Below are positions 1-64,000 of a DNA stretch of 64,000 bases, piece after piece (the first letter of the stretch is position 1; each line of letters starts with the position of its first letter). A program made the position numbers and the translations under genes. Location of the stretch: assembly GCA_036489315.1 (NCBI GenBank), contig DASXFZ010000022.1, positions 62,001-126,000 of the forward strand, given 5' to 3'. Origin of the DNA: Candidatus Cybelea sp. (lineage in GTDB: Bacteria; Vulcanimicrobiota; Vulcanimicrobiia; Vulcanimicrobiales; Vulcanimicrobiaceae). The notes under the pieces are model-generated. The model made no database searches. It worked only from the letters and a program-made list of their open reading frames with translations, and was not told the DNA's origin.

Positions 1-3000
1 GATGGTGCATAACGATCGCCGCGGTCGACTGCTCGGGTACGATCTGGAATGCCTCCGTCAGCGTTACGCCGATCCTCGCAGCGGCGTCGAGCAAAGTGAA
101 GACGGTTGCGTGCTGGTCGAGATCCGGGCAGGCCCCATAGCCCCACGAATAGCGTTTTCCGCGCGCCGCCGGCAGCCCCAGCTCACGACGAATGTTGCGG
201 TGCGCGTACTCGGCGAGCGCTTCGGCTGCCTGCACGGAGAAGCCGTGGAGGAAGTACGATTCGCTATAGTCACCCGCCGCCTGCAACCGTTCGATTTGCG
301 CACCGGCATTGCGCCCGACGGTAACGATTTGCAGGGCCACGACGTCGCTCGCGGCGCCGTTATTGGGCTCGCGCAGGTAGTCCGCAAGGCTTAGGTGCTC
401 TCCGCCCGCCTGACGCGGAAATGGAAAGCGTGCAATCTCGCGATCGGGCCGGAGCGGGTCGTAGATAAGTACGTCGTCGCCTAGCCCAGCGGCCGGGAAG
501 TAACCGTAGACGGCGACCGGTTCGATCAGCCGTTCGCGCGGCGCTGCCGCTTGATAGCGAGCCAGCCGGGGCTCGAACTCCGTGCGCACGAGGCGTTCGA
601 AGGCCTCGCCCTTCGTATTCGACGCGCCCCACGAGAGACGGTAAAGACTGCGCAAATCAAAGCACCCCCATAGCTCTTCGAAGTCGATCTCCAGGGTTCG
701 AACGCCCAAGAACGGAGGAACGGGTACGGGTGCGAGCTCGGTTTTGATCGCTGAAACCGAGGCTACGCGGGCTGCCGGAACCACAGCGCGCCGCTCCCGC
801 TGCGCCAGCGCTTCGCGTTTGGTTCGTTCGAGGAGGTCCGATCGCTTTTGCGGGTCGCTGGTGAGCGCGTCGACGAGCTCGAGCCCCTCGAATGCATCTC
901 GCGCGTAGAAGACGCCGGGTTCGAAGAAGCGCGAGCCGTCTTGCAGCAGCGCGATGCGGCGCCCGAAATCGCGGTTGATCGCCGCACCCCCGATGATGAC
1001 CGGAAAGTGCAGGCCGCGGACGTCTTGCTCTTCGAGGCAGACCGGCATTTGTTTGCTGGTCGAGACGAGGAGCGCCGAGAGACCGATTGCGTCGGCCTTG
1101 ACCTCCACCGCTTTCTCGAGTATCGAGCTCATCGGGACTTGCTTTCCGAGGTCGTGAACCGTGTAGCCGTTGTTCGCCAAAATCGTGTGCACTAGATTCT
1201 TTCCGATGTCGTGCACGTCGCCGAACACCGTCGCGAGGACGACCGTTCCTTTCGTCGTGCCCTCGGTTCGCTCGAGGAACTGCTCGAGATGCGCGACGGC
1301 TCGCTTCATCACTTCGGCCGATTGCAGGACGAACGGCAGAATTAGCTCTCCACGGCCGAAGCGGTCGCCCACGTCCTTCATCGCCGGCAGGAGGATCTCG
1401 TTGAGCACTTCGACGGGCGTGCGCGCCAGCAGCGCTTCATCGATCGCCTTCTCGATGCCGTCCTTACGCCGTCGCAGGATCGCCTGATGGATGCGCTCCT
1501 CCACGGCGACGTCTTGGGCCGCCGACTCCGTCAGCTCGACCCCTTCGCCGTCGGGCCGTCCCTGCGAGCGCGCGGCCTCGAAGTGTTCGATGAGCCGCGG
1601 CAGCGCATCGGGACGCCGATTGAAGACGAGATCGTCGCACAGCTCGCGCACCTCGGCTTCGATCTCGAAATACGGAACGATCTCTTTGGCATAGACGAGC
1701 GCGCAATCGAGACCGGCTTCCACGCAATGGTAGAGAAAGACCGAGTTGAGCGCCGCGCGGGCGTCGGGGCGCAGCCCGAAGGAAACGTTCGAGATTCCCA
1801 GCGATGTGAGCGATCCGGGAAGATCGCGCTTGATCGCGCGAATCCCTTCCATCGTCTCGACCGCCGAATCGGCAAACTCGGGATCGCCGGTCGACAACGT
1901 AAAGGTCAGCGCGTCGAAGATCAGGGCTCCCGGCGGCAGCCCGTACTCGCCCACGACGATCTCGTAGATGCGGCGTGCGACTTCGAGTTTGCGCTCGGCG
2001 GTCTTTGCCATTCCCTGCTCGTCGATCGTAAGGGCGACGACTGCGGCCCCGTGCTCTTTTGCCAGCGGAAGAATCACGTCGATCTTCGCGCGCCCCGCCT
2101 CGAGATGGACGGAGTTGAGGATCGCGCGGCCCGGATAGTTTTCCAGCGCGGTCTGCATCACTTTGGGCTCGGTCGAGTCGATAGCCAACGGCGCTTCGAT
2201 CGATTGAGCGAGCCGTCGCACGAGCGTTCGCATCTGCTCGTCCTCGTCGGCTCGTTCGGTTAGCGCGCAGCAGAGATCGAGCACGTGGGCGCCGCCTTCG
2301 ACTTGCTCTCGCGCCAGCAGGACGATATCGTCGTAACTCTCCTCCAACAGCAAACGCTTTACTCTGCGCGAGCCCTGTGCGTTGATGCGCTCGCCGACCA
2401 GAAGCGGACGCGGCTCTTGTTCGAGGGATGCGGCCGTAATTGCCGAGGCGACTTCTTGCGGCCGCTCGACGTGCGGCCTCGTTCGCCGCCGTACCGCCGC
2501 GACCGCATCGCGCAGCGCGGTGATGTGCGCGGGCGTCGTGCCGCAGCACCCGCCGACCGCGTCGACTCCGAAATCGCGAACGAAGGCACTCAGCTCGGCC
2601 GCAAGCTCGTCCGGGCTCTCCGGATAGATCGTTTCACCGTGCGGTCCCATCAGCGGAAGGCCGGCGTTCGGCACGACGCTTACGAAGCAGCGCGAGTTCT
2701 CGCAAAGAAAACGGATCGAGTCGCGCATCTGTGCGGGACCTGTCGAGCAGTTGAGGCCGATGACGTCGATCGGGAGCGCGTCGAGCGTCGCGCGAATCGC
2801 GCGAATGTCGGTACCCAGGAGCATGCGACCTTCGGTGATGAGGGTTGGCTGAGCCTGAATCGGGACGCGTCGCAATCCGCGCTCGAACTCGAGCACGATT
2901 CCGGCTATCGCCGCCTTCAGTTCGAGCAGGTCCTGCATCGTCTCGAGCACGAGCAGATCGGCGCCGCCTTCGACCAACGCCCTCGCCTGTTCGCCGTAGG

Positions 3001-3430
3001 TCTCGCGCAGCTTCGCGTAGGTAACGTTTGAGAGCGTCGGATCGGAGGACGAGATCAGCATCCCGGTCGGTCCCATCGAGCCCGCGACAAAGCGCCGCTG
3101 CGCCGTCGAGAACGCGTCGCAGGCTTCGCGAGCGATCGCGGCGGCACGGAAGTTGATCTCGTAGGTTTGCTCGCCGAGACCGTACTCGTCGAGTTTTATT
3201 CGCGACCCGGTAAACGAATCGGTCTCCACGACGTCGGCACCGGCGGCGAGATACGACTCGTGAATCGTACGCACGATATCGGGGCGCGTGAGGACGAGCA
3301 CCTCGTTACAGCCGGCCCGCGGGGCGCCGCCGAAATCCGAAGCGGAGAGTTCCAGCGCCATGAGCTGCGTCCCCATAGCGCCGTCGAAGATTAGGACGCG
3401 TTGCGCGAGTTCGCTCAGGTACTCAGACAC
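1..3430 (-). CDS. metH: Cobalamin-dependent methionine synthase MetH (3' end cut by window edge)
   Basis: Transfers the methyl group of 5-methyltetrahydrofolate to homocysteine through methylcobalamin, in the cytoplasm. About 1,143 residues are visible; only the last few C-terminal residues are missing. Modules in order: homocysteine barrel (about 10-300) with zinc cysteines C228, C295, C296; pterin-binding barrel (about 330-600); cobalamin cap and Rossmann module (about 610-860) with DVHDIG and base-off ligand H740; SAM-dependent reactivation domain from about 880. The GTG start at 3430 overlaps the asparaginase stop by 8 nt and places the conserved DGAMGT motif at residues 16-21. It is the last gene of a cysK-asparaginase-metH operon. 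No cobalamin or SAM riboswitch is visible in the short upstream region. Confidence 0.95.
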   Translation of the reverse strand, partial: MSEYLSELAQRVLIFDGAMGTQLMALELSASDFGGAPRAGCNEVLVLTRPDIVRTIHESYLAAGADVVETDSFTGSRIKLDEYGLGEQTYEINFRAAAIAREACDAFSTAQRRFVAGSMGPTGMLISSSDPTLSNVTYAKLRETYGEQARALVEGGADLLVLETMQDLLELKAAIAGIVLEFERGLRRVPIQAQPTLITEGRMLLGTDIRAIRATLDALPIDVIGLNCSTGPAQMRDSIRFLCENSRCFVSVVPNAGLPLMGPHGETIYPESPDELAAELSAFVRDFGVDAVGGCCGTTPAHITALRDAVAAVRRRTRPHVERPQEVASAITAASLEQEPRPLLVGERINAQGSRRVKRLLLEESYDDIVLLAREQVEGGAHVLDLCCALTERADEDEQMRTLVRRLAQSIEAPLAIDSTEPKVMQTALENYPGRAILNSVHLEAGRAKIDVILPLAKEHGAAVVALTIDEQGMAKTAERKLEVARRIYEIVVGEYGLPPGALIFDALTFTLSTGDPEFADSAVETMEGIRAIKRDLPGSLTSLGISNVSFGLRPDARAALNSVFLYHCVEAGLDCALVYAKEIVPYFEIEAEVRELCDDLVFNRRPDALPRLIEHFEAARSQGRPDGEGVELTESAAQDVAVEERIHQAILRRRKDGIEKAIDEALLARTPVEVLNEILLPAMKDVGDRFGRGELILPFVLQSAEVMKRAVAHLEQFLERTEGTTKGTVVLATVFGDVHDIGKNLVHTILANNGYTVHDLGKQVPMSSILEKAVEVKADAIGLSALLVSTSKQMPVCLEEQDVRGLHFPVIIGGAAINRDFGRRIALLQDGSRFFEPGVFYARDAFEGLELVDALTSDPQKRSDLLERTKREALAQRERRAVVPAARVASVSAIKTELAPVPVPPFLGVRTLEIDFEELWGCFDLRSLYRLSWGASNTKGEAFERLVRTEFEPRLARYQAAAPRERLIEPVAVYGYFPAAGLGDDVLIYDPLRPDREIARFPFPRQAGGEHLSLADYLREPNNGAASDVVALQIVTVGRNAGAQIERLQAAGDYSESYFLHGFSVQAAEALAEYAHRNIRRELGLPAARGKRYSWGYGACPDLDQHATVFTLLDAAARIGVTLTEAFQIVPEQSTAAIVMHH

Positions 3431-4427
3431 GATCCCGGACGGCTATCTCCCCAACGGCAACTCCGGCCCGATTGTACACGGCCGGCCGCGCAAAACGCGC
3501 CAGCCGAGCGGCTTTTACCTCGTCGAGAAGTCCCAGGCGCGCAAGCGCGCTGATTGAGGCGGGTCCCCTCGCTCGCGATGCGCCGTCGACGACCTTCGCG
3601 GCAAAACCGTAGCCCTCGGCGACCGCGCTCGCACCCTGCACGCCCTCCGCGCCTGCCTTCGAAACGAGGTTACCCGCGCCTGCGATCATCAGTTCGGTAT
3701 CGAACTGGCTGGTGCCGGCAACGTACTGCGGATACGCGAGCATAGCGTCTCGAACGACTTCGAGTGCGCGCGCATCGGCGTCGTCGACCTCTGCCAGCGT
3801 CGCCAAACGCGCAAACGACGTCGCCGCATTTCGCAGCCCCGTAGCGTAGACCGGTATGCCGCAGCCGTCGACGGCGAGCGGCCACCTCGTCGCGTCGTCG
3901 TCCGAGACTCGCGCACACAGCGCGAGAATGCGCTGCTGCGCGGGATTGTCGACGCGCAGGTACGTGGCGATGTCGGCGCCGATCGCCAGGCACAGAGCGA
4001 GGATCCCCGCGTGCTTTCCGGAGCAGTTATTGTGGAGCACGGTCGGGGCGGTATCGGTCCGGCGCAATGCCGCCGCCGCAGCTTCGTCATACGGCGCATG
4101 CACGCCGCATTGCAGCGCAGATGCGTCCAAGCCGATCTTCCTCAGAATAGATTCGACGGCGGCCACATGGAACGGCTCTCCGACGTGCGACGCCGTCATC
4201 ACCGCGATCTCACGCGGTTCGAGCCCGAACCGCGCGGCGACGCCGGCTTGGATCGCTGCGGCGGCGATGAACGGCTTTGCGGTCGAGCGCAGGTAGACCG
4301 GCGATTCGATATCGCCGGCGGCGAACTGCACGCGTCCGTTCGCGTCTGCCGCGCAGGCCGCCACCCGATGGACGGACTCGACGTAGTCGCCGCGGGTTAC
4401 GTCGACCAGAAGCTCCGGAGAAATCAA
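3423..4427 (-). CDS. L-asparaginase, Rhizobium etli ReAV type (asparaginase II family)
   Basis: Hydrolyses asparagine to aspartate and ammonia. The 334-residue protein belongs to the zinc-containing family typified by ReAV of Rhizobium etli, not to the E. coli AnsA/AnsB fold. The start is a TTG that overlaps the cysK stop (TTGA). With that start the motif STAKP falls at S48-K51, and C135, K138 and C189 fall at the numbers I recall for ReAV, which strongly supports it. The longer upstream reading frame only retraces cysK. It lies between cysK and metH with 4- and 8-nt overlaps, so the three are probably translationally coupled in one sulfur/aspartate amino-acid operon. Whether glutamine is also a substrate cannot be read from the sequence. 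Confidence 0.88.
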
Positions 4428-5386
4428 ACCAGCGCTGGTTCGACGATCGTCGCTTCTTGGTCGGCGAATACCGGATTGCTCAGGTAGCGTTCGCCGGTAT
4501 CGCAGCCGATCGTGACGATAAGCTTGCCGCGCATCTCCGGCCGCTTTGCGACTTGCAGCGCAGCCCAAACGTTCGCGCCCGCGGAGATGCCGACGAGCAT
4601 ACCCTCTTCGCGTGCGAGGCGGCGCGCGGTCGCGATTGCGTCGGCGTCCGTAACGCGAATGACCTCCTGGTAGACCTCGGTATTGAGAACTTTCGGCACG
4701 AAGCCGGCGCCGGTACCTTGAATCTTATGCGGGCCCGGTTTGCCGCCCGAAAGAACGGGCGAAGCATCGGGCTCGACGGCGATAATTCGCACGCCGGGTT
4801 TTCTCGCTCTCAAAACCTCACCAACGCCGGTGATCGTGCCGCCGGTGCCGACCGCCGAGACGACGGCATCGACCGCGCCGTCGGTGTCGCGCCAAATCTC
4901 TTCGGCCGTCGTGCGGCGATGAACCTCCGGATTCGCGGGATTCTCGAACTGCGCGGGCACGAAATACTTTCCGGGCGCTGCCGCGGCGATCTCGCTCGCG
5001 CGGCGAATCGCACCGGGCATTCCCTCCGCTCCGGGAGTCAGCACGACTTGCGCGCCATAGGCTTTGAGGAGGCTGCGGCGTTCGATCGTCATCGTGTCGG
5101 GCATCACGAGGATGATCGGATACCCCTTGGCCGCGGCGACGAACGCAAGCGCGATGCCGGTATTACCGCTCGTCGGCTCCAGAATCGTCATTCCGGGCAG
5201 AAGCCGCCCTTCGCGCTCGCCGGCCTCGATCATCGAGACGCCGATGCGGTCTTTCACGGAACCCGCGGGATTGAACGATTCCATCTTCACCAGGACGGTG
5301 CCCGGAACGCCCTCGTTCAGACGCGGTATTTTGACCAGCGGCGTGTTGCCGAACGTATCGGCCAAATTGTCGTAGATACGTGCCAT
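4424..5386 (-). CDS. cysK: Cysteine synthase A (O-acetylserine sulfhydrylase)
   Basis: PLP enzyme that makes cysteine from O-acetylserine and sulfide. 320 residues, the usual length. The PLP lysine is K45 in NPAGSVKDR, followed by the phosphate/substrate loop TSGNTG and the glycine-rich GTGGTITG loop. I chose ATG 5386 because the protein then begins [10 protein letters not shown], as in the family; the frame is open further upstream but shows no homology there. It heads the operon with asparaginase and metH, and is divergent from the serine hydrolase across about 115 bp that must hold both promoters. A cystathionine beta-synthase role is less likely because no C-terminal CBS domains are present. 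Confidence 0.93.
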
Positions 5387-5501
5387 AGTAGTGTGGATAA
5401 CCCTCGCTTTTCGCCCAGCGTTGCACGCCGGCAGTTCCGGCTCCTCGGGCACGATCGCAGAGCGGAAGGAAGCGGGCGATTCGAGGGATGACTCATTGCC
5501 G

Positions 5502-7238
5502 ATGCATAACCGTCTCCTCCTCCGAACCCTCGCATCGCTGGGCATCGCAGCGCTCCAGCCGCTTGCGCCGGCGCGCGCCGGAGCAGCTTCGGGCATGCCG
5601 GACGCGCTCGACGCAATCGCTGCGTACGCGCCGCGAGCGATGCGCGAACAAGGTACGCCCGGTCTCTCGGTGGCGATCACCGACCGGACGAGAACGCTGC
5701 GAATCATTACCCTAGGCTTCGCGAATCGCGAAACGCAGTCACCAGTTACCGGTGAAACGAGATTCGCGATCGGTTCGATAACGAAGTCGATGACGGCGCT
5801 TGCGCTGCTCGAGCTGCGCGACTCCGGACGCCTCGATCTGAGCGCGCCGGTTCGGCGCTACCTTCCGTGGTTTGCAATCAAATCGCTGGGCGGCCCGATT
5901 CTCGTGCACGAGCTCCTCTCCCACACCGCAGGGATTCCGGACGATTACGCCGCCGAGCCGGGGTACGTCTACGACGTTTGGGCCTTACGCACGGCAAAAA
6001 CGCTCTTTGTGCCCGGCACATCTTGGTCGTATTCGAACGACGGTTATGCGACGGCGGGCGCCGTACTCGCGCGTCTCGACGGGAAGCCGTGGGCCGACGC
6101 ACTCCAAGCGCGCGTCCTCCAACCGATCGGAATGAGGGCGAGCTCACCGGTCTTTACGCCTGACCAAATGACCGATGCCGCCGTCGGTTATCAGTTCCGC
6201 GATAACGACCGGCCTGCGTCGCTCGCACCGCCGCTGGTTCCCTCACCGCCATTCGACTTTGTCGATCCGGCGGGTTCGGTGCTCTCAACGCCGGAGGATA
6301 TGGCACGCTACATTCGCTTTTATTTAAACGGCGGGAAAACCGCCGGCGGAAGCCGCCTGATCTCGCCGGCGACGTTTGCCGCGATGACCTCCGCCGACAC
6401 ATTTTCGAATGGGAGACCGGCCGGGTCGCCGAGCACCGTACTCGAGGAAGCGCCGGCGTTTTACAGACAGTACGCTTACGGGCTGGCGACGTTCGCCGAC
6501 GGCGGTGACCGCTTGATCGGGCACACCGGAGGCATCTCGGGATACACCGCTTGCATGCAAGCGAACCTCACGCGCGGATACGGCGTGATTGCGTTTGCGA
6601 ACCTCGTCGAAGCGCCGCTTCATCCGTGCGCGATCGTGCTTTACGCAATGAAGGTACTGCGGGCGCAAAGCCTCGGCGAGCCGCTGCCTGCGGCGCCGCC
6701 GGCGCCCGATCCGGCGCACGTCGCGCGAGCTGCCGAATACGAGGGAACCTATTCGGCCGCAGGCTCGCCGCCACTGCGGGTTGCCGCACGAGGTGACCGG
6801 CTCTACCTGGAAGACGCCGGTAGAGAGATCGCGCTCTACTCACGCGGAACGGATCTCTTTTGGGCCGACGCACCGCAGTTCGCAGTCTTTTTGCTGGCGT
6901 TCGGACGCGACCGGCAGAGCAAGGTCGTCGAGATGAGTTACGGCTCGCGCTGGTTGGCAAACGAGCGCTACCGCGGACCACAGACCTTTGCTCATCCGGC
7001 CAGTTGGAATGCACTGGTTGGCCGTTACGAGAACACGTTCTTCGGTCAGCCGGCGATCACCCGAGCGGTGATCGTCAAAGACAAGCTCACCCTCGACGGG
7101 GTCAGCCCGCTGCGGCCGCTCGCAAACGGCAACTTCGCGCTGGGAGATTCGATCGTGCGCTTCGACGCGTCCGCCGGCGGCCGCGCGCAGCGCTTGAGCA
7201 TCGACGACACGCACTTCTACCGGATGGAGCTGCCGTAG
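5502..7238 (+). CDS. Exported class C beta-lactamase-like serine hydrolase
   Basis: 578-residue member of the beta-lactamase/PBP-like serine hydrolase family. A signal peptide covers about residues 1-30. The catalytic motifs are all visible: SITK (S92-K95), YSN (Y177-N179) and HTGG (H341-G343). Roughly the last 200 residues form a second, beta-rich domain often attached to such esterase or D-aminopeptidase-like enzymes. The start ATG 5502 directly precedes the signal peptide; the upstream in-frame extension is not signal-like. The substrate (peptidoglycan peptide, ester or D-amino peptide) cannot be decided. Convergent with the Lrp-type gene, with a 4-nt gap. Confidence 0.85.
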
Positions 7239-7242
7239 CGCG

Positions 7243-7518
7243 TCAGTCGCCGACGTCCCAGAGCAGGCCGAGATCCTTCTTCGAGAAGGACCTGAAGGCG
7301 ATCAGCGTTTCGGTGCTGAGGATGCCGTCGAGCGCTGCGACGTGCTCGGTCACCAGATCGTTGAGCTCTTCGTGCCGTTTCACGCGAGCGATGGCAACGA
7401 GATCGTAGGGTCCCGCGACCGAGTAGACTTCGGCAATCCCCTCGACGGCGAGCAAATCGTCAGCGATCGAGCGCAGCCGCTGCCGTTCGACCCTCATGAG
7501 GATGAAGGCGCTTACCAT
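7243..7518 (-). CDS. Stand-alone Lrp/AsnC ligand-binding (RAM) domain protein
   Basis: 91-residue protein that consists only of the effector-binding, oligomerising domain of Lrp/AsnC regulators; the N-terminal helix-turn-helix is absent. It begins MVSAFILMRVERQRL and has the GPYDLVAIARV segment and the C-terminal strand typical of the family. The start at 7518 is preceded by a purine-rich AAAGAGGGCGGA ribosome-binding site; the frame upstream is not conserved-looking. Such proteins bind small molecules such as amino acids and may modulate full-length Lrp partners. Divergent from the quinone oxidoreductase with a 77-bp intergenic region. Confidence 0.82.
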   Translation of the reverse strand: MVSAFILMRVERQRLRSIADDLLAVEGIAEVYSVAGPYDLVAIARVKRHEELNDLVTEHVAALDGILSTETLIAFRSFSKKDLGLLWDVGD

Positions 7519-7595
7519 TCCGCCCTCTTTGGGCGGCCGCCGAAACCGCCCTCCTGCCGTTTGGAGCCTGACGCGAGAGGGCAAAAACTCGGGCG

Positions 7596-8537
7596 ATGAA
7601 AGCTGCGGTTATCGAGCACCGTGGCGACCGCGGGGAGCTCAAAGAAATTCCGGTTCCCCAGCCGGCGTCCCACGAAATTTTGGTCCGCGTTACGGCGGCG
7701 GGCGTCAACCCCATGGATTGGAAAATACGCGATAGAGGTGGGCGCGCGATGCCGTTCGTCCTCGGGCAGGACTTCGCCGGCATTGTCAGCGCGACGGGCC
7801 CAGGCGTTTTGAAATACCACGAAGGCGAGCGCCTATTCGGCATCGCGCGCGCTCACGGTGCGTACGCCGAGTACACGCTTGTTCCCGATGACGATCACTC
7901 CCAGCCGATCGCCAAGATCCCCGACGACGTCGGCGATGCGGAAGCCGCGGCGCTCCCGACGGCCGGACTTACTGCGCTGGCCGCGCTCGACGCGCTCGGC
8001 GTTGAAAAAGGTTCGATCGTGGTGGTGCTGGCAGCGAGCGGCGGCGTCGGGAGCTTTTCGGTGCAGATCGCGCGTGACCGCGGGGCGCGCGTCATTGGAA
8101 CCGCGCGTCGATCGAACGAGCAGCTCGCGCGCTCGCTCGGAGTCGACGAGTTCATTGCCTATGATGAGCAGAACGTCGTGGAAACAATCCGGGCTGCCCA
8201 TCCGCACGGCGTCGACGCGGTTTTGGACTTGGTCGACGGCCCGGACGCGATCTCCGCGATGGCGGGCACGCTCAAGAAGGGTGGGAAAATCGTCTCGACC
8301 ATCGGTGCCGCCGACGTGAAATGGTTCTCCGAGCGCGGCCTGTTCGCAATCAATATCAATATGGCAGAAACGCCGACGTCTTCTCACGCAGGTTTGCGAG
8401 AGCTGCTCAAGATGCTCGAAGGCGGAGCAATCCGCGTAATGATCGGGGGCGAGCGCAGCCTGGCCGACGCCGTCGCCGCGCTCGATGAAAGTAAAAGCGG
8501 GTCGGTCGACGGTAAGCTGATCCTTACCGTCGACTAA
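7596..8537 (+). CDS. Zinc-free NADP-dependent quinone oxidoreductase (MDR family)
   Basis: 313-residue medium-chain dehydrogenase/reductase of the quinone-oxidoreductase type. The N-terminal GroES-like domain starts MKAAVIEHRG and contains GQDFAGIV; the cofactor domain has the nucleotide motif AASGGVGSFSVQIA at about residues 146-159. The catalytic and structural zinc cysteines of true alcohol dehydrogenases are missing. It probably reduces quinones or alpha,beta-unsaturated carbonyls with NADPH. Its neighbours do not define the substrate, although it adjoins an aromatic degradation locus. It ends 14 bp from the convergent enoyl-CoA hydratase. Confidence 0.85.
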   Translation: MKAAVIEHRGDRGELKEIPVPQPASHEILVRVTAAGVNPMDWKIRDRGGRAMPFVLGQDFAGIVSATGPGVLKYHEGERLFGIARAHGAYAEYTLVPDDDHSQPIAKIPDDVGDAEAAALPTAGLTALAALDALGVEKGSIVVVLAASGGVGSFSVQIARDRGARVIGTARRSNEQLARSLGVDEFIAYDEQNVVETIRAAHPHGVDAVLDLVDGPDAISAMAGTLKKGGKIVSTIGAADVKWFSERGLFAININMAETPTSSHAGLRELLKMLEGGAIRVMIGGERSLADAVAALDESKSGSVDGKLILTVD

Positions 8538-8551
8538 ACCCTGGTGAACCT

Positions 8552-9409
8552 CTACTTGTTCTTGAAGCGGGCGACGCGCTTTTCGTTATAAGCAGCGAGG
8601 CCTTCTTTGGCGTCTTCGCTCTTGAAAAGCAGCGATTGCAGTTCGCGTTCGAGCGCGAGCGCATCCTGGAGCGGCAACTCCGCGCCGGTCTGCACGCTGC
8701 GTTTGATATGGCCGACGGCCATCGGCGCCTTGTTCGGCGAGCAGAACTGTTTTGCGTAATCGGTGATTTGCTCGCGGAACTCGGCCGCGCTGCCTTCGAA
8801 GAGGTCGTTGATCATGCCCCAGTCCAGCGCCTGTTCGAAGCTGACCGTCTTGCCGGTCGTCATCAGCTCGATCGCGCGCGACTTGCCGACGAGCCTCGCC
8901 AATCGCTGCGTGCCGCCGGTGCCGGGAAGCACGCCGAGCGCGACTTCCGGAAGGCCGATCTTCCCTGCGTCTTTGCGTGCGATCCGCAGGTCGGCCGCCA
9001 TTGCGATCTCCAGACCGCCCCCGATGCAGTGGCCGTTGAGCGCGGCGACGACGAGCTTCGGCGTTTGTTCCAGGCGCGACAGCGTCTCGTTGGCGTGCAA
9101 ACAGAACATGTACTTAAACTCGGGCGTCACTTGGTTGAGCATCCCGATGTTCGCGCCGGCCGAGAAGAACTTCTCGCCTTTGCCGGTGAGCACGATGACT
9201 TCGACTTCGGGATCGAAGCGCGCGTCCAAAATCGCTTCGTCCAGCTGACGCATCATCTCGTGGGTGTAGGTGTTTGCAGGCGGGTCGTCCATCTCGACGA
9301 ATCCGACGTGGCCGTCTTTCCAATAGTTAATGACGCGCTTGGTATCGAGCGTGCGCGCCTCGCGGCCGAAGGGCGTCTGTTGTGCGGGTCCGTTAACGGT
9401 CGTTGTCAT
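8552..9409 (-). CDS. Enoyl-CoA hydratase/isomerase (crotonase family) of the boxB operon
   Basis: 285-residue crotonase-fold protein, presumably hydrating or isomerising an enoyl-CoA made downstream of the epoxidase. Oxyanion-hole segments are visible as FSAGANIGML and NGHCIGGGLEIAMAADLRIA, and the acidic catalytic region as GLPEVALGVLPGTGG. It is much shorter than the roughly 550-residue BoxC lyase, so it is closer to PaaF/PaaG-type enzymes. The ATG start at 9409 sits inside a 31-bp sequence (9406-9436) that duplicates the 3' end of boxB; in that copy TGA and ATG overlap as ATGA. It is co-directional with boxB and separated from it by a palindromic insertion. Confidence 0.88.
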   Translation of the reverse strand: MTTTVNGPAQQTPFGREARTLDTKRVINYWKDGHVGFVEMDDPPANTYTHEMMRQLDEAILDARFDPEVEVIVLTGKGEKFFSAGANIGMLNQVTPEFKYMFCLHANETLSRLEQTPKLVVAALNGHCIGGGLEIAMAADLRIARKDAGKIGLPEVALGVLPGTGGTQRLARLVGKSRAIELMTTGKTVSFEQALDWGMINDLFEGSAAEFREQITDYAKQFCSPNKAPMAVGHIKRSVQTGAELPLQDALALERELQSLLFKSEDAKEGLAAYNEKRVARFKNK

Positions 9410-9540
9410 GCGAGTTTTCCTTTAGGGGCGATCCAGCGGGGGCCCCGTGCGCTTTGCGCACGGGGGGCGCGGAGTCCGAAGGACGCAGCGCCGGTTAAAA
9501 AAACGGGGCCCCGACTGGATCGCCGGCAGCCGTGGTTCAT
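9406..9540 (-). CDS. Possible 44-codon coupling ORF between boxB and the hydratase
   Basis: Reading on the minus strand, an ATG at 9540 overlaps the boxB stop (ATGA) and opens a 44-codon frame through the palindromic insertion. It ends in a duplicate of the boxB tail (WIAPKGKLA) at a TGA that again overlaps the hydratase ATG (ATGA). Both junctions therefore keep the arrangement used for translational coupling. The encoded peptide starts MNHGCRRSSRGPVF and has no recognisable function. It may matter only because its translation carries ribosomes from boxB to the hydratase, or it may be an accident of the insertion. Confidence 0.35.
   Translation of the reverse strand: MNHGCRRSSRGPVFLTGAASFGLRAPRAQSARGPRWIAPKGKLA
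9427..9524. repeat. 98-bp palindromic (REP/MITE-like) element between boxB and hydratase
   Basis: Near-perfect 22-bp terminal inverted repeats lie at 9427-9448 and 9503-9524 (20 of 22 bases match), each holding GGGGCCCCGT or its complement. Inside are two further hairpins: a perfect 10-bp stem with a TTT loop (9443-9465) and a GGCGC/GCGCC stem with an inner GTCC-GAA-GGAC hairpin (9466-9492). In the mRNA it would fold strongly. The outer 10 bp of the arms (GGCGATCCAG) also match the boxB 3' end. Confidence 0.7.
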
Positions 9541-10658
9541 GCGAGTTTTCCTTTAGGGGCGATCCAGTTGGGATCTTTGAAAAATTCTTTGAGGGTGGCG
9601 TCGTCGGCGGCGTTCGGCAAAACGCCGCGCGCGTAGGTTTCCCACTCCGCTTCGCTCAGCTTGCGGCCGTCGACGCTGTAGCGCTGACCCGCGAACTCGC
9701 CGATCATTCGATTGAAACGCATGTCGGGAACGTAGAAAGCCGTCTCGGCGGCGTTGACTTCGTTCACGCGCGCGACCGTCGCCGCAACTTCGTCGTAAAA
9801 CTGCCGGCGAGCGCGTTCGTTGAGGTGTTCCTTGTCGGCTGCGTCGCCGGCCTTATCCTCATCGACCCGGCCCTTAATGCCCCAGGTATAGGCCCACTGC
9901 GCCGAGCCGGAGTGATCGGTGCCGAAAAGGTCGAGCGAACCCGAGATCCACTTGTTGTAGTACTTCTGCTGGATCTCGACCGGAATCACGCCGGCCTTGG
10001 CGATGCGTCGCAGACCCGTGATCCCCGTTCCCATGTGGAAGGCCTCTTCGCGCAGCATCGGCCCCATTGAAGAGGCTAAGGGCGCAAAGCTCGAGTGCGA
10101 GAGCATCGTCAGCTGGAACTTGCCGTCGCGGTCCATGAAGTTCGTGTAGGCGAAGAAGTCGAGCCAGTGCGTAACGTCCTCGTTGAACGCATTGAGCAGC
10201 CGGTTCTTCTTTCCGAACGCGCGCCGTTCGAGCATTTTCTGCGCCTCGATTTTGCCCTCGCTGCCGAAGTGCTCGACCATCAGGTGGCACATCTGATAAC
10301 CGTGACGAGTCTCTTCGACCATGATGCGGACCAGCGACGCCAGATCGTATTCGCTGGGTGCGTTGTTTACGAGAAACCGCTGTTGCTCGTTGGAGGCAAA
10401 CTCGGTGTCGCCCTGATAAACGACCATATTGAGCACGGCGTCGCGCATCCGCTGATCGGGGATCTCGCGGACACGCTCCCAGCGGCGGTCCCCCTTGAAA
10501 TCGCCGAAGTAGATCTCGGGCGTCGGCAGTTCGCCGTATTTGGCCTCGAAGCGATAGCCGGGCATAAAGCGGTCGACGAGCTCACGGTCGAGCCCGATGT
10601 CGCGGCGCCACTCATCCAGCATCCCGATCCAGTCGTCAAAGGTCGATACACGGTTCAT
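9537..10658 (-). CDS. boxB: BoxB-like di-iron benzoyl-CoA/aryl-CoA epoxidase
   Basis: 373-residue di-iron oxygenase of the BoxB branch of the PaaA/PaaC-BoxB family, which epoxidises the aromatic ring of an aryl-CoA thioester. All six expected iron ligands are visible: E91 in NEQQR, E116 and H119 in EETRH, D176 in DRDGK, E205 and H208 in EEAFH. Family blocks such as QGDTEFAS and DRDGKFQLTM are well kept. It is about 100 residues shorter than classical BoxB, mostly at the N terminus. A reductase (BoxA) and the BoxC lyase are not in the window. It is divergent from paaX, so PaaX probably represses it. Benzoyl-CoA is the best substrate guess; phenylacetyl-CoA or another aryl-CoA is possible. Confidence 0.8.
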   Translation of the reverse strand: MNRVSTFDDWIGMLDEWRRDIGLDRELVDRFMPGYRFEAKYGELPTPEIYFGDFKGDRRWERVREIPDQRMRDAVLNMVVYQGDTEFASNEQQRFLVNNAPSEYDLASLVRIMVEETRHGYQMCHLMVEHFGSEGKIEAQKMLERRAFGKKNRLLNAFNEDVTHWLDFFAYTNFMDRDGKFQLTMLSHSSFAPLASSMGPMLREEAFHMGTGITGLRRIAKAGVIPVEIQQKYYNKWISGSLDLFGTDHSGSAQWAYTWGIKGRVDEDKAGDAADKEHLNERARRQFYDEVAATVARVNEVNAAETAFYVPDMRFNRMIGEFAGQRYSVDGRKLSEAEWETYARGVLPNAADDATLKEFFKDPNWIAPKGKLA

Positions 10659-10782
10659 TTTTGCTGCCTCAATCGTATAACGGAAATTTCGCGAACGGCG
10701 AGAATACCGTCATATTACGGCCCGCGCCCGGGAAAGTCAAGTGAAGCGGGCGGTCCTCTTCTAAGGAGGAAGAATCGCAGAA
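10659..10782. promoter_or_regulatory. boxB-paaX divergent promoter region
   Basis: A 124-bp region that must hold both divergent promoters. Two palindromes could be PaaX operators: TTCGCGAA (10688-10695) and CCGT-N6-ACGG (10707-10720). A very good ribosome-binding site, AAGGAGG, lies upstream of the paaX ATG. The assignment of the palindromes as operators is inference. Confidence 0.4.
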
Positions 10783-11622
10783 ATGCCTGAGTCGGCGCCC
10801 GTCGCTCCCCGAGCCGTAAGCCGCCCGAATTCGTTCATTTTCACGCTCTACGGCGATATGGTGCATCGACTCGAACCCGACGGAACGCTCTGGATTGGGG
10901 CCTTGATCCGGATCATGGCATCCTTTGGAATCTCTTCCCAGGCGGTACGCCAGGCCGTTTCACGGATGAGCCGGCAGGGCTGGCTGGTCGCGCGCCGTGA
11001 GGGAAACCGGGCGTACTATGCCGTCACTCCCCGGGGCCGCCGAAGAATCGAAGAGCTCAGCCCCCGTATCTACGGGCCGGTCATCGAGTGGGACGGCCGT
11101 TGGCGCCTGCTGAGCTACGCGATCGGCGAGGCGCACCGCCGGCACCGCGAACGCCTCCGCAAGGAGCTCTCGGCGCTCGGTTGGGCTCCGCTCTCCCCGT
11201 CAACGTGGATATCGCCCTCGGATACGCTGGGGGCGGCCCGGGAGGCGGCGGCGGCGACCGAGACTCTCGACGCCATTCATCTCTTTACGGCCCAATACAG
11301 CGGCCCGTTGCGCGATCGCGAACTGCTCGATCGATGCTGGGACGTCAACAGAATCGCGGCGGCATATCGGGAGTTCGTCGCCCGATACAGCCCCCGGTTC
11401 GAGCGCGAACTCTCACACGGCGACCTAGGCGACGAAGCCGCTCTCGTCGAGCGGCTCTGGCTGGTCCACGACTACCGGCGATTTACCTATGTAGACCCGG
11501 GCCTCCCTAGCGAGCTCCTTCCGGCGCACTGGCCGGGGACGGCGGCGGCAGCGCTCTTTCGCGAGTACTACGCCGCGATCGAAAAGAAATCACAACGGTT
11601 CTTTCATCTTTGCGCGCAGTGA
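10783..11622 (+). CDS. paaX: PaaX-family transcriptional repressor
   Basis: 279-residue regulator of the PaaX family, which represses phenylacetate catabolism genes and is released by phenylacetyl-CoA. The N-terminal winged helix (about 20-90) contains the recognition segment SSQAVRQAVSRMSRQGWL and the wing sequence AYYAVTPRGRRR; the middle and C-terminal PaaX domains follow, with IEWDGRWRLLSYAI and the terminal EYYAAIEKKSQRFFHL region. It is divergent from boxB and close to thiolase, hydroxyacyl-CoA and aldehyde dehydrogenase genes, so it probably controls the whole locus in response to an aryl-CoA. The strong AAGGAGG site supports the ATG at 10783. Confidence 0.88.
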   Translation: MPESAPVAPRAVSRPNSFIFTLYGDMVHRLEPDGTLWIGALIRIMASFGISSQAVRQAVSRMSRQGWLVARREGNRAYYAVTPRGRRRIEELSPRIYGPVIEWDGRWRLLSYAIGEAHRRHRERLRKELSALGWAPLSPSTWISPSDTLGAAREAAAATETLDAIHLFTAQYSGPLRDRELLDRCWDVNRIAAAYREFVARYSPRFERELSHGDLGDEAALVERLWLVHDYRRFTYVDPGLPSELLPAHWPGTAAAALFREYYAAIEKKSQRFFHLCAQ

Positions 11623-11663
11623 GCGGACGGGGCAGGCGTTGCGCACGTCGAAGCGACCCGCCC

Positions 11664-12056
11664 ATGCCGAAACGCCTCATGATCGCACTAGCCGTTGCCG
11701 CGCTGGCCGTCGCCGCCTGCCACAGCTCCACCTCGACGACTCCGACTCCGTCGAGTTCGCCCGCGTCGCCCTCGCCAAATCCCAAAGATCACAAAGCTAC
11801 CGTCGAAGTAACGATCAACAGCACGCCGCAACCAATGATTCCGGTCGCGATCTCAACGCCGGCGAACCCAACGAGCCCTCGTCCGGGCACGCCGTTCGAC
11901 ACAGAGACAACCGGTAAAAAGGGGTTCGTACACTTCTTGATGCTCGACCCGAAGAAGACGTATTGCTGGGTTGCAGACTTCGGATCCGGCCACAGCTCGT
12001 CGGAGTGTGCCGACTGGGAGATCTGGCAGACGAGCACGATCCTGCTGGGAACGTAG
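11664..12056 (+). CDS. Small lipoprotein of unknown function
   Basis: 130 residues. An N-terminal signal peptide ends in a lipobox (LAVAAC), so the protein is probably lipidated and membrane-anchored. A Ser/Thr/Pro-rich linker follows (about residues 22-45), then a beta-rich domain of about 85 residues with two cysteines near the C terminus that could form a disulfide. I do not recognise the domain. ATG 11664 is chosen because it starts the signal peptide; the longer frame would overlap the end of paaX. It lies 41 bp behind paaX and could be cotranscribed with it. Confidence 0.7.
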   Translation: MPKRLMIALAVAALAVAACHSSTSTTPTPSSSPASPSPNPKDHKATVEVTINSTPQPMIPVAISTPANPTSPRPGTPFDTETTGKKGFVHFLMLDPKKTYCWVADFGSGHSSSECADWEIWQTSTILLGT

Positions 12057-12079
12057 GTACCTTGGGTTCCGGGCGACCT

Positions 12080-12403
12080 TCAGTCGTCCTCATGCAGGTG
12101 AAGGTGGCAGCCGTCTTCCGCGTCCGACAGCACGTCGCGCGCCTCGGCCAGCACGGCGCCCGAGAGCGGGCGATTCGGCGGCTCTACGGTACCGTGTTCG
12201 GCTAGAAAATCAACCTCGCTCCAGTCCTCCCATGTCTCGAGCGGCTCCCCCTCGGCCGTTGCTGGAAAGCGGACGCAGAATCCCTGTTCGAGATGCAGTC
12301 CGACCACGCTGACCTCCGTACCGCGCGGAAAGTACGTTCCGTCTTTCCACAGCGTACCGTATGTCGTGTTGTAGCGCTGGCCGATCTTGAATCCTTCCAC
12401 CAT
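12080..12403 (-). CDS. Small conserved-looking protein at the end of the beta-oxidation operon
   Basis: 107 residues, acidic, soluble, function not recognised. It begins MVEGFKIGQRYNTTYG, includes several Trp and Asp/Glu residues in its middle (TWEDWSEVDF), and ends in a His/Asp-rich tail (HLHLHEDD) that could bind metal. The frame is open further upstream, but there it runs antiparallel to no homology and inside the aldehyde dehydrogenase gene; ATG 12403 lies 10 nt behind that gene's stop. Position at the end of the hydroxyacyl-CoA dehydrogenase-thiolase-aldehyde dehydrogenase operon suggests cotranscription. Confidence 0.6.
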   Translation of the reverse strand: MVEGFKIGQRYNTTYGTLWKDGTYFPRGTEVSVVGLHLEQGFCVRFPATAEGEPLETWEDWSEVDFLAEHGTVEPPNRPLSGAVLAEARDVLSDAEDGCHLHLHEDD

Positions 12404-12413
12404 GCCCCAGCCG

Positions 12414-13907
12414 CTATACTCGAAACGGATCCATCGGTCTCTCTCCGATGTAGGTGAGGACGCTTTTGGTTTCGCTGTAGAGACGCATCGTCTCCATTCC
12501 CAGCTCGCGGCCGTATCCGGAGGCTTTGTACCCGCCGAACGGAACGCCGGGAAAGACCGCGTACGGCGTATTGATCGCAACCGAACCGCTGCGGATTGCG
12601 CGCGCGACGCGGTTCGCGCGTCCAATGTTCGAAGTCCAGACGCTCGCAGCCAAACCGTATTCACTGTCGTTGGCCAGCGCGATTGCCTGCGCTTCGTCGT
12701 CGAAACGGACCAAGACCGCGACCGGCCCGAAGATCTCCTCCCGCACGATGCGGTGCGAGCTTTGGGCTTCATATGCCGTCGGATTCCAGAACGTCCCGCC
12801 TTCGAACGAATCGCCGAGCGTCGGGGAGCCTCCGCCGAAGAGCGCGCGCGCCCCTTCGGCAGCGCCAACCTCGCAATAGCTGCGAATCTTCTCGAACTGC
12901 TCCGTCGTGGTAATCGCCCCGATCTGCGTCTGCGTATCCTCGGGATCGCCGACGCGCAGCCGCTGCGCTTTCTGCGCGAAGCCCTCCGCGAAGCGATCGA
13001 AGATCGGCGTGTGAACGAGGATCCGCGAACGGGCTTCGCAGCACTGACCCGCGTTATAGTAAACGCCGTAGAGCGCACCGGCGATCGCCGCGTCGACGTC
13101 CGCATCGTCGAAGATGACCGACGGCGACTTGCCGCCTAACTCCAACGTAACCCGTTTGAGCGTTCTAGCCGCCGCCGCGGCAACGGTTCTGCCGGTTTCG
13201 GTAGACCCGGTGAACGCAATCTTGTCGACCCCAGGATGCTCGACGAGCAGGGCGCCCAAGCCGCTGCGCGATCCGGTTACGACGTTGAGAACGCCTTCGG
13301 GTACGCCGGCTTCCAGGGCGAGCCTTCCCAACTCGATGGCCGTAAGCGGCGTCACGTGCGCCGGCTTGAGCACGATCGTGCACCCGGCGGCGAGCGCGGG
13401 CGCAACCTTCCACGATGCCAGCAGCATGGGAAAGTTCCAAGGGACGATCGCGCCGACGACGCCGACCGGTTCGCGCACGGTGTTCGCGAGATAGGTCGGC
13501 AGCGGCGGCGGGAGCGTGTCGCCGTAGTTCTTGGTTGCCGCTCCGGCATAGAACTCGAACGTATCGACGATCGCGGAGAGCTCGCCGCGCGCGGTTCCGA
13601 TCGTCTTGCCGTTGTTTCGCACCTCGCGCAGCGCGAGCTCGTCGGCGTGCTCGGCGATCAGCTGCGACAGTTTGTAAATAACCTTTGCGCGGCGCGATGC
13701 GGCCATCGTCGCCCACTTTCCGGTATCGAAGGCCCGGCGAGCGGCAGCGACCGCATCGTTGAGATCGTCTTTGGTCGCATCCGCAACTTCGGCAAGCTTG
13801 ACACCGGTCGCGGGGTTTCGAATTTCGTACGTCGCCCCGTCCGCGGCATCTCGCCACGCTCCGCCGATCAGAAGCTGCGTTTTGGGCATCGTCTGCGTTG
13901 AAGTCAT
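12414..13907 (-). CDS. NAD(P)-dependent aldehyde dehydrogenase
   Basis: 497-residue ALDH-superfamily enzyme that oxidises an aldehyde to the acid. Catalytic motifs are intact: IVPWNFP (N158 region), general base E256 in LELGGK, nucleophile C290 in GQCC. Overall it resembles betaine- or phenylacetaldehyde-type dehydrogenases. It is third in the operon hydroxyacyl-CoA dehydrogenase-thiolase-ALDH, starting 12 nt after the thiolase stop. In this context it might make an aryl acetate from an aldehyde, or act on the semialdehyde released after ring cleavage, as PaaZ or BoxD do. The sequence alone does not decide which. Confidence 0.9.
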   Translation of the reverse strand: MTSTQTMPKTQLLIGGAWRDAADGATYEIRNPATGVKLAEVADATKDDLNDAVAAARRAFDTGKWATMAASRRAKVIYKLSQLIAEHADELALREVRNNGKTIGTARGELSAIVDTFEFYAGAATKNYGDTLPPPLPTYLANTVREPVGVVGAIVPWNFPMLLASWKVAPALAAGCTIVLKPAHVTPLTAIELGRLALEAGVPEGVLNVVTGSRSGLGALLVEHPGVDKIAFTGSTETGRTVAAAAARTLKRVTLELGGKSPSVIFDDADVDAAIAGALYGVYYNAGQCCEARSRILVHTPIFDRFAEGFAQKAQRLRVGDPEDTQTQIGAITTTEQFEKIRSYCEVGAAEGARALFGGGSPTLGDSFEGGTFWNPTAYEAQSSHRIVREEIFGPVAVLVRFDDEAQAIALANDSEYGLAASVWTSNIGRANRVARAIRSGSVAINTPYAVFPGVPFGGYKASGYGRELGMETMRLYSETKSVLTYIGERPMDPFRV

Positions 13908-13919
13908 CTCCGGCGCCTT

Positions 13920-15119
13920 CTACTCGACCCGCTCGAATACCGTTGCAATCCCCTGGCCGACGCCGATGCACATCGTGGCGAGGCCGTAGCGCGCCCGCCT
14001 GCGCTCCATCTCGTGCAGCAGGGTCGTGACGATGCGCGCGCCGCTGGCTCCCAGCGGATGCCCGAGTGCGATCGCGCCGCCGTTGACGTTGGTTCTCTGG
14101 GGATCGAATCCGAGCTCGCGCATGCACGCGATTGCTTGGGAGGCAAACGCCTCGTTGATCTCGATCAGATCGAGCCGTTCGACGCCGAGTTTCGCGCGGG
14201 CCAAGGCCTTGCGCGTTGCAGGAATCGGCCCTAAGCCCATAACGCTGGGTGCAACCCCGGCGCAAGCCGATGCGATGAAGCGCGCCATCGGGCGCAGGCC
14301 GAGGCTCCGCGCCGCGTCCGCCTCGCAGAGCAGCACGGCAGCCGCACCATCGTTGATGCCCGAAGAGTTGCCGGCCGTTACGCTCCCGTCTTTTCGAAAC
14401 GCGGGCTTTAGCTTGCTCAACGCTTCGATCGTGGTGGCCGGGCGTGGATGTTCGTCTTGGGTTACCTCGCTTGGCGGCGCACCCGCTGCCGCTACCGCTA
14501 CCGAGACCAGCTCCGGCGCGAAAGCATCGCGTTCGACCGCGGCTTTACACTTCATCTGCGACTCAAAGGCGAACCGGTCTTGCGCTTCGCGCGTGATGCC
14601 GTACTGCGCAGCGACGTTCTCGGCGGTCTCGCCGAGCGATACCGTATGCTCCGGCGGCATCTTCGGATTGATCATGCGCCAGCCGAGAACGGTATCGAAG
14701 ATCTGCTGTCCTCGCGCAAACGGCGACTCGCCTTTGGGCAGAACGTAGGGCGCGCGCGTCATCGATTCGACCCCGCCGGCAATCATGACGTCGCCCTCCC
14801 CGAAAGCAATGGCTTGCGCCGCCGAGTTGATCGCTTGGAGGCTCGAACCGCAAAGACGGTTGAGCGTCGTTCCGGGAATCTCGAGCGGCAGATCCGCAAG
14901 CAGCACGGCCATCCGCGCGACGTTGCGATTATCCTCTCCGCTCTGGTTGGCGGCACCGAAATACACGTCGTCGATGCGCTCCGGTGCGACGCGCGTGCGT
15001 TCGACGATCGCGCGCACTGCGACGGCAGCAAGGTCGTCGGGTCGCACCGACGCCAGTCGTCCGCCGTATCGGCCGATCGGCGTCCGAACGGCGTCGATGA
15101 CCCAAACCTCGCGGCTCAT
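13920..15119 (-). CDS. Acetyl-CoA acyltransferase (3-oxoadipyl-CoA thiolase-like, PcaF/PaaJ type)
   Basis: 399-residue thiolase that cleaves a 3-oxoacyl-CoA with CoA. Nucleophile C90 in NRLCGSS, H354 in GHPLGASG, and C384 in CIGVGQG form the active site. The stretch GEDNRNVARMA before the nucleophile is characteristic of 3-oxoadipyl-CoA thiolases of the beta-ketoadipate and phenylacetate pathways, so it likely releases succinyl-CoA and acetyl-CoA at the end of aromatic degradation. Its ATG overlaps the stop of the upstream dehydrogenase (ATGA), indicating translational coupling. Confidence 0.92.
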   Translation of the reverse strand: MSREVWVIDAVRTPIGRYGGRLASVRPDDLAAVAVRAIVERTRVAPERIDDVYFGAANQSGEDNRNVARMAVLLADLPLEIPGTTLNRLCGSSLQAINSAAQAIAFGEGDVMIAGGVESMTRAPYVLPKGESPFARGQQIFDTVLGWRMINPKMPPEHTVSLGETAENVAAQYGITREAQDRFAFESQMKCKAAVERDAFAPELVSVAVAAAGAPPSEVTQDEHPRPATTIEALSKLKPAFRKDGSVTAGNSSGINDGAAAVLLCEADAARSLGLRPMARFIASACAGVAPSVMGLGPIPATRKALARAKLGVERLDLIEINEAFASQAIACMRELGFDPQRTNVNGGAIALGHPLGASGARIVTTLLHEMERRRARYGLATMCIGVGQGIATVFERVE

Positions 15120-16699
15120 TCCGGCGTCTCCTGCGCCGGCACGGCTTCGACGTCGAGAAGCCAGAGCGAACGATGGGGCGCGAACTGCTCTCCCTCGGCA
15201 TCGGCGAGCCGCTTGAGAATGGTGCGTACGCGCGTGCCGCCGATCTCGCGCCCCCAGGTTATGGGGCCGCCCGGATAGTTCGCACCGAGCATCATCGCCT
15301 CGTCGACGTCCTCCGGAGACGCGACGTCCTCGGCAACGGCAATCATCGCCTCGTTAACGATCGAACCGATTGTCCTTCCCAAAAACAGCCCCGGCACGTC
15401 CTCGACCAGAATTGCTGCTTTGCCGATCGAAGCGAAGAGCTCTTGCGCGAGCTCCAGCGCGTCGTCGGAGGCTTCCTCCGAGTTGACGATCTCGACGGCG
15501 GACTGGCTCGCGACCGAACCGAGAGCGCCGAACCCCACGAGCCGCTCGCCGTGCCGCATTCGCCGCGCGCTTGCGGAAAGGTTCGTCGCGTACGCGTCGG
15601 CGATGATGATGCATTCTTTTTCAAACGCCGCATCGAGTTGCGCAATGATCTCGCTGCGGTCGGAAGCGCCATCGCCGGCATCGACGATGATCGTGCTCTC
15701 CGGCAGCACTTCGTCGAGCATCTCATCGTTGGCGACGACTTGGACGTTCGCATAGCGCTGGCCGATCAGCTCCGCGAGGTCCTGTGCGTGGACGCCGAGC
15801 CCGACGATCGCCACGACTTCGTCGGCATTGGGCTGCTCGTCAATTTGCGCCGCCTCGGGCTCAAAGCGCTCCGCCTTGCCGTCTGCGTACGAGTAGAATC
15901 CCTGTCCGGACTTTCTCCCGAGCAGTCCTTCCGCAACCATGATACGCTGGCTTTGCGCGGGTTCGAGCCGCTCCGCCTCGGTTCTTTGGTAGACGGACTC
16001 GCTGGTCGCCAAATTGACGTCGAGGCCGATGAGATCCATCAGCTCGAACGGCCCCATCGCAAAGCCGGCAGAACGCGCGAGCGCGTCGAGCTCCGGTACC
16101 GAGGCGACGCCGCGTTCGAGCGCGCGCAGTGCCTGCAGATAGTATGGACGCGCGACGCGATTCACGATGAAGCCGGGAGTATCCGCGACGAGAACCGGCG
16201 TCTTACCACAGCGCTCCGCAAACTCGAAAGCACGATCGATCGCTTCTTGCGCGGTCTGCTCCGCCTGCACGACTTCGACGAGCCGCATGCGCGTGGGCGG
16301 ATTAAAAAAGTGGAGACCGATGACACGCGCCGGGTTCGGCGCGATACCGGCGAGTTCGCCGACCGAGAACGACGAAGTATTCGACGCCAGTAGTGCATCG
16401 GCAGGCAACGCGTTGGCGAGCTCGAGGAAGACGTTCCGTTTGAGTTCGAACACCTCCGGGACGGCCTCGATCGCAAGCATCACGCGGTCGCGCGGCTCGA
16501 TGCGATCGGCCCACTCGATCCGAAGCGCCGGCGACGCATCGCCCGAACGCTTTGCCTCGCGAGCAAACGAACCGACGGCGCGCTCGCGCGCGCTCGCTTG
16601 CGGCTCGACGATCGTCACCTGGAACCCCGCGCCGGCGGCGAGGAGTGCGATACCGGCGCCCATCGTTCCACCGCCGACAACCATTACACGTTCGGGCAT
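15116..16699 (-). CDS. 3-hydroxyacyl-CoA dehydrogenase, double-domain PaaH type
   Basis: 527 residues. The N-terminal half is a complete NAD-dependent 3-hydroxyacyl-CoA dehydrogenase: GGGTMG dinucleotide loop (9-14), SNTSSF segment, catalytic H130 in GLHFFNPP, and an all-helical dimerisation domain. The C-terminal half repeats the architecture, with a degenerate Rossmann part (VAIVGLG) and a second 3HCDH domain (DVPGLFLGR). This length and layout are typical of PaaH/PaaC enzymes that oxidise 3-hydroxyadipyl-CoA. The start at 16699 puts the nucleotide loop at the usual place; an upstream in-frame start would add 14 unlikely residues. First gene of its operon. Confidence 0.9.
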   Translation of the reverse strand: MPERVMVVGGGTMGAGIALLAAGAGFQVTIVEPQASARERAVGSFAREAKRSGDASPALRIEWADRIEPRDRVMLAIEAVPEVFELKRNVFLELANALPADALLASNTSSFSVGELAGIAPNPARVIGLHFFNPPTRMRLVEVVQAEQTAQEAIDRAFEFAERCGKTPVLVADTPGFIVNRVARPYYLQALRALERGVASVPELDALARSAGFAMGPFELMDLIGLDVNLATSESVYQRTEAERLEPAQSQRIMVAEGLLGRKSGQGFYSYADGKAERFEPEAAQIDEQPNADEVVAIVGLGVHAQDLAELIGQRYANVQVVANDEMLDEVLPESTIIVDAGDGASDRSEIIAQLDAAFEKECIIIADAYATNLSASARRMRHGERLVGFGALGSVASQSAVEIVNSEEASDDALELAQELFASIGKAAILVEDVPGLFLGRTIGSIVNEAMIAVAEDVASPEDVDEAMMLGANYPGGPITWGREIGGTRVRTILKRLADAEGEQFAPHRSLWLLDVEAVPAQETPE

Positions 16700-16751
16700 G
16701 GGGCGCACTTCGTTAAAGGAGGGATAAACGCTTCGTCGCACTTCGCCTACT

Positions 16752-17309
16752 GTGGAGAAGCCGCAGTGGCGCGTCCGATCCTCGAGTTACGTCGTCAATT
16801 CGCCGTACATGCGCTTGCGTGCCGACGAGGTCGAGCTCCCGAACGGCACGATCGTTTCCGACTACTACGTCCGCGAGTCCTACGGCTTCGCGACGATTCT
16901 GGCGCTCACGCCCGACCGCGACGTCGTCCTGGTGCGCCAGTACCGATACGGCGCGGACTCGATTCACCTCGAGCTGCCGGCTGGAATGCTGCAGGACGCC
17001 GAGGACCCGCAGGCCTGTGCGCTCCGGGAGCTGACCGAGGAGACCGGCTACGAGGTCGCCCGCAGCGAGCCCGCCGCCGAATATCTCCCCGAGCCCGTCC
17101 GGTCGACCGCGCGCGCCTACGTTTATATAGGCTACGATGCGCGCAAGACCCGGGAGCCCCAGCTCGATGCCACCGAGCATCTGACGGTCGAGCTGGCAAC
17201 GCTGGCGCGCTTTCGAGAGATGCTCGCCGACGGTACGATCGATTCAGGGGCGTCGATCGCCGCCGGCTATCGAGCCTTGGATTACCTCCGGGCGCTGGGC
17301 GATCGCTGA
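16752..17309 (+). CDS. Nudix hydrolase (ADP-ribose pyrophosphatase-like)
   Basis: 185 residues. A perfect Nudix box, G-x5-E-x7-REUXEEXGU, spans residues 78-100 (GMLQDAE to TEETGY), which binds the magnesium that cleaves nucleoside diphosphate linkages. The YVVNSPYMRLRADEVELPNG strand pattern upstream and the downstream helix are as in ADP-sugar pyrophosphatases. It starts with GTG at 16752 and is divergent from the hydroxyacyl-CoA dehydrogenase with about 52 bp between. Probably housekeeping ADP-ribose turnover. Confidence 0.87.
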   Translation: MEKPQWRVRSSSYVVNSPYMRLRADEVELPNGTIVSDYYVRESYGFATILALTPDRDVVLVRQYRYGADSIHLELPAGMLQDAEDPQACALRELTEETGYEVARSEPAAEYLPEPVRSTARAYVYIGYDARKTREPQLDATEHLTVELATLARFREMLADGTIDSGASIAAGYRALDYLRALGDR

Positions 17310-17342
17310 AACCCGCGGCCCCGCCGCAAGGTAGATGATGGC

Positions 17343-17540
17343 GTGAACCCGACACTCGCGCTCTTTCTCCGGCTTACGGCGGTCATCGCGGTTGGGCTGG
17401 TGCTCCTGGTCATCCTGAGCCACCTGCTCCTGCTCGCGCTCAAGGCCGTCATCATCGCCGCGGTCATCGCAGCCATCGTCATCGGCTGCTTCTTCGTTTA
17501 CAACCTCTTCCGGCGCAACAAGTACCCAGTCATTCGCTAG
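17343..17540 (+). CDS. Small two-helix membrane protein
   Basis: 65 residues, GTG start. Nearly the entire protein is hydrophobic: one helix at about 5-30 and a second at about 33-55, followed by a basic tail (FRRNKYPVIR) that should face the cytoplasm. No family recognised. It follows the Nudix gene by 33 bp on the same strand and ends at a small hairpin. Confidence 0.55.
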   Translation: MNPTLALFLRLTAVIAVGLVLLVILSHLLLLALKAVIIAAVIAAIVIGCFFVYNLFRRNKYPVIR

Positions 17541-17554
17541 CGTGCTGACGCTAG
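17537..17554. terminator. Hairpin between convergent genes
   Basis: A perfect 7-bp stem CTAGCGT / ACGCTAG with the loop GCTG, placed exactly between the stop codons of two convergent genes. There is no T-run, so it would be a weak or factor-assisted terminator. Confidence 0.4.
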
Positions 17555-17555
17555 A

Positions 17556-18359
17556 CTAGACTTGCCGCGCTAGCCACGCGCGCAGCGCTTCGTTGGTGCA
17601 TCCGGGGTCCTCGAGCATCGGCAGATGCGCGCTGTTCGCGCAAACCGCCAGCTCGCCGCGCGGAAAATGCCGCGTCATCGTACGCGCCTCTTCTTCCCCG
17701 ACGACCGTGTCGTTTGCCCCGGCGATGACCAGCACCGGTACGTCGAGGTCCTCCGCGATATCCTCCGCCGGCGCGCGCAGCGCCATCCCGCGAAGCGTCG
17801 CGGCCGCACCCGCCGGATCGTTGGCACGGGCTATGCGATAGACGTTTTCGGCGATTTGCGGCTGCTTTGAAACGGTTTGCGGAGCGAGCAGTCGCGGCAC
17901 GATGGCCTCGACAATCGGCTCGATGCTCTTCTCGCGATCGGCGCGATCCGCCAGCTCTCGCCGCCTCCGCGCTTCTTGCGGGGTGTCGGCCCGCAAGCGG
18001 CTAGCAATCAACGCGAGGCCCTCCACCCGTTCGATAAACATCCGCGCAAACGCGAGCGCAACGTATCCGCCCAGCGAGTGTCCCGCGATCGCCGCACGCT
18101 CGATGCCGAGCGCGTCGAGAACGAGTGCGACGTCGGCGGCGAGCGTTTCCATTAGATATGGACCATCGGGCGAGCTCGATGCACCGGAGCCTCGAAGGTC
18201 TGGACGAACGACACAAAACTCGCGCTCGAGAGCTAGCGACTGCGCGTCGAAGATGCTCGCAGAGAGTGGGAATCCATGGATCAAAACGACCGCGTTACGG
18301 TGTTGTCGCCCGCTTACGCGCGCTTCGATGCGCGCTCCGTCATCGGCCAAAACTTGCAT
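17556..18359 (-). CDS. Alpha/beta hydrolase
   Basis: 267-residue alpha/beta-hydrolase-fold enzyme. The oxyanion strand VVLIHGF (24-30), nucleophile elbow GHSLGG with S95, the acid in AGANDTVV and the catalytic histidine in NSAHLPML are present in order. It resembles esterases, lactonases and 3-oxoadipate enol-lactonase-like proteins; the substrate is not decidable. I use ATG 18359 rather than the TTG four codons earlier. Divergent from the histone-like gene; its start region overlaps the -35 element of that gene's promoter. Confidence 0.85.
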   Translation of the reverse strand: MQVLADDGARIEARVSGRQHRNAVVLIHGFPLSASIFDAQSLALEREFCVVRPDLRGSGASSSPDGPYLMETLAADVALVLDALGIERAAIAGHSLGGYVALAFARMFIERVEGLALIASRLRADTPQEARRRRELADRADREKSIEPIVEAIVPRLLAPQTVSKQPQIAENVYRIARANDPAGAAATLRGMALRAPAEDIAEDLDVPVLVIAGANDTVVGEEEARTMTRHFPRGELAVCANSAHLPMLEDPGCTNEALRAWLARQV

Positions 18360-18382
18360 TGACGCTCGCAATACGGTATAAG
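18354..18382 (+). promoter_or_regulatory. Sigma-70-like promoter of the histone-like gene
   Basis: TTGCAT at 18354-18359, a 17-bp spacer, and TATAAG at 18377-18382. A 6-bp stem-loop (CTGGTC ... GACCAG, 18396-18414) lies in the resulting leader about 20 bp before the start codon. Confidence 0.5.
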
Positions 18383-18437
18383 AAGGGCAATACCCCTGGT
18401 CGCTTGGTGACCAGAGAAAGGATGACTCGTACCAACA

Positions 18438-18743
18438 ATGGCAGTTCGAAAGAAAGCCGCTCGCAAGGCCGTGAGAAAAGCGGTCGTGGGAGCGTTGGTC
18501 CGCAAAGCGATCCGCAAGAAGGTGCGACGAAAGCTGGTTCGTAAGGCCGTTCGCCGCAAAGTTGCGCGCAAGATCGTGCGCAGGAAAGTCCGCCGCAAAG
18601 CGGTCCGCAAGGCGGTTCGCAGAAAGGTGGCCCGCAAGGTGGTTCGCAAGAAAGTGGCTCGCAAAGTAGCCCGCAAGGCCGTTCGCAAGAAGGTGGCCCG
18701 CAAGGTAGTCCGCAAGCGCGTCCGGCGCAAAAAGGCCGCCTAA
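18438..18743 (+). CDS. Histone H1-like, extremely basic repeat protein
   Basis: 101 residues built from only eight amino acids (M, A, V, R, K, G, L, I), with 54 Lys or Arg and no acidic residue. It is a run of degenerate RKAVRKKVARKVV-type repeats, resembling the lysine/alanine-rich tails of bacterial histone H1-like proteins (Hc1, BpH1 and similar), here with much Arg and Val. It presumably binds DNA or RNA by charge and may compact the nucleoid. The DNA is also repetitive, so copy number may vary between strains. It has its own promoter and a strong terminator and so is monocistronic. Confidence 0.75.
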   Translation: MAVRKKAARKAVRKAVVGALVRKAIRKKVRRKLVRKAVRRKVARKIVRRKVRRKAVRKAVRRKVARKVVRKKVARKVARKAVRKKVARKVVRKRVRRKKAA

Positions 18744-18783
18744 CCTCGAACCTTCATGATTCCGCCGGTGCGGAATTGATTAA

Positions 18784-18811
18784 GCGAGCCGCCTACGCGG
18801 CTCGCTTTTTT
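18784..18811. terminator. Strong bidirectional rho-independent terminator
   Basis: Perfect 9-bp stem GCGAGCCGC / GCGGCTCGC with a CTAC loop, followed by six T residues. It ends the histone-like gene on the plus strand. On the minus strand the stem lies just behind the MFS stop codon, but no comparable T-run follows in that direction. Confidence 0.88.
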
Positions 18812-20022
18812 CATACGGTCCGCACGGCCGGCGCGCAGAGCCAGGTCGCCGCAAAGAGCACCGCGCAGACCGCGCCGGCAAAGGCGAACGTTTCGCGCAG
18901 CCCGGCTACCGCGCCGATCGCACCGTCGACCAGCGACCCGAGCGGCACGACGCCGATGGCAATCATCGTGTAAACGGAGAGCGCTCGCCCACGCACTTCG
19001 TCCGGCGAAAGCATCTGAATCAGCGTGTTCGTGGCGCCCATCATCGCCATCGTTCCGACACCGATCGCAAACAGCACGCCCAGCGCCACCTGCAGCGACG
19101 GGACGAACGCCAGCACGAGCAGCCCGACCGACATCAGCATCCCCGATTGGAGCCATAGGCGCGAGCGCCGCTCCCGTCCGGCGAAGTACGCGGTGACGAG
19201 CGCCCCGCCGAAACCGCCGACTCCGATTGCCGAGACCGCCCAACCCAAGCCGCGAGGGCCGGCGTGCAGAACGTTGACCGTAAACGCCGCGATGAGCTGG
19301 CTGTAGGGCCGGACCAAGATGGCGGTAACGAACTGACCGAAGACGATCCAGCGAAGCGCGGGATGCCGCACGATGAACGCGATGCCTTGGTGCATCGCGC
19401 GCAACGGCGGTTCGCGATGGCGCACCACCGGCGGCGACGGACTCATCATCACCACCGCGACGACGACTGCGAGCGTCGCGGCCGCGTTGAAATAGAAAGC
19501 GCCGGAGACGCCGATCCACACGATCAGCAGGCCCGCGACGGCCGGCCCGACGACCGCCGGCGCGTTGAACGCGACCGAGTTGAGACCGATCGCGTTTCCG
19601 ACATATTGGCGGTCGACGAGCAACGGTACCCAGCTCTGGCGCACGGGCGAGTCGAACGCGTTGGCGGCCGAATTCACCGCCGAAAGCACGACGAGACCGG
19701 CGAGATTCAAGGTATTCGTCGTCGCCAGCAGGGCGAGCACCAATGCGGCCAGCGCCATCGTCGTGTTGGTTACCAGCAAGACGCGCCGTCGCGGAAGCGC
19801 ATCGGCGGCGACTCCGGCCAGCGGCGAGAAGAGCAGTACCGGAATCGCTCGAGCGGCGCCCAGTATGCCGAGGTCGAGCGCGGCGTGATGCGCCGAGCCG
19901 GCCATCCTCGCGACGAAGAACCCCATCGCCGTAAACTGCATCCACGTCCCAAGGTTGGAGACGAGCAGACCGATCCACAGAAGGCGAAAGTCGCGATAGC
20001 GAAGCGGGGCCGCGAACGTCAC
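18811..20022 (-). CDS. MFS transporter (EntS/enterobactin-exporter-like, 12 TM)
   Basis: 403-residue major facilitator superfamily permease with about 12 hydrophobic segments. The N terminus reads PLRYRDFRLLWIG and the first cytoplasmic loop has PLAGVAADALPRRR, as in the MFS_3 group of drug and siderophore exporters. The start is a GTG that overlaps the stop of the upstream kinase (GTGA); the much longer frame upstream retraces the kinase gene. The transported compound is unknown. Cotranscribed with the cytidylate-kinase-like gene. Confidence 0.85.
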   Translation of the reverse strand: MTFAAPLRYRDFRLLWIGLLVSNLGTWMQFTAMGFFVARMAGSAHHAALDLGILGAARAIPVLLFSPLAGVAADALPRRRVLLVTNTTMALAALVLALLATTNTLNLAGLVVLSAVNSAANAFDSPVRQSWVPLLVDRQYVGNAIGLNSVAFNAPAVVGPAVAGLLIVWIGVSGAFYFNAAATLAVVVAVVMMSPSPPVVRHREPPLRAMHQGIAFIVRHPALRWIVFGQFVTAILVRPYSQLIAAFTVNVLHAGPRGLGWAVSAIGVGGFGGALVTAYFAGRERRSRLWLQSGMLMSVGLLVLAFVPSLQVALGVLFAIGVGTMAMMGATNTLIQMLSPDEVRGRALSVYTMIAIGVVPLGSLVDGAIGAVAGLRETFAFAGAVCAVLFAATWLCAPAVRTV

Positions 20023-20627
20023 GCGCGCGCTCGCACGGCCGCCACGATCGTCGCGCAACTCTGCGCGACGTCGAGGCGCGACGTGTCGATGCAGAGATCG
20101 TAGTTCCGCATGTCGCCAAACGTCAGCCCGTACCACTGGCGGATGTAGGCGGTGCGTGCCCGGTCGATCCGATCGACCTCGGTCTGCGCGACTTCGGGGG
20201 AGACGTTGGAGGTTTTCACGACGTGGGCTATCCGCCAATCGCGCGGAGCGTGCATGAAGACCCGAAGAACATCGGGCCGCTCTCCCAGGATCGCGTAGGC
20301 TCCCCGCCCGACGATCACGCAGCGCCCTGCGGATGCAGCGTCGCGCACCGCTTGAGCGACGGCCTGTGCAAGCTCCTCGTCGAGCGGTTGCGTCGCCGCG
20401 GCCTCGGCGAGCTCCGGCGTCGCGCGTTCGAGACTGTCGATCAGCCGCTCTCCCAACGACCGTGGCGAATCTTCGCTCGCCTCAACGGCCTCGGGCGTGA
20501 TGCGCAGCCGCTTTGCCACGACCACGGGCAGCTGCCGATCGACGTAGTCGTATCCCAACGTCTCGGCGGCCCGCGAGGCAATCGCGAGCGCGCCGGATCC
20601 GTATTCGTTCGAGACCGTTACGATCAC
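20019..20627 (-). CDS. Cytidylate-kinase-like family protein
   Basis: 202 residues, family Cytidylate_kin2. The N terminus VIVTVSNEYGSGALAIA corresponds to the modified P-loop of the family (ISREYGSGG); the later GRGAYAIL and VDRIDRARTAYIRQWYG segments also fit. These proteins are presumed nucleotide or small-molecule kinases whose substrate is rarely known. I choose GTG 20627 because it places the P-loop at the N terminus; a TTG at 20645 is possible. It is divergent from the ABC ATPase with only 5 bp between start codons. Confidence 0.8.
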   Translation of the reverse strand: MIVTVSNEYGSGALAIASRAAETLGYDYVDRQLPVVVAKRLRITPEAVEASEDSPRSLGERLIDSLERATPELAEAAATQPLDEELAQAVAQAVRDAASAGRCVIVGRGAYAILGERPDVLRVFMHAPRDWRIAHVVKTSNVSPEVAQTEVDRIDRARTAYIRQWYGLTFGDMRNYDLCIDTSRLDVAQSCATIVAAVRARA

Positions 20628-20632
20628 CGGGG

Positions 20633-21682
20633 ATGAAATACGCAATGGCGAATCGCCGTGTCCTGCCGATCGTAGAAGCGCGCGACCTGCGCAAGGTCTT
20701 TCGGACGACGAAGCGCACGCCGGGAGCACTCGGCGCGCTGCGCTCCCTCTTCACGCGCGAATACGAGGAGCGGGTCGCCGTCGGCGGGGTTTCGTTCGCG
20801 CTCGAGCCCGGCGAGCTGGTCGGCTACATCGGCCCGAACGGTGCCGGCAAGTCCACAACCATCAAGATGCTCACCGGCATCCTGGTTCCCACCTCCGGCG
20901 AGGTCCGAGTCGCCGGCCTCGTGCCGTGGAGAAGCCGTAAGGAGAACGCGCGCAACATCGGTGTGGTCTTCGGCCAGCGCAGCCAACTCTATTGGGATCT
21001 TCCGCTCATCGAGTCATTCGAACTCCTGCGGGCGATCTACGGCGTTCCCGCCGATCGCTATCGCCGGAACCTGGGCGAGTTTGTCGAGATCCTCGAGATG
21101 GAGGATTTTCTGCGAACCCCGGTACGCCAGTTGTCGCTCGGCCAGCGGATGCGCGGGGATTTTGCGGCGGCACTACTGCACGGCCCGCGCGTCGTCTACC
21201 TGGACGAGCCGACGATCGGGCTCGACGTCGTCGCAAAGCAGGCGATTCGCGAGTTCATCGCGCGGATCAACGCCGAGCGCAACGCAACGATCGTCCTGAC
21301 GACCCACGACCTCGCGGACGTGGAGCGGCTCTGCCGGCGAATCGTACTGATCGATAACGGCTCGCTCATCTACGACGGCGACATCGATCGCATCAAGAGC
21401 GAGTACGGCCGCTTCCGCACGCTCGTCGTGCGTTTCTGCGAGCCGATCGCCCATCCGGAGCTCGAAGGCACGGAGCTTGCCGGCGTCGAGGATTCGGTCG
21501 CGCGATTCCGCTTCGATCGCAACCGGCAGCGCGCGGATCTGCTCGTGCGGCAAGCGAGCGAGCGATATCCTGTAGAGGACGTGAGCCTGGAGGAGCCCGA
21601 TCTCGAATCGATCATTCGGCGCATCTACATCGAAGGCTACGAAGAGCGCCCAGAAGAGCGGCCAAAGGAGGGCGCGCGATGA
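20633..21682 (+). CDS. ABC exporter ATP-binding protein
   Basis: 349-residue ABC-2-type ATPase. Walker A GPNGAGKST (67-75), signature LSLGQ (167-171), Walker B VVYLDEP (187-193) and the H-loop TTHDLADVERL are present, followed by a C-terminal domain typical of ATPases paired with the PF06182 (ABC2_membrane_6) permeases. It probably energises the two such permeases at 22443 and 24096. A second in-frame ATG lies at 20645. The substrate is unknown. The next gene starts inside its stop codon (ATGA). Confidence 0.88.
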   Translation: MKYAMANRRVLPIVEARDLRKVFRTTKRTPGALGALRSLFTREYEERVAVGGVSFALEPGELVGYIGPNGAGKSTTIKMLTGILVPTSGEVRVAGLVPWRSRKENARNIGVVFGQRSQLYWDLPLIESFELLRAIYGVPADRYRRNLGEFVEILEMEDFLRTPVRQLSLGQRMRGDFAAALLHGPRVVYLDEPTIGLDVVAKQAIREFIARINAERNATIVLTTHDLADVERLCRRIVLIDNGSLIYDGDIDRIKSEYGRFRTLVVRFCEPIAHPELEGTELAGVEDSVARFRFDRNRQRADLLVRQASERYPVEDVSLEEPDLESIIRRIYIEGYEERPEERPKEGAR

Positions 21683-22434
21683 TTCTATCAAGCAACACGA
21701 AGCGGCCGAAGGTCCACTCGAGCGCTTACGTCGCGCCGACCGCCACGATCGGCGGAGAGGTAACGGTCGGAGCCGGCTGCGCGATATTGCACGGCGCGGT
21801 CGTCGTCGCGGAGGGCGCCCCGATCACCATCGGTTCCGACACGGTCGTCATGGAGAACGCCGTGCTCAAGGCCAGCGGCGGAAGCGCGCTGCAGTTTCCG
21901 CTGCGCATCGGCAGCCGCTGCATCGTCGGCCCGCAGGCGTACGTCGTCGGCGCGACGATCGGAGACGGCTGTTTCATTGCCAGCGGGGCGAAGATATTCA
22001 ACGGCGCCACGCTGGAGGACGGCAGCGGCGTGGCGCTCGGCGCAATCGTTCACGTAAACTCGCGCCTCACCAAAGGCGGCAGCGTTCCAATGCAGCACAT
22101 CGCGCTCGGCGACCCGGCCATCGTCTATCCCCCGGAGAAGGCGCCCGAACTCCACGCAAAGATACAGTTCTTCGCCGACGTCTTCAACTTGGAGGGAACC
22201 GACGCGCCGCGCGCTCGCGCGGCCGAGGCGTATTCGAAGTTTCTGCGAAAGGTTCACGCGCAAGACTCCGCGCTCGACGAGCATCGAAACGTCAAGCCGC
22301 CGCGTCGTTCGGGAGAGGAGCCGCCGCCCACACAGGTGGCCGAGGTCGACAAAGTCGTCGACGTCATGATGCTCGAGCTCGAAGAGATGGAGCAGCGCCG
22401 CCAAGCGGCGATCAAACGGCAAAAAGGCCGCTAG
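21679..22434 (+). CDS. Left-handed beta-helix (hexapeptide) protein, gamma-carbonic-anhydrase-like
   Basis: 251 residues. Residues about 10-150 carry hexapeptide repeats (for example ATIGGEVTVGAGCAI and TIGDGCFIASGAKIF), giving a left-handed beta-helix as in gamma-class carbonic anhydrases and acyltransferases. The C-terminal about 90 residues form a charged helical tail ending in QRRQAAIKRQKGR. It overlaps the ABC ATPase by 4 nt and is followed 8 bp later by a permease gene, so it is embedded in the exporter operon. Zinc-ligand histidines are not obvious in the classical spacing, so enzymatic activity is uncertain. Confidence 0.78.
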   Translation: MILSSNTKRPKVHSSAYVAPTATIGGEVTVGAGCAILHGAVVVAEGAPITIGSDTVVMENAVLKASGGSALQFPLRIGSRCIVGPQAYVVGATIGDGCFIASGAKIFNGATLEDGSGVALGAIVHVNSRLTKGGSVPMQHIALGDPAIVYPPEKAPELHAKIQFFADVFNLEGTDAPRARAAEAYSKFLRKVHAQDSALDEHRNVKPPRRSGEEPPPTQVAEVDKVVDVMMLELEEMEQRRQAAIKRQKGR

Positions 22435-22442
22435 GAGTCCGT

Positions 22443-23240
22443 TTGGAGGCGGCGCTTCTTCCGTATATCGAGTTCGCAAAGAAAGCGTTCGCGCGCGAGG
22501 CTACCTACCGGGTCGAGGTGCTCACCGAGATCGGCTCGCTGGTCCTTCGCGTCTATATCCTGCGCTCGCTCTGGACCGCGCTCTACACGCAGAACGCCGC
22601 GCCGGCCGGCCTGCCGCTGCACTCGATGATCACCTATGCAACGGTTGCGATGTTGATGTCGCTGATCCTCGAGGTCGACGCGACGCGCCTCATTCGCGAA
22701 AAGATTCGTGAAGGGACGATCGCGACCGATTTGATGAAGCCGATCAGCGTGCCGTTCTACTTCTTCAGCGACGGACTCGGGCAGACGGTGCTGCACGGGC
22801 TGCTCGTCATACCGTCGCTGCTCTGCGCGTTGCTGCTCGTGCACATCGACGTTCCGCCGCCCGCAACGTTCGGCGTCTTCCTCGTAACGTTTGCGATCGG
22901 TTATGGAGTGAACTTTTTTCTCAACTTCTTGATGAACTGCATCGCCTTCTGGACGCTCGAAACGTTTGCCGCACAGCTGATCGTACGCTGGGCGTCCGAT
23001 CTGCTCTCCGGCCAGATCATCCCGTTGACGTTTTTCCCAGGCCTCTTAGGCCGGCTCGTCTTCGCACTGCCGTTTGCGGCGATCTACTCGACGCCGTTGC
23101 TGATCTACGTCGGCATCATTCCGCCCTCGCAATGGGCGATCAGCATCGGCGTACAGGTCCTCTGGCTCCTACTCTTCGCCGCGCTCTCCTCACTGGTTTG
23201 GCAGGCCGCCGCGCGTCGCGTCGTCATCCAAGGCGGATGA
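22443..23240 (+). CDS. ABC-2 permease subunit 1 (PF06182-type)
   Basis: 265-residue integral membrane protein with about six hydrophobic segments and the EGTIATDLMKPISVPFYF cytoplasmic coupling segment characteristic of the ABC2_membrane_6 permeases. It begins at a TTG with a GGAG ribosome-binding site 6 nt upstream. Together with the ATPase at 20633 and the paralogous permease at 24096 it should form a heteromeric exporter. Confidence 0.85.
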   Translation: MEAALLPYIEFAKKAFAREATYRVEVLTEIGSLVLRVYILRSLWTALYTQNAAPAGLPLHSMITYATVAMLMSLILEVDATRLIREKIREGTIATDLMKPISVPFYFFSDGLGQTVLHGLLVIPSLLCALLLVHIDVPPPATFGVFLVTFAIGYGVNFFLNFLMNCIAFWTLETFAAQLIVRWASDLLSGQIIPLTFFPGLLGRLVFALPFAAIYSTPLLIYVGIIPPSQWAISIGVQVLWLLLFAALSSLVWQAAARRVVIQGG

Positions 23241-23270
23241 CGAACGGGGGTCCAGTTCGCTTTTTGCTTT
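23241..23270 (+). terminator. Weak terminator-like hairpin after permease 1
   Basis: CGAAC and GTTCG form a 5-bp stem around a 9-nt loop, followed by two T-rich tracts (CTTTTTGCTTTTT). It lies between permease 1 and the convergent pirin gene. The stem is short, so it may only attenuate. Confidence 0.4.
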
Positions 23271-24017
23271 TTATCGGGCCGTTTCGGGGACCTCGGGTAC
23301 GTCCCAGAGCACGAGCTCGGCCTCGCCGCTGACGCGCAGCTCCGGGACGTCGTAGAAGCGCACCGCGTCGCCCGCCAAAAGCCCGCTGCCGTTCGCTTGC
23401 ACCGATCCGGAGGCGACGAAGAGAAACCCATATCGGTTCGGGGCAACTTTTGCTTCGAGCACGCGATCCGCACCGCTGAGCCGGGCGACTTTGAACGTCG
23501 CGTCCTGCGTGATTCGAATCGGCGCTGCAACGTCGGGATCGCCGCTGACCACGTCGAGCCAGCGATCGCGCCGATCGCCTTCGTCCAGCGCCAGCTGCCC
23601 GTAGGAAGGCGGCGTTCCTACACGCCCCGGGAGAACCCACATCTGCACGAGGTGCAGCGGCTCGACCGGATCGTTGTTGTACTCGCTATGGCGAACGCCG
23701 GTGCCGGCACTCATGAACTGGACCCCGCCGGGCCCGACGACACCGTGATTGCCGATGCTGTCGCGGTGGGCGAGTTCTCCGGAAAGGACGTACGTGACGA
23801 TCTCCATGTCGCGGTGCGGGTGCTCTGGAAAGCCTTCGCCCCCTTGGATGGTATCGTCGTTGAAGACGCGCAGCGCCCCCCAGTTGAGGTTCGCCGGGTC
23901 GTAATAATCCGCGAAGCTGAACGAATAATAGGTATCGAGCCAGCCGGCATCGACGTGCTCCCGCGACGCGGCCGGGATCACCTGAAAAACGGGTAGACGC
24001 GAAGTTACCGTGCTCAT
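23271..24017 (-). CDS. Pirin family protein (bicupin)
   Basis: 248 residues, two cupin domains. Metal ligands are expected at H66 and H68 (PEHPHRDMEI) and at the His and Glu of VRHSEYN in the first cupin; this region is the pirin signature. Pirins act as quercetin 2,3-dioxygenases or redox-sensing iron proteins. ATG 24017 has an AGAGAGG ribosome-binding site just upstream. It lies antisense between the two permease genes of the ABC exporter, so it splits what was probably one operon. Confidence 0.87.
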   Translation of the reverse strand: MSTVTSRLPVFQVIPAASREHVDAGWLDTYYSFSFADYYDPANLNWGALRVFNDDTIQGGEGFPEHPHRDMEIVTYVLSGELAHRDSIGNHGVVGPGGVQFMSAGTGVRHSEYNNDPVEPLHLVQMWVLPGRVGTPPSYGQLALDEGDRRDRWLDVVSGDPDVAAPIRITQDATFKVARLSGADRVLEAKVAPNRYGFLFVASGSVQANGSGLLAGDAVRFYDVPELRVSGEAELVLWDVPEVPETAR

Positions 24018-24095
24018 GGCCTCTCTGACCGCCGGGGCCTCCCGCCGGGTTGCGCCGGGGATGGGGAACCGCCGGAGGGGCACGAAGGGCTAAAC

Positions 24096-24890
24096 ATGCT
24101 CGGCGCCTACGCGCAGTACTGGCGGATCAATATCCTCACGATGCTCGAGTACCGAGCCAACTTCGTGATGTGGTTCTTCTTCACGATTATCTACCACGGC
24201 GTCGCGCTCGGCGCGCTCTACGTGACGATGGAGCACTTTCCGTCGATGAACGGCTGGAGCTTCCGCGAGATATTCTTCCTCTACGCGCTCTGGATGTGCG
24301 GGCACGAACTCCACAACACGCTGTTCTTCACCGTCGTCAGCGTCCCGGAGTACGTGCGCGAAGGCCGCTTCGACCGTTTCCTCGTGCGCCCGCTCGACGC
24401 GCTCTTCCAGGTCCTGACCGTGCCGCAGCAAATCGTGCCCGACGGCTTGATCCTCGGCGTCGCGACGCTCGTCGTCGCGACGCAGGCGGCGGGAGTGCGC
24501 GTCGACTGGTTTTTCGTGCTCTTCGTTCCGTGTATCGTCGCCGGCGGCGCGCTGATCGACCTCGGCATTTCGTTAGCGATCGCCACGCTTTCGTTCTGGG
24601 TGATCCGCGTCGACACGCTGCGCTGGGTCGTGATGTCCCTGGAACAGGATTTCACGAGGTACCCGATCAGCATCTACAACCGCGGCGTGCGCATCGTCCT
24701 CGCCTTCGTTCTGCCGTTTGCCTTCATGAACTACTTCCCCGCAGCGTACTTTTTGCAGAAGGCCGATACGGGGCTGCACCTCAGTCCGGCGATCGGTTTG
24801 GTCACCCCCGCGATCGGCCTAGCGTGGTTCGGCGCCTCCTACGTTTTCTGGATCTTCGGTTTGCGGCACTACCAAGGAACGGGGTCGTGA
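24096..24890 (+). CDS. ABC-2 permease subunit 2 (PF06182-type)
   Basis: 264-residue membrane protein with about six hydrophobic segments, paralogous in layout to permease 1 and carrying the matching coupling segment REGRFDRFLVRPLDALFQ. An AAGGG ribosome-binding site precedes the ATG. Such permeases normally come as adjacent pairs with one ATPase; here a pirin gene on the opposite strand separates them. The stop overlaps the GTG start of the next gene. Confidence 0.85.
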   Translation: MLGAYAQYWRINILTMLEYRANFVMWFFFTIIYHGVALGALYVTMEHFPSMNGWSFREIFFLYALWMCGHELHNTLFFTVVSVPEYVREGRFDRFLVRPLDALFQVLTVPQQIVPDGLILGVATLVVATQAAGVRVDWFFVLFVPCIVAGGALIDLGISLAIATLSFWVIRVDTLRWVVMSLEQDFTRYPISIYNRGVRIVLAFVLPFAFMNYFPAAYFLQKADTGLHLSPAIGLVTPAIGLAWFGASYVFWIFGLRHYQGTGS

Positions 24891-25771
24891 AGCGCGCCGC
24901 ATTCTTGGCCGGCGGCGGCGCCGCCCTGCTTTCCGGTCGCGCAGTCGCACGCTCTCTCAATCTCCGCATCGCCCGCATCGCCGGCGAGCTGCCCGGCAGG
25001 ATCGGCGTCTACGCGCGCACGCTCGTGCCGGGCGCGCCGCTGGCCGCCTACCACGCCGGCGAGCACTTCCCAACCGCGTCGGTCATCAAAGTGCTCGTGA
25101 TGACGACGGCCTATGCGAAGCAGGAGGCGCATCCCGGCGCGCTCTCCGCGGTCGTCGTCTATCGCAGCGGCGATTTGATCGGCGGCTCCGACTTCATGGC
25201 GAGCGCGCGAGACGGCCAACGATTTACCGTCGCCGAGCTGATCGTCCCGATGATCACGGTGAGCGACAACACGGCCGCGAATCTGCTGATCGGACACTTC
25301 GGCGTCCACGCGATCAACGCCGTGGGAAAGCGAGCGGGAATGACTCGAACGCACCTCGCGCGCAAGTTCCTCGACTACTCGGCCATCGCGCATCACAACG
25401 ACAACGTGTCGACACCGGCCGATATGGGACACCTGCTCTACCTCATCGAGCTCGGCGCGCACGAGGGAATCCCGACGATCGTCAGCCCGCGTCACTGCCG
25501 CGCGATGCTCGACATCATGCGCGGTCAAACCGACCGCGACGGAATACCGGCGGCGCTTCCGGCGCACACCGCGGTGGCTAACAAGACCGGCGAGATCGAA
25601 GGGACGCGCAACGACGTCGCGGTCGTGTCACCCTACGGCGGCGATCCGTTCGTTTTGGCGATCATGACGAAGGACGCATACGACTACGCCGCCGCGTACG
25701 CGGCGATCCACGCGGTTACTCGCGATGTCTATCTTTCCGCGCGCAGGCGCTACGCCTCGCCCGCAAGTTGA
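24887..25771 (+). CDS. Exported class A beta-lactamase-like serine hydrolase
   Basis: 294 residues with a signal peptide (about 1-22). The three class A motifs are present: SVIK (S65-K68), SDN (S126-N128) and KTG (K233-G235). The usual omega-loop Glu-x-x-Leu-Asn is not evident, so it may be a D,D-carboxypeptidase or another hydrolase and not a true lactamase. GTG 24887 overlaps the stop of permease 2 (GTGA), suggesting it is the last gene of the exporter operon; a longer upstream frame only retraces the permease. The C terminus overlaps the convergent GIY-YIG gene by 22 nt. Confidence 0.83.
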   Translation: MKRAAFLAGGGAALLSGRAVARSLNLRIARIAGELPGRIGVYARTLVPGAPLAAYHAGEHFPTASVIKVLVMTTAYAKQEAHPGALSAVVVYRSGDLIGGSDFMASARDGQRFTVAELIVPMITVSDNTAANLLIGHFGVHAINAVGKRAGMTRTHLARKFLDYSAIAHHNDNVSTPADMGHLLYLIELGAHEGIPTIVSPRHCRAMLDIMRGQTDRDGIPAALPAHTAVANKTGEIEGTRNDVAVVSPYGGDPFVLAIMTKDAYDYAAAYAAIHAVTRDVYLSARRRYASPAS

Positions 25772-26091
25772 ACTCGGCAGCCGTAGACTTCGCGGGACCG
25801 CAACGCCGAGAGCTTCGCGGCACGCGTAAGCCGCTTGAAGCGAGCCTCCTGCGATTTTGCCAGCGCAAAGGTGCCCGGATGCCACCACGCGAGCAGCGAC
25901 ACGGGCAGCCGGCCGCGGGTATACTTTGCCGCCTTACGCTCCCGGTGCGCGAGCAGGCGGCGCGGCAAATCAACCGTAGCGCCGGTGTAGAGCGATCCAT
26001 CGCGGCAGCGGAGCACGTAGACGGCGGGTTCTGCGGCTAGTGCCTCTTGCGCATCAGGAGGATCGCACGGCGCCGTGCAACGTTGGGTCAT
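25750..26091 (-). CDS. GIY-YIG nuclease domain protein (UPF0213/YhbQ-like)
   Basis: 113 residues. The single GIY-YIG domain shows VYVLRCRDGSLYTGAT, then DLPRRLLAHRE and a late Glu-Arg-containing helix, as in YhbQ/UPF0213 proteins, which are small DNA nucleases with presumed repair roles. It starts at ATG 26091 and overlaps the divergent M28 peptidase start by 17 bp, so the two 5' ends are antisense. Unusually Pro/Ala-rich first 25 residues precede the domain. Confidence 0.8.
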   Translation of the reverse strand: MTQRCTAPCDPPDAQEALAAEPAVYVLRCRDGSLYTGATVDLPRRLLAHRERKAAKYTRGRLPVSLLAWWHPGTFALAKSQEARFKRLTRAAKLSALRSREVYGCRVQLAGEA

Positions 26092-27451
26092 GACCTTGCT
26101 CAACCTGCCTCGTTTTGCGCGGATTGCCTGCTTCGTCGCCGCCGGATCGCTGCTGGGCGCCGGCGCCGATGCAGCCTTGCCGGCGACCGCCCCCTATCCG
26201 CCGATCGCGACGATGGTCGCGGCCGTCAGCGCCAACCGTCTAAAGAGCGACGTCGAGACGCTGGTAAACTTTGGAACGCGCAACGATTTCTCCGAACGGA
26301 CGTCGACCGCTACGCACGGCGTCTTCGCGGCGCGCGATTGGATCACGGCAAGGTTCAAAGCGATCGCCGCCACGACCGGTGGACGGATGACGGTCAAGCT
26401 CGATACGTACCTGCAGGCAAAGACGCCCAAGACACCCCGGGCGGTATCCGAATCGAGCGTGATCGCAACCCTGCAAGGCAGCGAGCCGGGCCGGATCTAC
26501 GTGATGTCGAGCCACTTCGACGATTGCGACGGCCATTGTACCGACGGCGTGGGAACCGCACCCGGCGCGGACGACAACGCTTCCAGCGTCGCGGCGGTCT
26601 TGGAGGCCGCGCGCGTGATGGCGGGTACGCATTTCCGGGGAACGATCGTCTTCGCGTGCTTCGACGGCGAAGAGCTGGGACTGTGGGGCAGCAATCACTA
26701 CGCGCAGGAGCTGGCGGCAGCCCACGCGCCCGTGCTCGCCGTTCTGAACGACGATATCATCGGTAACTCCACCGGCGGTGACGGAAGCTCCGAGAAGAAC
26801 GTGATTCGCGTCTTCAGCCAGGCGCTGCCGGCCGGCACCGACATCGCCCGTGTGAACCTCGTCGGCTCCGAGAACGACTCGCCCTCGCGCGAGCTGTCTC
26901 GCTTTATCGCTTCGGTCGTGCCCGCCTACATCGATCTTTCGGTGCGGCAGATCTATCGCGCCGATCGCTTTCTGCGAGGCGGCGATCAGGAATCGTTCCA
27001 GGATGCAGGCTTCGCCTCCGCGGTGCGTTTCGTCGAGGCGCACGAGAATTTCACCCACCAGCACCAAGACGTTCGCGTGCAGGACGGCGTCCAATTCGGA
27101 GACCTGCCCCTTTTCATGGACTGGCAGTATTTACAGCGTGCGACGGAAGCCAACGTCGCGTCGCTGGGGACCCTCGCCTTGGGCCCGGCGCCGCCGGGTA
27201 AAGTACGCCTCGTGCTCTCGCACTTGGGCTACGACTCGACGCTGCGCTGGAGTCCCGCGGCCGATGCCGCCTCTTACGAGATTCTCTGGCGAGCGACCGA
27301 CGCGTCTCAGTGGCAGTACGCACGCAACGCCGGCGACGTCACGCAGGCGACCGTGCCGGTTTCGAAGGACGACTATATCCTAGGCGTTCGCAGCGTCGAC
27401 GCCAACGGGCTGCCGAGCCCGGCCGTGTACCCCGCCGCCGCGCGCGAATAA
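26075..27451 (+). CDS. Exported M28-family zinc peptidase
   Basis: 458 residues from the GTG at 26075, which has an AGGAGG site 13 nt upstream; ATG 26090 is the alternative. A signal peptide (about residues 10-35) is followed by an M28 aminopeptidase domain with the expected metal ligands in order: His-Asp in SHFDDCDG, Asp in GADDNASS, Glu-Glu in DGEELGLWGS, Asp in NDDIIGN, His in NFTHQHQ. A C-terminal fibronectin-III-like domain covers about 370-455. Probably a periplasmic or outer-membrane aminopeptidase. The last 79 nt overlap the convergent regulator gene. Confidence 0.88.
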   Translation: MQRWVMTLLNLPRFARIACFVAAGSLLGAGADAALPATAPYPPIATMVAAVSANRLKSDVETLVNFGTRNDFSERTSTATHGVFAARDWITARFKAIAATTGGRMTVKLDTYLQAKTPKTPRAVSESSVIATLQGSEPGRIYVMSSHFDDCDGHCTDGVGTAPGADDNASSVAAVLEAARVMAGTHFRGTIVFACFDGEELGLWGSNHYAQELAAAHAPVLAVLNDDIIGNSTGGDGSSEKNVIRVFSQALPAGTDIARVNLVGSENDSPSRELSRFIASVVPAYIDLSVRQIYRADRFLRGGDQESFQDAGFASAVRFVEAHENFTHQHQDVRVQDGVQFGDLPLFMDWQYLQRATEANVASLGTLALGPAPPGKVRLVLSHLGYDSTLRWSPAADAASYEILWRATDASQWQYARNAGDVTQATVPVSKDDYILGVRSVDANGLPSPAVYPAAARE

Positions 27452-28851
27452 TACGCTAGCGTCTTCGGGGGCGCCTCGGGACGAGGCCAAATCGCGGCCA
27501 GGAGCGCCTTGAAACGCGCCCGCTGCTCGATTGGAGCGAACCACGGCAAGCTGCGCAGCATGAGCAGCGCCGGCTCGCGCTTCGCGAACGCCTCTTCCAA
27601 ATGACAGAGCGCCGTTTCGAGACGCCCGAGGCCGACGGCGACGGTGGCGAGATTGAACTCGCACACGAACTCCGTGCGAGACATCTCCTGTAGCGTCCGA
27701 TAGATGCCCTCGGCGCGCTCGTTCTCGCCGCAATCGGCGTACGCACGCCCCAGCAACGGGAGCCGCAGTGCAATATCTTCGGCGCGATCCTGGGGAAGCA
27801 AGAGCAGGTCCGAGATCGCCCGTGCCGGCTGCTTCGAGAGGATAAAGGCTTGCGCGCGATAGCGCCTCGCGATTGAAAAATCGGGCCCGCTTTCGATCAG
27901 GCTCGAAAACACGTCGATCGCGCGACGGTACTCGCCCGTGTGCACGAACGTGCGGGCGAGGGAGAGCTGGAGCGCGGGCGAGGACGGCTCGATCGCGAGG
28001 GCATGCTGGATCGCTCGCAGCGCCTTGGCGCCGGCGCCTTTGCACAGGTAGAACCACGCGGCGTTGACGTAGACGCAGACTGACTTCGCGTTGAGCCGCA
28101 CCGCGCTTTCGATTTCCCGCTCGGCCTCCGTCCAGTTCCAATCGCAAAACAGGACGAGGTTCCCGAGCGTCGCGCGGGCCTCGGCGCAGCCCGGATCGAT
28201 CTCGAGCGCGCGAACGATCGCGGCCTTCGCCTTTGGAAACATGTAGGAGCCCGATGCGTACCAGTACTCGGCTTGCAGGGCGTGCGCGCGCGCCAAGCCG
28301 ATCAACGCCGGGACGTACTCAGCGTCAATCTGCAGTGCGGCTTGAAACTGCTCGGTCGCGGCGGTGAGCGCCGTCGCCGTCCGCTTCTCCAGCAGGTAGC
28401 AGCCGCGGCAGTAGTGGGCAAACGCTTCGGCGCCACAGCTCAGCAGCGCGTCGCCGAAGTCTTCGGCAGGCGCGGCTCCTTCGGCAGCGACCGGTCCGAC
28501 GACGGTAACTGGAGCGACGAAACGATACCCGCGTCCGCGCACGGTCACGACGTAGGCTCGATCTTTTGCGCGCTCGTCGAGCTGCTGCCGCAGCATGTAC
28601 ATGTGCTGCGATAGGTTGCCGTCGCTCAGCGAGGCAGCGGGCCAAAGGTTCGAAGCGATCGTCTCTTTGTCGATGACGTCGCCGTTAGCGTGAATCAGTA
28701 AAATCAGCAGCTGCGCGAGACGCTCCGGCAGCGGAATAGTGGTCGCGCCGTGAAAGAGCACCGCTCGCGCTGGATCGAAGCGAAACGATCCGAACGCGTA
28801 GACCGGCGAGGTCCGGTTTGGGTTCTTCGCCTCCGCCCGCTCCATCATCAA
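27373..28851 (-). CDS. Winged-helix (OmpR/CadC-type) regulator with TPR domain
   Basis: 492 residues. Residues about 17-112 are an OmpR-type winged helix without a receiver domain (GSFRFDPAR ... VRGRGYRFVAPV), the layout of CadC/HilA-type one-component regulators. Residues about 140-460 are TPR-like repeats (LGRAYADCGENERAEGIY and similar). No transmembrane helix is visible between them, so it is probably cytoplasmic. Start ATG 28851 follows GAGG. Its first 167 nt overlap the end of the upstream regulator, and its last 79 nt overlap the M28 peptidase on the other strand. Confidence 0.83.
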   Translation of the reverse strand: MMMERAEAKNPNRTSPVYAFGSFRFDPARAVLFHGATTIPLPERLAQLLILLIHANGDVIDKETIASNLWPAASLSDGNLSQHMYMLRQQLDERAKDRAYVVTVRGRGYRFVAPVTVVGPVAAEGAAPAEDFGDALLSCGAEAFAHYCRGCYLLEKRTATALTAATEQFQAALQIDAEYVPALIGLARAHALQAEYWYASGSYMFPKAKAAIVRALEIDPGCAEARATLGNLVLFCDWNWTEAEREIESAVRLNAKSVCVYVNAAWFYLCKGAGAKALRAIQHALAIEPSSPALQLSLARTFVHTGEYRRAIDVFSSLIESGPDFSIARRYRAQAFILSKQPARAISDLLLLPQDRAEDIALRLPLLGRAYADCGENERAEGIYRTLQEMSRTEFVCEFNLATVAVGLGRLETALCHLEEAFAKREPALLMLRSLPWFAPIEQRARFKALLAAIWPRPEAPPKTLAYYSRAAAGYTAGLGSPLASTLRTPRI

Positions 28852-30307
28852 TCCTCAAATGCTCGAAGAAGGGGATTTGTGACAAAGTTCCTCCGGTCAG
28901 TGCGATAGGAATCGCGCGCCGGTGACTCGGCTGCAGTCTCGCGACGGGGCCGAGCGACTCTCGAGCGCAATGCACGGCGGCGCTCCAGCGCAGGCACTGC
29001 GTTGCCGCCGCAACGAGCGAGAACGCCTCGTGTACTTGCTCGAAGCACGCCCGCACGTAGTGGGCGAACGCGGAGTCCGCGCGGATCACGACCTCGATGG
29101 CGGACGCGAGTCGATGGCCGCCCGGCGCGTCGACCTGCCGCTCGAGGACGGCCGCCACCAGTTCGCAGACGGCCGCGCGCTGCGCGGGCGAGTCGGCGAT
29201 CATCTGGGGAATTATCGCGCAAAGCCGCTCGTACAGGGCAGCAAGCGACGGATCGTCCAACTCGCGAATCTCGACACGCCCGCGAAAAAGACCGGCTGCG
29301 GTTAGGGGATCGCCGCTTCGCAACAACCGGGCGAGGGCGATCGAACACCACGCCCGGGCCGTGCGGCGGTCGTTTCCGGCCGACGCAACGCAATGAAGCG
29401 CAGCCGCGGCCCGAGCGGCGACTCCGAGAAAACCGAGTCGCTCCGCCCGCGCAAAAACCGCAGTCGCAATCGTTCGGGCGCGAGCGATTCGCCCCGAGTC
29501 CAGCGATTGCCAGGCGCGCTGCACCTCCCACGATAGCGCGGTCCACGAGCGTGGAGGCACCTTCGGCACCACCGGCTCGAGCGAACGCACTCCGTCGCGA
29601 CACGCCTGCAAGGCGAATACCAAGGCCGCCGCACGGTCGCGCTCCGCAGCGGCGCCCGCAGCCGCGGCTTTGCGCGCAAGATCGTCTGCTTCGCCGGCTG
29701 CGCCGCCAAGAAGCTCGAGCTTTGCGCGCGCCAACGTTGCGTCGGCGGGAGCCATCGATTCAAGCAGGCCGGTTGCCTCTTCGATTCGGCCGCAGTGCAC
29801 GTTCGCTTCGGCAAGCGAGGCGAGCGCGGTCCGCCGCCCGGCGCGATCGGGCGCGAGCCGCACGAGGTTTTTCGCGATGCTGCGCATTTCGAGCGAGAGT
29901 CCGCGCTCGCGCGCCTCGCAAAAGGCGTGCAGCTCTCGTTGGGACCGGGAATCGTGCCGCGAACCCTGCTCCTCTTCCAAGAACCGTTGCGCGTAGCGCG
30001 CGATCGCGCTGACCGCCGCGGCACGCCGGCGCTGAAAGTGCCGCCGCGAGATGCCCGTGCGAGCGGCTAACTCCGCGTTGCTTGAGGTGCGGGCAAAGTC
30101 GACGTCGAGAATCGCGCTGCGCAGGCGGGCCGTCTTGGGATCGCTGCCCGGCAGCGCACGCCGTACGATGCGTGCCAAGGCGGCCGTCGAGCATTCGATG
30201 CCGGTGCGGCGGCAGAGCGATGCGATCAGCGGCACCGCGGCGAGCGCGCTTTCGTCTTTCGCCCGGTGCAGCATAGTAAAAACGTACCGCTCCGTCGTCG
30301 TCGACAT
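28685..30307 (-). CDS. HTH regulator-like protein with helical repeat region
   Basis: 540 residues, family not recognised with certainty. A helix-turn-helix-like segment, LAARTGISRRHFQRRRAA, lies at about residues 81-98. The rest is Ala/Arg/Leu-rich and helical, resembling the TPR-like C-terminal arms of large bacterial regulators. It is divergent from the TonB receptor, with 188 bp between start codons, and directly upstream of a second regulator, so it may control the receptor. The C-terminal 55 codons run in another frame over the start of the next gene; a frameshift or earlier end is possible. Confidence 0.65.
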   Translation of the reverse strand: MSTTTERYVFTMLHRAKDESALAAVPLIASLCRRTGIECSTAALARIVRRALPGSDPKTARLRSAILDVDFARTSSNAELAARTGISRRHFQRRRAAAVSAIARYAQRFLEEEQGSRHDSRSQRELHAFCEARERGLSLEMRSIAKNLVRLAPDRAGRRTALASLAEANVHCGRIEEATGLLESMAPADATLARAKLELLGGAAGEADDLARKAAAAGAAAERDRAAALVFALQACRDGVRSLEPVVPKVPPRSWTALSWEVQRAWQSLDSGRIARARTIATAVFARAERLGFLGVAARAAAALHCVASAGNDRRTARAWCSIALARLLRSGDPLTAAGLFRGRVEIRELDDPSLAALYERLCAIIPQMIADSPAQRAAVCELVAAVLERQVDAPGGHRLASAIEVVIRADSAFAHYVRACFEQVHEAFSLVAAATQCLRWSAAVHCARESLGPVARLQPSHRRAIPIALTGGTLSQIPFFEHLRIDDGAGGGEEPKPDLAGLRVRIVSLRSSASGALSRRDHYSAAGASRAAADFTDSR

Positions 30308-30495
30308 GGCAACACGATAACCGGTTGTGCAATGCAGTGTCTTGCGTCGTTGAAAGCCGTTGATGCGAAAGTCGTCCGCTTCGCGCGTACGTCAACGAAC
30401 ATCAAAAGGTCGCGAACCCAGGCTTTCTTAAGGCGAGCAGGGCGTCGTATTCGACGCACCACTCGAACTCTACGCAAGAAGGAATCGTGCAAACA
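30308..30495. promoter_or_regulatory. Divergent intergenic region, regulator - TonB receptor
   Basis: 188 bp without a gene. It must hold the promoters of the HTH protein and of the TonB receptor. I see no convincing -35/-10 pair or clear operator. An AAGGA ribosome-binding site lies 12 nt before the receptor ATG. Confidence 0.4.
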
Positions 30496-33400
30496 ATGAA
30501 ACGGCAACTCACGCTCCGCTTCACGCGTGCGTCCGTTCTGTTTCTGGCTTTCCTCCTGTTCCAGGAAACGTGGGCACTGGCGGGAGTAACCGGAAATCTC
30601 AACGGCATCGTTCGCGACACGGCCGGGGCACCCATCGCGGGAGTAAAGGTCGAGGCGGTTTCGCCGTCCCAGAGCGCGGCCGCCACGACGGATTCAACGG
30701 GTCACTTTCTTTTGCTCTCGCTCGTTCCCGATACGTACACGCTCAGCCTAACCAAGGGCGGGTATCAGCCCGTCTCCTTCTCGGGTAACGTCGTGTTCGC
30801 AGATCAAACGCAACAAGTCTCGCTGACCCTGACCAAGACGCTGCGGACGATCGGCCGCGTCACGTCGCAGGCGGGGGTATCGCTCGTCAAGTCCGGCGTC
30901 GGCGGCGACCTCTACAGCGTAAACTCCGCGCAGGCAGCGGCGGCCGCGGCCCTTGGCGGGGGAGGCAATCTCAACAATGCCTACTCCGCGATGGCGTCGG
31001 TACCCGGCGTTCAGACATCGATGACCGGCGCCGGCTGGATGACCAACGCGGCCTACGTGCGCGGACAGAACCAGTACTACACTGGATTCGAGTACGACGG
31101 AATCCCGGTGAACCGCGCGTTCGACAACTACAACTCGTCGACCGAATCCACGCTGGGGCTGCAGGAACTTCAAGTCTACACCGGCGGCGGTCCCGCCTCG
31201 GTCGCATCGGCGGGCACCTCCGGCTTCATCAACCAGGTCATCAAAACCGGAACGTTCCCCGGGTTCGCGACCGCGAACGTCGGGATCGGCACGCCGCTGT
31301 ACTACCATCAAGCGCAGTTCGAACTCGCGGGGGCAACGCCGGACCGCACCTTCAGCTACTACATAGGCTTGAGCGGTTACAACTCAGCCTTCGGCATCAT
31401 CGACAACGATAACGGCGAAAGCTTCATGACGCCGGGCGACTATTTTTCGGGCAACGCCACCGTCGAGAATGCCATCGGCTACGGGTTTGGAAGCAATCAG
31501 GTCTTGTCCACGGGCTACACCTGCCTGATCGGGACCTGCCAAGGCGTCAAGCCCGTGTGCCCGCTCTACGGACAAAAGTGGGATCAGCCGGTCGCGACGC
31601 TGGGACAGCAGGGCTGCTGGCAGTATTACAACGGTCTCTCAGGCGTGACGTCACAGATCGCCGATCGAGAAAACGTCGTCAACCTGCACATGGGAATCCC
31701 CTACAAGAACGGGCTGCGCGACGACGTGCAGCTGCTCTGGAGCGGCTCTGCCGAAAACAACTACGCGTACTTGACTCCCGATGCGGTCGGCCCGGGCAAC
31801 GGGCAGTTCATCTACTCGCTCTACAATACGAACTATAAGGCGCCGACGTGCGGCCCCGAATCCGTCGCCCCCGGGCTGACGCTCAACGGATGCTCCCGCA
31901 ACGGGCAGATCATCTCGATGGCGAGCATCCCGTCGTCGATCTTCCCGGCGTGCAACCCGGCGACGGGAGGACCGGAATGCGCACCGACCTATCTCGCGTA
32001 CGCAGACGGAGTCGCCTATAATCTGCCGTTCGGCACGCCCATCGCCAAGAGCATGTCGTCGATCAAGGCGCCGACCCCGTACTTCGCGCCCGACACGCCC
32101 CAGCACGCGTTCGACGGCCCCTTTCCGCTGAACAACCCGGATGTCGACGTCAACCAAAACGACACGGGGATCGTGAAGCTGCAGTACACGCACGCGCTGA
32201 GCCAGTCGGCCTACCTGCGAGCGTACGCCTACAGCTTCTACTCGGACTGGCTGGAGAACGCACCGTTCAACGGTGCGACTGGGCAGCTGCTGGTCGGCTT
32301 CAACGGCGCCGCCCAATACCAGTTGATAACCCATACCGCGGGCGGCGCGCTGGATTTTCAAGACCAGCTCAACGATCAGAACCTTTTGACGCTAAACGGT
32401 AACTACACGACCGCCGGCGTCAGCCGCCTCAATAACAACTCGGCGATCGCAGGCGTCGAGGATTCGCCGATCGGGTACATGACGGCCGGTGCGGGGGGAC
32501 AGTACACCTGCTACGACCCGACAAAAGGGACGCCAGAAGCTTGCGTCCTCGGCACGAGCGGCGAGAACAACGACTATTACGACACGAATCTCAAGGGCAA
32601 AGCCTCCGGCAAGCGCTTTAATTGCGCGCTAAAATCCGTCCCGCAGTGCTTTGTGACGCCGACGTGGAGCAGCACCGCGACGGCCGGCCCGACCGGTTTC
32701 GGCGGACCCGCAGGCGCCACGTGGGACAGCCTCTGGAGCGGAAATATTACGGGTTCGCTCAATGAGGTTCAACCGCGCTTTACCAATGCTTCGCTCAGCG
32801 ACCAGTTTCGCCCGAACGACAAGTTCTTGGTCAACGCCTCCGTACGGTACGACAACTTCACCTACAACTTGCCCGACTCGTTGACCCCGGGCGACTCGTT
32901 CTATGCCGGAATGACCGCAAACTACACGTGCGTGTTCGCCGCTACCAACCAGGTCCTAACGATCCCACTCCAGTCGGGCGAGTTTCCGCCGGCGCCGGCG
33001 CAGTTCGTCAACGGAAACTGCAATCAAGCGGCGGCGGCCCTTCACCCTTCGGGCCCCCACACCGGCTGGGTTCACCCCAACGGAACGACGCAAAACGGCG
33101 TCGCTGCACCGAACTTCTCGGCGGCTTCTCCGGCATCGTATTCGCTGGACTATTGGGAACCGAGAATCTCGGCCACGTACACGCAATCGCCCGACACCGT
33201 TTGGCGCTTCTCGGCGGGCCGCTTCACGCAGCCGCCGATTACGGCGTCGGTACAGTACCTAAGCCCGTCGGGCGACGAACGCTCGGTATGGAACAATACG
33301 ATGAACCTCGGTTTTTATTCACCGTTCCATCCCATTCCGGGCGTCTCGTCGGCGCAGTACGACGCGTCCCTCGAGCACCATTTCCGTAACACCGACGTGA

Positions 33401-34548
33401 GCCTCAAGCTAACGCCCTTCTACACTTGGGTCAACGACTGGCAGCAGCAGACGTTCATCGGTGCCGGCTTCGTAACCCAGGTTCCGGTCGGCGTTAATCG
33501 CGTCTACGGCGCCGAGTTTCAGCTGAACAAAGGTGACTTCAGCCGAGACGGATTCTCGGGGCAGATCGCCTTCACGTACACCAACTCGAAGGTTCAGTTT
33601 CAAAACGTCCCGTTGGCTACCGGCGGCGTCATCCCGAATACGACGATCGCTCTGAACCAAGTGATCTCACAATACAACGCCCTGACCAAGGCCGGCGGCG
33701 GCAGCCCGTGTTATCAGGGGGGTAAGCCGGTCCCGTGCAACACCGCGAACGGCAAGGTGGCCGCCGGTTTCGACACGGTTCTCAATCCGTATTACAAGCA
33801 GCCGCAGCAGGGTTTGATCGACCCCAACGGATGGTACAATCCGTACTCGACCGCGGTCGCTCCGAATCTCAATGGCGCGGTGATCAGCTATATCTCCCCC
33901 GAGGTCGCCTCGGTGATTCTCAACTACCGCAAGCACAAGCTCGCGGTAACGCCGAGCCTCTCGTTCCAATCGGGCGGCTACTACGGCAGCCCGCTCGACA
34001 TCGAAGGGCTCGATCCGCGCACCTGCACGCTCAACTCGGCGTCGACCGGAATTACGAAGCTTTCGCCCAAAACGAATCCCTTGCAGTGCAACTACCTCAC
34101 GACGACCTCAGCTGGAAGCGGAGCGTTCGGCTACCTCTACATTCCCGATCCTCAAACGGGAAGCTTCGGGTTCGGGTCGTACCAGAATCCGAACTTCCTC
34201 GTCGGCAACTTGCAAGTCACCTACGACCTCACGCCGAAGATTCGGCTGATGGTGCTCGGCACGAATCTCTTCCACGCGTGCTTCGGAGGCTCGTCGGAGC
34301 CCTGGACCTCGTACTATCCGGCGGGCGGCAACATCTGCGGATACACTCCGGCAGGCAGCTCGCTCAATAGCACCCTCTATCCCAGCAACTTCTACAACGG
34401 CACCGGGATCAACGACTTTGCGGCCAACAAAGCTCGCACGCCGGCCGCATTTCAGCAAAGCTATCTGCCGACGTTGGGAAACAATGGCGCCATCGGAGGC
34501 GTTCTGCAGCCCTTCAACATCTACCTCAACGCCCAGGTGAAAATCTAG
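30496..34548 (+). CDS. TonB-dependent outer-membrane receptor with N-terminal carboxypeptidase-regulatory domain
   Basis: 1,350 residues. A signal peptide ends near residue 33; a carboxypeptidase regulatory-like (beta-sandwich) domain covers about 28-110 (GIVRDTAGAPIAGVKVEAVS); a plug domain follows (about 140-240, with VRGQNQYYTGFEYDGIPVNR); the rest is an Asn/Tyr/Gly-rich outer-membrane barrel ending in NIYLNAQVKI, a beta-signal-like terminus. This is the SusC/OAR-like large receptor layout, used for oligosaccharides, peptides or siderophores; the ligand is unknown. Many cysteines in extracellular loops are notable. ATG 30496 is preferred to the GTG 9 nt upstream. It begins a plus-strand run with the thioredoxin and a membrane protein. 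Confidence 0.9.
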   Translation: MKRQLTLRFTRASVLFLAFLLFQETWALAGVTGNLNGIVRDTAGAPIAGVKVEAVSPSQSAAATTDSTGHFLLLSLVPDTYTLSLTKGGYQPVSFSGNVVFADQTQQVSLTLTKTLRTIGRVTSQAGVSLVKSGVGGDLYSVNSAQAAAAAALGGGGNLNNAYSAMASVPGVQTSMTGAGWMTNAAYVRGQNQYYTGFEYDGIPVNRAFDNYNSSTESTLGLQELQVYTGGGPASVASAGTSGFINQVIKTGTFPGFATANVGIGTPLYYHQAQFELAGATPDRTFSYYIGLSGYNSAFGIIDNDNGESFMTPGDYFSGNATVENAIGYGFGSNQVLSTGYTCLIGTCQGVKPVCPLYGQKWDQPVATLGQQGCWQYYNGLSGVTSQIADRENVVNLHMGIPYKNGLRDDVQLLWSGSAENNYAYLTPDAVGPGNGQFIYSLYNTNYKAPTCGPESVAPGLTLNGCSRNGQIISMASIPSSIFPACNPATGGPECAPTYLAYADGVAYNLPFGTPIAKSMSSIKAPTPYFAPDTPQHAFDGPFPLNNPDVDVNQNDTGIVKLQYTHALSQSAYLRAYAYSFYSDWLENAPFNGATGQLLVGFNGAAQYQLITHTAGGALDFQDQLNDQNLLTLNGNYTTAGVSRLNNNSAIAGVEDSPIGYMTAGAGGQYTCYDPTKGTPEACVLGTSGENNDYYDTNLKGKASGKRFNCALKSVPQCFVTPTWSSTATAGPTGFGGPAGATWDSLWSGNITGSLNEVQPRFTNASLSDQFRPNDKFLVNASVRYDNFTYNLPDSLTPGDSFYAGMTANYTCVFAATNQVLTIPLQSGEFPPAPAQFVNGNCNQAAAALHPSGPHTGWVHPNGTTQNGVAAPNFSAASPASYSLDYWEPRISATYTQSPDTVWRFSAGRFTQPPITASVQYLSPSGDERSVWNNTMNLGFYSPFHPIPGVSSAQYDASLEHHFRNTDVSLKLTPFYTWVNDWQQQTFIGAGFVTQVPVGVNRVYGAEFQLNKGDFSRDGFSGQIAFTYTNSKVQFQNVPLATGGVIPNTTIALNQVISQYNALTKAGGGSPCYQGGKPVPCNTANGKVAAGFDTVLNPYYKQPQQGLIDPNGWYNPYSTAVAPNLNGAVISYISPEVASVILNYRKHKLAVTPSLSFQSGGYYGSPLDIEGLDPRTCTLNSASTGITKLSPKTNPLQCNYLTTTSAGSGAFGYLYIPDPQTGSFGFGSYQNPNFLVGNLQVTYDLTPKIRLMVLGTNLFHACFGGSSEPWTSYYPAGGNICGYTPAGSSLNSTLYPSNFYNGTGINDFAANKARTPAAFQQSYLPTLGNNGAIGGVLQPFNIYLNAQVKI

Positions 34549-34561
34549 GAAAGGGCTCTGC

Positions 34562-35419
34562 GTGCGCACAGCGCTCGTGGTTGCGGCAGTGATAGCCGCC
34601 TTCGCGCCGGGACCGTGGCAGGTCGGCCTCGGCGCGGAGCCTCCCTCCCTGCAAAGCTTTGACGGCGGCGCCGGCTGGATAAACAGCCCACCGCTCGATG
34701 CCGCGCAACTTCGCGGAAAGATCGTTCTCGTCGACTTTTGGGAGTACACCTGTCTCAACTGTCTTCGCACGCTGCCGTATCTGCGAGAGTGGTATCGGCG
34801 CTATCACGACGACGGCTTCGTGATCGTCGGCGTACACACGCCCGAGTTCCGCTTCTCCGGGGAACACGCCAACGTCGCCGCCGCGGTGAAACGTTTGAAC
34901 GTCGATTGGCCGGTCGTACTCGACGACTCGTTCGCGATCTGGAAGCGCTACGGCAACACCATCTGGCCACACGAGTACCTCTACGGCCGTAACGGCCAGC
35001 TCGTAGAGAGTTTCGAAGGTGAGGGCGGTTATCAGGACACCGAGGCTCGCATTCAAGCACTCCTTCGCAGCGATCAGGCGGTTCGCAAGCTTCCGCCGAT
35101 CATGGCGCTGCTGCCGCAGGACAGCTACGACAAGGCCGGTGCCGTCTGCTATCCGCATACGCCGGAGCTCTTGGTCGGGCATCAGAACATCGCCGACGCG
35201 ACCGCGCAGAACGATCCCTCGCGCGACACGAATTACTCGCCGAGCGGCGCCGGCCCGCGCGACGGCGCGATCGAGCTTCAGGGATACTGGCACCTCTCGC
35301 CGCAGGCCGCCGTCTCCGGAGAGAGCGGCGGGTACTTGGCGCTGCGCTATCATGCGATCCAACTAGTCGCCGTCTTAAAACCCGAACGCGGGGGGAACAC
35401 GCGCGTGGAGGTCACGTAG
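34562..35419 (+). CDS. Exported thioredoxin-like protein, DipZ-type, cut short by TAG
   Basis: 285 residues to an in-frame TAG. A signal peptide (about 1-24) precedes a TlpA/AhpC-type thioredoxin fold with the redox motif YTCLNCLR and the WPVVLDDSFAIWKRYG segment of the DipZ family. A C-terminal beta-sandwich domain begins near residue 210 but is broken off by the stop; the remainder continues in the same frame at 35420-35638. The reading frame before the stop is intact and the redox domain complete, so the product could still work. It follows the TonB receptor by 13 bp and may be cotranscribed. Confidence 0.8.
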   Translation: MRTALVVAAVIAAFAPGPWQVGLGAEPPSLQSFDGGAGWINSPPLDAAQLRGKIVLVDFWEYTCLNCLRTLPYLREWYRRYHDDGFVIVGVHTPEFRFSGEHANVAAAVKRLNVDWPVVLDDSFAIWKRYGNTIWPHEYLYGRNGQLVESFEGEGGYQDTEARIQALLRSDQAVRKLPPIMALLPQDSYDKAGAVCYPHTPELLVGHQNIADATAQNDPSRDTNYSPSGAGPRDGAIELQGYWHLSPQAAVSGESGGYLALRYHAIQLVAVLKPERGGNTRVEVT

Positions 35420-35638
35420 GACGGAAAGCCGGTGCCGAAGGAAGACGCCGGAAAAGACCTCCGCTACGACCCCGGCGGATCGTACGTCACAGTAGACGCG
35501 CCTCGAGCGTACGACATTATCATGAATGCTCGATACGGCCAGCACGAGATCAGGCTCGCGCCGAAGGGCGAAGGTGTCGGCTTTTACGACTTCGCCTTCG
35601 AATCGTGCGAGATTCCGAAGGGCGCGCCGCCCGGATGA
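35420..35638 (+). pseudogene. Detached C-terminal part of the DipZ-like thioredoxin
   Basis: In the same frame as the preceding gene, directly after its TAG stop, the codons read DGKPVPKEDAG and continue to GVGFYDFAFESCEIP, which is the expected end of the DipZ-type beta-sandwich domain. A GTG at 35432 could start a 68-residue piece, but without a ribosome-binding site. The simplest view is one 358-residue gene split by a nonsense mutation (for example GAG or CAG to TAG) or a sequencing error. Its TGA overlaps the ATG of the next gene, which shows the full frame used to be translated through. Confidence 0.7.
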
Positions 35639-36123
35639 GCGCCCGCTCCGTTGGGATCGGCGCCCTCGCCGGCCTGTGCGGCGCGGTTCTCATCGACCTC
35701 TATCTCGTAATTAGCGAGCCTTGGGTTGCCAAGCACGTGACCGCGCTGCTCGTCATGCAGTGGGATGCGTCCAACGCCTTAGGCGCGGCCGCGTACCGCG
35801 GGGGCTGGGCGACGGCCGCGCTGGGGACGCTGATGCATTTTGCCGTCAGCATCGTCTGGGGCATACTCTTCGTCTTTGCGGCCCTGCGCATCCGTGGGCT
35901 GCAAAAGCACGCGCTGACCGCGGGGATCGCTCTCGGAGTCGTGGCGATGGGGGTGATGCGTTTGCTCATTCACTTCGGACACGCGCTCGTGCGGCCGTTT
36001 CCCTCGCCAGGAGTCTTCCTCTACATCCTCGTCGCGCACGTCGTCTTCTTCGGCATCCCCGTCGCGCTGGTCGCGACGAACCTGCTGCCCCAACGGCCCC
36101 AGATTCGAAAGATTCGCGTTTAG
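35635..36123 (+). CDS. Four-helix membrane protein of unknown function
   Basis: 162 residues with four hydrophobic segments (about 8-30, 58-85, 95-117, 130-152) and a basic C terminus (QRPQIRKIRV). No family recognised. The ATG overlaps the stop of the thioredoxin frame (ATGA), so it should be coupled to it. The upstream in-frame extension is unlikely. Confidence 0.7.
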   Translation: MSARSVGIGALAGLCGAVLIDLYLVISEPWVAKHVTALLVMQWDASNALGAAAYRGGWATAALGTLMHFAVSIVWGILFVFAALRIRGLQKHALTAGIALGVVAMGVMRLLIHFGHALVRPFPSPGVFLYILVAHVVFFGIPVALVATNLLPQRPQIRKIRV

Positions 36124-36133
36124 GGAGACAGTC

Positions 36134-37402
36134 CTAGGAGGCCGGCAATGAGGCGGCGATCGCCTCGAGCGTCTCCTCGACGTCTACTTGCCCGTGCGCG
36201 GTGGAGACGAACATCACTTCGTTCTGCGAAGGCGGCAAGAGAACGCCGCGCTCGAGCATCGCGGCGCAATAGGCCGCGTATGCCTGCCGATTCGAACGGC
36301 GCGCATCGTCGAAGTCGCGCGACGGCGCACCCGCGCGAAACTTGAAGTCGACGACTGAATCGAGCTGCAACACCGCGTACGGGAGGCCGCGCTGTGCGAA
36401 GATGGTGCGGATACCGTCGGCGAGGCGGCCTGCGACCCCGCTCATCTGCGTGTAGTATTCGGGATGGGTCTCGAGCAGATCGAGTACGCGATGCGCCATC
36501 GCCACCCCAAACGGATTGCCGCCGTGCGTACCGCCGGTGAACGCGGAGCCGTGGGGCGCGAGCGCTTCCATCACGTCCCTGCGGCCGCCGAACGCGGCAA
36601 TGGGAACGCCGCCGCCCATGATCTTACCAAGCGCCGTCAGGTCGGGAACGATTCCCGTGCGCCCCTGCGCGCCTCCCAATCCGAAGCGAAGCCAGGTTAT
36701 GACTTCATCGAAAATCAGCAGCGCGCCGATCTCGGTCGCACGCCGCCGCAGCCCTTCGAGGAAGCCCTCAGCCGGAAGTACGAGGCCCATGTTCGCGGCG
36801 ATCGGTTCGACGACGATCGCCGCGAGCACGCCGCGCGCCTTTTCGAGGCGTTCGTCGACGGAGTCGAGGTCGTTGTATCTCGCAACGAGCACGTCGCCGG
36901 ATACGCCTTGCGGAATTCCGCTGCGCGCGCTCGCCAGACCCGCCGACGCTCCCGCATCGAGCAGCGCGAGGTCGAAGTGCCCGTGGTAGTTCCCGGCGAA
37001 CTTGAGCACGTGCGAGCGGCCCGTGTACGCGCGCGCGACGCGAACCGCGCTCATCATCGCTTCGGTGCCGGACGTGACGAAGCGCAGGCGCTGCATCGAG
37101 GGCAGGTGGCCTCTGACGCGCTGCGCGAGATGAATCTCTTGGGGATGAGTCGTCCCCCAAACCAAGCCGCCGGCAGCGAGCGCGTCGAGCCCTTGGACCA
37201 GCGCCGGATGCGTGTGGCCGAAGAGCAGCGGGCCATACGCCATGACATAGTCGATGTACCGCCGCCCGGCTTCGTCGAAGGCATAGGCGCCGCGTGCCGA
37301 GTTCTGGACGAACATGGGAAGGCCAACTCCCCACCCCGAACGGACCGGCGAATCGCAGCCGCCGGCGAGCACGTCGAGAGCGCGATCGATCGACCCTTGC
37401 AT
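36134..37402 (-). CDS. hemL: Glutamate-1-semialdehyde 2,1-aminomutase
   Basis: PLP enzyme that makes 5-aminolevulinate from glutamate-1-semialdehyde in the C5 route of tetrapyrrole synthesis. 422 residues, family-typical. The PLP lysine is K260 in ALGKIMGGG; SGTEAMMSA (111-119), the NYHGHFD loop and FDEVITWLRF are the other family blocks. The Thr-Gly-Gly-Thr near the dimer interface (FTGGTHGGNP) is also conserved. It is divergent from mrp with 35 bp between start codons. Tetrapyrrole supply fits a cobalamin-using organism with MetH. Confidence 0.93.
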   Translation of the reverse strand: MQGSIDRALDVLAGGCDSPVRSGWGVGLPMFVQNSARGAYAFDEAGRRYIDYVMAYGPLLFGHTHPALVQGLDALAAGGLVWGTTHPQEIHLAQRVRGHLPSMQRLRFVTSGTEAMMSAVRVARAYTGRSHVLKFAGNYHGHFDLALLDAGASAGLASARSGIPQGVSGDVLVARYNDLDSVDERLEKARGVLAAIVVEPIAANMGLVLPAEGFLEGLRRRATEIGALLIFDEVITWLRFGLGGAQGRTGIVPDLTALGKIMGGGVPIAAFGGRRDVMEALAPHGSAFTGGTHGGNPFGVAMAHRVLDLLETHPEYYTQMSGVAGRLADGIRTIFAQRGLPYAVLQLDSVVDFKFRAGAPSRDFDDARRSNRQAYAAYCAAMLERGVLLPPSQNEVMFVSTAHGQVDVEETLEAIAASLPAS

Positions 37403-37437
37403 ACCCCGCCGCCGTTCGCAGGTTCAACCAAGAAGCC

Positions 37438-38523
37438 ATGCCCGAACTTCAGATCGCCGCGCAGACCAATATCAAAGAGCTGGTGGCGCACTGGCCGCTC
37501 GCCGCCGAGGTTTTGACCGCCTTCGGTTTGGGCTGCAGCGGTTGCGGCGTGAGCAAATATGAGACGGTCGAGCAGGGAGCGCGCGCCCACGGCCTACGCG
37601 TAGAGCCGGTTCTCGCCGCCCTGCAGGAGGCTCGCCGTTCGGGCGGCGTGCCGCCGATCCCGGCGGATGCGCGTCGCCCGGCCGCGCGCGCCCCCGGAGC
37701 ATTTGCGGGACGAACGAAGATCGCGCACACGATACCGATCATGTCGGGAAAGGGCGGCGTCGGCAAGTCGCTGGTCACCGCACTGCTCGCGATCGGCTTG
37801 CGGCGAAAGCACTTCCGCGTCGGCATCCTCGACGCCGACATCACCGGACCTTCGATCCCGCGCCTCTTCGGGTTGCACGAACCCCTGGACATCCAGCCCG
37901 ACCCGGTCAAAACGACGCCGCAGGGCCAGCCGCAGCCGCTGATGTCGCCGGCGATCACGCGCAGCGCGATCGAAGTCGTCAGCTCGAATCTGCTAACCGA
38001 TCGCGAGGATACCGCGATGATCTGGCGAGGACCGATCGTGGCCAGCGTCATTCGTCAGTTCTACGAACAAGTTCTCTGGAGCGAGCTCGACTTTTTGCTC
38101 GTCGATCTGCCGCCCGGAACCTCCGACGCCCCATTGACCGTCCTTCAGTCGCTGTCGATCGACGGCGTCGTCCTCGTCACGATGCCGCAGGCGCTTGCTA
38201 CGATGGTCGTGCGCAAGGCCGCAAACTTGATCCACCAGTTGAAGAAACCGATCCTGGGGATCGTCGAGAACATGTCGTACTTCGTCGCCCCGGATACCGG
38301 CAGACAATACGACATCTTCGGACCGTCGTACGCGCAGCGAGTCGCGGAGCTCGCGCAGGCGCCGGTCCTCGCTCGCATCCCCATCGACCCGGTGAAGCTC
38401 ACGCTTGCCGACGAAGGGAGAATCGAAGAGCTCGACGACCCCGTCTGTGACCTGCTCGCCGACCGGCTCGTTGCCGCGCTCGAGGCACATCCGAAGCCCA
38501 AAGAGACGATCTCGCTGGTCTGA
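37438..38523 (+). CDS. mrp: Mrp/NBP35-family P-loop ATPase with N-terminal DUF1858
   Basis: 361-residue iron-sulfur cluster carrier-like ATPase. Residues about 5-65 form a DUF1858 domain with a CSGC pair (C33, C36); residues about 95-350 are the Mrp ATPase with the deviant Walker A SGKGGVGKS (103-111) and VDLPPGTSDAPL. The CxxC that binds the cluster in classical Mrp (after ENMSYF) is replaced by APDTG, so the only CxxC is in the N-terminal domain. ATG 37438 is chosen because the DUF1858 domain starts there. Role: probable Fe-S transfer to apoproteins. Confidence 0.9.
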   Translation: MPELQIAAQTNIKELVAHWPLAAEVLTAFGLGCSGCGVSKYETVEQGARAHGLRVEPVLAALQEARRSGGVPPIPADARRPAARAPGAFAGRTKIAHTIPIMSGKGGVGKSLVTALLAIGLRRKHFRVGILDADITGPSIPRLFGLHEPLDIQPDPVKTTPQGQPQPLMSPAITRSAIEVVSSNLLTDREDTAMIWRGPIVASVIRQFYEQVLWSELDFLLVDLPPGTSDAPLTVLQSLSIDGVVLVTMPQALATMVVRKAANLIHQLKKPILGIVENMSYFVAPDTGRQYDIFGPSYAQRVAELAQAPVLARIPIDPVKLTLADEGRIEELDDPVCDLLADRLVAALEAHPKPKETISLV

Positions 38524-38546
38524 AGCGGCCTGGGTACAACGTGGCG

Positions 38547-38825
38547 ATGAGCACGAAAAAAGAGTGGTCGAAGGAAGTCACGCGCGGCAGCAACGCGCTC
38601 GACCTCGAGCCCGGCGTCTTCGAAAAGAAGGACCCGAAAGCGATCGCACGATCGCTGCAGCGATCCGCGCAGCAAAGCACGCGGCGTAAGAGTTCTCCGT
38701 ATCGGTCGGCGATGTCGATGCTGACCTTTTACATTAATCGAGCGGGGCGAAGCCTTCCGCAAGAGCGCCGTGACATACTCGAGCGGGCGAAGGATGCGCT
38801 GCGCGCCGAGTTCGGGCGAGAGTAG
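38547..38825 (+). CDS. DUF3175 protein
   Basis: 92 residues, basic. It matches the DUF3175 pattern throughout: KEWSKEVTRGSNALDLEPGVF at the N terminus, then RSLQRSAQQSTRRKSSPYRS and SMLTFYINRAG. Function unknown in the family. ATG 38547 is taken; a GTG two codons earlier is equivalent. It lies 23 bp after mrp and 9 bp before the M48 protease, in one plus-strand run. Confidence 0.85.
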   Translation: MSTKKEWSKEVTRGSNALDLEPGVFEKKDPKAIARSLQRSAQQSTRRKSSPYRSAMSMLTFYINRAGRSLPQERRDILERAKDALRAEFGRE

Positions 38826-38834
38826 AACCGGACG

Positions 38835-40016
38835 GTGAGCCTTCGCCAGATTCTCGTCGGCCTGGGCGTCGGATTCGGCGCAGGCTACACTTGCGTGCGC
38901 GCGGTGCAAGCGTGGCGCGAGTGGAGCGAACCGGCCGGAGCAGTCGCGAAAGACGCGCGCGCCTACTCCAGCGCTCGCCGGGCACTCGAGGTCGTCGGGA
39001 CTCTTCGCGCAACCGCTGAATTCGCGGCCTTCGCTTACGCCCCGGTCTCGCGTCGAGCCGATGAGGCCACGGCCGGCCTGCCGGTATGGCTGCGTCCCGC
39101 AGCGTATTTTGGCGCTTTTTCGCTGATATCGTCGGCATTCGAGCTTCCGGTTTCGTTCGTCGAGGGATACGCTCTGGAGCGCCGCTTCGGTTTGAGCGAT
39201 CAAACGCGGGCCGGATGGGTGACCGACTATGCGAAGTCTTCGATCCTCTCAACCGCGCTTTCGGGACTGCTCGCGACGTTATTGGGTTTTGCGCTGCGCC
39301 GGGCGTCACGGTCGTGGCCGCTCTGGGCGAGCCTCGGAGCCTTTCCGCTCTTTGTGATCGGCAACATCATCGTTCCCCTGTACGTCATGCCGCTTTTCAA
39401 CCAGTTCGAACCGATAACCGGATCGCTCGAAGAGCGCCTCCGCGCGCTCGCCAAACGTTTCGGCGTCGGCGACGCGGCAATTCTGCGAATGGACATGAGC
39501 CGCCAAACCCGCAAAGCCAATGCCTTCGTAACCGGGATCGGCCGCACGCACCGGATCGTGCTCGGCGATACGCTGATCGGTGCATTCCCGGAGACGGAGA
39601 CCGAGTTCGTGGTCGCGCACGAGCTCGGCCACTATGTGAACAAGGACACGTGGCGCCTAATCGCCCTCAGCGAAGCCTTGGCGATCGTTCTCTTTCTCAC
39701 TTCAAGTCTCGCCGTCTCCGAAAAGGAGCGCGAAGAGCTTCGCGATCGTCCGTTGCTAATCGTACGGCTCTACGCGCTCATGCTGGTTGCAACGCAGATA
39801 TTGCGTCCGCTGCTCTTTGCGTTCTCGCGCTCGCGCGAGTGGGCCGCGGATCGCTTTGCGCTCGATGCAACCGGCGATGCCGCGGCCGGGGCCTCCGCGT
39901 TCCGCCGCCTACGCGACCAGAATCTTGCCGACGAAGATCCTCCGGGATGGTACGAGTTCTTCTTCGCGTCGCATCCGTCACTGCGAGCGCGAATCGCCGC
40001 GCTCGACGAAGCCTAG
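38835..40016 (+). CDS. M48-family membrane zinc protease (Ste24-like)
   Basis: 393 residues, GTG start. Several transmembrane segments (about 85-105, 135-155, 160-185, then a pair near 275-325) surround the active site HELGH (H262-H266) with the third ligand in the downstream SREWAADRFAL motif. The sequence before the active site, FVTGIGRTHRIVLGDTLI, is typical of Ste24/CAAX-type M48 proteases. Probably a membrane-protein quality-control protease. Its last 39 nt overlap the convergent folK-folE2 gene. Confidence 0.9.
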   Translation: MSLRQILVGLGVGFGAGYTCVRAVQAWREWSEPAGAVAKDARAYSSARRALEVVGTLRATAEFAAFAYAPVSRRADEATAGLPVWLRPAAYFGAFSLISSAFELPVSFVEGYALERRFGLSDQTRAGWVTDYAKSSILSTALSGLLATLLGFALRRASRSWPLWASLGAFPLFVIGNIIVPLYVMPLFNQFEPITGSLEERLRALAKRFGVGDAAILRMDMSRQTRKANAFVTGIGRTHRIVLGDTLIGAFPETETEFVVAHELGHYVNKDTWRLIALSEALAIVLFLTSSLAVSEKEREELRDRPLLIVRLYALMLVATQILRPLLFAFSRSREWAADRFALDATGDAAAGASAFRRLRDQNLADEDPPGWYEFFFASHPSLRARIAALDEA

Positions 40017-41420
40017 AGTCGACCGGGTGCGCAGCCACGCGGCGAGATCGGTCTTCGCCTCGCTCTCAGCTGCGTGCAGTTCGCGCCGCAACTCGCCGAA
40101 CAGCCCGAACCCTTCCGCAAACGCGTCGTGCTTGTGGATTGACTCCTCGTTGACCTGACCGGCAAAAACGAATGTGTCGTCGCCGAGGTCGTCGTACATG
40201 TCGAGCGTCCGAGCGAGGATACCGCGCACGACGTCTTCGACGAACCGCGGATTGTGATGGGCCTTGTTGACGATGAAGAACTCGTCGGGCCGCTTGAGCA
40301 AATCGTAGGTCTCGCTCGACATCGCGTTTTCCACGATCTCTACGAGGTCTTCGGCGCGAACGGCCTCGCTGCGATCGTCCGCGACGCCCAGCAGCAGGGT
40401 GCCGCGACCCCGCTGATTGTGCGTCGCGACGGGCAGGGCATCGAGCGCGCGCTGCGCGTCGCCCTCGCTGAACCCCGCTTCCTGTAGTTCGTGCAGAGAG
40501 TGCTCGCGGACCATCGCCTGGGCGCAGGGGCACGCGGTCATACCCTCGGCTTCAACGCCGACGACGCGGCGCGTACCGGCTTCGTCGGCGTGTGCAATTC
40601 CGATAAGCGTGTACGTCTCCTCGCCTCGCTTCCCGCTCACCGGAGTCCAGCGTTCGAGTCCGAATTGCGCCCGCAGCCGTACGTCGGCGCGAATCGCGCG
40701 CTGGCTGCGAACGATCTGCGTGGCAATCGCTTCGGCAAGGCGTTCGACACGAGCCGGCTGCGCTGCTTCGGCCAGCACGTCGAGCGTCGCCTCCTCGAGG
40801 ATCTCGGAGAAGCGCGACATGTGCACGCCGGCCTTGTCCGCGGCAAGATCGGCAACCATCGAGAACTCCCCGTTATAGACGCGCGCGCGGCCGTCGACCT
40901 CCAAGTGAACGACGCGGCGCACGCCCGAGACGCCGGCGCGGGCGAGTGAGAGCCGCACCTCGGGCTCTTCGGACTGCCGATCGGTATCGAAGCGAAGGCC
41001 GCGCTCGAGCCGGCGGACAGCCCCGTTGAGCGAGACTCTAACCAGGCCCGGCGCAATCTCCGCCAGCGGCACGGCATTGTAGGGACGGGCATCGAGCCGC
41101 TGCTGTACGACCCGCTCGTCGAAAACGAGCAGGTCGATATCGATCGGACGCGGCTCGAGACGCCGGGCACCTCCCGCGCGGCCGACCGCTCGTTCGACTT
41201 CTCGGGCAAAACTCGCGAAGCGTTCCTCATCTAATTCGGATCGCAACGCCGCGGCGACATTGAGATATGGCGGCCCCTCTGCCCCGTCGGCGGCCGCGGA
41301 CTCGTAAAAAGCCGAAACCGCGAGGATCTGCGCGCGGGCACGCAGCCGCTGCAGCGCGCCGAGGATGTTTGCCTGCCGGTCGCCGAGGTTCGAGCCGATG
41401 CCGATATAGAGCTCGTGCAC
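39978..41420 (-). CDS. folK-folE2: FolK-FolE2 fusion: HPPK plus type IB GTP cyclohydrolase
   Basis: 480 residues. Residues 1 to about 145 are 6-hydroxymethyl-7,8-dihydropterin pyrophosphokinase (IGIGSNLGDR at 6-15, RPIDIDLLVF at 91-100). Residues about 153-450 are GTP cyclohydrolase IB (FolE2/MptA): EFSMVADLAADKAGVHMSRF, the zinc cysteine in GMTACPC (293-299), and H334 in THNQRG. The two enzymes are the first and a later step of folate synthesis; the dihydroneopterin steps between them are encoded elsewhere. Single continuous frame with no internal ribosome-binding site, so a true fusion. Divergent from manA. Confidence 0.92.
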   Translation of the reverse strand: MHELYIGIGSNLGDRQANILGALQRLRARAQILAVSAFYESAAADGAEGPPYLNVAAALRSELDEERFASFAREVERAVGRAGGARRLEPRPIDIDLLVFDERVVQQRLDARPYNAVPLAEIAPGLVRVSLNGAVRRLERGLRFDTDRQSEEPEVRLSLARAGVSGVRRVVHLEVDGRARVYNGEFSMVADLAADKAGVHMSRFSEILEEATLDVLAEAAQPARVERLAEAIATQIVRSQRAIRADVRLRAQFGLERWTPVSGKRGEETYTLIGIAHADEAGTRRVVGVEAEGMTACPCAQAMVREHSLHELQEAGFSEGDAQRALDALPVATHNQRGRGTLLLGVADDRSEAVRAEDLVEIVENAMSSETYDLLKRPDEFFIVNKAHHNPRFVEDVVRGILARTLDMYDDLGDDTFVFAGQVNEESIHKHDAFAEGFGLFGELRRELHAAESEAKTDLAAWLRTRSTLGFVERGDSRSQ

Positions 41421-41501
41421 CAGGCGCTCTTCTCGCCGCCGGCACGCGGGCCCGTTTACGAGCCGGAATTCGACTCAAACGCATCGTATCGTAGCCGGGC
41501 C

Positions 41502-42563
41502 ATGCAAAGCGCCTCGCTTTATCCCTACATTCTCGACCCGAAGCTGACGACGCAGGTCTGGGGCGGCGACGAACTCGTGCACGTCTACGGCAAGCACGGC
41601 GATCCAAATGCAAAGCTCGGTGAATCGTGGGAGTGCTGGGACACCGATCCCGTCACCAACGGATCCTTGGCGGGTGATACGGTCGCCGATCTGCGCGGCC
41701 GCTTGGGCCCGCAGCTGCTGGGAAACATCGATCCCAAGCGCATCTTTCCGATTCTGACGAAGATCATCACGGCGCACGATTGGCTTTCGGTGCAGGTGCA
41801 TCCCGACGATGCCTACGCCCAGCGAGTCGAGCACCAGCCGTTCGGCAAGACGGAATGCTGGTACGTGCTCGCCGCGCAGCCCGATGCCCAGCTGGTCTAC
41901 GGCTGGACGCGCGATACTTCTCGTGAGGAATATCTGCAGCGCGTTGCCGACGGAACGCTGGGCGAACTGCTTCGGCACATCCCGGTGAAAACCGGCGATA
42001 CCGTTTACATACCTCACGGCGTCGTTCACGCGATCGGGCCGGGAGTGACCGTCTTCGAGACGCAGCAGGCTTCGGACCTGACCTACCGGATGTTCGATTA
42101 CAACCGCCTCGGGCTCGACGGAAAACCGCGGGAGCTCAATGTTGAAAAAGCCGCGGACGTCCTGCATTACGAGGCCACGGCCACCGGAACGCTGCTGCAA
42201 ATTCCCTACCACTTCGAAGGGCTGGACCGTACGGCGCTCATCGCCGACGCCAACTTCGTCGTCGAACGCATCGTTGCTACCAGCGAGCCGGCGTCCCTTG
42301 GAACCGGTCTGCGCCCGCTCATCATCATGTCGCTCCACGAGCCGCTCGAAGTTTCCGGCAACGGCGATGGCGTCGCGCTGACCCCCTACCAAACCGTTTT
42401 GATTCCAGCGGCCTCGCAGTGGTGCACCGTCCGCGCTGCGCGCGGCGAGGCGGCGCCGTTCATGTTCGTCACGCCGCCGCTCGACCGGGAGCAGCTCGCG
42501 AGCCGGCTGATCGCGGCGGGGATCGCACAAGACGTCATCGACGGGTTCTTGGAGCAGTTCTGA
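41502..42563 (+). CDS. manA: Mannose-6-phosphate isomerase (class I)
   Basis: 353-residue cupin-fold zinc isomerase that interconverts fructose-6-phosphate and mannose-6-phosphate. Zinc ligands are visible in VQVHPDD, GKTECWYV and PHGVVHAIGPG. It begins MQSASLYPYILDPKLTTQVWGG at ATG 41502; the upstream extension is not homologous. A TATCGT element lies 9 nt before the ATG, so the mRNA could be nearly leaderless. The stop overlaps the lysA start. Confidence 0.92.
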   Translation: MQSASLYPYILDPKLTTQVWGGDELVHVYGKHGDPNAKLGESWECWDTDPVTNGSLAGDTVADLRGRLGPQLLGNIDPKRIFPILTKIITAHDWLSVQVHPDDAYAQRVEHQPFGKTECWYVLAAQPDAQLVYGWTRDTSREEYLQRVADGTLGELLRHIPVKTGDTVYIPHGVVHAIGPGVTVFETQQASDLTYRMFDYNRLGLDGKPRELNVEKAADVLHYEATATGTLLQIPYHFEGLDRTALIADANFVVERIVATSEPASLGTGLRPLIIMSLHEPLEVSGNGDGVALTPYQTVLIPAASQWCTVRAARGEAAPFMFVTPPLDREQLASRLIAAGIAQDVIDGFLEQF

Positions 42564-43861
42564 CGTCGCTTCTCGGGTGGCAGGGCGAGCTCGCGCCCGG
42601 GCATCGCCGCGACAACGGCGGCGAACTTCTTCTCGGCGAGGTTCCGGCGCGCGAACTGGCCTACCGCTACGGAACGCCGCTGCTGGTCATCGACCTCGGC
42701 GTGGTCGACGACGCGGTGCGCGCGCTTACGGACTCGGCAGCGGCGTCCGGTGCAGAGGTATCGTACGCAGCGAAGGCCTTCGCAACGACGGAGTTCTTAC
42801 GCCATCTCGCCGCGCATCCGATCGGCGTCGACGTCTGCTCGCTCGGCGAACTCGTCACTGCCGAACGCGCGGGGTTTAGCCCCGAACGCATCACCCTGCA
42901 CGGTGCCGGCAAGTCTGACGAAGAGCTCGCCGCCGCCGCGGCGGGACGGCTAGGGCGCATCGTCGTCGACGGCCTCGAAGAGCTCGCGCGACTCGCGGCA
43001 TTCTCACAGGCTGCATCGCGCGTCAACGTGATGCTTCGCCTCAACGTCGGTATCGAAGCCGGCAGTCACGCGTACGTTCGCACGGGCGGAAACGACACGA
43101 AGTTCGGCATTCACCTTCGCGACGAGCACGCGGCCGCGGCCCTGATCAGGAATAACCCGCAGCTTCACTTCGCCGGCCTGCACGCCCACATCGGCTCGCA
43201 GATCTACGAGAGCGCCGCCTACGCGCAGAATGCGTCGGCACTCGTCGAAGCCGCGGGCCGTTTCGCAGACGTTGGTCTGAACTCCGAGCAGATCGTCATC
43301 GGCGGCGGCTTCGGCGTGCCCTCCCACCCGGGCGCCGTGCCCGAGCAGCTCGAGGTCGAAACCGCTATTGCCGGCGCGGCCGAGAGTCTGCGAGCGGCTG
43401 CGGTCGCGCGCTCGCTGCCGGTCCCTCGCTTGGGCCTCGAACCGGGGCGCGCGATCATCGCGCTGGCGGGAACGACGCTCTATCGCGTTCTCGCCGTCAA
43501 GCGGCAGTCGGAACGTACGTTCCTCGTCGTCGACGGCGGCGTGGGCGAGAATCCGCGACCCGCGCTGTACGGCGCGTACCATCACGTCGTAACCGTGTCC
43601 CCCGTTTCGGGCACCGGCGAAGATATGACGCTCTGCGGCCGCTCCTGCGAAAACGACGAGCTCGGCAACGTTCGCTTGCCGGGCGGCATCGCCGCCGGCG
43701 CGCTCGTCGCGATGTGTTCGACCGGCGCGTATACCTACAGCATGGCGGGCAACTACAACCGGATACCGCGCCCTGCCGTCGTCGGCGTGCACGAGGGTCT
43801 TAGCCGGCCCTTGGCGCGACGCGAGAGCGTCGAGGATATCCTCCGCAACGACGCCGTCTAG
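42560..43861 (+). CDS. lysA: Diaminopimelate decarboxylase
   Basis: PLP enzyme that converts meso-diaminopimelate to lysine. With the proposed start it has 433 residues. PLP lysine K72 in [40 protein letters not shown] (the CGxxCE motif at the active site) and [12 protein letters not shown] are all in order. No ATG, GTG or TTG exists in frame near the expected N terminus; the only plausible start is a CTG at 42560 overlapping the manA stop (CTGA). The next in-frame start upstream (GTG 42419) would run 144 nt through manA. Confidence 0.88.
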
Positions 43862-43925
43862 GCTCCTGGCGTGCGTGCGGGGCTCGATGCATCCGGCAGG
43901 GGAGCTGGAGCGTTGTAAAGGGTGT

Positions 43926-44414
43926 ATGGAGAGTAAGACTGCAACCTTTGCCGCCGGCTGCTTCTGGGGTGTCGAAGACGCCTTTCGCCAGCTGCCGGGC
44001 GTTATTGACGCCGTCTCCGGCTACACCGGAGGCCACGCCGACAACCCGACCTATCGCCAGGTCTGCGGGCACACGACCGGCCACGCGGAGGCCGTCGAAG
44101 TTACCTACGATCCGCAGCGGATATCGTACGACCAGCTGCTCGATTTCTTCTGGCAGATTCACGATCCGACGCAGCTCAATCGTCAGGGGCCCGACGTCGG
44201 CGACCAATATCGCTCGGCGATCTTTACGCACGGTGACGAGCAGGCTCGTGCGGCCGCAGCGTCGCGCGACCGGGAACAGCAAAAGCACGCGCGCCCAATC
44301 GTAACCGAGATCGCGCCGGCTTCTCGATTTTCGCGTGCCGAGGAGTATCACCAGCGCTATTTTGAGAAGAACGGCGGGGCGTCGTGCCACATCATTCCGA
44401 AGGTCGCGACGTGA
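43926..44414 (+). CDS. msrA: Peptide-methionine (S)-S-oxide reductase
   Basis: 162 residues. Catalytic cysteine in GCFWG near the N terminus, followed by [13 protein letters not shown] and the GDQYRSAIF motif. Reduces the S epimer of methionine sulfoxide. ATG 43926 has AAAGGG just upstream and gives the family length. No signal peptide, so cytoplasmic, in contrast to the MsrB next door. Its stop overlaps the GTG of msrB (GTGA). Confidence 0.94.
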
Positions 44415-44881
44415 AACGCACCGAGTTTCTGACCGCGGCAGCCACGCTCGCCTTTGCCGGCTGCGTGGCTCGCGGATCCGCCGCGCAGCAAACCTACGGC
44501 GTAGCGCGCACCGATGCGCAATGGCGCGCCCTGCTCGGTGACGATCGCTACTGCATTCTTCGCCAGGGGGGAACCGAGCCGGCCTTCTCGAGCGCGCTGA
44601 TCGCCGAAAATCGAGCCGGAGTCTATCGCTGCGCAGGCTGCGCCCTGGCACTCTTCTCCTCGAAGACGAAGTACGACAGCGGCGACGGATGGCCGTCGTT
44701 CTGGGACGTCCTGCCCAACGCAACGCGAACGCAAGCCGATTACGCGCTCGTCGAGCAGCGCACCGAGCTGCACTGCCGGCAATGCGGAGGCCATCTCGGG
44801 CATATCTTCGACGACGGTCCGGCGCCCACACACCTGCGATACTGCATCGACGGTCTCGCCCTTCGCTTCGTCCCGGCGTAA
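44411..44881 (+). CDS. msrB: Peptide-methionine (R)-S-oxide reductase, exported
   Basis: 156 residues. An N-terminal signal sequence (about 1-25, [12 protein letters not shown]) suggests export, possibly as a lipoprotein, although the residue three before the cysteine is Phe and so not a standard lipobox. The MsrB domain has zinc cysteines in CAGC and [12 protein letters not shown] and the catalytic cysteine in [11 protein letters not shown]. Coupled to msrA by a GTGA overlap. The MsrA partner lacks a signal, so the pair would act in different compartments. Confidence 0.9.
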
Positions 44882-44893
44882 AGTAGTTCGCGT

Positions 44894-45718
44894 ACGCGCA
44901 TCTTAGTCACCAACGACGACGGCATCGACTCACCCGGCATCCTCGCGCTCGCCGACGCGCTGCGCGGGGAGCACTCCGTGATCGTCGTCGCGCCCGCGGG
45001 AGACCGCAGCGGCGTCTCGCACGCGATCACCGCCGACGAAGCGATAACGATGGCGCGGCGGGAAGGCTGGGCAGTACCGTCCTACGCGTGCTCGGGAACG
45101 CCCGCCGACTGTGTTTTCTTGGGCGCAACGGTGCTCGCGGAGCGGCCCCAGCTCGTCGTAAGCGGTATCAACCATGGACCGAATCTCGCCGACGACGTCA
45201 ACTACTCCGGTACGGTTGCCGGCGCCGTGGAGGCCTGCCTGCTGGGAATTCCCGCGCTTGCCGTCTCGCTGGCGGCCGATCACGAAGAACCGCTGGCGCA
45301 GCGTCACTGGCGCAGCGGCGCGCTCATCGCATTGCGCTGCATCGAACGCGTGGCCGCTGCGGGTGAGAACCCGAGTTGCTACTGGAACTTGAACGTTCCC
45401 AATCTCCCGCTCGAAGAGATCGGCGGAATCCGCGTTACACGGCTCGGCCGTAAACGCATTTGCGGCCGGATGATCGGCGAGGAGCATGGGGGCGCAACGC
45501 GCTACTATCGTGCCTGGGAGTCGCCCTTCGCGACGGATCGAGAAACGACCGGAACCGACATCGGCGCCGTCGACGCCGGTTACGCGAGTCTGACGCCGCT
45601 TTTGCTCGATCGGACCTCGCCGTCGGTTTTGCGCGAGTCGGCGGATTTCGCGGAAGGACGCGGCGGCAGCCTACGCCCCGCAAACTCGGCGATCCGTTCC
45701 AACTTGCGCATTAACTGA
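44894..45718 (+). CDS. surE: 5'/3'-nucleotidase SurE
   Basis: Survival protein E, a metal-dependent nucleoside monophosphatase. The frame reads RILVTNDDGIDSPG with the metal-binding Asp pair at the N terminus, then SGTPADCV, SGINHGPNLADDVNYSGTV, all diagnostic. About 274 residues. There is no ATG, GTG, TTG or CTG between the msrB stop (44881) and this motif; the codon in the usual Met position is ACG at 44894. The later GTG at 44978 would delete the catalytic Asp residues. Its last 139 nt overlap the convergent DAHP synthase gene. Confidence 0.88.
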   Translation, partial: TRILVTNDDGIDSPGILALADALRGEHSVIVVAPAGDRSGVSHAITADEAITMARREGWAVPSYACSGTPADCVFLGATVLAERPQLVVSGINHGPNLADDVNYSGTVAGAVEACLLGIPALAVSLAADHEEPLAQRHWRSGALIALRCIERVAAAGENPSCYWNLNVPNLPLEEIGGIRVTRLGRKRICGRMIGEEHGGATRYYRAWESPFATDRETTGTDIGAVDAGYASLTPLLLDRTSPSVLRESADFAEGRGGSLRPANSAIRSNLRIN

Positions 45719-46539
45719 TCGAACTGTTCGCAGTCGAGCGATTGCGCGCCGTCCGATAGGGCGTTGGGCGGATCGGGGTGGACCTCGATCAGCAGCCCGT
45801 GTGCGCCGGCAGCGATGCTCGCGATCGCAATCGGCGGGACCAGCCGCGCGATCCCCACGGCGTGCGAAGGATCGACGATCACCGGCAGGTGCGTCATCTC
45901 TTCGAGCAGCGGCACCACCGAGATGTCGAGCAGATTGCGCGTCGCCACGTCGAAGGAGCGCACTCCGCGTTCGCAGAGCACGACGCTCTCGTTGCCGCCG
46001 AGCATCACGTACTCGGCCGCGAGAAGCCATTCTTGAACCGTCGCGGAGAGGCCGCGCTTGAGCAGCACAGGCGTCCTCGTCGCGCCGACTTCACGCAGCA
46101 GCGGAAAGTTTTGCATGTTGCGAGTGCCGATCTGCAGCATGTCGGCGTAGCCGGCCACCTTCTCGACATCGCGTGGATCGAGGACCTCCGTTACGACGCC
46201 GAGGCCATGGCGATCCCCGGCCTCGCGCAGCATCTTCAGAGCCTTTTCACCCAGACCCTGAAATGAGTAGGGAGAGGTTCGCGGCTTGTAGGCGCCGCCG
46301 CGCAAAACATTCGCGCCCGCGGCCGCTACTGCGCGCGCAGCCTGCTCGAGCTGTTCCTCCGACTCGACGCCGCACGGCCCGGCGCAGATCGTGACCTCCT
46401 CGCCTCCGAAGGTCGCCCCGCTGCGCAGCCGCACGATCGTGCGCTGCGCGCGCGCGTCCCGGCGGACCAGCCGGTACGATTGCGGTACGTTTACCCCTCG
46501 CTCCACCTCTCTCGCTTCGACGGCTCTCCCGCTCATCAT
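45580..46539 (-). CDS. aroF: 3-deoxy-7-phosphoheptulonate (DAHP) synthase, class I-beta
   Basis: 319 residues. Condenses phosphoenolpyruvate and erythrose-4-phosphate, the entry step of the shikimate pathway. Motifs in order: CAGPCGVES, GGAYKPRTSPYSFQG, IGTRNMQN, PVLLKRG, VIVDPSHAVG. The N terminus (about 48 residues) is too short for a full ferredoxin-like regulatory domain, so feedback control may be weak. ATG 46539 or 46536 is the start. It is divergent, with 53 bp, from the condensing enzyme that heads the cyclohexanecarboxylate-like operon and could be a dedicated shikimate supplier. Confidence 0.92.
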   Translation of the reverse strand: MMSGRAVEAREVERGVNVPQSYRLVRRDARAQRTIVRLRSGATFGGEEVTICAGPCGVESEEQLEQAARAVAAAGANVLRGGAYKPRTSPYSFQGLGEKALKMLREAGDRHGLGVVTEVLDPRDVEKVAGYADMLQIGTRNMQNFPLLREVGATRTPVLLKRGLSATVQEWLLAAEYVMLGGNESVVLCERGVRSFDVATRNLLDISVVPLLEEMTHLPVIVDPSHAVGIARLVPPIAIASIAAGAHGLLIEVHPDPPNALSDGAQSLDCEQFDQLMRKLERIAEFAGRRLPPRPSAKSADSRKTDGEVRSSKSGVRLA

Positions 46540-46592
46540 GCCCGGAGCGCTCCAGCAGGCCAGGTCGCGTCGGCTCCCGCAAATCACGCGCG

Positions 46593-47807
46593 GTGGAGCA
46601 TGTTGCGGTAACCGGAGTAGGGGTCGTCTCGCCCATCGGCACCGGGGCACACGACTTTTGGCGAAGCCTTCTCATCGGCAAGCGTGCAGTCGGCCCGATG
46701 CGCTCGCCGCTCCCGAGGCTCTCGGGAAATCGATTCTGGGCGGCGGTCCCCGACAGTTTTCTCGCACCCAACGCGCTCGATGCGACCGTCCTGCGCAATA
46801 CCGACCGCTTCACACAGTACGCACTAATCGCCACGGCGCAAGCGATGGAAGGCGCTCGCCTCGATGCGCCGCCCTCTCGCACCGGTGTCATCATCGGTAA
46901 TACGATGGGCGGCTTTCCGCTCGTCGCCGAGGCTCAGACACGGCTGCTCGAGTCGGGGGGCCGCAACGTGACTCCGAAACTCATGGCGCTGGTCATACCG
47001 AATATGCCAAGCGCGCTGATCGCAATGCGCTGGAAGCTTCACGGACCACAACTCGCAATCAGCACGGCGTGCGCATCTTCACTCGACGCGATCGGCCTGG
47101 CGGCCGGGATGATCGAGCGCGGCGAGATCGACGCCGCAGTCGCCGGGGGGACCGAAACGCTGCTGAGCCCGCTGGTTTACGAAAGCCTCGTACGTGCCGG
47201 CGCGCTCTCGCGCAATTCCGACGCGACGCTCGCGTCGCGCCCGTTCGACGTCGACCGCGACGGATTCGTAATGGGCGACGGCGCGGCGGTCGTTGTTTTG
47301 GAGCGGCTCGAGCGGGCGGATCGGCGCGGCGCGCACGTGCTCGCGCGCATTCGCGGGTACGGTTCGCTGGCCGACGCCCACCACATCACCTCGCCCGATC
47401 CATCGGCCCGCTTCGAAGTCCAGACGATGCGCGACGCAATGGATTCCGCGCAGGAAGCCGGTGAAAGCTGCGACGTCGTCTACGCCCACGCGACCGGGAC
47501 GATCGTCGGCGACGCTGCCGAAGCAACGGCGATCGACGCAGCGTTCGCAAATCGGCGGCCGGTTGTAACCTCGATCAAAGGACACGTCGGCCACAGCATG
47601 GCCAGCGCCGGGGCTATGTGCGTCGTCGCGGGCATCGCGGGAATGCACGAATCGCAGATTCCCCCGACGATGGGAACCAAACGAATCGATCCCGCCGCGC
47701 GCTTCGACTTGGTGATCGGGGAGCCGCGAGCGCGCGCCTACTCTGCCTTTCAAGTGAACGCGTTCGGCTTCGGCGGTCAAAACGCGTCGCTGGTCGTCTC
47801 TCGATGA
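46593..47807 (+). CDS. 3-oxoacyl-ACP synthase II-like condensing enzyme
   Basis: 404 residues, GTG start. KAS I/II-type catalytic triad: C160 in STACASS, H299 in AHATGT, H334 in KGHVGH, with K329. Condenses an acyl group with malonyl-ACP. It is first in the operon with the AroA-ligase fusion and reductases, so it may extend a cyclohexanecarboxyl starter, or act in a related polyketide or fatty acid step. No acyl carrier protein or KAS III is in the window. An ordinary housekeeping FabF role cannot be excluded, but the location is unusual for it. Confidence 0.88.
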   Translation: MEHVAVTGVGVVSPIGTGAHDFWRSLLIGKRAVGPMRSPLPRLSGNRFWAAVPDSFLAPNALDATVLRNTDRFTQYALIATAQAMEGARLDAPPSRTGVIIGNTMGGFPLVAEAQTRLLESGGRNVTPKLMALVIPNMPSALIAMRWKLHGPQLAISTACASSLDAIGLAAGMIERGEIDAAVAGGTETLLSPLVYESLVRAGALSRNSDATLASRPFDVDRDGFVMGDGAAVVVLERLERADRRGAHVLARIRGYGSLADAHHITSPDPSARFEVQTMRDAMDSAQEAGESCDVVYAHATGTIVGDAAEATAIDAAFANRRPVVTSIKGHVGHSMASAGAMCVVAGIAGMHESQIPPTMGTKRIDPAARFDLVIGEPRARAYSAFQVNAFGFGGQNASLVVSR

Positions 47808-47871
47808 CGAGCAGGGCGCGTTCCTTAATGCTCGGAAGGTTGCAGGCTAAACGCCTCGAGGTAGGACGCCG

Positions 47872-50800
47872 ATGAATCTACTCGTCAAAGGAACGAGCGG
47901 GCCGCTGACCGGTGAGGTCGAGGTACCGAACTCGAAATATCACGCGCACCGGGCGCTCATTCTGGCATCGCTCGCGCCGGGAACGAGCCGGATACTCGGG
48001 CTTTCCGACGCTCGCCACGTGCAGTTCACGATGGACGTGCTGCGGGCGTTAGGGACGAAGATCGAAGTCGAAGGGCAAACGCTGCTCGTCTCCGGCGGCC
48101 CGTATCGCGTGAAGCGCAAGGTCGTTTCAGTCGGCAGCTCCGGCTCGACGCTCTACTTCATGATCGGCTTGGCATCCCTGGCCGACTCGCCGGTAACGTT
48201 GACGGCACAGAAGTACTTCCGCCGCCGTCCGGTGGGACCGCTGCTCGATGCGCTCGCGCAGCTGGGCGTTCGCTTCGAATCCGCCGCCGGCTGTCCACCG
48301 ATTGCGATCTCGCCGAGCCGGCCGCGGGGCGGGACGATCGTCATCCCGGGCACGCTCTCTCAATGGATATCCGGAGTGTTGCTGCTGGCTCCCTTCGCGA
48401 CGCAATCCACGACGATCGAAGTCGAAGGCGAGCTCAACGAACGCCCGTACATCGCGCTGACCGTCGAGATGATGCGCGCTTTCAATCTTCACGTCCGCAT
48501 CTCGCCGGATTGGCGACGCTTCGACGTCGAGCCGGGCCAGGAGGCGCGCCCCGCGACCGTCGCGCTGCCGCCGGATATCGGCTCGGCGGCCTTTGGGCTC
48601 GCGGTCACCGCACTCCATCCCTCCGACGTGCTCTTTCGCGGACTGCAAGAGCTCCCGGGTGAGCTTCCCGACCACCCCGAGGGGGCGTTTATGGAGATCG
48701 TTCGGGAAATGGGCCTCCCGATCGAATACGACACGCACGCCCACGCGGTGCGCGTGCGCCACGACGGAATCGAATTGCGGGGCGTGCGCGTCGACTGCCG
48801 CGACATTCCCGACATGCTGCCGATCCTCTCGACGCTCGGTACGTTCGCGAAAGGGCAGACGGTGCTCGAGAACATCGCACACGTCCGCCTCAAAGAGTCG
48901 GATCGCGTCGCGGCGATGCTGCAGCTCAACCGCATGGGCGGACACCTCGAGCTCCACGACGACCGGCTGGTGGCGCACGGCGTTTCGCAGCTTTTCGGAG
49001 CCCACCTGTCGTCGTTCAACGATCACCGGATTCTGATGTCGCTGGCGGTCGCGGCCTCGCGCGCGGAGGGTCAGAGCACGCTGACGTACCCAAACGCGTA
49101 CCGGATCTCGTATCCGCGCTTTCTCGACGCGATGCGCAGCATCGGCGTTGCGATGGCGACGTCGGACACCCCCGCGAACGCCCGCCTCGCGGGCGGCAAG
49201 AACGCACCCGCGATCCCGAAACCCGACCGTGCTGCCGCGCTGACGATCAACGAGCTGCTCAATCGCAACGCAAAAGAGTCGCCCGTCGGCCTCGCCGTCG
49301 TCGAAACCCGCGAAGGAAGTGACGTCGCCCTTACGTGGGAAGAGCTGCTCGAACGCGTCGAACGCACGGCGACCCTGCTGCTCAACCTCGGCGTGCGCTA
49401 CGGTGAACGCGTCGCCTATCAACTGCCCAACCAGCTGGAGTTCGTCATCATCTCCTTGGCGGTGCTGCGCATCGGCGCGGTCTGCTGCCCGTTGATGCCG
49501 ATCTTTCGTGAGCGCGAAATTGCGTTCTGCCTGCGGCGGTCGCGCGCGCGCGTCCTGTTCGTACCCGATGAGGCGCGCGGGCGCCGGCACGCCGGCGAGG
49601 TTGCTTCGATGCTCGGGGAGACGCGCGTCTTCAGCGGGGACCTTCCGCTGCGGCTCGAGCACGTCGTCGTCTGCGCCGGCGGCCGCAAGCCGTACGCGTT
49701 ACCCGTGCAAGAGTACGACGACGAATCGGTTCACTGGCTACGCTATCAGGATGCACTGCGAACGACTCAGATTGACCGGGCCGCGCTCGACGCGCGGGTC
49801 AGCGATCCTCGGGCGATCGCGCAGCTGCTGTTTACGTCCGGTACGTCGGGTGAACCAAAAGGCGTACTGCACCGTAACGACGTCCTCATGCGCGCCGCCG
49901 CGATGGAAGTCGAGCACCTGGGCCTCGGAGCGCAAGACCGGATCTTCATCCCCTCGCCGCTCGCGCACCAGACCGGCTTTCTCTACGGCATGTGGCTCGC
50001 GCTCGTGATGGGCGTCGCGCAGATCGTTCAGCCGGTCTGGAATGCATCGCGCGCGCTGCGCGCGCTCAACGATTGGGACGGGACCTTCGTGCAGGCGGCA
50101 ACGCCGTTTTTGGCGGACCTCCTGCACGCCGTCGAAAGCGGAGAGCGCGCGCCGGCGGCCTTGAGAATCTTCGTCGCGACCGGTGCCGCCGTGCCGCGGG
50201 GCATGGCCGAACGCGCGACGCGCGTTCTCGGCACCGCAGTCTGCGGCGCTTGGGGTACCACCGAATCGTGTCTGGGATCGCTCGCGGCTCCTACCGACGA
50301 GCCGGCGAAGGTCTGGGGAACCGACGGCCGCGCCTTGCGCGGAATCGAGTTGCGCATCACCGACGCGCAAGGGCGCAGGCTCCCGGCCGGTCAGGAAGGG
50401 CACTTCGAGGTGCACTCGCCGACGATGTTCGTCGGCTACGCCGATCATCCCGAATGGACGGCCGCCGCCTATACGCCCGACGGGTGGTTCAAGACCGGCG
50501 ATCTCGGAATCATCGACGAAGCCGGATACATCCGGATCACCGGACGCGTGCGCGACGTCATCAATCGCGGCGGCGAAAAAATTCCGGTCGCGGAGATGGA
50601 ACAGCTGTTGAGCGACCATCCGGCGATCGCGGAGATCGCCATCGTCGCCATGCCCGATCCGCGTCTCGGCGAGCGCGCCTGTGCATTCGCCGCGCTGCAT
50701 GAGGGATCTCGCTTTGACTTCGATCAGATGCAGCACTATCTGTACGCCTGCCAAGCCTCCAAGCACTATTGGCCCGAACGTCTCGAGATCGTCGACGCGC

Positions 50801-50898
50801 TGCCCCGCACCCCGTCGGGTAAGGTGCAGAAATATCTGCTTCGCGAGCGCGCGCGCGAGCTGCGAGCCTACGAGCGCGACAAGGCGAACGTTTCTTGA
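47872..50898 (+). CDS. Fusion of EPSP-synthase-like (AroA) domain with acyl-CoA ligase
   Basis: 1,008 residues in one frame; ribosome-binding site GAGGTAGGA. Residues 1 to about 427 are AroA-like: K22, R27, R119, Q164, D314, K341, E342, R345, H385, R386 match E. coli EPSPS residues, but S23 is Tyr, N94 is Ser and K411 is Ile. Residues about 455-1008 are an AMP-forming ligase: P-loop TSGTSGEPKG (655-664), GAWGTTE (792-798), GDLG with D877, and K984 in PSGKVQK. The ligase resembles cyclohexanecarboxylate-CoA ligases. I infer that it activates shikimate or a derivative as a CoA thioester. The linker (428-454) is short and Ala/Pro-rich. The stop overlaps the next gene. Confidence 0.88.
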   Translation: MNLLVKGTSGPLTGEVEVPNSKYHAHRALILASLAPGTSRILGLSDARHVQFTMDVLRALGTKIEVEGQTLLVSGGPYRVKRKVVSVGSSGSTLYFMIGLASLADSPVTLTAQKYFRRRPVGPLLDALAQLGVRFESAAGCPPIAISPSRPRGGTIVIPGTLSQWISGVLLLAPFATQSTTIEVEGELNERPYIALTVEMMRAFNLHVRISPDWRRFDVEPGQEARPATVALPPDIGSAAFGLAVTALHPSDVLFRGLQELPGELPDHPEGAFMEIVREMGLPIEYDTHAHAVRVRHDGIELRGVRVDCRDIPDMLPILSTLGTFAKGQTVLENIAHVRLKESDRVAAMLQLNRMGGHLELHDDRLVAHGVSQLFGAHLSSFNDHRILMSLAVAASRAEGQSTLTYPNAYRISYPRFLDAMRSIGVAMATSDTPANARLAGGKNAPAIPKPDRAAALTINELLNRNAKESPVGLAVVETREGSDVALTWEELLERVERTATLLLNLGVRYGERVAYQLPNQLEFVIISLAVLRIGAVCCPLMPIFREREIAFCLRRSRARVLFVPDEARGRRHAGEVASMLGETRVFSGDLPLRLEHVVVCAGGRKPYALPVQEYDDESVHWLRYQDALRTTQIDRAALDARVSDPRAIAQLLFTSGTSGEPKGVLHRNDVLMRAAAMEVEHLGLGAQDRIFIPSPLAHQTGFLYGMWLALVMGVAQIVQPVWNASRALRALNDWDGTFVQAATPFLADLLHAVESGERAPAALRIFVATGAAVPRGMAERATRVLGTAVCGAWGTTESCLGSLAAPTDEPAKVWGTDGRALRGIELRITDAQGRRLPAGQEGHFEVHSPTMFVGYADHPEWTAAAYTPDGWFKTGDLGIIDEAGYIRITGRVRDVINRGGEKIPVAEMEQLLSDHPAIAEIAIVAMPDPRLGERACAFAALHEGSRFDFDQMQHYLYACQASKHYWPERLEIVDALPRTPSGKVQKYLLRERARELRAYERDKANVS

Positions 50899-52070
50899 AG
50901 CAGCTCGACGCAGCGCCCGCGTTCGACGACGCCTCGTTCGCCGCGCTTCGCGACGAGATCGCGCTTTACGTCGCCGGCCGCGGGGAAGAATGGGCGCAGC
51001 GCATCGAGCGTGACCGGCACGTCCCGCTCGAACTTTGGGACGAACTGCGCAACCGAGGCTTCCTTTCGCTGGCGGCGCCGGTCGAGTACGGAGGCCGGGG
51101 CATTCCGTTCTCGCGTTATCTCGAGCTCATCGAGCTTTTTTCGATGTCACACGCTTCGATTCGCATGATCGTTCACGTCGTCAACGGCACGTGGCGTGCG
51201 ATGGACCGGTTCGCGACGGCGCAGCAGCGCCAGTCCTTCATTCTGCCATCGATCCAAGGCGAGCTGAAAGTCGCCTTCACCTTGACCGAGCCGACGGCGG
51301 GGACGGGAGCCGACCTTCGCTGCAGCGTCGAGCGCGAGGGCGATACGTACTACCTTAGCGGCGAAAAGCACCTGATCACGTTCGGAACGATCTGCGACTA
51401 CTGGCTGCTCTTCGCGCGGCTTGCGGGAACGCGCGGCGCCGAAGGAACCGTCGCATTGCTCGTCGACCGCCGCTCGCCGGGCGCGCGGGTCGTCGAGATG
51501 GACGAGTCGATGGGCGTTCGCGGAACGGATCACGGGCAGCTGTCCTTCGAGCGGACCCCCGTTCCCGTTGCGAACCGGCTGGGAGCGGAGGGACAAGGTT
51601 TGGATATCGCGCTCGGCGGTTTTCTGACGCCAAGCCGGATCTCGGTCGCCATGAGCTGCGTCGGCCTCGCGCGACGGGCGCAGGAGCTCGCCATCGAGTA
51701 CGCGCGCAAGCGGGAAACCTTCGGCAAAAAGCTCGCGCAGCGGCAGGCGATCCGCTTCATGATCGCCGAGAACGCGACCGATATCGAGGCGGCACGGCAA
51801 CTCGTGCTGCACGCGGCTCGGCAATGGGAGGGCGGGAGCGGCGAGGCCACGATGCTATCGTCGATGTCGAAGCTGCAGGCCGTCGACATGCTGACGCGCG
51901 TGACCGATCGAGCGCTGCAAATTCATGGCGGCAGCGGGTTTTGGCAGCCCCACGCGATCGAGCGAGTCTACCGCGACGCGCGCGCGCAGCGATTCGAAGA
52001 GGGCACCAACGAAATTCAAAAAACCGTCATCGCCCGCGAGCTGCTCGGTTCCGGAGGGGAGAGCGCATGA
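50895..52070 (+). CDS. Acyl-CoA dehydrogenase-family flavoprotein
   Basis: 391 residues, TTG start overlapping the fusion gene stop (TTGA). FAD-binding segments [13 protein letters not shown] and the C-terminal [16 protein letters not shown], with E369 at the catalytic-base position. In the ansatrienin pathway an enzyme of this family acts in shikimate-derived cyclohexanecarboxyl-CoA formation, as I recall as an unusual dehydratase; this gene occupies the same genetic context. A simple 2,3-desaturase is the alternative. The next gene overlaps by ATGA. Confidence 0.88.
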
Positions 52071-52870
52071 ACCGTCGTTTCGAAGGAAAGGTTGCGCTGG
52101 TGACCGGGAGTTCGCGCGGGATCGGCCGCGCGCTCGCGCTAACGCTCGCGCGCGACGGCGCGACGCTGGTCATCAACTACAATCGCAACGCGCAGCTCGC
52201 GCAGGAAGCGGTAGCGGAAATCGAGGCGCTGGGTACGCGCGCGATCGCGGTCCAAGCCAATATGGAGGAGCCCGAGCAGATCGAGCGCCTCTTCGAGAGC
52301 GTGCACGGCGAATACGGCCGTCTCGATCATTTCGTGTCCAACGCAGCGGCCAGCTCGTTCAAGAAAATCCAGGAGCTAAAAGCTCACAATCTCGACCGGT
52401 CGTACGCGCTCAACGTGCGGGCCTTCGTGCTGGGCGCGCAGCGCGCGATCGAGCTGATGAACGACGGCGGACGCATCGTGGCGCTCTCGAGCTACGGCAG
52501 CATGCGAGCCTATCCGACGTATGCAAATCTCGGCTCGAACAAAGCCGCGGTCGAAGCCTGGGTTCGCTACATGGCCGTTGAGTTCGCGCCGCGCGGCATC
52601 AACGTCAACGCGGTCAACGGCGGCCTCATCGACACCGAGTCGTGTGCCTACTTTTATGAGAACGTCGCGGGAATGGCTCCGATCGAAGGCGTGCTCTCCA
52701 AGATCCCAAAGGCGCGGATGGGCACGCCGCAGGAGGTTGCCGACACGATCGCGTTCCTGCTCGCGCCCGAATCGGAGTACATCACCGGGCAAACGATCTG
52801 CGTCGACGGGGGCCTGAGCGTAATCGCCCCGCCCTTCTTCGCAGATACGTCACCGCCGCTCTCGCTTTAG
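52067..52870 (+). CDS. SDR-family enoyl reductase (FabL/ChcA-like)
   Basis: 267 residues. NAD(P) motif TGSSRGIG (13-20), NAAA at 92-95, and an active site YANLGSNK, that is Y152-x6-K159. The YX6K spacing is that of enoyl-ACP/CoA reductases such as FabL, in contrast to YX3K ketoreductases. The C terminus [14 protein letters not shown] is also FabL-like. In context it is the best candidate for the 1-cyclohexenylcarbonyl-CoA reductase (ChcA) step. Coupled to the dehydrogenase gene by ATGA. Confidence 0.87.
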
Positions 52871-52887
52871 GAACCTAGGCGCCCGCG

Positions 52888-54894
52888 TTGTTCGAGCACG
52901 CGCTCGAGGCCGGATCGATCGGCACGCTGCGGCTTGCAAATCGCATCGTGATGGGTTCGATGCACCTCGGCATCGAGTCGGACGGCAAGGCACTTGCCGC
53001 CTTTTATGCGCAGCGCGCCGCCGGCGGCGCCGGGCTCATCGTGACCGGCGGCTCGTGCGTCAATTTAGCCGGAGCCGGCGGACGAAACTATAGCTTCATC
53101 AACGATCCGGCTTCGCACGGGCCGTTGCTGCAAGCGGTCGAAGCGGTGCACCGCGCGGGCGGGCGCATCGCGCTTCAGCTTTTCCACGCCGGGCGCTACG
53201 CCTATCGGTCGTCGTTCGGCATCCAACCGGTTGCGCCGTCCGCGATACCGTCACGCTTCTCTCCCGATCCGCCGCGCGCGCTGAGCGACGCCGAGATACT
53301 CGAGACGATCGGCGACTTCGCCCAGGGCGCTACGCGCGCGCGCGAACTCGGATTCGACGCCGTCGAGGTGATGGCGTCCGAAGGCTATCTGCTCAATCAG
53401 TTTCTCTCACCGCTAACGAACCGGCGCGACGACGCATGGGGCGGAGACTTTTTCCGGCGCATGCGCTTCCCGCGGGAGGTCCTGCGCGCGATCCGCAGCG
53501 CTGCCGGCAGCACGTATCCAGTCATCTTTCGCATTTCGGGCACCGACTTGATGGCCGGATCGACGACCCCCGCGCAGACCCTCGAGTTCGCGCGCGCCCT
53601 GAACAGTGACGGCGTCGACGCACTTAACGTCGGCATCGGCTGGCACGAGTCGTCGATCCCGACCGTCCAGCAGATGGTTCCAAGCGGTACCTGGATACGC
53701 TTTGCGGCACGCGTCAAATGCGCCACTGCGGAGTTGCCGGTCATCGCCAGCAATCGCATCAACGACTTAGCTGCGGCGAATGCCGTCATCGCAGCGGGAA
53801 GCGCGGACTTCGTTTCGATGGCACGTCCGTTTCTGTCCGACGCGCGCATCGTCGCCAAGTCCGCCGCCGGTCGAGCGGCCTTGGTCAATACCTGCATTGC
53901 GTGCAATCAAGCCTGCATCGACCGGTCGCTAATCGACGCTCCGGTCTCGTGCATGGTCAACCCCCGTGCCGCGCACGAACTCGAGTTTCCCGAGCGGGCA
54001 GCGCAGGATTCGCAGCGGCGGCGTTTTGCCGTGATCGGCGGGGGACCGGCGGGCATGGAGAGCGCGCGCGCGCTCGCCGCTCTCGGACATGAAGTCGTCC
54101 TCTTCGAAGCCGAACCGGAGCTTGGCGGACAGTTCCGTATGGCGCGACGCATCCCGGGCAAAGGGGACTTCAACGAAACGCTTCGCTATTACGCGAACGA
54201 GCTCGCGCGGCTGGGCGTTGAAATACGCTTGGGCGAACGCTGCCGCGACGCTCGCGCGCTCAAAGGGTTCGCGGGACTGATCCTCGCGGCCGGAGTCGTA
54301 CCGCGGCGGATAACGCTCCGGGGCAGCGACCTTCCGCACGTCATCAACTACGCCGATCTCCTGCTCGGCAACGCCGACGCCGGGCCGCGAGTGGCAATCG
54401 TCGGGGCCGGCGGAATCGGGGTCGACGTCGCACACTACCTGAGCTTCGGAGAGACCGGCGCCTCCGAAAGCACGCGCTTTCTCTACGAGCAGAGTTTGGC
54501 CGCGCTCGAAGACGGAACGCTGATCGTCACCGGACGAAAGCAAGTCGCGCTGCTTCGGCGCGGGCGCCCGATCGGCCAGCACATCGGCAAGACGACGCGC
54601 TGGGCGGTCCTTGCGGCGCTGCGCGCCGCCGGTGTCGACAGCTTCGTCAATGTCGAATACGACGCGATCGTCCCGGGAGGCATTCGTTTTCGCGACGCCG
54701 ATGGGATCGCTCGCTTCGTCGAGGCCGACAGCGTCGTGATCGCCGCCGGCCAAGAACGCAACGATTCGCTGTTGCCCGAGATCCAGCGGCTCGGAGTTCC
54801 ATATCGCGTCGTCGGCGGCGCAAAAGAGGCAACGGAGCTGGACGCGGTACGCGCCTTCGACGAGGGACTGCGCGCCGCGTACGAGCTGGGCTAG
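52888..54894 (+). CDS. 2,4-dienoyl-CoA reductase-like FMN/4Fe-4S/FAD enzyme
   Basis: 668 residues, TTG start, 17 bp after the SDR gene. Residues about 1-330 are an old-yellow-enzyme barrel with Y167 and H253 at the catalytic positions of FadH; a 4Fe-4S site is formed by C336, C339, C343 and C355; residues about 378-665 hold the FAD/NADPH part (GGGPAG at 384-389). It would reduce conjugated dienoyl-CoA intermediates, as expected when shikimate-derived dienes are reduced. An AnsM-type protein has the same place in the ansatrienin set. The stop TAG is the first triplet of the following inverted repeat. Confidence 0.9.
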   Translation: MFEHALEAGSIGTLRLANRIVMGSMHLGIESDGKALAAFYAQRAAGGAGLIVTGGSCVNLAGAGGRNYSFINDPASHGPLLQAVEAVHRAGGRIALQLFHAGRYAYRSSFGIQPVAPSAIPSRFSPDPPRALSDAEILETIGDFAQGATRARELGFDAVEVMASEGYLLNQFLSPLTNRRDDAWGGDFFRRMRFPREVLRAIRSAAGSTYPVIFRISGTDLMAGSTTPAQTLEFARALNSDGVDALNVGIGWHESSIPTVQQMVPSGTWIRFAARVKCATAELPVIASNRINDLAAANAVIAAGSADFVSMARPFLSDARIVAKSAAGRAALVNTCIACNQACIDRSLIDAPVSCMVNPRAAHELEFPERAAQDSQRRRFAVIGGGPAGMESARALAALGHEVVLFEAEPELGGQFRMARRIPGKGDFNETLRYYANELARLGVEIRLGERCRDARALKGFAGLILAAGVVPRRITLRGSDLPHVINYADLLLGNADAGPRVAIVGAGGIGVDVAHYLSFGETGASESTRFLYEQSLAALEDGTLIVTGRKQVALLRRGRPIGQHIGKTTRWAVLAALRAAGVDSFVNVEYDAIVPGGIRFRDADGIARFVEADSVVIAAGQERNDSLLPEIQRLGVPYRVVGGAKEATELDAVRAFDEGLRAAYELG

Positions 54895-55057
54895 GAGCCC
54901 GTCGGGTTAGCCCAATTTTCGGATTTGGCGCCGAGTTTTGTTCGAAGACGAGGCGCGATGAGCGACAAAAGCAGCGCTTTGCGAGCGAAGAGCAACGACG
55001 TATTCGGACAAAAGGCGGCCCAAAGACGAGAATTGGGCATAGCCCGACGGGCTCCTA
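54892..55057. repeat. 166-bp inverted-repeat element (MITE-like or bidirectional terminator)
   Basis: Arms of about 30 bp at 54892-54921 and 55027-55057 are inverted repeats: 15 identical bases (TAGGAGCCCGTCGGG) followed by an imperfect stretch with GCCCAATT. The outer TAG of each arm is the stop codon of one of the two convergent genes. The interior is not coding and contains smaller stems. The size and terminal repeats suggest a non-autonomous mobile element; in RNA it would also be a long terminator-like hairpin. Confidence 0.75.
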
Positions 55058-55798
55058 AGCGTAACGCTTTCGCTCGTCGCGGCGGTATCCGATCGTCGCG
55101 ACGGCGGCAAAGATCAGCGTGTAGAGCGCCAGCCCCGCCAGAGCAGCCGGCGCACGCCCGGTCCCGGTGACGCTCCACAACAGATCCGCGAACATCCGCG
55201 TCGGAAGATACGGCGAGATCCGCTGCACGAAATCCGGCAGGTATTGCGGCGGAATCCAGAGTCCGCCCGCATAGGCGAGCAACAGGTTGCAGGCCGTGGC
55301 GATCGGTACCGCGGCGCGCGCAGAGGTCCAGTAGCCGATCGAGACTCCGATCAGCACGAACGGCACGCCGCCGGCCATCGAAAAGAGTAATACCTGCAGC
55401 CATTGCAGCAGGCGCAGATCGATCGGCGTCAGCGCCCGCGCGACGGCGGCCACGACGGCAGCGGTGATCAATCCGAAGAGCACCGCGGTCACGATTCGGC
55501 TGCAGAGCCGCACCCCCGCGCCGACGGGCAGCGTGCGAAGGTAACGCTCCCAAGGCCGTCCGCGTTCCTGGGCAATGCCGACGCCAAACTGATACAGCGT
55601 TACGCCGACGATCGCGAACGCGATAAAGCCAAGCGCCGTCGTATCGGCGACCTCGGCGTTCCTGCGGGCGAACGGCAGATCGAACAGGACGTAAAACATC
55701 GCCGGAAAGACGACGGTTGGAACGACGTATCCGGGCCAGCGCAGCAGGTCGAGGAATTGCACCTTCACATGCGCGCGGACGAGTCCAAGAGTGCTCAT
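55055..55798 (-). CDS. ABC-2 type permease
   Basis: 247 residues with about six hydrophobic segments. The order of helices and the FGVGIAQERGRPWERYLRTLP cytoplasmic segment fit ABC-2 membrane proteins of small two-component exporters. It overlaps the ATPase gene by ATGA and its stop lies in the inverted-repeat element. Substrate unknown; such exporters next to winged-helix regulators often confer drug or lipid stress resistance. Confidence 0.87.
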   Translation of the reverse strand: MSTLGLVRAHVKVQFLDLLRWPGYVVPTVVFPAMFYVLFDLPFARRNAEVADTTALGFIAFAIVGVTLYQFGVGIAQERGRPWERYLRTLPVGAGVRLCSRIVTAVLFGLITAAVVAAVARALTPIDLRLLQWLQVLLFSMAGGVPFVLIGVSIGYWTSARAAVPIATACNLLLAYAGGLWIPPQYLPDFVQRISPYLPTRMFADLLWSVTGTGRAPAALAGLALYTLIFAAVATIGYRRDERKRYA

Positions 55799-56616
55799 GC
55801 GGCACCTCCCGTCAGCAAAAGAAAGGCCTCTTCGAGCGAGGGCTTCGTGATCTCCAAATCCTTGAACACCGCTCCCGACGCAACGAGGTCGCGCACGTAA
55901 GCATCCGTATCGCCCGCATTGAAGACGACCGGCCCGTTTTCACCAACGTACGTCAATCGGCGGCCGCCGACGCGCTCGCGCAGTGCTTGCGAGGTTCCAT
56001 CGAAGAGCAGACGCCCGCAGTCGATGAGCAAAATCCGGGACGCCAAGGCCTGCGCTTCCTCGAGGTAGTGCGTCGTGAAGAGTATCGACCGCCGGGGACC
56101 TGACTCGCGGACGAACTCCCAGAGCCCGCGTCGCGCCTGTACGTCGAGCCCGGCGCTCGGCTCATCGAGCACGATCAGCTCCGGGTTGCCGACGAACGCC
56201 AAGGCCAGCGCCAGACGGCGCGCCTCGCCGCCGGAGAGCGTTCCCGCGCGGCGTTTGCGTAAATCGTGCAGCCCGAAGGCTTCGAGCGTCTGCGCTTCGT
56301 CCGCCGGCGACTCGTAGTGACGCCGAACGAAAGCGACGATCTCCTCGACGGCGAGCATGTCGGGAAATCCGCTCTCCTGCGGCGTTACGCCGAGGCGGCG
56401 GCGCGCCGCAAGCGTTCGGGGCGAGCCGTCAAAGAGCGTCACGCTTCCCGCATCGGGGCTGCGCAATCCGAGCGCGATTTCGAGCGCGGTGGTTTTACCC
56501 GCGCCATTGGGGCCGAGAAGCGCCACGATTTCGTTGCGCTCGAGCGAAAACGACAACCCATCGAGCGCGCGAACGGACCCGTAACTCTTCACGACGTTTT
56601 CGAATTGCAATACCAT
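55795..56616 (-). CDS. ABC-2 exporter ATP-binding protein
   Basis: 273 residues. Walker A GPNGAGKT, signature LSGGEARR, Walker B LIVLDEPS, H-loop TTHYLEEAQ are all intact; the C-terminal domain is that of DrrA/CcmA-like exporters. Its ATG shares one base with the stop of the upstream regulator (TGATG), so regulator, ATPase and permease are one coupled unit. Confidence 0.9.
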   Translation of the reverse strand: MVLQFENVVKSYGSVRALDGLSFSLERNEIVALLGPNGAGKTTALEIALGLRSPDAGSVTLFDGSPRTLAARRRLGVTPQESGFPDMLAVEEIVAFVRRHYESPADEAQTLEAFGLHDLRKRRAGTLSGGEARRLALALAFVGNPELIVLDEPSAGLDVQARRGLWEFVRESGPRRSILFTTHYLEEAQALASRILLIDCGRLLFDGTSQALRERVGGRRLTYVGENGPVVFNAGDTDAYVRDLVASGAVFKDLEITKPSLEEAFLLLTGGAA

Positions 56617-56894
56617 CAGCGTACCGCCTTCAAGAGAGCCTGCAGCTGCGAGACATGCGCGGCGAAGGCACTCCGGCCGCGTTTGGTCAACCGGTACCGC
56701 GTTAGCGGCCGTCGATTGACGAAGCTTTTCTCCTCGTCGACATAGCCCGCCTCAACGAGCTTGAGCAAGTGCGCGCCGAGATTTCCGGCGGTTGCGTCGA
56801 CGGAGCGCGTTAGCTCGGAGAACGCGACCCAATCGTAGTTCAGCAAAGCGGCGACGACGCCGAGGCGCACTTTCGATAGCAGCAGCTCGTCCAT
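56616..56894 (-). CDS. Winged-helix regulator of the ABC exporter operon
   Basis: 92 residues, a single winged helix: helix-turn-helix FSELTRSVDATAGNLGAHLLKLVEAGYV, wing EKSFVNRRPLTRYRLTKRG. This matches the small MarR/PadR-like (HTH_27) regulators in which a DNA-binding dimer recognises a site near its own promoter. The partner operator may be the direct repeat at 57683-57709. Coupled to the ATPase downstream. Confidence 0.85.
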   Translation of the reverse strand: MDELLLSKVRLGVVAALLNYDWVAFSELTRSVDATAGNLGAHLLKLVEAGYVDEEKSFVNRRPLTRYRLTKRGRSAFAAHVSQLQALLKAVR

Positions 56895-56901
56895 TTTGGC
56901 G

Positions 56902-57483
56902 TCAGTCGCGAGCAGCCAGTTCGCTCAGGCCGAACCCTGCATATCCGCCGAGCATTCCCGCGGCCAGGACGTACGCCGCGAGGTTCGAGGCAACGAAGTT
57001 GGCGGCGACGAGCGAGACGACCACGATGACGCCCGCGAGCTGCGCGCGGCGATTGCCGTGCATCCCGATAAAGAGCAGCACGATCGCTTCGGCCACGCTC
57101 CAGATTGCCGCCGACGCGAGACCGGGAAAGATTCGAAACGCGGCGATGTCGACGACGAAGGCCAACCCAAGCGTCAGCCAGAGTACGTTAAAGAACTCGC
57201 GCTGAACCAGCGAAGTACGCGCGATTCGCCGGCGCGTCTGCGCGCCGCGAACGATCGAAAAGATCGCGCCGGCTGCCAAGACGGCCGGAATCGTCCATAA
57301 GATCGGCTTCGGAAGGGCCGCACGAGCGACCAGCTCGGAAAGCACGGTAATGTACGCCGAGATCAGGCCCCAAACGACGAAAAACTCACCGCCGCTGCAG
57401 AGCCGCGGGTGAGACTCGGCCAGGATGCGGTCGACCATCTCGATGTGATCGCGCGCTTGCGGCGCGGTAAGGCCGGGATCCAC
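56902..57483 (-). CDS. Integral membrane protein of the regulator-exporter operon
   Basis: 193 residues. A soluble N terminus of about 32 residues (MDPGLTAPQARDHIEMVDRIL) precedes about five hydrophobic segments. No family recognised. It is placed between the small membrane protein and the winged-helix regulator, with gaps of 1 and 7 bp, so it belongs to the same transcript. It could sense a membrane signal, but nothing proves that. Confidence 0.75.
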   Translation of the reverse strand: MDPGLTAPQARDHIEMVDRILAESHPRLCSGGEFFVVWGLISAYITVLSELVARAALPKPILWTIPAVLAAGAIFSIVRGAQTRRRIARTSLVQREFFNVLWLTLGLAFVVDIAAFRIFPGLASAAIWSVAEAIVLLFIGMHGNRRAQLAGVIVVVSLVAANFVASNLAAYVLAAGMLGGYAGFGLSELAARD

Positions 57484-57484
57484 G

Positions 57485-57670
57485 CTAAATCTCTCCCAGT
57501 AGGAAGGCGAGCGCGAACCCGGCCCCCAGTGCCAGCCCCCAAGCCACCAGGTCGCTGCCGCCGGCCGCTCGCACCGATGCGGCCAGTGAGGCCATTGCGC
57601 ATCCGTAGATGCCCCAAAACAAGATCAGCTTTCCGGCGCAGATTCCCGAGCGCCGGCTCGCGTCGTACAT
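57485..57670 (-). CDS. Small membrane protein, first gene of the exporter operon
   Basis: 61 residues with two hydrophobic segments (about 11-33 and 38-59). It has an ideal ribosome-binding site (GGAGG) and a consensus promoter just upstream. No family recognised. First of five tightly packed minus-strand genes ending with the ABC permease. Confidence 0.68.
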   Translation of the reverse strand: MYDASRRSGICAGKLILFWGIYGCAMASLAASVRAAGGSDLVAWGLALGAGFALAFLLGEI

Positions 57671-57682
57671 CGTTGTTCCTCC

Positions 57683-57709
57683 AGATTACTCTATTTTCTA
57701 GACTACTCT
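57683..57709. promoter_or_regulatory. Direct-repeat operator candidate
   Basis: Two 10-bp direct repeats, AGATTACTCT (57683-57692) and AGACTACTCT (57700-57709), have a 17-bp period and lie right after the -10 element. The placement fits a repressor site for the winged-helix protein encoded in the same operon. Confidence 0.5.
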
Positions 57710-57738
57710 TTAATACTGCGAACTGCCGGCTTTGTCAA
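57710..57738 (-). promoter_or_regulatory. Consensus sigma-70 promoter of the exporter operon
   Basis: On the minus strand: TTGACA (57738-57733), a 17-bp spacer, TATTAA (57715-57710). This is the best promoter in the window. Transcription would start near 57703, about 33 nt before the first start codon. Confidence 0.75.
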
Positions 57739-57805
57739 GACGGCAGGGGGAGGCCGGTTCGGCTCCTCTGAAATCCGCGCTGTACCAGCACGCACAAGGA
57801 TACGG

Positions 57806-58753
57806 GTGTCTATCGTGCGACTTCAGTTCATCTCTTTGGTTTTGCCGCTCGCGGCGCTCGCGGGCTGCGGGAACGGTTCCCCCGGCGGCGTCGCCTCGAT
57901 TCCCGGGATCGCGCCGGTAGCGCAAACCGCCCCAACCGCAGCAAAGCGCGCCTCTCGGGGCCTGCTTTACGTCGCGGACTATCTCAACGGCGTCGTGCTC
58001 ATTTACCGCGAGTCAGGAAAGAATCGCGCGCCGATCGGCCAGATCAGCGCCGGAATCTACTATCCGAACTCGCTGGCCGTCGACGCGTCGGGAGACTTAT
58101 ACGTTGTGAACGACCCAGGGAACGTACAAGTCTATGCTCCCGGCACGCGCAGGCCGTATGAGACGCTCTCCCCCGATGTCTACGCCACGACGGTGGCGGT
58201 CGGTGCGGACGGTAGTGTCTACGTTGGTACCGACTGCTCGGGGTGCACGGATAAGGTCGACGTGTTCACCGGCGGATCGCTGACACCGTCGTATTCGATT
58301 AGCGATCCTGGAATCGCGATCGTCTTCGGGATGGCGTTGGACGCCGCAAACAATCTGTATGTCGTCCACGACGATCCATCCGGAAACAGCCGGATCGGTA
58401 TGTTTGCGCCCGGTTCGCACGGTCCCGGAATCGACCTCGGCTTGCAATTCAGCACCGCGGTGGGCATCGCGTTCGACGCCGCCGGCAACATGGTCGTGGT
58501 AGACGCGCTGGCGAACGAAGTATACGTTTATACACCGAAATCGAAAACGCCGAAGTTCACGTTTTCGACGCCGCCGCGGCCCTGGGGGCTCGCGTTCAAC
58601 GCGGCGCAGACCAAGCTCTATATCAATCAGAATCGCGAAACGCCGCAGGTCGACGTCTTCTCTTATCCGCGCGGGAAACTGATCGAAACGATTCCACTGA
58701 TCCCAGGCGGCGACGCCGCGGGTGTCGCGATCTCTCCGGCAGCGGCGAAATGA
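57806..58753 (+). CDS. Beta-propeller (NHL-like) lipoprotein 1
   Basis: 315 residues, GTG start. Lipobox LAGC (C21) after a clear signal peptide. The rest is a series of about 40-45-residue repeats (LYVADYLNGVVLIY, SLAVDASGDLYVVND, GMALDAANNLYVVHD), typical of NHL/SMP-30-like six-bladed propellers. It probably sits on a membrane and binds or hydrolyses an unknown ligand. The next gene is a paralogue that overlaps by 4 nt. Confidence 0.8.
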   Translation: MSIVRLQFISLVLPLAALAGCGNGSPGGVASIPGIAPVAQTAPTAAKRASRGLLYVADYLNGVVLIYRESGKNRAPIGQISAGIYYPNSLAVDASGDLYVVNDPGNVQVYAPGTRRPYETLSPDVYATTVAVGADGSVYVGTDCSGCTDKVDVFTGGSLTPSYSISDPGIAIVFGMALDAANNLYVVHDDPSGNSRIGMFAPGSHGPGIDLGLQFSTAVGIAFDAAGNMVVVDALANEVYVYTPKSKTPKFTFSTPPRPWGLAFNAAQTKLYINQNRETPQVDVFSYPRGKLIETIPLIPGGDAAGVAISPAAAK

Positions 58754-59679
58754 AACGCGTCGGCCTTTTCGTCCTCGCGCTCGCCGCGTGCTCGGGACCC
58801 GCGCCGGGCGGCACCGGCGAGTTTCCGGCCCTGCACACGCTGCCCTCGGCGGCAGCACGCACCGCGCCGCCGGCGCGCGCCGTACGCGGAGGAGTCGTTT
58901 TCGCCTCGGACTGGTTCAACAACGTCGTCGACGTGTTCGACCAAAACGGATTGCATCAGCGCCCGTTTATGCAGTTCACTCAGCTCAATCTCGAGCCGGC
59001 GGGTCTGGCTACCGACGCGAAAGGGAACGTGTACGTCGCAGAAGCGGCCGGCAACGGCGCCTACATCTTCGATCTCGGCAGGCCCGTGCCGTTTTCATAT
59101 CTCGACGATGCCGGGCACGAACCGTATGCGGTTGCCGTCGACCGTTCCGGAAATGCCTACGTCGCGAACACGTTCCTTCTTGAAGACGCCGGCTTCGTCA
59201 ACTACTATCCCGCCGGCAGTACGGAGGCCGAATACGAGATCACCGACCCGAGTTTCGAGTACCTCTACGGCATGGCGCTCGATCGTCACGGCAATCTTTA
59301 CGTTAGCTATGTCGACCTAACGGGAAACGGCGCGGTGGCTAAATTTCCGCCCGGATCCAGCGGGCCGGGGCACAACCTCGGGCTCGAGCGCGGCTCCTAC
59401 TTCGGCCTGGCCTTCGACCAGCACGACGATCTGGTTGCCGCCAACTACTACGCGGGCGAGATCGAGGTCTTCGCCCGAGGCGCGAGCAAGCCGTTGCGGC
59501 GCTTCGGACATCGCGGCCGGCCCTGGTCGATCGCTTTTAACCGCCAGGGAACGCGCCTCTTCGTCGCCGACTTCGAGCGCAACGAGATCGAAGAGTACGC
59601 CTATCCCGCCGGGACCCTCGTCGACACGATCGCGGGCGAGAAGGGGGGCGCGTTCGTCGGTGTAGCAACCGGACTGTAG
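58750..59679 (+). CDS. Beta-propeller (NHL-like) lipoprotein 2
   Basis: 309 residues. Lipobox LAAC after a short signal peptide; the same propeller repeats as its neighbour (GLATDAKGNVYVAEA, GMALDRHGNLYVSYV). ATG overlaps the stop of gene 1 (ATGA). The two are tandem paralogues, probably from a local duplication, with clear divergence (blade sequences differ widely). Confidence 0.8.
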   Translation: MKRVGLFVLALAACSGPAPGGTGEFPALHTLPSAAARTAPPARAVRGGVVFASDWFNNVVDVFDQNGLHQRPFMQFTQLNLEPAGLATDAKGNVYVAEAAGNGAYIFDLGRPVPFSYLDDAGHEPYAVAVDRSGNAYVANTFLLEDAGFVNYYPAGSTEAEYEITDPSFEYLYGMALDRHGNLYVSYVDLTGNGAVAKFPPGSSGPGHNLGLERGSYFGLAFDQHDDLVAANYYAGEIEVFARGASKPLRRFGHRGRPWSIAFNRQGTRLFVADFERNEIEEYAYPAGTLVDTIAGEKGGAFVGVATGL

Positions 59680-59693
59680 CTCGCCCTGCCCCG

Positions 59694-59722
59694 TTGACTG
59701 CGGCCGCCCTCCCTGGTATCGT
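59694..59722 (+). promoter_or_regulatory. Promoter of rplU, with almost no leader
   Basis: TTGACT (59694-59699), a 17-bp spacer, TATCGT (59717-59722). The rplU ATG is at 59732, only 9 bp after the -10 element, and no ribosome-binding site is present. The transcript would be leaderless or nearly so. Confidence 0.6.
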
Positions 59723-59731
59723 ACCGAAGTT

Positions 59732-60046
59732 ATGTACGCGATCATCGAAGCCGGCGGGAAGCAGTACCGAGTCGCCGAGGGCGACGTTATCCGCTGCGAC
59801 CTGGTCGCCACCGAGGTTGGCTCGGACGTCACCTTCGATAAGGTCGTCCTCGCAGCCAACGGCGACGACGTCGCGGTCGGCAGCCCCATTTTGAGCGGCG
59901 CTTCCGTTACGGGAACCGTTCTGCGCCAGGCCAAAGACAAGAAGATTCTCGTCTTCCGCTATAAGCCCAAGAAGCGCGTTCGCAAGCTCAACGGCCACCG
60001 TCAGCCGTTCGCCGAAGTCAAAATCACCAAGATTACACTCCCTTAG
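59732..60046 (+). CDS. rplU: 50S ribosomal protein L21
   Basis: 104 residues. MYAIIEAGGKQYRVAEGD at the N terminus and the YKPKKRVRKLNGHRQPF signature at the C-terminal side are diagnostic. Binds 23S rRNA in the large subunit. Followed 16 bp later by prp, but rpmA (L27), which usually comes next, is missing here. Confidence 0.97.
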   Translation: MYAIIEAGGKQYRVAEGDVIRCDLVATEVGSDVTFDKVVLAANGDDVAVGSPILSGASVTGTVLRQAKDKKILVFRYKPKKRVRKLNGHRQPFAEVKITKITLP

Positions 60047-60062
60047 CGGGAGCGCAGGCCGT

Positions 60063-60398
60063 GTGCTCGAGGTAGTCTTTTTCCGGGACGACCGCGATCG
60101 TCTCGCGGCAGTATTCGCTTGCGGCCATGCGGATTTTGACGAGTACGGGCAGGACATCGTCTGCGCTGCGATCTCGGCCGTGCTCCAAGCCGCCCGGCTC
60201 GGCCTCGAGCACTACGCCGGCGGCGAGATCGAGGCCACGCAAGAGTCCGGGAGGCTGCGAATCGACTGCGCCCCAAGCGCCCGCGATAAAGAAAGCGTCG
60301 CCGCGATCCTCGCCACGGCGGAGCTCGCCGTCGCGCAGGTCGCCCGGCGCTATCCGGAGCACGTAAGCCTCGCCTGCGAACGAATCGGGAAAACGTGA
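60063..60398 (+). CDS. prp: Ribosomal-processing cysteine protease Prp
   Basis: 111 residues, GTG start. Catalytic dyad H22 in CGHADF and C34 in DIVCAAIS, at the same positions as in Staphylococcus aureus Prp. Prp removes the N-terminal extension of ribosomal protein L27. This implies that the L27 of this organism carries such an extension, but its gene is not next door. The gene is also known as ysxB. Confidence 0.9.
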   Translation: MLEVVFFRDDRDRLAAVFACGHADFDEYGQDIVCAAISAVLQAARLGLEHYAGGEIEATQESGRLRIDCAPSARDKESVAAILATAELAVAQVARRYPEHVSLACERIGKT

Positions 60399-60454
60399 AA
60401 CGGGACGCTCCAATCAGGGTAACAAGCTTGGCAGACCCAAAGGAGACTCACACG

Positions 60455-60742
60455 ATGTCTGAAAGTTTTCGCACGACTCCCGCCGACCAGCCGTGGTCGA
60501 GTTCGCCGCGGCCGGGGAATGGGCACCAGAACGCCTTCGGAGAACCCGCGCCGAGCGATGATGACGGGGCCGGTGAGGCCGGAAAAATTGTCCTCGCCGG
60601 GCTGCTCGGCGGCCTTCTTTCGGCCGCCGGCTACATGGTCTACCGGCGGCTGCCCGACGAACAGAAAGAGCGGCTTCACTCGCAGGTGCGCTCGATCGTC
60701 CAGCAGCGCATCACGGAGATCCGTCAGAACTTCAATATTTAA
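60455..60742 (+). CDS. Small single-span membrane protein in place of rpmA
   Basis: 95 residues. ATG 60455 follows a good AAAGGAG site; the upstream frame is not plausible. The N-terminal about 45 residues are disordered (Ser/Pro/Gly/Asp-rich), then one hydrophobic segment (KIVLAGLLGGLLSAAGYMVY), then a basic/acidic helix (LPDEQKERLHSQVRSIVQQRI). No family recognised. It occupies the position where L27 is normally found behind rplU and prp. Its stop overlaps the stop of the convergent tat gene. Confidence 0.65.
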   Translation: MSESFRTTPADQPWSSSPRPGNGHQNAFGEPAPSDDDGAGEAGKIVLAGLLGGLLSAAGYMVYRRLPDEQKERLHSQVRSIVQQRITEIRQNFNI

Positions 60743-60999
60743 GCGTCGTCGTCTAGCCGTCTTGCCGGGCCCGTCGGGGGCTCGGGCGGCGGCGCCGGCG
60801 GAGGCTCGATCGGATAGAGGTTCGGCGGCGCGTCGCCCGCATCGGCGGCGCGCTCCATTTCAGAAATAAAGGAGTGCGACGTGTTCTGGACCTCGCGCAT
60901 GAAGCGCCCGGCCTGACGCATGAGGCCCGGCAGACGATCCGGCCCAAAGAGCAAGAGCGCGAGCACCGAGACGACGAGGATATCGGGTACCGAGAACAT
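60739..60999 (-). CDS. tatA: Sec-independent translocase subunit TatA/TatB
   Basis: 86 residues. Short N-terminal membrane helix (ILVVSVLALLLFG), the FG-P-x-x-L-P hinge (FGPDRLPGL), then an amphipathic helix, then a Pro-rich tail (EPPPAPPPEPP) ending in acidic residues. Forms the pore of the twin-arginine export system. ATG 60999 is taken; the longer frame has no homology. TatA and TatB are hard to separate by sequence alone. tatC is not in the window. Confidence 0.85.
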   Translation of the reverse strand: MFSVPDILVVSVLALLLFGPDRLPGLMRQAGRFMREVQNTSHSFISEMERAADAGDAPPNLYPIEPPPAPPPEPPTGPARRLDDDA

Positions 61000-61076
61000 C
61001 GCAGCCTCGCCTTTCCGCGAACGCCTGCAGACTTCCGCCGACCCGGAGAAGGGCTTCCCTGCGGGGCTGTGCAAGC

Positions 61077-61571
61077 ATGAGGGCCCCCGTGAAGATCGTC
61101 TATACCCGCGGCAATCGCACGGAAACGCTCGCTTCGCTAGCGACCCTGCGAAAGATTCTCAACCGATTCGTTGCACGACGAGTCTTTTACGAAATTTCGA
61201 GCCGCAGCAAGCGCGGGCACGAGTTTTTCTCGACCAAGAGCATCTTCGTCGTCGGCCTGATCGAAGTAACGAACTTCGACGACCTGAAAATTCTGATCTT
61301 TGATGCGCACGACGCCGCGCATTCCATCGAGATTCTCAATCCCGAAACGATGCGCATCTACGACGAAGCTCCCGGCCGCGGTTTTGCGGTGTCGTTCGTC
61401 AGCGGAAGTGAAGGCGCGGTAGAGACTCGCTGCTACCTCCGCGACGAAGGCGCCGACGGGGAAGCCATCCACGAGCAAACGGCCTTGGAGCGCATCAGCC
61501 TGCCGCAGCTGTTCCAATATCTCGAAGGGATCACCGCGAACGAAACCGCGGGAAAGAGCGCAGAGCGGTAG
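61077..61571 (+). CDS. Conserved-looking protein of unknown function
   Basis: 164 residues, soluble, no signal peptide, function not recognised. The frame is clean, with Ile/Val/Phe-rich beta strands alternating with charged turns in the middle (IFVVGLIEVTNFDDLKILIFDA), which suggests an alpha/beta or beta-barrel fold. ATG 61077 is the first in-frame start. Its last 41 nt overlap the convergent TPR gene. Confidence 0.65.
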   Translation: MRAPVKIVYTRGNRTETLASLATLRKILNRFVARRVFYEISSRSKRGHEFFSTKSIFVVGLIEVTNFDDLKILIFDAHDAAHSIEILNPETMRIYDEAPGRGFAVSFVSGSEGAVETRCYLRDEGADGEAIHEQTALERISLPQLFQYLEGITANETAGKSAER

Positions 61572-62001
61572 CTCTCTGCCGGTCCTCCAAGCGCTGCGCG
61601 CAGCGCAGCGCGCGCACCCCTTCGGCGATGCGGCCCGCACGCTTATAAGCGACCCCGAGATTCAAATACGCGACCGCGTAATCGCCGTCGCTCTCGACCG
61701 CGCGCTCGTAGTGCGCGATCGCCTCTTCGACCCGGCCCGCCTCGAGCAGCAGGTTGCCGAGATTGGTCAGCGCCGGCGCGTGGCGCGCGTTTGCTTCTAG
61801 CGCCGCGGAAAAATCGTCACACGCAAGCTCGCGCAGCTCGAGCCCGATGCGCGCTACACCTCGCTTGTTGAAGAGGAAGGCGCGTTCCAGGTCGTCCGAC
61901 GCCCCCTCAAGCAGGGCAGTGAGCTCTGCTTGGGCTCGGGCAAAATCGCGCCTCCCCAGAGCCTCGAGCGCGCAAGCAAATTCCCGTCGATTCCGGAACA
62001 C
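61531..62001 (-). CDS. TPR repeat protein
   Basis: 156 residues, GTG start. Three to four tetratricopeptide repeats (for example APALTNLGNLLLEAGRVEEAIAHYERAV at about 83-110), the usual W/L-G-A-Y/A-P pattern of TPRs. A protein-protein interaction module with no other domain. It is divergent from trmD with 8 bp between start codons, so the promoters overlap the coding regions. Confidence 0.75.
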   Translation of the reverse strand: MFRNRREFACALEALGRRDFARAQAELTALLEGASDDLERAFLFNKRGVARIGLELRELACDDFSAALEANARHAPALTNLGNLLLEAGRVEEAIAHYERAVESDGDYAVAYLNLGVAYKRAGRIAEGVRALRCAQRLEDRQRATALRSFPRFRSR

Positions 62002-62009
62002 TCTGCGCG

Positions 62010-62732
62010 GTGTTCGAGATCGACGTCATCACGCTCTTTCCCGAAGTCTTCGCGCCCTTCGTCGGCCTCTCTATCGTCGGACGCGCGGTCGAGGCGGGAA
62101 TCGCAAACGTGCGCTACCTCCACCTCCTCGATTATCTCGAGGAGGGGGAACGCGCCGACGACGCACCCTTTGGCGGAGGACCGGGCATGGTGCTGCGCAT
62201 CGAGCCGATCGCTCGCGTTCTCGACCGCGTTCTGGCAGGGGCCCCCGCGGACGAACGCCGCCTGATCGTCGTCCCAAGCCCGAGCGGCAAGCCGTTCGAC
62301 CAGCAAGACGCGCAGCGGCTCGCCGCCCTCGACCGCGTGGTCATCGTCTGCGGACACTACGAAGGGATCGACGACCGCCTCGGGCGGCTCTATCCAATCC
62401 AGGAGTATTCGCTTGGCGACTTCGTCCTGACCGGCGGCGAAATTCCGGCGCTCGCGTTCATGGATGCGGCAATCCGGCTGCTTGCCGGGACGATCCGCCC
62501 GCAGTCGCTCGAAAACGAGTCGTTCTCGGCCGGCCTGCTCGATTATCCCAGCTTTACCAGGCCGGCAACGTTCCGCGGCGTGGACGTGCCGGAGGTGCTT
62601 CTCTCGGGCGACCACGCCAAGATCGCACGATGGAGGCGCGAGCAGTCCCGCCTTCGAACCGCCGGACGGCGCCGAGACCTGCTCGATAATGCGCTGCTCG
62701 ATAACGCCTTGCACCTCGAGGAAAGCCCGTGA
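62010..62732 (+). CDS. trmD: tRNA (guanine37-N1)-methyltransferase
   Basis: 240 residues, GTG start. SPOUT methyltransferase with the knotted SAM site: DDAPFGGGPGMVLRIEP, then CGHYEGIDDR and the EYSLGDFVLTGGEIPA segment. Makes m1G37 in tRNAs to prevent frameshifting. It precedes rplS, as in many bacteria, though rpsP and rimM are not just upstream. Confidence 0.95.
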   Translation: MFEIDVITLFPEVFAPFVGLSIVGRAVEAGIANVRYLHLLDYLEEGERADDAPFGGGPGMVLRIEPIARVLDRVLAGAPADERRLIVVPSPSGKPFDQQDAQRLAALDRVVIVCGHYEGIDDRLGRLYPIQEYSLGDFVLTGGEIPALAFMDAAIRLLAGTIRPQSLENESFSAGLLDYPSFTRPATFRGVDVPEVLLSGDHAKIARWRREQSRLRTAGRRRDLLDNALLDNALHLEESP

Positions 62733-62738
62733 TAGGAT
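62709..62738 (+). promoter_or_regulatory. Promoter-like sequence before rplS
   Basis: TTGCAC (62709-62714), an 18-bp spacer, TAGGAT (62733-62738), overlapping the end of trmD. It would give rplS an independent transcript with a leader of about 65 nt. Confidence 0.4.
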
Positions 62739-62749
62739 ACGGGGGTTCT

Positions 62750-62768
62750 GCCGGGCTCCGTGCCCGGC
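62750..62768 (+). promoter_or_regulatory. Hairpin in the rplS leader
   Basis: A perfect 7-bp stem GCCGGGC / GCCCGGC with loop TCCGT. It could be a site for autogenous control by L19, as ribosomal protein leaders often are, or simply an attenuator. Not matched to a named RNA family. Confidence 0.4.
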
Positions 62769-62811
62769 TATTCGTTGCGCCCGCCGCGCCAGCACTCAGG
62801 AAGACAGATAA

Positions 62812-63165
62812 ATGAACGTGATCGACGCGCTCAAACGCGACCAGCTCAAGCAGGACGTCCCTAAATTTCGCCCCGGCGACACGGTGAAGGTTTACTCCAA
62901 GGTCGTCGAAGGCGGCAAGGAGCGGACGCAAATGTTCGAAGGCGTCGTCATCGTACGCAAAGGCGGCAGCGCCGCCGAATCGATCACGGTTCGGCGCATC
63001 GCGCATGGCGTCGGGGTCGAAAAGACCTTTTTGCTGCACAGCCCTCGCGTCGAGCGCATCGAAGTCGGGAGGCGCGGCATCGTCTCGCGCAGCCGCCTCT
63101 ACTATCTGAGCGAGAAGGTCGGCAAGGCAGCCCGAATCAAGGAAAAGAAAGCCAAAGGAACCTGA
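62812..63165 (+). CDS. rplS: 50S ribosomal protein L19
   Basis: 117 residues. The sequence [20 protein letters not shown], then [25 protein letters not shown] and [19 protein letters not shown] are family signatures. Sits at the 30S-50S interface. Followed by two signal peptidase genes on the same strand. Confidence 0.97.
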
Positions 63166-63174
63166 CGCGCCGCT

Positions 63175-63912
63175 CTGACACCGCTCCAGCTCGTAGGGCT
63201 CCTCTGCCTTTTAACGATTGCTCGGGCCGCTCTCTCTGCCGGAGCCTTCGCAAAGTGGAGCGTGCGCGTTGGGAACGCGACCCTCAAGGAACTGCTCGAC
63301 GTGCTCATCATCGTGGGCTTAGTCGCGCTGTTTCTGATCACGTTCGTCATCCGGACGTTCTATATTCCGTCGGTCTCCATGGTGCCGACGCTGCAAGTCC
63401 GCGACGTGCTGCTCGTCGATGAGATTGCCTATCGCTTGGCGCGCCCGCACGACGGCGACATCGCCCTATTCATTCCACCGGTTCCCGCCGGCGGAAACGA
63501 CTTCGTGAAGCGCGTTATCGGCGTGCCGGGTGACACGATTGCCATCCGTGACGGTGCCGTCTTCCGAAATGGCCTCCGCCTGGCCGAGCCCTACGAGAAC
63601 CAGCCGCCGGCCTACGACCTGGCGATCCGAAACTACGCGATCTACGTCAACGGCGCGCCGCTGGACTCGCGGAGCGCAAACGTGCCGCCGCGCGCCCTCT
63701 GGCAGGCACCGGACCGCGTGCCGAACGGCTTCTATTTCGTTCTGGGCGATAACCGAAACTATTCCGACGACTCGCACGTCTGGGGCTTCGCGCAGCTGCA
63801 GGGACGCTTTGCGGGCGGCCCGCTCGCCCGGCGCAAGGTCACAGCGGCATTTACCGGCAGAGCGTTCGCGATCGTTTGGCCGCTCGACCGCCTGCGCGTT
63901 TTGGAGAAATAG
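63175..63912 (+). CDS. lepB: Signal peptidase I (copy 1)
   Basis: 245 residues from a CTG at 63175. Two N-terminal hydrophobic segments, then catalytic S68 in SVSMVPT, K112 in FVKRVIGVPGD and the box GDNRNYSDDSHVWG. Cleaves signal peptides at the outer face of the membrane. The CTG is favoured over the GTG at 63262 because the 29 extra residues (LTPLQLVGLL ... ARAALS) align with the N terminus of the following paralogue (MTPYELLAIV ... ARAVLS). The GTG would give a shorter single-helix protein. Confidence 0.88.
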   Translation: MTPLQLVGLLCLLTIARAALSAGAFAKWSVRVGNATLKELLDVLIIVGLVALFLITFVIRTFYIPSVSMVPTLQVRDVLLVDEIAYRLARPHDGDIALFIPPVPAGGNDFVKRVIGVPGDTIAIRDGAVFRNGLRLAEPYENQPPAYDLAIRNYAIYVNGAPLDSRSANVPPRALWQAPDRVPNGFYFVLGDNRNYSDDSHVWGFAQLQGRFAGGPLARRKVTAAFTGRAFAIVWPLDRLRVLEK

Positions 63913-63918
63913 CCGGTA

Positions 63919-64000
63919 ATGACGCCCTACGAGTTGCTCGCCATCGTCGCGATCATCGCCGTTGCCCGTGCGGTGCTCTCGCTGCGTCCGGTCGTCGCTG
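63919..64000 (+). CDS. Second signal peptidase I-like gene (5' end only)
   Basis: 27 codons to the window edge. The N terminus MTPYELLAIV, then a hydrophobic helix and ARAVLSLRPV match the extended N terminus of lepB copy 1, so this is probably a tandem lepB paralogue. It starts 6 bp after copy 1. The catalytic part lies outside the window. Confidence 0.6.
   Translation, partial: MTPYELLAIVAIIAVARAVLSLRPVVA

What the first reader, a model, noticed from the sequence alone, without database searches (positions are those of the whole stretch)
47872..50898. AroA-like domain fused to an AMP-forming acyl-CoA ligase
One uninterrupted 1,008-codon frame joins a full AroA-like domain (about 1-427) to a complete ligase (about 455-1008), with no internal stop or ribosome-binding site. 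Established: AroA and CoA ligases are normally separate. Inference: the fusion channels a shikimate derivative between ligation and the AroA-like step, which also ties the unclear AroA-homologue to the CoA pathway. I know of no characterised enzyme with this architecture.
Basis: partly seen in the sequence, partly recalled or inferred. Interest (0 to 1): 0.85.

Follow-up and report, generated by a model that had tools for sequence, protein, structure and literature searches.

The report
Shikimate-to-cyclohexane starter enzyme fusion
The fused gene is real and widely conserved, but it is a member of a known type: the AroA-like/CoA-ligase protein (PlmJK type) that opens the pathway turning shikimate into cyclohexanecarboxyl-CoA, found here in an almost uncultured phylum with no polyketide synthase, where it probably primes cyclohexyl fatty acids.

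Summary
ORF 47872-50898 encodes one 1,008-aa protein with a full EPSP-synthase-fold domain (9-421) and a complete AMP-forming ligase (465-984), joined by a disordered linker. It is no assembly error: the same join occurs in 16 of 17 same-genus Eremiobacterota genomes, in 2 of 4 of a neighbouring family, and in about 3% of sampled Streptomyces. It is also not new. The gene order fusion / acyl-CoA dehydrogenase / SDR enoyl reductase / FMN oxidoreductase matches plmJK-plmL-chcA-plmM, the phoslactomycin module for cyclohexanecarboxyl-CoA (CHC-CoA). In Streptomyces rishiriensis it lies in an AHBA-ansamycin (ansatrienin-type) cluster. Rubrobacteraceae and a Solirubrobacteraceae genome keep the two halves as adjacent separate genes.

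New here: the module occurs in Eremiobacterota with a dedicated FabF-like condensing enzyme, beside the genome's only detected DAHP synthase and without a detected modular polyketide synthase, which points to omega-cyclohexyl fatty acids. The AroA-like domain has lost conserved contacts to the shikimate 3-phosphate (R100Y, S197E; also S23Y, S169L, D49H, E. coli numbering) in all members, fused or split, and every genome checked has a separate canonical AroA. It is probably not an EPSP synthase. Its reaction, and channelling, remain untested.

The parts
47872..50898 (+). AroA-like / AMP-forming CoA ligase fusion (PlmJK type), 1,008 aa
   Evidence: one ORF; Pfam domains; conserved fused in the genus, a neighbouring family and Streptomyces
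47896..49134 (+). AroA-like (EPSP-synthase fold) domain, residues 9-421
   Evidence: PF00275 277 bits; family-wide changes S23Y, D49H, R100Y, S169L, S197E with K22, R124, D313, E341 kept
49168..49203 (+). disordered linker, residues 433-444
   Evidence: pLDDT below 50; variable in length and sequence in the alignment
49264..50823 (+). AMP-forming acyl-CoA ligase domain, residues 465-984
   Evidence: PF00501 and PF13193; best NCBIfam hit cyclohexanecarboxylate-CoA ligase TIGR03208, 463 bits, below its 792-bit cut-off; motifs TSGTSGEPKG (655), INRGGEK (897), GKVQK (983)
46593..47807 (+). FabF-like beta-ketoacyl synthase, first gene of the probable operon in Eremiobacterota
   Evidence: PF00109/PF02801; conserved upstream of the fusion in the Eremiobacterota loci whose upstream sequence is held; Cys-His-His residues kept; 35% identical to the genome's other FabF
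50895..52070 (+). acyl-CoA dehydrogenase (PlmL position)
   Evidence: PF00441/02770/02771; overlaps the fusion by 4 bp; 65-67% identical in Streptomyces at the same position; Glu369 in EEGTNEIQ
52067..52870 (+). SDR enoyl reductase (ChcA position)
   Evidence: best hit FabL enoyl reductase and its structure 3oic; Y-x6-K motif YANLGSNK; 4-bp overlap with the previous gene
52888..54894 (+). FMN/FAD oxidoreductase of the OYE / 2,4-dienoyl-CoA reductase type (PlmM position)
   Evidence: PF00724 + PF07992; same position in Streptomyces at 50-55%
45580..46650 (-). DAHP synthase, divergent neighbour; only PF00793 hit in the genome
   Evidence: PF00793 255 bits; single hit in the genome; conserved neighbour in Eremiobacterota loci

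Best explanation
The gene is a PlmJK-type bifunctional enzyme at the head of a cyclohexanecarboxyl-CoA (CHC-CoA) biosynthetic operon. The ligase half activates shikimate, or a shikimate-derived carboxylic acid, to a CoA thioester. The AroA-like half binds the non-phosphorylated shikimate ring and helps remove its hydroxyls, most likely as a dehydration step using the retained acid/base residues D313 and E341. The acyl-CoA dehydrogenase, the FabL/ChcA-like SDR and the FMN oxidoreductase then complete the dehydration and enoyl reductions to CHC-CoA. In this organism, which has no detected modular polyketide synthase, CHC-CoA most likely primes omega-cyclohexyl fatty acids, with the FabF-like synthase next door assisting elongation or priming. 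Shown: fusion, domain content, operon-like arrangement, conservation, altered pocket, separate canonical AroA, no detected modular PKS in this genome. Inferred: pathway product, order of steps, the AroA-like reaction, lipid destination.
For: Order fusion-ACAD-SDR-OYE is conserved from Eremiobacterota to Streptomyces and matches plmJK-plmL-chcA-plmM of phoslactomycin (PMC5852498). The S. rishiriensis copy lies beside AHBA synthase (631 bits to the RifK structure 1b9i) and a PKS with an AMP-binding loading domain; labelled shikimate efficiently labels the cyclohexanecarboxylic moiety of ansatrienin (PMC8788734). The best ligase model is cyclohexanecarboxylate-CoA ligase. The SDR has the enoyl-reductase Y-x6-K motif. 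The AroA-like domain forms one clade apart from canonical AroAs (100/100) and lacks 3-phosphate anchors (anchors listed in PMC12256929); all genomes checked carry a canonical AroA too. Own genome: FabH in a fab cluster, no PKS-type KS hits; the only PF00793 DAHP synthase adjoins the operon.
Against: No biochemistry or lipid data exist for this lineage. The cultured Eremiobacterota Vulcanimicrobium alpinum has iso-C14 fatty acids and no cyclohexyl ones were reported (PMC9758169); whether it carries this operon was not tested. PlmJK itself could not be compared by sequence, and the table that gives its place calls it only 'AMP-dependent synthetase and ligase'. A dehydratase role for the AroA-like half is inference from residues alone; most PEP-contact residues are retained.
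Confidence: 0.8

Rival explanations
1. The AroA-like domain is still a carboxyvinyl transferase: it transfers enolpyruvyl from PEP to non-phosphorylated shikimate or shikimoyl-CoA to create a leaving group, and the ligase supplies or follows with the thioester.
For: K22, R124, Q171, D313, E341, R344, H385 and R386 are retained in all 15 family members, and the domain scores above the aroA equivalog cut-off (315 vs 287 bits).
Against: D49, a PEP-phosphate contact in PMC12256929 and invariant in the canonical AroAs aligned here, is His in the family; K411 is Ile, though the genome's own AroA also lacks it.
Confidence: 0.2
2. The operon degrades cyclohexanecarboxylate (ali/bad type) rather than making it.
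For: The ligase is about 40% identical to AliA proteins on plasmids and its best model is the degradative ligase TIGR03208; the ACAD hits cyclohexanecarbonyl-CoA dehydrogenase models weakly.
Against: Ligase and ACAD score far below both equivalog cut-offs. The five genes of the operon include no BadK, BadH or BadI type hydratase, hydroxyacyl dehydrogenase or ring hydrolase. An AroA-like domain has no role in that pathway, and the order matches biosynthetic clusters.
Confidence: 0.07
3. The AroA-like half is a non-catalytic or structural remnant, and only the ligase works.
For: Several substrate contacts are lost.
Against: The domain is kept complete and intact with the same substitutions and retained D313/E341 in fused and split forms across two phyla, which indicates selection for a distinct function.
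Confidence: 0.1
4. CHC-CoA in this organism primes a small polyketide or polyene instead of membrane fatty acids.
For: In some Streptomyces the module is followed by a KAS gene; the genome holds a type III PKS-like protein elsewhere (L092).
Against: PF00109 finds only one other FabF-type KAS and two thiolase-like hits in the genome.
Confidence: 0.25

Closest known systems
PlmJK of phoslactomycin (PnP1, LmP1 in S. platensis and Streptomyces sp. ACT232), CHC-CoA starter module plmJK-plmL-chcA-plmM
   Same: gene order and gene types; the position of the fused gene; the name JK suggests a fusion
   Different: polyketide cluster in Streptomyces; here no modular PKS was found, a FabF-like KAS precedes the fusion and a DAHP synthase adjoins it.
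CHC module in AHBA-ansamycin (ansatrienin/mycotrienin-type) clusters, e.g. S. rishiriensis (L051, L086, L087)
   Same: full-length fusion at 61% identity, then ACAD, SDR and OYE in the same order
   Different: presumably feeds an antibiotic side chain in that lineage; regulators and PKS genes flank it
EPSP synthase (AroA)
   Same: fold (TM-score up to 0.87 to solved EPSPS over the domain), catalytic K22, D313, E341
   Different: 3-phosphate contacts R100 and S197 replaced, S23, S169 and D49 changed; fused to a ligase; the genome has another AroA
Cyclohexanecarboxylate-CoA ligase AliA (TIGR03208)
   Same: closest ligase model and about 40% identity
   Different: below the equivalog cut-off; degradative context in AliA
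Unfused AroA-like and ligase pair of Rubrobacteraceae (L054/L090) and Solirubrobacteraceae (L049)
   Same: same two proteins at 49-53% identity, followed by the ACAD (and, in L054, the SDR), same pocket changes
   Different: two adjacent or overlapping genes instead of one

Membership tests
CHC-CoA biosynthesis module (PlmJK/PlmL/ChcA/PlmM type) | ligase-AroA gene followed by acyl-CoA dehydrogenase, SDR enoyl reductase and FMN oxidoreductase | tested here: met
CHC-CoA biosynthesis module (PlmJK/PlmL/ChcA/PlmM type) | orthologous fused gene within a natural-product cluster whose product carries a shikimate-derived cyclohexane ring | tested here: inconclusive
   S. rishiriensis fused gene lies near AHBA synthase and a PKS, and the ansatrienin ring derives from shikimate; that this cluster makes ansatrienin is inferred from its genes.
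CHC-CoA biosynthesis module (PlmJK/PlmL/ChcA/PlmM type) | sequence identity to PlmJK itself | not testable with these tools
CHC-CoA biosynthesis module (PlmJK/PlmL/ChcA/PlmM type) | conversion of shikimate to CHC-CoA | not testable with these tools
   needs enzymology
EPSP synthase (AroA) | aroA equivalog model above cut-off | tested here: met
   TIGR01356 315.3 bits vs 287.25
EPSP synthase (AroA) | shikimate 3-phosphate anchor residues R100 and S197 (E. coli numbering) | tested here: not met
   Tyr and Glu in all 15 family members; Arg and Ser in all canonical AroAs aligned; anchors from PMC12256929
EPSP synthase (AroA) | is the genome's housekeeping copy | tested here: not met
   separate canonical AroA in the own genome and in seven other genomes
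Cyclohexanecarboxylate-CoA ligase (AliA, TIGR03208) | equivalog score above 792 bits | tested here: not met
   462.7 bits
AMP-forming acyl-CoA ligase superfamily (ANL) | both AMP-binding subdomains and core motifs | tested here: met
omega-cyclohexyl fatty acid producers | omega-cyclohexyl fatty acids in lipids | not testable with these tools
   no culture or lipid data for this genus; Alicyclobacillus genomes could not be reached

The most novel reading that the evidence does not exclude
The AroA-like half is an EPSP-synthase-fold enzyme that has become a PEP-independent dehydratase of non-phosphorylated shikimate or shikimoyl-CoA, and the Eremiobacterota operon is a dedicated membrane-lipid version of an antibiotic starter-unit pathway, giving omega-cyclohexyl lipids in a nearly uncultured soil phylum.
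Probability: 0.3. Interest if true: 0.7.

Novelty: new member of a known kind. Interest (0 to 1): 0.42.

Why it matters
It assigns an otherwise odd gene fusion in a nearly uncultured phylum to a specific pathway and makes a checkable lipid prediction (omega-cyclohexyl fatty acids). It also shows that the antibiotic starter-unit pathway exists outside polyketide clusters, in fused and split forms, and it gives a precise residue-level hypothesis for the AroA homologue of CHC-CoA biosynthesis: it should not use shikimate-3-phosphate.

Tried and rejected
Assembly artefact: rejected, the fusion recurs in independent genomes. Housekeeping AroA fused by accident: rejected, each genome checked has another canonical AroA. 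CHC degradation operon: judged unlikely. PKS product: no PKS-type KS found in the genome. Loss of K411 as evidence against PEP binding: dropped, because the genome's own AroA lacks it too. An alignment of the operon KAS to the genome's FabF used a wrong reading frame; replaced. Literature: primary papers on PlmJK and asukamycin are not held and none on the S. collinus CHC genes was found; full-text searches gave only the phoslactomycin gene table and reviews. Alicyclobacillus, the classic omega-cyclohexyl producer, could not be searched by name; it did not appear in the GTDB scan, but that scan finds close relatives only.

Full report
OBSERVATION. The frame at 47872-50898 is open for 1,008 codons. 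Pfam finds EPSP_synthase at residues 9-421, AMP-binding at 465-856 and AMP-binding_C at 908-984. No start codon with a plausible ribosome-binding site lies at the junction. The fused protein is present in 16 of 17 genomes of the same genus at 75-86% identity (the one without is 68% complete; one has a frameshift at residue 595 and a few are cut by contig ends). It is in 2 of 4 genomes of a second family of the order, and in none of the 19 other genomes of its own family. In the GTDB collection it occurs in further Eremiobacterota MAGs and in Streptomyces isolates at about 60%. In a sample of 393 Streptomyces genomes, 10 hold it full length; an eleventh holds it in two pieces and a twelfth has a truncated copy with a stop. 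Chance and assembly error are excluded.

NEIGHBOURHOOD. The genes KAS (46593-47807), fusion, acyl-CoA dehydrogenase (50895-52070), SDR (52067-52870) and OYE-type flavin oxidoreductase (52888-54894) lie on one strand with gaps of 64, -4, -4 and 17 bp: a probable operon. The same order recurs in the Eremiobacterota loci. The Streptomyces loci have the same order from the fusion onward, without the KAS upstream. The last four match plmJK, plmL, chcA, plmM in the phoslactomycin/lactomycin gene table, described there as genes for the cyclohexanecarboxyl-CoA starter (PMC5852498). The SDR is closest to FabL and has the enoyl-reductase Y-x6-K motif. PlmM is described as a flavin-dependent enoylreductase in CHC-CoA assembly (PMC12593393).

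KNOWN CLUSTER CONTEXT. In S. rishiriensis the fused gene lies within 25 kb of an AHBA synthase (631 bits to solved RifK), a dehydroquinate-synthase-like protein and a PKS with an AMP-binding loading domain. Two further Streptomyces genomes show a similar arrangement with over 90% identity of the AHBA synthase and loading domain. Ansatrienin is an AHBA ansamycin with a cyclohexanoyl-alanyl side chain, and labelled shikimate efficiently labels its cyclohexanecarboxylic moiety (PMC8788734). The assignment of these clusters to ansatrienin/mycotrienin is my inference. From memory, not verified here: the S. collinus ansJ-M/chcA genes (Cropp 2000), PlmJK (Palaniappan 2003), and a later report of a shikimoyl-CoA synthetase and a FAD-dependent dehydratase in CHC-CoA biosynthesis.

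SPLIT FORMS. In Rubrobacteraceae (L054/L090) the AroA-like gene ends a few bases inside the start of the ligase gene (ATGCCTGA), and in a Solirubrobacteraceae MAG (L049) the two genes are a few bases apart. A sample of 396 Actinomycetota genomes found the pair as separate frames in the genomes that hold both. The AroA-like domains form one clade, 100/100, apart from canonical AroAs. The fused forms group together with weak support (69/27), so a single fusion event is possible but not shown.

AROA-LIKE DOMAIN. Against E. coli AroA and eight other canonical AroAs, all 15 family members keep K22, R27, R124, Q171, D313, K340, E341, R344, D384, H385 and R386, but have S23Y, D49H, N94S, R100Y, S169L and S197E. 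In tobacco EPSPS the S3P phosphate is held by Lys358, Arg105, Ser206 and the Ser179 backbone (PMC12256929); I take these as E. coli K340, R100, S197 and S170 from the offsets of the numbering. Two of the three side-chain anchors are gone, one replaced by an acidic residue. The genome has a separate canonical AroA with the normal residues, as have the seven other genomes checked. So although the domain passes the aroA equivalog cut-off, it is unlikely to be an EPSP synthase. A non-phosphorylated shikimate substrate fits the pathway; the exact reaction is inferred.

STRUCTURE. AlphaFold2 with 18 family sequences gives mean pLDDT 80, pTM 0.51 and a linker (433-444) below 50. Foldseek matches EPSP synthases (TM up to 0.87 on the target) and ANL ligases; none of the 50 top hits listed spans both domains. 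Relative domain placement is not determined, so channelling is neither supported nor excluded.

DESTINATION. In the window's genome PF00109 hits one other FabF-type KAS and two weak thiolase-like sites, and the strong FabH hit lies next to fab-type genes, so CHC-CoA probably enters fatty acid synthesis. The single PF00793 DAHP synthase of the genome is the divergent neighbour of the operon; PF01474 was not searched. The operon KAS is 35% identical to the genome's other FabF, so it is a diverged paralogue. Vulcanimicrobium alpinum, the cultured Eremiobacterota, has iso-branched C13-C14 acids as its major fatty acids and no cyclohexyl acid is mentioned (PMC9758169); whether it carries the operon was not tested.

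VERDICT. Real, conserved and informative, but a member of a known kind: the PlmJK-type first protein of CHC-CoA biosynthesis. New are its occurrence in Eremiobacterota with a dedicated KAS and without a detected modular PKS, the split relatives, and the specific residue changes that argue against S3P as substrate.

Noticed in passing
45580-46650 (-): The only PF00793 DAHP synthase found in the genome is the divergent neighbour of the CHC operon, conserved beside it in other Eremiobacterota loci.
   Followed up: partly
L092 (G000:C10, about 181 kb): A 359-aa type III PKS-like (chalcone synthase family) protein is encoded elsewhere in the genome; it could also use unusual CoA starters. The assignment is by eye plus a PF08541 hit.
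   Followed up: no
L128, L129 (G434:C6): One Streptomyces genome has a second fused copy without the ACAD/SDR/OYE genes beside it, near a modular PKS and a large regulator.
   Followed up: partly
L132, L133 (G255); L126, L127 (G434); L122 (G075): Several Streptomyces CHC modules are followed by a FabF-like KAS gene, and in G255 the OYE gene is missing from that position.
   Followed up: partly
L109 (G161:C6): A Streptomyces genome has a truncated AroA-like piece (residues 1-339) with an internal TGA, possibly a decaying copy.
   Followed up: no
L055, L056, L057: Standalone AroAs of Methanomassiliicoccales and a euryarchaeal MAG are the nearest canonical AroAs to this family in the tree (93/88, long branches).
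   Followed up: partly
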